Shown: in pieces, positions 1 through 21,043 of the stretch | Position numbering within the stretch: the first letter of the stretch is position 1 | How the letters are laid out: each line of letters starts with the position of its first letter | Source: a virus | DNA: 21,043 nt | IMG/VR virus record: IMGVR_UViG_3300021961_000761 | Span: 1-21,043 of that record | Reading direction: 5' to 3' (one strand) | Position numbers and translations under genes: made by a program | Notes under the pieces: model-generated | The model's database searches: none | Told to the model about the DNA's origin: nothing | Seen by the model: only the letters and a program-made list of their open reading frames with translations

Positions 1-2
1 TT

Positions 3-2120
3 AACCGTGATATTAGTAACCTATCTAATATGGGAAGCTGGTACGACGGGGATAAAATTCGTTTTAGAGGTGGCTACCCTGAAAAAATTGGTGGTTGGAA
101 AGTTGCAACCTTTGACCAATATGTAGGCGAAGCAACAGCCATGCATGTGTATCGTACAGACGATGGGTCAGAGATTGCAGGATTAGGTACAACTAAAAAA
201 GTTTATGTCCGCTCTGGTACTTCACTTTATGATATTACACCTATCAGAGCTACTTTTACATCGCCTGCCACAGATAACTGCATATCTACTGTTAATACTT
301 CAACTACAGTGACCATCACAATTGTAGGACATGGCGCAACAATCGGTGACTATGTTACTTTCTCGGGTGCGACGACTGTAGGTGGCATTGATGTTGATGG
401 TGAATACGAAATTGTTACTGTCCCTACAGCAGATACATTTACAATTACTCACAGCACAGCGGCATCAGCAACAGCGTCAGGTGGTGGTACTTCTATCATT
501 GCAGCATTTCAAATCAATATCGGTGCGGGCACATCAACCTATGGTTATGGTTTTGGTGCAGGTGTTTGGTCTAGAGGTACTTGGGGTTCGGGTGCTACAG
601 TGCCTATCTACAACCCGTCTCGACAAATCTTTATGGATGACTTTAATAACGACCTTATCTTTAATGTAGGTAGTGGTAATATTTACTATTGGGTCTACAG
701 TGCTGGGTTTGGTAATCGTGCGGTACTCATGAGTTCTTTAAGTGGTTCTATTGCTGTACCTGAACAAGTAGGTAAGCTTTTATTTGCACCAAGTGGACAC
801 CTATTAGCACTAGATTGCACAGCTTATAATGAGACAACAACTGCGGGACAGACTATATCAAGTATTACACGAAGTGGTACAACAGCAACGGTAACTACCA
901 CAACAAATCATGGATTAGCTACACGCGACTGGGTAACAATGTCTAACCAACAACCTAAAGCTTATGTAGGTAATTATCAAATAATAGTTACAAGCGATAC
1001 AACGTTTACTTACACAATGGCATATGACCCAGGTTCAGATGCAACAACCGTAGGTACTTATGTTTATAATGATTACAGTGGTGGTGCTAAAGATAAGCTT
1101 CTTATTCGCTGGGCAGATGTTAATGCAGATATAGGTCCTAAACCAGAATACTGGAAACCCGAAGTGGCTAACACTGCAGGCTTCTTACGAGTCAAAGAAG
1201 GTAACGAGATTATTGCAGCTATTAATGCTAGACAAGAAACACTTGTTTGGACAAACACCGCGATAAGCACGGTGCAGTTTTTAGGTACTGCTGAAGTTTT
1301 TGGTTTACAACTTTTATCTAACTCAGTAAGTATTGCAGGGCCTAATGCTGTGACTACTGTAAATAACGTGGTCTATTGGATGGGAACCGATAACTTCTAT
1401 ATCTATGATGGTCGTGTTAACGTGTTGCGTTGTAACTTACGTCGCTATGTGTTTGACGATATTAATAAAGACCAATTATCTATTGTCTATGCAGGTGTTA
1501 ATAAAGAGTTCAGTGAGATTATTTGGTTCTATACATCTGAAGCATCGACAACCGGTATTAACCGCTATGTTATCTACAACTATCAAGATGATATTTGGTA
1601 TTATGGTCAATTAACTCGTAACACTTGGGTTGATGCAGGTATTAATGAATACCCATTAGCTACTTACAATGGCTATATTTATGAGCATGAGAACGGACAC
1701 GACGATGGACAACCAGGTACGACTCCATCTAACCCAATCCCTGCATACATACAGTCATCCTTCATGGATATTAACGAGGGTGAAACCTTTATGCTCACAC
1801 GTAGAGTTATTCCTGATGTAGATTTTACAGAGTCAGACACAGCTACTGCAACCGGCACTGCACTTATACCCGAGGTTACTATGACTGTTGGAGTTAGCAA
1901 GTTTCCAGGAGCAGCCACAGCGTTCACCGCAGCCAATGGTGCGTCATTAGCTAAAGACGTGGTGACTGTATCAGGTAATATTAATCAATACACTAACCAA
2001 GTATTTGTAAGAGCTCGAGGTAGACAGATGAACTTTAAGATTGAATCAGATACACTAGGTACTCAGTGGCAGTATGGCACAACGCGTGTTGATGCAAGAC
2101 CTAACGGAAGGAGGGGCTAA
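3..2120 (+). CDS. Tail stabilisation / tail tubular-like structural protein (5' partial)
   Basis: The reading frame stays open to the window edge, and the residues before the internal ATG at 30 (NRDISNLSN) run straight into the conserved start of the family (WYDGDKIRFR..PEKIGGW), so the true start lies upstream. About 705 codons are visible. The N-terminal pattern, length and position before internal virion genes fit the podovirus tail accessory proteins that close the portal or tail channel (P22 gp10-like or T7 gp12-like role). It is rich in Thr, Ser, Gly, Asn and aromatics, as expected of a beta-propeller/beta-sandwich virion protein. Two beta modules, at roughly 279-494 and 847-1070, share an HGxxxxDxVT...Y.I....TFT pattern and look inserted into the main fold. 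A strong AAGGAGG just before the stop serves the next gene, which overlaps by one base. The structural call is fairly sure; the exact tail part is inferred. Confidence 0.72.
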   Translation, partial: NRDISNLSNMGSWYDGDKIRFRGGYPEKIGGWKVATFDQYVGEATAMHVYRTDDGSEIAGLGTTKKVYVRSGTSLYDITPIRATFTSPATDNCISTVNTSTTVTITIVGHGATIGDYVTFSGATTVGGIDVDGEYEIVTVPTADTFTITHSTAASATASGGGTSIIAAFQINIGAGTSTYGYGFGAGVWSRGTWGSGATVPIYNPSRQIFMDDFNNDLIFNVGSGNIYYWVYSAGFGNRAVLMSSLSGSIAVPEQVGKLLFAPSGHLLALDCTAYNETTTAGQTISSITRSGTTATVTTTTNHGLATRDWVTMSNQQPKAYVGNYQIIVTSDTTFTYTMAYDPGSDATTVGTYVYNDYSGGAKDKLLIRWADVNADIGPKPEYWKPEVANTAGFLRVKEGNEIIAAINARQETLVWTNTAISTVQFLGTAEVFGLQLLSNSVSIAGPNAVTTVNNVVYWMGTDNFYIYDGRVNVLRCNLRRYVFDDINKDQLSIVYAGVNKEFSEIIWFYTSEASTTGINRYVIYNYQDDIWYYGQLTRNTWVDAGINEYPLATYNGYIYEHENGHDDGQPGTTPSNPIPAYIQSSFMDINEGETFMLTRRVIPDVDFTESDTATATGTALIPEVTMTVGVSKFPGAATAFTAANGASLAKDVVTVSGNINQYTNQVFVRARGRQMNFKIESDTLGTQWQYGTTRVDARPNGRRG

Positions 2121-2305
2121 TGGCTCACATCAAACAACCTAAAGCACCTAACTTATTGATACCTTCTCGTGAATATGATGAGTATACTGCGAACCAACTT
2201 AATAATCAGTTGCGTCTATACTTTAACCAGCTTGATGAAACTCATGCTAAATCTTTAAGTTCTATTCACTCTAATACTGTTTTGCACTGGCTAGGAGATA
2301 ATTAA
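2120..2305 (+). CDS. Small conserved phage protein, function unknown (61 aa)
   Basis: A short hydrophilic protein whose ATG overlaps the preceding TAA by one base (TAATG), with a strong AAGGAGG site about six bases upstream, so the start is well supported. It begins with a PxxPNLLxPSxEYDE-type segment and continues as a predicted amphipathic helix (YTANQLNNQLRLYFNQLDE, about residues 22-40). There are no membrane segments and no cysteines. Small proteins with this layout often follow the tail stabilisation gene in aquatic phages, and the position suggests a minor virion or assembly role, but that is inference. Its own stop overlaps the next start in the same TAATG manner, so all four genes up to 3371 are probably translationally coupled. 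Confidence 0.68.
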   Translation: MAHIKQPKAPNLLIPSREYDEYTANQLNNQLRLYFNQLDETHAKSLSSIHSNTVLHWLGDN

Positions 2306-2643
2306 TGTCAGAATATCAAGACATAACTGGCATCAAAATAGCTCAAGCCGCCATGACGACGGTCTATGAAGTTATTTATACTTCACCTACAGATACAAGG
2401 ACGTATGTTAAAGATGTCACTGTGATAAATACTACGAGCTCTACAAAAAGAATCTATGTTAATTTAGTACCCGCAGAAGCTGCAACAGGCACGGGCAATG
2501 CTATTTTTTATAATACGATGTTACCTGCTTATACCACAGTGCAGTGGACAGGGGTACAAATATTAAACCCCTTAGATACATTGGAAGTCAAGGCAGATGC
2601 TGTAGGATGTACAGTGTCAGTTAGTGGAGGTGAGGCAGTATGA
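2305..2643 (+). CDS. Beta-rich phage structural protein, unknown role (112 aa)
   Basis: The ATG overlaps the previous stop codon by one base and is preceded by AGGAG seven bases upstream. The protein is dominated by alternating hydrophobic/Thr/Val stretches (VYEVIYTSPTDTRTYVKDVTVINT and a later W-T-G-V-Q...LEVKAD segment) typical of an immunoglobulin-like or jelly-roll beta sandwich. No enzyme motif, signal peptide or membrane helix is visible. Small beta-sandwich proteins of this type are common in phage tail and decoration-protein gene clusters, and the position between tail and internal-virion genes supports a virion role. Whether it decorates the capsid, forms a tail appendage or is part of a fibre cannot be told. 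It ends in an ATGA overlap with the next gene. Confidence 0.68.
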   Translation: MSEYQDITGIKIAQAAMTTVYEVIYTSPTDTRTYVKDVTVINTTSSTKRIYVNLVPAEAATGTGNAIFYNTMLPAYTTVQWTGVQILNPLDTLEVKADAVGCTVSVSGGEAV

Positions 2644-3371
2644 CAATTACAGTCTATCCACCAATACCTACACCCTATAGTATTCTTGTTTCTAGCGGTG
2701 AGTTATCTAATACCGAGGCTGTACATAAATTTGGTGCTGTAGATTCAATGAGTGTTAGTACAACAGGTACTATTTGGGATGTTGATGACACGCTTTACCC
2801 TTGGGCAAGTTTAGCATCTACACAAACTATTTATTGTATTTCAACAAGTGCATCAGATACAGGTAGTTTAGTCGTTTCAGGCCTTGATGAAAACTATGCT
2901 CCACAGACAGAAACAGTCACTCTAACAGGGACATCTGCTGTGACTACAGCAAATACTTATATTAGGGTGTTTAGAATGTATTACACTTCAGGGGCTAATG
3001 TTGGGGATATAACTGCTAGGGTTACTTCAGGCGTAGGTACTGTTGTGGCTAAAATTTATGCAAGTAATGCCCAAACTTTGATGGCTGTATATACTATTCC
3101 AGCAGGTAAAACAGGCTATTTATACCAAGGAGTTATGACAGCTCAAAGAGGCGCTGATGCTACAGGTAGTATGTTTGTTAGATACTTTGGTGAATCTTCT
3201 TTTAGAATAGGACACACTTTTGAAGTTTCAGGGGACGGCGGCGAATATTTTTATCCGTTTGCTTTTCCTGTAAAAATACCCGAGAAATCAGATATAGATG
3301 TACGAGCAACAGTTAGGTCAAATAATGGTAGATATACTGCAGCTTTTGACCTTTTACTGGTTGATAACTAA
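2640..3371 (+). CDS. Virion structural protein, beta-rich (243 aa)
   Basis: It starts at the ATGA overlap with the previous gene, with GGAGGTGAG about six bases upstream. The sequence reads as a succession of beta strands with Ser/Thr/Gly-rich turns. A central YTIPAGKTGYL segment (about residues 151-161), preceded by a GLDEN...ETVTLTGTS...T.RVFRMY stretch, matches a pattern I associate with a widespread family of phage virion proteins of unresolved structure. No catalytic motif or membrane segment is seen. As the last gene of the first four-gene translational block, it is likely made together with the tail protein. It could be a tail fibre-base, head fibre or decoration protein; I cannot choose among these. 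Confidence 0.62.
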   Translation: MTITVYPPIPTPYSILVSSGELSNTEAVHKFGAVDSMSVSTTGTIWDVDDTLYPWASLASTQTIYCISTSASDTGSLVVSGLDENYAPQTETVTLTGTSAVTTANTYIRVFRMYYTSGANVGDITARVTSGVGTVVAKIYASNAQTLMAVYTIPAGKTGYLYQGVMTAQRGADATGSMFVRYFGESSFRIGHTFEVSGDGGEYFYPFAFPVKIPEKSDIDVRATVRSNNGRYTAAFDLLLVDN

Positions 3372-3381
3372 GACAAAACGG

Positions 3382-3410
3382 TTTATACGTAGCACATTTA
3401 ATGGTATTAT
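3382..3410 (+). promoter_or_regulatory. Candidate extended -10 sigma70-type promoter
   Basis: In the only sizeable gap of the left arm (3372-3436), TTTATA (3382-3387) lies 17 bases before TATTAT (3405-3410), and TG at 3402-3403 gives an extended -10 (TGnTATTAT). The -35 matches consensus at four of six bases and the -10 at five of six. A start near 3417 would give a leader of about 20 nt ahead of the AGGAAC site and the ATG at 3437. It would let the internal-virion block be expressed separately from the tail block. AT-rich sequence makes chance matches common, so this remains a candidate. Confidence 0.4.
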
Positions 3411-3436
3411 ACAACTTATATTAATAGGAACTTATT

Positions 3437-4810
3437 ATGCAACAACAATATCCTTACGCTAATACGGCTCAGGGCTTGGCTTCTCTTGGTAGAGGCGAAG
3501 ATACTATGCTTATGCATATTACGCCTGAAGAGTTTCAAGACTTTAATAGAATGGCTCAGGCTGCTGGCTATGAACATATTCCTATTAACCCATATACAGG
3601 GCTTCCTGAGTATGGCTTTGGTAAAGCATTTAAAAAAGTTGCAAAAGCTGTATCTAAAGTTGTAAGTAGTGTAACAAAGAGCCCGATAGCTACCACATTA
3701 TTATCTGCTGTTGCAGGTCCTGCTTTAGGTATATCTCCATTAATGATGGGTCTTGGTGTAGGTGGTATTACGGCTCTTTCTACTGGAGATTTAGGAAAAG
3801 GTCTTTCTGCAGGTTTAAGTGCTTATGGTGGTGCTAATCTTGGTTCGGGCATAGGTGCTTTAGGTAAAAATCTTACTTCAGCACAAGCCAATGCATATAG
3901 CTCTGGTTTAGCCACAGGTGGAGGCTGGAATCCAGCTACACAAGCAATGGCAATCAATCCTGCCGCCGTGCCTGCTACTGTAGGAACTTATGCGCCAGCG
4001 TCTTTAACAGAACATTTAGGTAATATGGCAAGCGGTGTGGGAGAAATATTTACAAGTCCAACTACTGCATGGGAAGGATTAAAACAAGCTTATGGCACTG
4101 TAGTTCCAGGAACTGAAGCTACTCCAGAAACTGTAACTGGAATAACTAGAAATGCTGCAGGTGATATTGTTCAAACAGTTTCTGCTCCAGCAGTCGAAGC
4201 CACTGCAGCATCTGTAACACCAGGCACTCCTTGGGATGTTATATCAGGCGTAGGTGGTCCAGTAGCTAATATTGGTATGTCACTGATGGAACCTGAAGTT
4301 GACCAACCGTTAACTCAAGAAGAAATAGATAAAGCTGCTGGTGTAGATTATATTGCTGGAGGTAGAACATTAAATTTTGCTACAGATGATTCAAAATTAA
4401 GACTTTATGACAATCTTCCTGATACAGGTATAGGTACTTCAACAATAGCACAAGGGCCTACTGCTTCATATTACACGCCTGAAGAATTAAAAGATTTATA
4501 TGAAATGTCAAAAGGTATTAGTTATGCTAAAGAAGGTGGCATAATGAAGTTAGCTAGCGGACGATATTTAAAAGGCAATGGTGATGGAATGTCTGATGGT
4601 ATAAAAGCTACTATTGAAGGTACACAAGAAGCTCGTTTATCTGATGGTGAATTTGTTGTACCTGCAGATGTTGTAAGCCACCTAGGTAATGGCTCATCTG
4701 ATGCAGGTGCGGCTAAACTTTATACAATGATGGATAGAATTAGAAAAGCAAGGACAGGCAAAGAATCACAAGCACAACAAATACAACCTCAACGTTTTAT
4801 GCCTGCTTAA
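3437..4810 (+). CDS. Gly/Ala-rich putative internal virion protein (457 aa)
   Basis: An N-terminal motif, DTMLMHITPEEF...GYEHIPINPYTGLPEYGF (about residues 22-61), is a recurrent opening in aquatic-phage proteins near the internal-virion genes. It is followed by a basic amphipathic stretch (FKKVAKAVSKVVSSV, 65-79) and a long Gly/Ala/Leu-rich, weakly hydrophobic region (about 84-160) that could insert into membranes. The C-terminal 90 residues hold a sharply conserved block: EGGIMKLASGRYL, then GDGMSDGI, then ARLSDGEFVVPADVV, then SHLGNGSSDAG (about 366-425). The protein ends in a basic tail and FMPA. No enzyme motif is seen. The order (small hydrophobic protein, Q-rich helical protein, coiled-coil protein, giant protein) suggests a DNA-ejection component. 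AGGAAC lies about eight bases before the ATG, a modest ribosome site. Confidence 0.62.
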   Translation: MQQQYPYANTAQGLASLGRGEDTMLMHITPEEFQDFNRMAQAAGYEHIPINPYTGLPEYGFGKAFKKVAKAVSKVVSSVTKSPIATTLLSAVAGPALGISPLMMGLGVGGITALSTGDLGKGLSAGLSAYGGANLGSGIGALGKNLTSAQANAYSSGLATGGGWNPATQAMAINPAAVPATVGTYAPASLTEHLGNMASGVGEIFTSPTTAWEGLKQAYGTVVPGTEATPETVTGITRNAAGDIVQTVSAPAVEATAASVTPGTPWDVISGVGGPVANIGMSLMEPEVDQPLTQEEIDKAAGVDYIAGGRTLNFATDDSKLRLYDNLPDTGIGTSTIAQGPTASYYTPEELKDLYEMSKGISYAKEGGIMKLASGRYLKGNGDGMSDGIKATIEGTQEARLSDGEFVVPADVVSHLGNGSSDAGAAKLYTMMDRIRKARTGKESQAQQIQPQRFMPA

Positions 4811-4826
4811 CATAAGGAACTAGATA

Positions 4827-5876
4827 ATGGCAACCGACCCACAAATAATACAATCGACCCAGACTACGGTACCTGCGTACGCCCAGCCATATTATGAAGA
4901 GTTAATGAAACAGGCTGGTAAGCAGACCTATACTACAGATGCTTCAGGTGCAGTTACAGGTGTTAGAACTTATCAACCATATACAGCCGAGCGTGTTGCA
5001 GGATTTACACCCCAACAATTAGCGGTTCAAACAGAAGCTGCAGGATTAAAAGCCCCTACACAGTTTGGTACGGCAACTACACAATTAGGTACAATGGCAG
5101 GTATTGCAGGGCTTACAGCCCCCGCTGGTTTAACACAAGCATTTGGTTACACACCAGGAACTACAACTACAGGAACCTTTACAGCACCAGGTATAGCGGC
5201 TTCTTACATGTCGCCTTACCAACAGCAAGTTACTGATGTTGCAAAACGTGAAGCACAAAGACAAGCGGACATACAAAAAGCAGGCGCTGCTATGGGGTCT
5301 ATTGGTAGAGGTACTTTTGGTGGTGGCAGACAAGCTTTGATGCAAGGAGAACAAGACAGAGCAACCCAACAGTTACTAGCTGATATTCAAGCTAAAGGCG
5401 GTCAAGCTGCATATGAACAGGCTATGCAAGCATTTCAACAAGACCAAGCAAGAGCGCTTCAAGCACAACAACAAACACAACAAGCACAACAATATGCTGC
5501 AGGACTAGGTAAAGACCTTGGTCTCGCAGGATTAACTACAGGTGTTGAAACTGCTAAAACTATTGGTCAGTTAGGCGCTACTGAACAGATTGCTAATCTT
5601 GAAAGACTTAAAGCACAAGCAGCAAGTGCAGCGGAACAAAGAGCATATCAGCAAGAAATTGATAACGTTAAATATCAAAACTTTATGGAAGCACAAGACT
5701 ATCAACGTAAACTACTTGAGTATCAATCAGGTATTTTACAAGGCACCGCAGGTGCATTAGGTCAAACTCAAGTTCAATATGCGCCACCCCCAAGTTTAGC
5801 TTCACAGATTGGTGGCTTAGGTTTAGCAGGATTAGGTTTATACAATGTGATGAGTGGACAAGGAACGACTAAATAG
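4827..5876 (+). CDS. Putative internal virion protein, Q/A-rich helical (349 aa, gp14-like position)
   Basis: After a Thr/Gly/Pro-rich N-terminus, a conserved core (YMSPYQQQV.DVAKREAQRQ, then GRGTFGGGRQALMQGE, residues about 127-176) leads into a long helical stretch very rich in Gln and Ala (about 177-300). It ends with a short hydrophobic Gly/Leu segment (SQIGGLGLAGLGLYNVMSG) that could touch or cross a membrane. The core pattern is shared with many phage internal or ejection proteins of similar length. It sits directly before two coiled-coil/giant proteins, the place held by T7 gp14 in its relatives. AAGGAA seven bases upstream supports the ATG. The role is inferred from context and composition, not from a catalytic motif. 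Confidence 0.65.
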   Translation: MATDPQIIQSTQTTVPAYAQPYYEELMKQAGKQTYTTDASGAVTGVRTYQPYTAERVAGFTPQQLAVQTEAAGLKAPTQFGTATTQLGTMAGIAGLTAPAGLTQAFGYTPGTTTTGTFTAPGIAASYMSPYQQQVTDVAKREAQRQADIQKAGAAMGSIGRGTFGGGRQALMQGEQDRATQQLLADIQAKGGQAAYEQAMQAFQQDQARALQAQQQTQQAQQYAAGLGKDLGLAGLTTGVETAKTIGQLGATEQIANLERLKAQAASAAEQRAYQQEIDNVKYQNFMEAQDYQRKLLEYQSGILQGTAGALGQTQVQYAPPPSLASQIGGLGLAGLGLYNVMSGQGTTK

Positions 5877-5886
5877 GATATAAAAA

Positions 5887-7173
5887 ATGCCAAATATTAT
5901 TCAAATACAAGACGACTTAAAAAACTTACCTGACCAAGTATTGGTTAACTATGTTCAAAACCCTACGGGCACAATGCAAGGAATTGCAGGGTATGCTCCA
6001 TCTTATCTTGTATTAGCTGAATTACAACGCAGAACTGACATGAGAAATCGTTATGTTGCTCAACAAGAACCTGAAAAAACAGTGTCTGATAAAATTGTAG
6101 AAGAAGCAACCCCAATGCAAAATGCTCAAAGACTTATGGGCGGTGTAGGAGCTCTTCCTGCAGGTAACGTAGGTGAAAACTATGGCGAAGGTATTACTGC
6201 TGAAACTTATCCTATGCCTGAAGAACCTCCAATAGAACGCATGGCAGGCGGGGGCATTGTAGCTTTTCAAGGCGGCGGTTTGAGCTTAGGTGATTTAGGT
6301 TATGATGCTATTAATTATGACCCGTTTACAGATATGCCTGTGGTTGAAGAACAAGTTGTAGAAGATGCTCCTATTGTTATACAAGGAGGCAATCCATATT
6401 ACCCATATTCTTCAGATGCAGGAAATGTTCCTTATATGCCTAAATCACCTACCATACAAGAATATAAAGCAGAAGAAGAACTTGCACAAAAAGAATTTGG
6501 TATAACACCTACTAAAGAATTTTATGAAACAGAAAGAGAAGCATTAAGAAAAGAAAGAGACTCTTACCAAACAGATAGACGCGATGCAATTAATATGGGC
6601 ATGATTGAAGCTGGGCTCAACATCATGGGAGGCACTTCTCAATATGCGTTTGAAAACATTGGCAAAGGTGCGGCTCCTGTTGTATCTAAAGTAGCTTCCG
6701 ACCTTAAGACAATTAAAAAAGAACAAAGACTTCTTAATAAAGAATCTAGAGCTGTAGATAGACTTGAACGAGCAGAAAGAATGGGTGATGTCAAAGGCTT
6801 TAAAGAAAAACAAAAAGAAGTTAGAGCTATTCAGTTAGATTTGATGAAAAATTATGCTGATAATATAGCAAAACAAGCTGCAGCTAAATCCTCTGCTGAA
6901 AAAGGTTTGGTTAATGATGCATATCAACGAGCTTTAGATGAAATGAAAGCCCAATATGGAGAAGATGTATTAATCAGACGATTTAATGACGATGGTGCAG
7001 GTTGGCAACAAGAACTTAATACCCTTGCTCAAAAAATATTAGATGATATGAGAACAGGCAAAGTAAGTCAAAAAGTTGTTGAGCCTCTAGGTGTACCTAG
7101 GGAGGATATTGTAACAATACCAGGAAAAGGCAAATTTAAGAAATTACCCAATGGCAATTACGTGCCTGTATAG
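5887..7173 (+). CDS. Putative internal virion protein with coiled coil (428 aa, gp15-like position)
   Basis: The N-terminus (LKNLPDQVLVNYVQNPTGT, then YLVLAELQRRTDMRNRY, about residues 11-57) is a helical pattern recurrent in aquatic-phage internal proteins. A short MAGGGIVAFQGGG motif (about 119-131) follows and echoes the EGGIMKLASG motif of the 457-aa protein two genes upstream. After an acidic/proline linker, residues about 190-330 form a highly charged predicted coiled coil (KEFYETEREALRKERDSY..., LKTIKKEQRLLNKESRAVDRLERAERMG). The C-terminus is mixed, ending in a GKGKFKKLPNGNYVPV stretch. No enzyme motif or signal peptide is visible. The gene is tightly packed between the 349-aa and 1843-aa genes (gaps of about ten bases), consistent with joint late expression as an ejection protein set. 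Confidence 0.62.
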   Translation: MPNIIQIQDDLKNLPDQVLVNYVQNPTGTMQGIAGYAPSYLVLAELQRRTDMRNRYVAQQEPEKTVSDKIVEEATPMQNAQRLMGGVGALPAGNVGENYGEGITAETYPMPEEPPIERMAGGGIVAFQGGGLSLGDLGYDAINYDPFTDMPVVEEQVVEDAPIVIQGGNPYYPYSSDAGNVPYMPKSPTIQEYKAEEELAQKEFGITPTKEFYETEREALRKERDSYQTDRRDAINMGMIEAGLNIMGGTSQYAFENIGKGAAPVVSKVASDLKTIKKEQRLLNKESRAVDRLERAERMGDVKGFKEKQKEVRAIQLDLMKNYADNIAKQAAAKSSAEKGLVNDAYQRALDEMKAQYGEDVLIRRFNDDGAGWQQELNTLAQKILDDMRTGKVSQKVVEPLGVPREDIVTIPGKGKFKKLPNGNYVPV

Positions 7174-7182
7174 GACTCAATA

Positions 7183-10100
7183 ATGGCCTTAGAACAAAGA
7201 GAATACACTCCTGAAGAATTAGGATTAGTACCTTCTTCTCAACCTGCTCCTTTAGAACAAAGAGAATACACTCCTGAAGAATTAGGATTATCCCCATCTA
7301 CTTCAACCGCAACCGCACCAACAGCTCCTTTAAAACAAAGAGAATATACACCTGAAGAACTTGGAATATCTCCAGACGTGTCTAAAAAAGCAGAAGACGT
7401 TGGTTTCTTTGACCGTTTAGCTCAATCTTTTAAAGAAGGTATCTCATCGTTTGAAGATATTAAAGCAGGTTATGATTTAGCCCTAACAGAAGATAATAAA
7501 GATGCCGCTCAACAAATGGCTAATATTAAAGCTCAATCTGCAGCAGATGAATTAAGTCGGATTCCAACGTTAACAGCAAGAGATATTCAACGTATCGCAG
7601 AAGAAAAAGGTTTAATTTCTGCAGGTACTCAAATACCTTCATATCTACTAGAACAAATTGCTAAGTCCGGTCCTCAAATGGCAGTGCCTATTTTAGTATC
7701 TCTAGGAGTAGGAGCTATATCAGGGCCTCTTGCGCCTTTCACTGCTCCTATTGCAGGTATCATTACTTATGGTGCTCAGCAGTTTGGTAACTTTATGAAC
7801 ACTCAAGGGCTAGTAAAATCTGCTCCTGAAGAACTTGATGCAGGTCAAGCTTTGAAATGGGCCACTATTACAGCTCCTATTGGTTTTGCAATGGATAGAT
7901 TTACTTTAGGAATTACATCTGCCCCTAAAAAAGAAATAGCTCAAGAAGTTGCAGAAGAATTAGCTAAACGTGGTGTCATTAAAACTGTAGGAGGACAAGC
8001 TACTAAAGGAGCTACCAAAGGTTTTATTGCAGAAGCACCTACCGAAGTATTAGAAACATGGGCAGAACTACATCAAGCAGGTGCTGATACCAGTAGTGAT
8101 GATGCATACGAAGCTTATTTTGAAGCATTCTGGTCTGCAGGTGCAGTAGGTGGTGGTCTTGGTGGTGCGGCAGGCGCGTACCGAGGATATAAAGACTTCA
8201 AAGAAGCTCAACTTGTATCAACACAACCTGTAGATAGCGATGAAGTGGATACTAATGAAAAAGTTACAGAAACTAGAAATCAAAAAATTAATGAAATATT
8301 AGGCGAACAAAAAGCAGAAGTTAGATTACAAGAAGCAAAAGAAATATCTAAAGCTGACATTAAGGTCATTGATAATAATGTGCTTAAAAAATTAGGTATT
8401 AATCCGCGAAGTACTCCAGCAAAAACTTTACTTGATTTAGACCTAACAAACCCCGATAATATAGAAATAGCAAAAAATGTTTTAGATAAAGAAAATCTAA
8501 AAATTAAAACCAATGAAAAAGCGGTTGATAATTTTAGAAGAAAACTAAATAAACTTGAAAAGAAATTAGCACAGGAGAAAGTTGATGCAGATGAGCCCCC
8601 TAAGCGACCAAGACCTGGAGCTCGCGCTAAAGTATCTGAGCAACCCGACACCGACATTACCACCACAACTCAAGAAACTAACAGAGACACAATGGACGTT
8701 TCTCGCACAGGTCTTGGAGGACTTGATGATACAAAGAGAAGAGGCAGTGCTCCATTAACATTCCAAGGTAAAACTGTACCTAAACCACTTATTACTTTAT
8801 ATAACAACTTTAAACAAGCCTACGCTACTGCTGATACGCCAGCTAAAAAAACAGCTGCTGATAATCAACAGAAAAAACTTCTTACTTCAGTTAATACTTT
8901 TTTAGGTAAAAATAATACTCCAGAAAATCAAGCAGAACTAGTAAGAACATTAGAAAATGTAGGAGTCCAAGAAGCCACGCAACCTCAAACTGCAAAACAA
9001 AGAGCTTTAAATAAAAAAGCAAAAAAAGAATCTACTGCTCAAACAATATTAGATGAACAAATTGATAAAGAAGTTAATGATATTGAGACAGAATTAGACC
9101 CTATCAAAAAAGCAGAAAAAGAGGCAAAATTAGCAGGTGAATTTGATGCAGATACTATTTATGATGAGGTGCTAGACCAAGAAATAGATTTAGGTGGTAA
9201 GCTCCCAGCTACACGAGCAGGTAAAAGAAGCCAACGACCTATTATTCAAGATTTACAAAAAGATAAAACATTAGGTCAAGTACTTACAAAACTTAAAGGT
9301 AAATTTAGAGATTCATTAAATGATGCTCAAAGTATATTACTAGATAAATTATCTATTCTTCCTAATATAAATAAAACAAAGTTCCAAGTTCAAGCTAATA
9401 TGGAACAAACAAGAGATGATAGAAGACCCTCAGGTCAAACAGACCAATATGGTTTATATACTACTACCATGGATACAGTTCAAGTATCTGATAAAGCCGA
9501 TGTAGAAACTATACTACATGAGACAACACACGCAGCTACAGCAAATGAACTTAGAAAACACGTACGCAACGGTAAAGGAGTAACCACTTTAGGAAGGCGT
9601 ATTGTTCAATTATTTGATACTGCAAAAGCTGCAGATACTGATGGTAGATTTGAAACAGAACTTAGTAATGTAGATGAGTTTGTATCAGAAGCATTCAACA
9701 ATGATAATTTCCAAAGATTTTTAGCTAGTGTTCCAAGCCCAGAGGCGACTCCTCAGCGACCTACAACTATATGGTCAGACTTTGTTGAAGCAGTAAAAAC
9801 TATGCTAGGTCTAGGAGATATAAGTGGTACAGTTTTAAATGATGTTATTGCTATTGCTCCTGATTTATTCAAAGGTCCTAACTTAGAAGAACAACAATCA
9901 GCTCCTCCAAAACTTTTACCAAGACGTATAAATAGACAAAGAGAACAAGAACTAGATGATAAACTAGAGCGAACTAAAACAGCTAGAGAAATAGAAAAAG
10001 AAGAAGAGGCTAAAAGAGAACCTATTGAGCCTAATAAATCTCAAGTTTCTATATCAGACAAAATTGCAACTACTGTATTTTCTTTCGATGCTGCCTTAGA

Positions 10101-12714
10101 TAATAAAATAAGAGCTGAACTTAAAAAAGTAATGAAAGAAGGCAATATAACATGGGATGATGTAGCAAAAATTCTTAATGATATTTCGGCTTCTCAAGCA
10201 TTACATGCAGAGGAAGTATCTCAACAGTTTTTACAGTTTGGTGAGATTGTTTATAACGAAGATTTAGGCAAATTTGAAGTAGTAGCATCTAGAGAAGCGC
10301 CCAGCTTCAAAAAGATTATGACTAGCTTAAAATCTATTGCCGACAATAATGGCATATCACTAGACAAAATGCGTAAGATTGCAACTAAAGCATTTGTAGC
10401 ATTACGAGCTAAAAATCTACAACAAAAAAATACACAATTAGAACTACAGGCAAGACAATTAGTTCAGCAAGGTAAAACAGCAGAAGCTAGAAAATTATTA
10501 CAAGAAAATTATGTGCTTGTAGACATGACTGAAGACCAAATTAATGAAGCATTAGAATTTTTTGAAGAATTTCCAGAGCTCAATGATATTCATGACATGT
10601 GGATTGAAACTAAAAATAATGCAATAAACTTCTTAGTATTTAATGAAGTAATGTCTCAAGAACAAGCAGATGAATTTATGAATGTTGTAGATACAGAAGG
10701 TGAACCTGATGATACTTATGTTCCTTTCTATCGGGAAGAAGGCCCTGAACCTGTACAGTATCAGCGTGGTTTAGGAGACCGAGGCAAATTTTATAAGATT
10801 AAAGGGTCTTATGAGCCTGTAGCTGATGTATTTGAAAACATGGATAAGTGGATACGTAAGAGTATCAAACAAGGTATTTTAAATAGAGCTGCAATTAATA
10901 AGATTGATGCAACCATAGCACTGCCTAACTCTGAATCCATGATTAAAGAAGTTGCTACAAGAGGCCCTAATACAGTTGCTATAAGCAGAGTTAATCCTGA
11001 AACAGGAAAACAAAAACTTACTTACTATGAATTTTCAGACCCTTATTATGCAGCAGCTATCGGTGGTATTGAAACTATTACTATAGATGGTATTAAATGG
11101 TTAGCTAGTGCATCGAACTTATTACGTCAGAATATTGTGTTATATCCATTATTCTCATTGGCTCAATTACCTCAAGATTCAGTATCAGCTATGTTTTCTT
11201 CTGGAGTTAAATACCCCTTCATGATTCCTTTAAGAGTTATGGCTCAGTTCCCGCTTACCTTACTTGGACTAAGTAGAACCCATAATAGACTGAAAAAAGT
11301 AGGTGCTGTAGGAGGCTTTGGTTCTTATCTTCAAGGCGAATCTCAAGCAGAAAGAGATATTCAAAAACCAGGTTGGTTTAATAAAATGAGAAGAAGTGTT
11401 GCAAAAATTCCGGGTTTAAGTATGACTAACCCAATTAAAGCAGGGGATTTAAACTTATCTGTATCTGGTCTTTTAAATAGAATAGCAATGGCATCAGACA
11501 ATGCTGTGCGCCAAGCAGTTTATGACCAGACTATGATGGAAACTGGTGATGCTCGTTTAGCTATTGAAAGAGCTTTTGAAATTATTAACTTTAAACGAGC
11601 AGGGTCTAATAAATATGTAACGGCGGCTAGACAATATATCCCATTTTTTGGCGCGGCATTACAAGCTTTATCTGTACAAGGTAGAGTTCTCACTGCAAAA
11701 GGAATTGCTCCTCAAACTAGAGCACAAGGGATTGCTAATTTTTTAAGAGCTTGGGCATCATTAGCAGGACTAACCTTACTATATAATGCATTAATGAGCG
11801 ATGATGAAGAGTTTAAAAAACTAGACCCATCAGTTAGAGATAGAAGACTTTTATTTGGTAATGGTTATCACATCACATTACGACCTGATATATTTACCTA
11901 CTTAGGTAAAATAATGCCTGAACATGTAATTCAAAATATGGTATATGAATCTGAAGATAATCAAAAATTCTGGGATGCCTTAAAACGTAATGCAGCAGAT
12001 ATAATTAGTATGAATGTTCTTCCTCAACTATTAAGACCTGGAGCAGAACTATTTTATAATTATAGCCCTGTTACAGGTAGACCTATTGTACCGCAGTCTT
12101 TACAAGATGAACCTATATCTCAACAATATACAGCTTCTACAACAGAATTTGGAAAGTTAATTGGCCAACTAACAAACATACCTCCTCCAGCAGTCGATTA
12201 TTTTTTCAGACAATATTTTGGTTACACAGGCGGTTTAGTTATGATGTTTGCAAGCTCTATGATAGAAGATGCAGATATTTTTAAATATGATATGCCTACT
12301 AAATCCGAAAGAGATTTATTAGCTAGTATTCCAGGGATGAGTGCATTTATTTCTAAAGAATATGGTAATAGATATACATCTGATTATTACGAATTAAAAG
12401 CTGAAGTTGATAAAGCCTATAAACAATTTCAAAGTTTAGATAAATATGGATTTGATATTAAGAAAGCCAAAGAATATTACCAAGAGAATAAAAAATTAAT
12501 TGATACTAAAGACGATATATCTACTTTACAAAAAGATTTAACAGCAATACGACAACGAAGAAAAGAAATTCTTCAAACGCCTAGAACTAAAATGTCTGCC
12601 GATGAAAAAAAGGCTGAATTAGATAGCTTAAAAAATATAGAAAACACAACTTTAGGTCGAATCTTAGAAATAAGAAAACGAGTATACGGTACAAGAGCTT
12701 TTGCTGAAGACTAA
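7183..12714 (+). CDS. Giant polyvalent internal virion / DNA-ejection protein with HExxH metallopeptidase-like site and LPD38-like region (1843 aa)
   Basis: Domains in order: three copies of an (L)EQREYTPEELG(L) peptide (residues 3-15, 24-36, 50-62); a hydrophobic segment (166-202) and a Gly-rich one (317-340) that could form membrane channels; a long charged helical linker (about 350-740); an HETTH site (779-783) followed by NVDEFVSEAF (829-838), the layout of a zinc metallopeptidase with E832 as likely third ligand; another charged linker; an LPD38-like region with hydrophobic helices (about 1310-1570, including FKRAGSNKY and ARQYIPFFGAALQAL); and a C-terminal coiled coil (about 1750-1840). 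Size and position match the last, largest internal virion protein of podoviruses (T7 gp16-like), which is ejected into the host to form a channel. I see no transglycosylase motif; the metallopeptidase site may replace it. It converges with the - strand genes, its stop overlapping the opposing stop. Confidence 0.75.
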   Translation: MALEQREYTPEELGLVPSSQPAPLEQREYTPEELGLSPSTSTATAPTAPLKQREYTPEELGISPDVSKKAEDVGFFDRLAQSFKEGISSFEDIKAGYDLALTEDNKDAAQQMANIKAQSAADELSRIPTLTARDIQRIAEEKGLISAGTQIPSYLLEQIAKSGPQMAVPILVSLGVGAISGPLAPFTAPIAGIITYGAQQFGNFMNTQGLVKSAPEELDAGQALKWATITAPIGFAMDRFTLGITSAPKKEIAQEVAEELAKRGVIKTVGGQATKGATKGFIAEAPTEVLETWAELHQAGADTSSDDAYEAYFEAFWSAGAVGGGLGGAAGAYRGYKDFKEAQLVSTQPVDSDEVDTNEKVTETRNQKINEILGEQKAEVRLQEAKEISKADIKVIDNNVLKKLGINPRSTPAKTLLDLDLTNPDNIEIAKNVLDKENLKIKTNEKAVDNFRRKLNKLEKKLAQEKVDADEPPKRPRPGARAKVSEQPDTDITTTTQETNRDTMDVSRTGLGGLDDTKRRGSAPLTFQGKTVPKPLITLYNNFKQAYATADTPAKKTAADNQQKKLLTSVNTFLGKNNTPENQAELVRTLENVGVQEATQPQTAKQRALNKKAKKESTAQTILDEQIDKEVNDIETELDPIKKAEKEAKLAGEFDADTIYDEVLDQEIDLGGKLPATRAGKRSQRPIIQDLQKDKTLGQVLTKLKGKFRDSLNDAQSILLDKLSILPNINKTKFQVQANMEQTRDDRRPSGQTDQYGLYTTTMDTVQVSDKADVETILHETTHAATANELRKHVRNGKGVTTLGRRIVQLFDTAKAADTDGRFETELSNVDEFVSEAFNNDNFQRFLASVPSPEATPQRPTTIWSDFVEAVKTMLGLGDISGTVLNDVIAIAPDLFKGPNLEEQQSAPPKLLPRRINRQREQELDDKLERTKTAREIEKEEEAKREPIEPNKSQVSISDKIATTVFSFDAALDNKIRAELKKVMKEGNITWDDVAKILNDISASQALHAEEVSQQFLQFGEIVYNEDLGKFEVVASREAPSFKKIMTSLKSIADNNGISLDKMRKIATKAFVALRAKNLQQKNTQLELQARQLVQQGKTAEARKLLQENYVLVDMTEDQINEALEFFEEFPELNDIHDMWIETKNNAINFLVFNEVMSQEQADEFMNVVDTEGEPDDTYVPFYREEGPEPVQYQRGLGDRGKFYKIKGSYEPVADVFENMDKWIRKSIKQGILNRAAINKIDATIALPNSESMIKEVATRGPNTVAISRVNPETGKQKLTYYEFSDPYYAAAIGGIETITIDGIKWLASASNLLRQNIVLYPLFSLAQLPQDSVSAMFSSGVKYPFMIPLRVMAQFPLTLLGLSRTHNRLKKVGAVGGFGSYLQGESQAERDIQKPGWFNKMRRSVAKIPGLSMTNPIKAGDLNLSVSGLLNRIAMASDNAVRQAVYDQTMMETGDARLAIERAFEIINFKRAGSNKYVTAARQYIPFFGAALQALSVQGRVLTAKGIAPQTRAQGIANFLRAWASLAGLTLLYNALMSDDEEFKKLDPSVRDRRLLFGNGYHITLRPDIFTYLGKIMPEHVIQNMVYESEDNQKFWDALKRNAADIISMNVLPQLLRPGAELFYNYSPVTGRPIVPQSLQDEPISQQYTASTTEFGKLIGQLTNIPPPAVDYFFRQYFGYTGGLVMMFASSMIEDADIFKYDMPTKSERDLLASIPGMSAFISKEYGNRYTSDYYELKAEVDKAYKQFQSLDKYGFDIKKAKEYYQENKKLIDTKDDISTLQKDLTAIRQRRKEILQTPRTKMSADEKKAELDSLKNIENTTLGRILEIRKRVYGTRAFAED
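7189..7368 (+). repeat. Three in-frame copies of a 39-bp / 13-residue repeat
   Basis: Copies lie at 7189-7227, 7252-7290 and 7330-7368, all in frame at the start of the giant virion protein. The first two are identical over all 39 bases; the third has diverged at several mostly synonymous positions and changes L-E to L-K and the last residue to I. Linkers are Ser/Pro/Thr/Ala-rich. Identical DNA in two copies points to recent duplication; the protein-level conservation of the older copy suggests the peptide is under selection. Confidence 0.9.
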
Positions 12715-12917
12715 GCAATCCTCCAAACCCTAACGCCTAGATAGTCTTCTTTAGTTGTAACAAAAGTCTTAACTCGAATACCTGCACGTTTCGCGCCTGA
12801 CTCTGCAGCATAAATCATTTGAGCTGTTTTAAGGGTAGGAATAAAGAAACTATCCCCTATTGCCATACCCTGAAACGGAAACAACCACTCTACTTCCTCA
12901 TATAGACTCAGTCTCAA
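12711..12917 (-). CDS. Small conserved phage protein, function unknown (up to 68 aa)
   Basis: A compact protein with the pattern MxIGDSFFIPTL...A.MIYAAESGAKRAGIRVKTFVTTKEDYLGVRVWRI, which I recognise as a recurrent small-protein family near phage replication genes; its function is not known to me. The start is uncertain: the longest frame begins with TTG at 12917, but AAGGAG (12919-12924) lies only one base away from it and seven bases from an in-frame CTG at 12911. A TTG at 12884 and an ATG at about 12866 are also in frame, and the conserved part begins near the latter two. Its 5' end overlaps the end of the primase-helicase gene, so translational coupling is likely. Its stop overlaps that of the convergent giant gene. 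Confidence 0.65.
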   Translation of the reverse strand: MRLSLYEEVEWLFPFQGMAIGDSFFIPTLKTAQMIYAAESGAKRAGIRVKTFVTTKEDYLGVRVWRIA

Positions 12918-15756
12918 TCTCCTTAGAAATAATATTATCTACTACGTCTGGAGGTAAAGTATTCATATCTATAATGTAAGATTGAACATTAAATTCATCT
13001 AGACCCGGCTTCCAACCCGCGGCTAACTTCTTACGTTTCTCAATAACACCAATGTTTTCCTCTTGTAATTGGAACACAAACTGCTTAGGGGACACGCCTT
13101 TATCTTCCACTAAGAATTTTCTAAATGCAGGCTTACTTAAACAAAGCTCTCTAGCATCGTTATCTACTCTAATTAGTAATGCATTGTGAGGAGTTAGTGG
13201 GTGTTTTTCTTCATGCACTAAAAGCACTGACCCTAGATTTTGTTGTACAAATTCATTAATGGTAGATACATAATTAATCTGCTCTGTTTTATGTACATTG
13301 TCGCGTATATCTATTAATTCAGCTACAACATTTCTATAGATTCTATCTAAATCATAGTGAAGAATATCATATTTGTCTGCTACTTCTCCTGCAACCATAG
13401 TAGTAGCAACTAAACTTTCATAGAAGCGGTATGCAGTATCATCACCAAAATCTTTCTTAAACTTGTTTGCCCAATAATCTAAACGTTTATCAATAGCTTC
13501 TTTACCTTCTATATATAGCCCTTTAACAAATTCAGGGCCTGCCCAACCATGATTACTAAGTAGCGGGTGAAACATTACTCTGCCTTGAGATGGGTCATCT
13601 TTTAATAGCTTAGGTTTTTTCATAAAGAACTCAATGAGTCTAGCCATCTCCCCTACAGCGTTTTGTTTAGATGAATATATCTTATCTACAATAGAATGGT
13701 TAGTTGTAAAAATGCCTATCAAAGATGCAGAGTTTTCATGTGTTCTTTCAGCATTGGTTGATGCTTGCATACGGAGTTTAGCTTTACCTTGTGAAATCCA
13801 GTGAATGATGCGTCCAAGGTCTTGCCCTTTGACAGCCCCAACCTCATCTAGTCCATACGGTAAATTATGCAAAGATAAGAACCGCCCCATAACAGCTAGT
13901 GGTGTTGTCTCTAACACTGACATATCTTTAGGCATACCCCACATACTGAGGGCGGCGTATAGTGAACCTGTTTTACCTACACCTGAATCACCTACTAAAG
14001 ATAAAGTCACTCCTGATGTTGGCGTATAGTTCATAAGTACAGAACTTAATCCTGTTAAAGCTACAAAAGCATGAAGTTCAAACCCTTCAATGTTTAGTTT
14101 ACCCACTAACTCTTTCCATGTATCGTATGAACCTGCTCGATAAACATGCCTTGATGTCTCTTTTATAGTATCTATTAACGCACTAGGGACTTCACTGCCG
14201 TCAGACTTAATTTCTACATTACCTGCAACAAACGCATCATGAGTATATGTCCAACCCATCTGAGTATGTAGTTGTTGAGCGGTCTCAGCAGCTTGAGCAA
14301 TGCCCCCTGCAAAGATTAAATAGTCCATAATTTCCTTCCATTGATTAGTTTTAGCATCAAATAATACTCCGTGTTTAGCAATTAACTTTCTTAGTTCAGT
14401 ACCATCATATAAAGTACTAAATGGTACATAAAATTCAGCGGGTGTATCGTGGGGCGTATCATATTTCATTAGTAAGCAATAACCGTCTTTGCTACTATAT
14501 ACCCGTTTAAGAGGGTAAAAATCATACGCACAGATAGCCCTTTCTTTTTGTTCTACCAACTGTCCACTCTCGTCATACACAGGTTTAGGTTTACGATAGA
14601 TACCCCCGTTCTGACCTCTGTAATAGCCTTCTATAGCATATTCTGGAGGTAGCCCTACAAGACTGGTAGTTACCGTCGGCATGCCGTTTAATGCTGTTGA
14701 GACTTCTGAACGAATAAAATTTTTGGTAGGAATAGAAGGTACAAACACTTTGCCTAAACTTAGTGGGTTTGTTATTTTATTATAGTGTGTACAACCTTCA
14801 CAAATACCAGGGTTAAGATTATCAAAAACTTTACATGATTGGGGCATACCTTGAGTTTGATTTGCTTTTCTCTCTGTAGCTTCTTTGTTATAACCTTTGT
14901 AATCTTGCGATAGAGCATGAATGTATTTGTCCCTATCTTCACAATGTTGAGCGATAGATAACGCAGCATACCATAAAGGCTCAGGTAGATTCGCTCGGTT
15001 ACGAATACAATAACGTATCTGTAGACATCCTTCGTTTGATGATTCGTCTAAGCTTTTGTTAGCAATCGTTTCAAACTTTGATTTATAGTTATTTAACCCA
15101 CTTGCTACCATAGATGTTTCAGTAAGCTTAGTGTCCTTAAGTATCTCTTCAAACGATTTCTCTACTTGCCCCAACATATTTTGAAACATACGATACTGAT
15201 ATTTCATAGGAGCAACTTCAATAACTTTAGTAGGAGTAGGAGGATTAGACTTAAGGTTAAAAGTGTTAGGGCATCTAAGTATTCTAGCTTTATCTGCACT
15301 AACGGCAGGGTCAATCTTAAGCCCGTTACTTAAACACATTTGCTTGAACTTCTCCGCATATAGTTTCCATTCATTGGCATCAACATCCTTATCTAAAGGC
15401 CAATATGCATGAATACCATTACCGCTATCTGTAATTGTAGGGGGAGGCAAATCCTGTGATTGTATAAATTCTTTTAAGGCATCAAAAGCTTGTGATTTAG
15501 TACCGTAGTCCTTAGTGTCACCAACATCTAAGTCTACAAAGAAAGACTTTAATGCTAAGGCATTCTTTCTACTATGACCATCAAACCCAGCTAATCCAAA
15601 AAATACATTATTATCTTGTTTTTTCTCTTCGACAACTTGCACTAAGTCATCAATAGAATCTACAAAGTGATGTCTGATGTTCCCGTTAGGTGGTAATACT
15701 GCTACACAATAAGAGCCCTCTGCAGGTAATATAGATGAATAAAACTCTTTACTCAT
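12898..15756 (-). CDS. Primase-helicase fusion: AEP-type primase plus DUF927-like SF3/AAA+ helicase (952 aa)
   Basis: The N-terminal third carries archaeo-eukaryotic primase motifs: FFVDLD (metal-binding DxD, residues 75-77), SGNGIH (111-116, the sxH nucleotide-binding motif) and DPAVSADKARILRCP..FNLK (149-168). A small cysteine cluster (C308, C319, C322) follows. The C-terminal half is an ATPase of the DUF927 type: Walker A GDSGVGKT (589-596), Walker B-like LDEVG (D637, E638), and TTNHS as sensor-1-like Asn. It would lay primers and unwind the fork in one polypeptide. I chose the ATG at 15756 over a TTG two codons earlier because it forms a standard short overlap with the end of the HTH gene. 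It sits in the middle of the replication operon, after the SSB genes. Family assignment is strong; primer synthesis versus a replication-initiator role is not settled by sequence. Confidence 0.85.
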   Translation of the reverse strand: MSKEFYSSILPAEGSYCVAVLPPNGNIRHHFVDSIDDLVQVVEEKKQDNNVFFGLAGFDGHSRKNALALKSFFVDLDVGDTKDYGTKSQAFDALKEFIQSQDLPPPTITDSGNGIHAYWPLDKDVDANEWKLYAEKFKQMCLSNGLKIDPAVSADKARILRCPNTFNLKSNPPTPTKVIEVAPMKYQYRMFQNMLGQVEKSFEEILKDTKLTETSMVASGLNNYKSKFETIANKSLDESSNEGCLQIRYCIRNRANLPEPLWYAALSIAQHCEDRDKYIHALSQDYKGYNKEATERKANQTQGMPQSCKVFDNLNPGICEGCTHYNKITNPLSLGKVFVPSIPTKNFIRSEVSTALNGMPTVTTSLVGLPPEYAIEGYYRGQNGGIYRKPKPVYDESGQLVEQKERAICAYDFYPLKRVYSSKDGYCLLMKYDTPHDTPAEFYVPFSTLYDGTELRKLIAKHGVLFDAKTNQWKEIMDYLIFAGGIAQAAETAQQLHTQMGWTYTHDAFVAGNVEIKSDGSEVPSALIDTIKETSRHVYRAGSYDTWKELVGKLNIEGFELHAFVALTGLSSVLMNYTPTSGVTLSLVGDSGVGKTGSLYAALSMWGMPKDMSVLETTPLAVMGRFLSLHNLPYGLDEVGAVKGQDLGRIIHWISQGKAKLRMQASTNAERTHENSASLIGIFTTNHSIVDKIYSSKQNAVGEMARLIEFFMKKPKLLKDDPSQGRVMFHPLLSNHGWAGPEFVKGLYIEGKEAIDKRLDYWANKFKKDFGDDTAYRFYESLVATTMVAGEVADKYDILHYDLDRIYRNVVAELIDIRDNVHKTEQINYVSTINEFVQQNLGSVLLVHEEKHPLTPHNALLIRVDNDARELCLSKPAFRKFLVEDKGVSPKQFVFQLQEENIGVIEKRKKLAAGWKPGLDEFNVQSYIIDMNTLPPDVVDNIISKEIETESI
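12919..12924 (-). promoter_or_regulatory. Ribosome binding site (AAGGAG) inside the primase-helicase 3' end
   Basis: AAGGAG on the - strand lies seven bases before an in-frame CTG at 12909-12911 and only one base before the TTG at 12915-12917. Spacing favours the CTG, a rare start codon, or coupling to a later start; this site decides where the 68-aa protein begins. Confidence 0.4.
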
Positions 15757-16078
15757 GAGCAACTACCAACATAGGTTTTACTTCGGACTCCATAAAAACT
15801 TTAGTGGCAGTATAGTTAGGCGTGGGTAGCTTACCATCAGCTAATCCTTGCTCTATCAATTTATATAACCTCTCAAGTTTAGGCTTTGTTTTCTGCCTTA
15901 TTTTTCCTCCACGAAACCAATCGTGTACTGTCTTCCTTGTTATTCCTAAAACATTTGCCACATGTGCATTAGGTACTTTAGCCTTAATACATAATTGTGC
16001 TAACTGTATTCCTGTGTGTTCTAAGTCTGCGTGTTGAAGACCTAATAAAAATCTATCACTATAGGGTCTAACCATCAT
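15749..16078 (-). CDS. Helix-turn-helix DNA-binding protein (about 109 aa)
   Basis: With the start at the ATG at 16078, residues 35-57 form a clear helix-turn-helix (VPNAHVANVLGITRKTVHDWFRG), followed by a basic segment (KIRQKTKPKLERLYKLIEQGL) and a LADGKLP turn. The fold is of the Cro/CI-XRE or homeodomain-like type and suggests sequence-specific DNA binding. The start at 16078 gives an ATGA overlap with the upstream stop; GGAG lies three bases from it and six from the ATG at 16075, so either may be used, while the ATG at 16087 has no visible ribosome site. Being inside the replication operon between SSB-type and primase genes, it may regulate this operon or bind the origin rather than control lysogeny; no integrase or repressor partner is seen here. 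Confidence 0.72.
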   Translation of the reverse strand: MMVRPYSDRFLLGLQHADLEHTGIQLAQLCIKAKVPNAHVANVLGITRKTVHDWFRGGKIRQKTKPKLERLYKLIEQGLADGKLPTPNYTATKVFMESEVKPMLVVAHE

Positions 16079-16893
16079 TCTCTCCATTTATCTACTATAT
16101 TATTAACATTGACTGATTCAAGTTTTGTCTCTTCTCTTGTTGCGTCATAAGCTTCAAATTTAACTGGCTCTTTCTCAGTAGAATCTTCACCTTGATAAAC
16201 ACTTAGTGTGACCGCATTAACAGCACTAGGTGATTCTGCTTGTGTTTTGACTGTTTCAAGTACATCTTTAGGCACAATTTCTACTGGAGAAAATAAAACC
16301 CTTGGCTTATTAGAGTTAGGGTCAAATTCCATTTTAGTAATAATTATTCCTGCACTTACATTATTATCTGCAAGCATTTTGATGTAAGCTTTAAATGGCC
16401 ACTTACCTTGTTCCTCAGTACCAAAACAAGAATTAGCTGGAAGAACTAATTGTAAAACATCACCTGCCGCATCATTAGCTAAAACAACAGCCATGCGCCA
16501 TGACATTCTACAAGAAGTGCTAACCCCTCCTGAACCTGAGCCTCGCACACTATTGGGACAAGTATGACAAGACTCAGACTGAGGACGGTTTACTTCCTTA
16601 TCAGGATTTACAGAATCATTAGACCAACAAACAGGACTCACTTTTTTGCCTTCTTCGTATGAACTTTCATAATACACCCTTGATGGCGTATGCGCCATCT
16701 TGACAATTATTATATTCATGGTAGAAGCTTCAGCCGTACTGACTTCTTTGCCCCCAACTATTTTTCTAAATACGCCTCCTCTTAAAGAAATGCGTTTGTT
16801 TTGATTAGAAAAGTTACCACTAGCAACAGCTATAGTATCTTCATCTAAACCTAAGTTAGGGTTATTTTTAAGTATGGCTTTAAGTTTATCCAT
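16075..16893 (-). CDS. Four-cysteine, zinc-binding-like protein, probable ssDNA-binding or replication accessory factor (272 aa)
   Basis: Cysteines 89, 109, 112 and 128 (PVCWSND...SCHTCPNS...TSCRMSW) form a CX19CX2CX15C cluster that probably binds zinc. Around it are beta-rich stretches (MNIIIVKMAHTPSRVYYE; DVLQLVLPANSCFG). The pattern PxCxSxD....P...C..CP.N is one I associate with a phage protein family near replication genes, with no settled function known to me. The last residues, NNIVDKWRE, resemble the end of the adjacent SSB (ADIVSKWGAKD). The ATG directly follows the SSB stop with no gap, and AAAGGA lies upstream, so the two are probably co-translated. A second ssDNA-binding protein, or a partner that binds the same polymerase or helicase as the SSB, fits best; this is inference. 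Confidence 0.55.
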   Translation of the reverse strand: MDKLKAILKNNPNLGLDEDTIAVASGNFSNQNKRISLRGGVFRKIVGGKEVSTAEASTMNIIIVKMAHTPSRVYYESSYEEGKKVSPVCWSNDSVNPDKEVNRPQSESCHTCPNSVRGSGSGGVSTSCRMSWRMAVVLANDAAGDVLQLVLPANSCFGTEEQGKWPFKAYIKMLADNNVSAGIIITKMEFDPNSNKPRVLFSPVEIVPKDVLETVKTQAESPSAVNAVTLSVYQGEDSTEKEPVKFEAYDATREETKLESVNVNNIVDKWRE

Positions 16894-17562
16894 TTAGTCC
16901 TTTGCCCCCCACTTACTTACGATGTCAGCAATATCTTTACTTCCATCATTGGTGGGAGCACTTTTGATAACTTCTGGTTCAACTACTTCAGGAATTGGAG
17001 CTGTGCTTTCTTCTGCAAAGACTTCCGCTCCTTCGTTATGAACATAGCCTGTAGTTTCTTCAAAACCAAAACGGTCTGCACTGCTAGAACCTTCAACAAG
17101 AGTAATAATTTGTACAGCTCGTAGACGTAGAGCGACACCTGCCCCGACCATACTTGTATAGTATGGAGCAATAGAACCATTCACTCTAATCTCAGAGCCT
17201 GCCCATATATTACTATCTACTACCACGTTACCTTTAGCATCAAAGATAGCTGGTTTGTAGGCAGCTTTAGATTTAAAACGAAGAATAACATTCCCTGTAG
17301 GTTGACCTGCATCATCTAATTGGTCAGTGTATGGAGGGTTGGCAGTTTTTAACTCCTTACCCTTTTGTTTCTTCATTTCTTCTTTTAGATTTTCTGCAAA
17401 AATTGCATTAATCTGGTCAATCAAAGGTTGGGCGTCAGCCTTAGATAATACAAGACTAACTTTATACTCACCTTCCTCATTAAATTTAGTATCAGGGGTT
17501 GATAGCCACGGATACAATGCTACACCTTTAGGTGTTGTAAATACATTTGGTTGTTGCGCCAT
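16894..17562 (-). CDS. ssb: Single-stranded DNA-binding protein, Enc34 / DUF2815-like (222 aa)
   Basis: The N-terminus (GVALYPWLSTPDTKFNEEGEYKV, about residues 13-35) and following pattern (SLVLSKADAQPLIDQI..IF, then KP.IFDAKGN, then G..IRVNGSIAPY.......V.LRLRAVQI) match the Enc34-type OB-fold ssDNA-binding proteins of phages. Length is usual for the family. The C-terminal 45 residues are acidic and low-complexity (EVFAEESTAPIPEVVEPEV) and end in DIADIVSKWGAKD, as expected of a flexible tail that recruits replication partners. It coats unwound DNA for replication and recombination. AAGGAGA eight bases upstream of the ATG is a strong ribosome site, matching the high expression such proteins need. 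It lies with the helicase, primase and nuclease genes, supporting the call. Confidence 0.82.
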   Translation of the reverse strand: MAQQPNVFTTPKGVALYPWLSTPDTKFNEEGEYKVSLVLSKADAQPLIDQINAIFAENLKEEMKKQKGKELKTANPPYTDQLDDAGQPTGNVILRFKSKAAYKPAIFDAKGNVVVDSNIWAGSEIRVNGSIAPYYTSMVGAGVALRLRAVQIITLVEGSSSADRFGFEETTGYVHNEGAEVFAEESTAPIPEVVEPEVIKSAPTNDGSKDIADIVSKWGAKD

Positions 17563-17575
17563 AGTTTTTTTCTCC

Positions 17576-18022
17576 TTATTTACTTGACGGTTTACGTACT
17601 ACGATATTGAACTCCCTCATAGAACTAATGCCTGGAGGTAGTCCTGCTTCTTCACGACCATTTAAAAACTCTTTAAAGTTTGCTTGATGAATGCGTTGTT
17701 GTAATAACTCTACGGCATCATTCTCACGAATAAAGTCTTTAAAGTTACCCCAATCAGAACATACATAATTTTCTTTTAAAGATTTTATAATAGTCCCTTT
17801 TGAAGTCTTAATGCTATCTGCATTTACTTCATTACAAGAGCTAAGCATTACTTGTTCTAACTGAGCAAGGTCATTTTTTAACTCTTGGTCTTTCATTTGA
17901 AACTCTCTAGTTAATTCGTCCCGTTTGTTTCGGATTCTAAGATAAGTTTCAACTAACTCATCTAACTGAATCTTTTGTTCGGGGGTAGAATGTTCTAGAA
18001 CTTCTTCTACTAAATCACTCAT
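17576..18022 (-). CDS. Conserved phage protein with N-terminal coiled coil, replication-module associated (148 aa)
   Basis: Residues about 15-62 form a charged coiled coil (LRIRNKRDELTREFQMKDQE and onward). The second half has a recurrent phage pattern: S.KTSKGTI.....Y.CSDW..FKDFIRENDAVELLQQRI, then LPPGISSMREFNIVVRK. I recognise this layout from small proteins near phage SSB and nuclease genes, but no function is established to my knowledge. A Gam-like nuclease inhibitor or recombination mediator would fit a coiled-coil protein between a helicase and an SSB; that is only a guess. Its start overlaps the helicase stop by ATGA, and GAGGAA lies eight bases upstream. No membrane segment or enzymatic motif is visible. 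Confidence 0.65.
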   Translation of the reverse strand: MSDLVEEVLEHSTPEQKIQLDELVETYLRIRNKRDELTREFQMKDQELKNDLAQLEQVMLSSCNEVNADSIKTSKGTIIKSLKENYVCSDWGNFKDFIRENDAVELLQQRIHQANFKEFLNGREEAGLPPGISSMREFNIVVRKPSSK

Positions 18023-19584
18023 GATTCTAATTCCTCACGATATAAGTCAACTAATTTTGTATGCAAGTCTACCTTACCTTGTAGCATGGCATACATCCTT
18101 TTTTCAACATCAGAACCCTGCAAATGAACGACTGTCATTTTGTTCTTTTGCCCTACCCTATCCATCCTAGCTATACACTGCAAATAAACTTCTACTGACA
18201 TAACAGGAGACCAAAATACAACAGTGTCGGCTTTGGTCAACGTTACTCCATGAGAAGCTGATTGTGGTTGAATAACTAGGACTTTAGGTTCGTCCTGAGT
18301 TTGAAACCTGTTAATGATGTGTGCTCTTTCAGTAGCAGAAACTGCCCCGTAGATAACATCATTTGTTACATTATGCTTGTTTAAATATTCCGATATAAAA
18401 TGAATAGTGTGTTTGTATGGTATAAATAAAAGAACTTTATGGTCTGTTTCTTCTAGTACTTCCATTAATGCATTAAGTCTAGGTGTTACATCAAATCTAA
18501 TAACTTCTCTATCGTCTGTATAAACTGCACCACCAGAGATTTGTAATAATTTATTAAGACCCGCAGCAGCGTTTACTGCAGTTACCGATTCATCGCCTGT
18601 AGCAATAATCATTTGTGTTTTTAATTCTTTATAGAATTTTTCTACTTGTGGAGTAAGTGGCACGATGCGAGTCTGATACATAACATCAGGTAAATCTAGA
18701 CATTGGTCTTTAGCAAACCTTATAGCAGGTTGCAGTGCTTTAAATACTAAATCTTTTGCTGTTGGTCTTGGTATCCATTTAAAACGAGATACTTGATACA
18801 TCACTTTATCTCGCCATGCAGACGATAGTTTAGGAAGTCTATCTGGACAAATAAGTTTGCCTAATCCAAAAGCATCCATAGGTGATTGAGATGCAGGGGT
18901 ACCTGTCATCATCCATAGTCTTGTATCAAAATCTAATATCTTACTAAGTGTTTTCCATCGGACTGTGGTATGAGATTTATAAGCGTTGCATTCATCGACT
19001 ATAATTAAATCAAATTTTGCTTTTTTAATTTCATCTTTAACGATGTTTACGCCATCATAATTAATAATAGTAAAGTCGTAGCCTCCCTCAATAATTCTTT
19101 TTCTTTTATTTGCATCGCCATGACATACTATTGAAGTCCTATGCATACATGTATTAAAAACATCAGCTTGCCATGCAGAATGCATGATTGATAGTGGACA
19201 TATAATGAGTACTTTTTTAATTTTGTTTTGAGTCATCAGATAATCTGCTGCCCAAAGAGCTGACGAAGTTTTCCCTGTACCTGCTTCATTAAAACAAAAA
19301 GCATGTTTGTTAATACTTAAAAATTCTGCAGTGGTAATTTGATGGTCAAAAGGTGTATATAGACCTGAGTATTTATAATCTCTCCTCATAGGAGAGGGAA
19401 GGTTGGATTTAAATCTAACGAGTGTATTGAGCTTGGTCATTTCATCAAGACCCCAATAAACTATTAAACTTGAAATATTATCTTCTGTACTTAAGACTTC
19501 ACTTTTTTCTATGTTGTCTTTGATTAATGCCCCTAATTCTTTAGGCAACGCAAGCTTTACAGCTTTGTCTTCAACTAATTCCAT
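18019..19584 (-). CDS. SNF2-type / SF2 DNA helicase-translocase (521 aa)
   Basis: Ordered SF2 motifs are visible: FDHQITTAEFL (Q-like region, about residues 79-89), Walker A EAGTGKTSSALW (100-111), motif Ia IICPLSIMHSAW (127-138), DECN (197-200, Walker B), MTGTP (226-230, motif III), LLFIPYKHTI (motif IV region), GVTLTKADTVVFWSP (motif V), and QCIARMDRVGQ (469-479, motif VI with arginine fingers). The RxDRxGQ form of motif VI is typical of SNF2-family translocases. Such proteins in phages act in replication, recombination or fork remodelling. It follows a strong promoter at 19622-19651 and is the first gene of the transcript that continues through SSB and primase. AGGAA precedes the ATG closely. 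All motifs are intact, so it is very likely active. Confidence 0.9.
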   Translation of the reverse strand: MELVEDKAVKLALPKELGALIKDNIEKSEVLSTEDNISSLIVYWGLDEMTKLNTLVRFKSNLPSPMRRDYKYSGLYTPFDHQITTAEFLSINKHAFCFNEAGTGKTSSALWAADYLMTQNKIKKVLIICPLSIMHSAWQADVFNTCMHRTSIVCHGDANKRKRIIEGGYDFTIINYDGVNIVKDEIKKAKFDLIIVDECNAYKSHTTVRWKTLSKILDFDTRLWMMTGTPASQSPMDAFGLGKLICPDRLPKLSSAWRDKVMYQVSRFKWIPRPTAKDLVFKALQPAIRFAKDQCLDLPDVMYQTRIVPLTPQVEKFYKELKTQMIIATGDESVTAVNAAAGLNKLLQISGGAVYTDDREVIRFDVTPRLNALMEVLEETDHKVLLFIPYKHTIHFISEYLNKHNVTNDVIYGAVSATERAHIINRFQTQDEPKVLVIQPQSASHGVTLTKADTVVFWSPVMSVEVYLQCIARMDRVGQKNKMTVVHLQGSDVEKRMYAMLQGKVDLHTKLVDLYREELES

Positions 19585-19621
19585 AACTTCCTAACTAAAT
19601 GTTTACTTAACTTGGATAATA

Positions 19622-19651
19622 ATTATACAACTAAAAAATTATTTACGTCAA
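19622..19651 (-). promoter_or_regulatory. Strong sigma70-type promoter upstream of the helicase operon
   Basis: On the - strand, TTGACG (19651-19646) and TATAAT (19627-19622) are separated by 18 bases: five of six and six of six matches to consensus at near-ideal spacing. The -35 begins directly after the TAG of the 104-aa gene, and the likely start near 19615 gives a leader of about 30 nt before the helicase ATG at 19584. It would give the helicase-SSB-primase genes their own host-polymerase transcript, apart from the nuclease/HNH genes upstream. Confidence 0.75.
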
Positions 19652-19966
19652 CTATTTTTTCTTTCTTTCTCTTGTACTTGTTTCTGATACTAATTTTCTT
19701 TGTGAATTTCTTTTAAATGAACGGTTTTTACTTTTAGATTGTACCGTTACTCCATGAGCGTTAGTACCGCCCTTAGAAATAGCTCTCTTGTGTGCTATAT
19801 CTTTTCCTTCTCTTTTATCTGCTTTACCATTACCGTTTTTATCGGGGCTTGTTGCATCCATCTTGCGACGAGCACGCGCTCTCATAGCTCTTGCAGACTT
19901 TTCATTTCGTTTCTTTTCCATTTCCCATTCATGTTTATATGGGCGTGGTCTATTTACATATGGCAT
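19652..19966 (-). CDS. Very basic HNH-like protein with an EF-hand-like loop (104 aa)
   Basis: The protein is strongly basic throughout (KHEWEMEKKRNEKSARAMRARARRK at the N-terminus, RKKK at the end), as for nucleic-acid binding. Residues 56-69 (DIAHKRAISKGGTN) with N81 resemble the DH....KGG.N...N core of HNH nucleases, but spacing and flanks are shortened, so activity is doubtful. Just before it, residues 42-53 (DKNGNGKADKRE) fit the canonical EF-hand/dockerin calcium-loop pattern with acidic or Asn residues at positions 1, 3, 5, 9 and Glu at 12. GAGGTGA about seven bases before the ATG is a good ribosome site. It overlaps the end of the larger HNH gene by 17 bases and is followed at once by a strong promoter. 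Small basic HNH-like proteins of this type recur in phages; role unknown. Confidence 0.62.
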   Translation of the reverse strand: MPYVNRPRPYKHEWEMEKKRNEKSARAMRARARRKMDATSPDKNGNGKADKREGKDIAHKRAISKGGTNAHGVTVQSKSKNRSFKRNSQRKLVSETSTRERKKK

Positions 19967-20411
19967 TTTTAGTCACCTCATTACACCAAAATAAAAATTC
20001 ATTAACAGTTAGATTGCCTCGGAACGAATTAATAGCCCTACAGACAATTTGAATGTTATTATAATTATACTCTCCTCCCGCATTAATTCTATCAATACTT
20101 GCGTTAGTTTGTATTATATTACCACGCTCACGTCTACACGTTAGTTCAACTCCACTTAGTGCGCACTTATAATTTTGCTCAGCTATTTTACCTATTAATT
20201 GTTCTGCAGTAAGGGTGGTATTTTGTTTTTTAGATAACAAATGTCGGAAATATTTATACCAATCATGGTCTTCTCTCTCATATCGTTTTTGCGTTTTAAC
20301 TTGATTTTTGCATGTATTACAACAAAACCGCCTATTGTGGGTAGTTGCTACCCCTGCTTTTTTGCATACAATACAAATGTATGGGTAAGTTTTAATTTTT
20401 ATGAAACTCAC
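19950..20411 (-). CDS. HNH endonuclease, homing-type (about 153 aa, GTG start proposed)
   Basis: An N-terminal zinc-ribbon-like set (CIVC, residues 13-16, and FCCNTC, 29-34) precedes a helical region and an HNH-type core: YKCALSGVELTC, then NASIDRI..GGEYNYNNIQIVCRAIN. This is the phage homing-endonuclease variant in which the usual Asp-His is Asp-Arg. It would nick or cut DNA at a target site, often to spread itself. The open frame extends further upstream to 20474, but that part overlaps the nuclease gene's C-terminus out of frame, so it is not real. The best start is GTG at 20411, which overlaps the nuclease gene by 20 bases; no strong ribosome site is seen, suggesting coupled, low-level translation. 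Insertion directly behind a nuclease gene is typical of free-standing homing genes. Confidence 0.75.
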   Translation of the reverse strand: MSFIKIKTYPYICIVCKKAGVATTHNRRFCCNTCKNQVKTQKRYEREDHDWYKYFRHLLSKKQNTTLTAEQLIGKIAEQNYKCALSGVELTCRRERGNIIQTNASIDRINAGGEYNYNNIQIVCRAINSFRGNLTVNEFLFWCNEVTKNAICK

Positions 20412-21043
20412 AACTTGTAACAGGACACCAACCACAAAGTGGTGTAGGATTAGGAACCCAAGTATCATAATCATAGCTTGTCTCTAATCTTTTTAATGGC
20501 ACTTCAAATGCTTTCCAAAGTTTATCCATATCACGTCTATGATATTCTTCAGTTAAAAAACTGTTTTTCATAATAAACAAAAGACCTGCTTTTATTTTTT
20601 GCACTTCTGGAAAGTACGTAAATGTCATCAAAGCCATAAGCTTTAATTGTTTAGGGTCGGGATATTTGTTACTGCCTGTTTTATAATCAATTATAAATGC
20701 ATAATCTCCATCTATAATAAGCAAATCAACAATACCTCTAACCCATCTATTCTCAGAATCAAATTCACATGGCTCTTTACCATGGGTCAAAGCCATTTCA
20801 TACTCTGGGTATTTTTCTCCAGGTATGTTAATTAATGCATCAACAGAGGATTTAAATCGCTGGTAATTTTTAGCAAGTTCTACTCCGTCTCTCACATAGT
20901 CTTCTAGGGCTTTATGAACCTCTTTACCATAAATCATAGCGTCATTTTCTTTGACTATATAATTTTTAAGAACTCTTATTTCATGGTATTGGCGAGGACA
21001 GTTTTGATATTGTTTAAGTGATGAGTAGCTCCACGTGTAATCT
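20392..21043 (-). CDS. Cas4/RecB-like PD-(D/E)XK exonuclease (5' partial, at least 216 aa)
   Basis: The frame stays open past the internal ATG at 20937 to the window edge, and the extra residues (SYSSLKQYQNCPRQYHEIRVL) are the family's N-terminal motif, so the gene starts beyond the window. Counting from that ATG, the nuclease core is visible: GKEVHKALE (2A-type His), E47, GIVDLL (D71), FIIDYKTG (D84, K86), and the QhxxY-like KQLKLMALM (Q97). Three C-terminal cysteines (CGWCPVTSC, 168, 171, 176) plus the N-terminal NC cysteine (codon 20998-21000) make the four ligands of a Cas4/AddB-type Fe-S cluster. Such phage nucleases process DNA ends for recombination or degrade host DNA. It heads the - strand gene run seen here. 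Catalytic residues are intact. Confidence 0.87.
   Translation of the reverse strand, partial: DYTWSYSSLKQYQNCPRQYHEIRVLKNYIVKENDAMIYGKEVHKALEDYVRDGVELAKNYQRFKSSVDALINIPGEKYPEYEMALTHGKEPCEFDSENRWVRGIVDLLIIDGDYAFIIDYKTGSNKYPDPKQLKLMALMTFTYFPEVQKIKAGLLFIMKNSFLTEEYHRRDMDKLWKAFEVPLKRLETSYDYDTWVPNPTPLCGWCPVTSCEFHKN

Follow-up and report, generated by a model that had tools for sequence, protein, structure and literature searches.

The C-terminal tip of bacterial SSBs, of the DDDIPF type, is a short docking tag, and to our knowledge each known SSB docking tail belongs to its own SSB fold. Among phage proteins, the C-terminal tail of T7 gp2.5-type SSBs has been implicated in partner binding, and passages of the Enc34 paper describe an acidic tail as characteristic (PMC5686142). 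In phage T4, according to passages of PMC11551737, the OB-fold SSB gp32 has a flexible end with a V-x3-L-x2-F helix that recruits the helicase Dda and lodges in a cavity of its RecA-2A domain; V258, L262 and F265 contribute to the contact. After the gp32 helix (residues 248-270) comes a long acidic C-terminus (273-301).

The window analyzed here is the whole 21,043-nucleotide stretch of viral DNA (positions 1 to 21,043 of IMG/VR record IMGVR_UViG_3300021961_000761), and its minus strand carries a replication module made up of a nuclease, an SNF2-family helicase, P4, an SSB, P2, a small HTH protein and a primase-helicase (Table 1). Some neighboring features are recorded here as well. The phrog_13900 family of P4 bears the label "minor head protein", as does its Xp15 record; this label is probably wrong, because the place of P4 in related contigs is between the SNF2 helicase and the SSB slot. 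P4 also gave a weak Mu Gam/Gp157-like match under the Pfam cut-off. An Endonuclease VII/HNH-like ORF (19950-20474, minus strand; phrog_1035, E 3e-14) lies between the nuclease and SNF2 and is perhaps a mobile insertion, because similar ORFs seemingly come and go, being present in some relatives and missing from others. On the plus strand, positions 7183-12714 encode a protein of 1843 aa, which starts with three near repeats of (E/K)QREYTPEELG(L/I).

Table 1. Features of the replication module in the window, with strand and supporting evidence.
Feature	Position	Strand	Evidence or remark
PD-(D/E)XK nuclease	20392-20937	-	replication module member
SNF2-family helicase, leading candidate receptor of the tail	18019..19584	-	PF00176 E 5e-21; phrog_62 E 2.5e-104
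SNF2 helicase codon for E29	19498..19500	-	charge opposite to tail position -1 across relatives
P4, candidate partner, immediately upstream of the slot	17576..18022	-	phrog_13900
gp2.5-like (T7-type) SSB, 222 aa	16894..17562	-	PF21265, PF10991, phrog_112, model
C-terminal cassette of the SSB (EPEVIK box, then a spacer and the helix DIADIVSKWGAKD)	16897..16980 (helix 16897-16935)	-	
P2, 272 aa, predicted OB-fold, probable second SSB	16075..16893	-	phrog_27714 E 4e-26 (function not annotated)
P2 residues 89-128, C89/C109/C112/C128, likely metal site	16510..16629	-	Cys invariance
P2 EPVK box of the cassette	16159..16170	-	
P2 C-terminal helix NVNNIVDKWRE (W270)	16078..16110	-	
Small HTH protein, far boundary of the slot	15749..16087	-	weak HTH matches below cut-off; synteny
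Primase-helicase (DUF927)	12898..15762	-	C-terminus outside the shared tail

The SSB ends in DIADIVSKWGAKD and P2 in NVNNIVDKWRE, and the piece common to both comprises about 30 residues, namely an EPx(V/L)(R/K) box followed by an amphipathic helix that closes in W, with hydrophobic residues at -7, -4 and -3 and the aromatic residue at 0. The original prediction of a common C-terminal tail on two adjacent proteins was upheld, with a shared piece larger than claimed, and positions 16078-16935 span both tails exactly. Its remark that the two proteins are otherwise not visibly similar also stands, since hhalign of the P2 profile with the SSB profile aligned the last 29 columns only (E 7.6e-5); judged by their sequences, the two cores are unrelated.

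The likeness of the tails is real and not due to chance. Homologues were fetched with P2, with the SSB and with alignments of each (at most the 80 best loci per search), the counts cover proteins other than those of the window itself and identical-protein duplicates, and the tail pattern was set as [ILVMA][ILVMA]x[KR]W, followed by no more than 8 residues. Among the matches listed, this pattern was found at the end of 95 of 126 unique P2s, 26 of 69 unique gp2.5-like SSBs and none of 2509 other unique ORFs of the same loci; the P2s and SSBs outside the pattern were mostly Q, E, A or S variants, or else ended in acidic residues or in a helix of the Leu type. Again among the matches listed, a profile of 75 P2 tails from genomes without an SSB found 45 of the 69 SSBs (best E 8e-11), and a profile of 14 SSB tails from genomes without P2 found 47 of the 126 P2s, while neither matched other ORFs (0/2509 at E <0.01 for the P2-tail profile; none for the SSB-tail profile). 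In addition, an EP box is present within the last 60 aa of 63/108 tailed P2s and 30/47 tailed SSBs, compared with 40/2509 other ORFs among the matches listed, usually at a distance of 23-25 residues from W.

Conservation of the tail among homologues was confirmed overall. P2s with about 47-56% identity to that of the window retain the tail after a variable linker, and W270 is found in 56 of the 57 rows with a residue at that position in a 60-row P2 alignment; the P2 tail is, however, missing in the L168-L185 group and in seven slots that hold both P2 and an SSB. The expectation that the two tails co-vary was borne out only in part. Both tails are altered together in the L160/L164 clade, where P2 ends in ..LE(T/E)LLSAW and the SSB in ..LDDLVS(D/E)W, but across 25 same-genome P2/SSB pairs the likeness, at 4.56 of 10 positions, barely exceeds the 4.23 between genomes (p 0.037 by permutation, an effect driven by clade). 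The primase-helicase, which had been put forward as a looser relative, does not belong here: its true end, DNIISKEIETESI, is not conserved, and among 190 unique homologues of more than 850 aa W was present in the last 9 residues in 4 and a loose tail match in 2, the latter ruling it out as a third tail bearer. A tail-like end, VKQGID(E/D)ILSKF(N/S), was also observed in a protein of about 360 aa (L126:252-1340, with copies in L036, L039, L118, L120, L124 and L138), which was seen in close relatives only and has no convincing family match.

The window SSB was assigned by PF21265 (E 6e-14; 52.4 bits against a cut-off of 27), PF10991 (E 1e-7) and phrog_112 (E 1.2e-36). Its model (pLDDT 82) has T7 gp2.5 (1je5) as top PDB match, with a Foldseek E of 6e-13, and shows a long helix (41-65) after a strand (32-40), as in the gp2.5 fold, and a C-terminal helix (211-218) after a low-pLDDT stretch. 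Given how it ends, the protein combines a gp2.5-like core with a tail of another kind: whereas the T7 gp2.5-type tail is acidic with a terminal F, the module SSB carries the EP-box and W-helix cassette instead. The cassette is likewise a short C-terminal tag in the manner of the bacterial SSB tip, but differs from it in lacking both an acidic run and a PF terminus, in forming a helix that ends in W and in a charge that varies by clade; an acidic tip with a hydrophobic PF end was absent from the module tails compared. Thus, an SSB-type tag unlike DDDIPF, as the original prediction proposed, was indeed found, conserved, non-acidic and on two unrelated proteins.

P2 is probably a second SSB, perhaps of a gp32-like kind, as judged from its model and its position. 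The model (pLDDT 85.7) has a beta-rich core, a stretch with pLDDT <50 at residues 247-256 and a helix at 263-271, and its nearest folds by VIA Z are the phiC31 RDF (8.7), BRCA2 OB folds (6.8), the RB69 gp32 core (6.2, with 152 residues aligned at rmsd 4.8, other OB folds scoring alike) and T4 gp32 (4.9). Binding of ssDNA by P2 is suggested by this fold and by the slot, because P2 and gp2.5-like SSBs are exchangeable there. A counterpoint is that the best structural match is no SSB: the phiC31 RDF, gp3, is the nearest solved fold (Foldseek prob 0.95, E 2.3e-3; Z over 148 residues), with no sequence relation detectable by hhalign (probability 0.1%) and no W tail in gp3. As a separate observation, RDFs of the phiC31 type may have their origin in SSB-like proteins of phages. 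No Pfam family, the gp32 families included, matched P2 above cut-off, and the P2 profile found no relative among PDB sequences (best E 0.15). The residues C89, C109, C112 and C128 are each invariant in 60/60 alignment rows, a pattern unlike the gp32 zinc-site ligands, which we take to be one His and three Cys. Predicted P2-like proteins are widespread in phages, mostly without a name.

In related contigs the order of genes is SNF2, P4, slot, HTH and primase, and the slot is occupied by P2 alone, by the SSB alone, or by both in either order. The survey of this slot included, among the matches listed, loci from SNF2-anchored scans that were chosen independently of the tail; it was limited to loci with P4 and primase and excluded L189-L199, and a scan of genome contigs yielded 3 loci only. 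A W/F-helix protein was present in 211 of 242 unique P4-primase slots among the matches listed. In 151 of these it was P2 alone and in 18 the SSB alone, while both were tailed in 26 (22 SSB-P2 and 4 P2-SSB); a tail-less P2 was followed by a tailed SSB in 7 and by another tailed protein in 3, and the rest were minor patterns. No W/F helix was found in 31 of the 242 slots listed, including 16 of L168-L185 and 9 with P2 alone. The SSB of the L168-L185 group has an end like ..DDLAAEIAQLVGD beside a P2 without a tail, and Leu-type helices replace the W/F helix in these slots, in the Rhizobium-phage-like clade and in several of the 9 P2-alone slots. Several P2s of the Rhizobium-phage-like clade (L278-L289 and L034) end, for instance, in FDAMLDSILS or DFDSILKGLLG, which may be one and the same tag anchored by a residue other than W. 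Among P2s missed by the pattern beside tailed SSBs, that of L018 has an extended end and that of L119 ends in IIIKKYKK, with a W-to-Y change. The P2-like protein of KPP25 has no tail.

Other slot proteins also carry the tail, namely a distant gp2.5-like SSB (L347; phrog_112, E 1.5e-16) and members of a family designated X3 (L217 and L253), a third member of which (L237) falls just outside the tail pattern. The X3 proteins (L217:6718-7674, L237:3999-5030 and in the L253 slot) have 318-343 aa and a mutual identity of 36-42%, and follow a tail-less P2; those of L217 and L237 had no convincing Pfam or PHROG match, and X3 is a candidate new phage ssDNA-binding family. A 220-aa protein without a Pfam or PHROG match was further observed at L316:5336-5998, where no P2 or SSB was recognized; its end is EPVKVAKK..NDLSAIVDDWDD. 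Where the module was not seen, all 14 unique gp2.5-like SSBs have an acidic-F/W end, eight of them being judged on only 600 bases of flank. Five of these 14 acidic-ended SSBs fall inside the module clade of the SSB tree (support 96/88), and the tail therefore follows the module; on this tree, the SSB tail seems to have switched with its genomic setting, and to have done so either way. The cassette would thus belong to one module slot and not to one protein fold.

As the likely explanation of the whole, the cassette of about 30 residues, with its EPx(V/L)(R/K) box, flexible spacer and amphipathic helix, would be an inherited docking tag bound to the slot of a PolA/PD-(D/E)XK/SNF2/P4/primase module. 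Whichever SSB-like protein fills the slot, be it the Cys4 OB-fold P2, an SSB of the gp2.5-like kind or a member of another family, would carry the cassette, and the tail would tether this protein, when bound to ssDNA, to a single partner within the module, like the T4 gp32 helix on Dda. We are rather confident, from the sequence comparisons, that the tail binds a partner, with a common docking site as the likeliest function. The spacing i, i+4, i+7 of gp32 V258, L262 and F265 (PMC11551737) is that of V(-7), V(-3) and W(0) in the window tail, and both window proteins are modeled with a terminal amphipathic helix after a low-pLDDT linker; the modeled core of P2 resembles that of gp32, as it does other OB folds. 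The module tail differs from that of T4 gp32 in that its helix is terminal and bears W, in the EP box before the helix and in its occurrence on unrelated folds.

The neighboring SNF2 helicase, at a site near residue 29, is the partner most directly suggested by covariation, although the odds of this being the true partner seem a little short of even. The charge at tail position -1 switches between clades, and of 2685 columns SNF2 column 29 gave the strongest association of an acidic residue with K/R at -1 (50/59 vs 1/18). In 63 further representatives, acidic -1 was accompanied by K/R at SNF2 29 in 40/43 and basic -1 by E in 3/4, and the overall correlation was r -0.81 (138 representatives). 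Among near-relative matched pairs, column 29 ranked first of about 2517 columns at three identity cut-offs, with opposite and same charges in 48:4 of 70, 28:4 of 47 and 25:3 of 41 pairs (sign-flip p(max) 0.0005; p 0.33-0.99 for tail offsets -5, -8, -12 and -15), in a test that is inflated, probably due to shared ancestry, since its wrong-sign maximum of 16 exceeds the 95% null of 14 and tail offsets -2, +1 and +2 give p 0.003-0.03. Columns of P4, PRIM and PolA were high in this test as well. Consequently, the pairing of SNF2 29 with tail -1 is to be taken as a lead and not as proof. Two further outcomes were set aside: PRIM column 817 ranked above SNF2 29 in a charge-swap scan of few sequences and failed in the Q-tail class, and a mutual-information ranking, in which PRIM made up 43 of the top 50, was interpreted as reflecting divergence and was not used.

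Docking on another partner of the module, such as the always adjacent P4, PolA or the PD-(D/E)XK nuclease, is a serious, if not the favored, possibility. P4 and the nuclease were detected in 5/5 distant named phage loci (L031-L035), the matched pairs place P4 columns 30 and 34 high in the ranking, and P2 of the Acinetobacter phages HHU4 and Effie retains a KW tail (FDDIANKW) even though the alignment of their SNF2 does not cover the region of residue 29; SNF2 column 29, on the other hand, tops the matched pairs at every cut-off. Among the distant named phages, SNF2, P4 and the nuclease are retained in HHU4, Effie and Xp15, and together with the tail kept in HHU4 and Effie this narrows the choice of partner. 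Primase, HTH and this PolA subfamily were not detected in the three phages at the thresholds used; the polymerases of HHU4 and Xp15 are of family A.

It is unlikely that the tail, rather than serving a partner, turns back onto the protein that bears it and either competes with ssDNA or promotes self-assembly, a role proposed for T7 gp2.5 tails. Passages of PMC5686142 and PMC11551737 do report gp2.5- and gp32-type tails in the ssDNA site or on a neighboring subunit, but here one tail sequence is found on at least three unrelated cores, and related gp2.5-like cores have an acidic ..DF tail outside the module and the W tail inside it.

For the docking tag, the history of the DNA itself is informative. 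L212 and L217 share about 80% identical DNA across the module, the one interruption lying between the end of P4 and a point about 36 codons upstream of the stop of the tailed protein, and the tail DNA of P2 in L212 and of the unrelated X3 in L217 is identical at 74/87 nt. Similarly, L302 (P2 alone) and L318 (tail-less P2 and tailed SSB) have about 70-82% identical DNA, with homology restarting 96 nt ahead of the stop codon in either contig, that of P2 in L302 and that of the SSB in L318, and L331 is consistent with this. Homology restarts 120 and 93 nt before the stop when L166 and L173 are compared with L256, and about 31-91 nt before it in pairs of P2-only and SSB-only contigs. Regarding the window, the SSB tail matches the P2 tail DNA of the P2-only relatives L046 (67.5% of 117 columns, E 2.6e-6) and L049 (61% of 170 columns, E 7e-5), and such a match was not seen with L073, the third P2-only relative compared; from the former two matches, the two tails of the window look like an ancient copy. 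Codon identity at identical tail residues is 48% of 89 in 25 unique same-genome pairs against 45% of 1928 across genomes, which leaves recent gene conversion between neighboring SSB and P2 unsupported.

Since the tail-coding 3' end is retained while the core is replaced, the likeness of the tails is mostly inherited and not convergent. The tails were originally described as "converging"; the comparisons favor tail DNA that was inherited, kept or copied while cores changed. Independent convergence on one receptor without common ancestry is very improbable and largely refuted, as homologous DNA extends into the tails of unrelated proteins (L212/L217, L302/L318, L166/L256 and L049/L046-window) and the EP box and its spacing are common to both families, although same-genome codons are hardly more alike than cross-genome ones and convergence could still apply to single lineages, for example the second tail of the L166 P2. 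For the inherited docking tag, a more specific and still tentative version is that the tail is a fold-independent adaptor inherited alone, SSB cores (T7-type, gp32-like and others) being swapped before a fixed 3' segment and all plugged into an SNF2 helicase whose N-terminal region would coevolve with the tail.

C-terminal docking tails of SSBs are a known kind, while this tail sequence appears to be new, as do the EP box, the occurrence on unrelated cores and the persistence of the tag when cores are exchanged. A literature search, with subscription journals mostly outside it, found no description of the W tail, the EP box, such a tag on unrelated cores or a tag kept through core exchange; SNF2 helicases have been reported to adjoin PolA in virioplankton, in passages that do not feature the W tail (PMC6302109). 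What sets this module apart is that the same tag is found on unrelated cores and that natural core-for-core exchange leaves it in place, which provides a genetic argument for the tag as a functional interface. Moreover, the tail offers a sequence handle for spotting SSB-like proteins, such as P2 and the X3 family, in unannotated phage modules, and a concrete candidate contact, that of tail position -1 with SNF2 residue 29, can be named.
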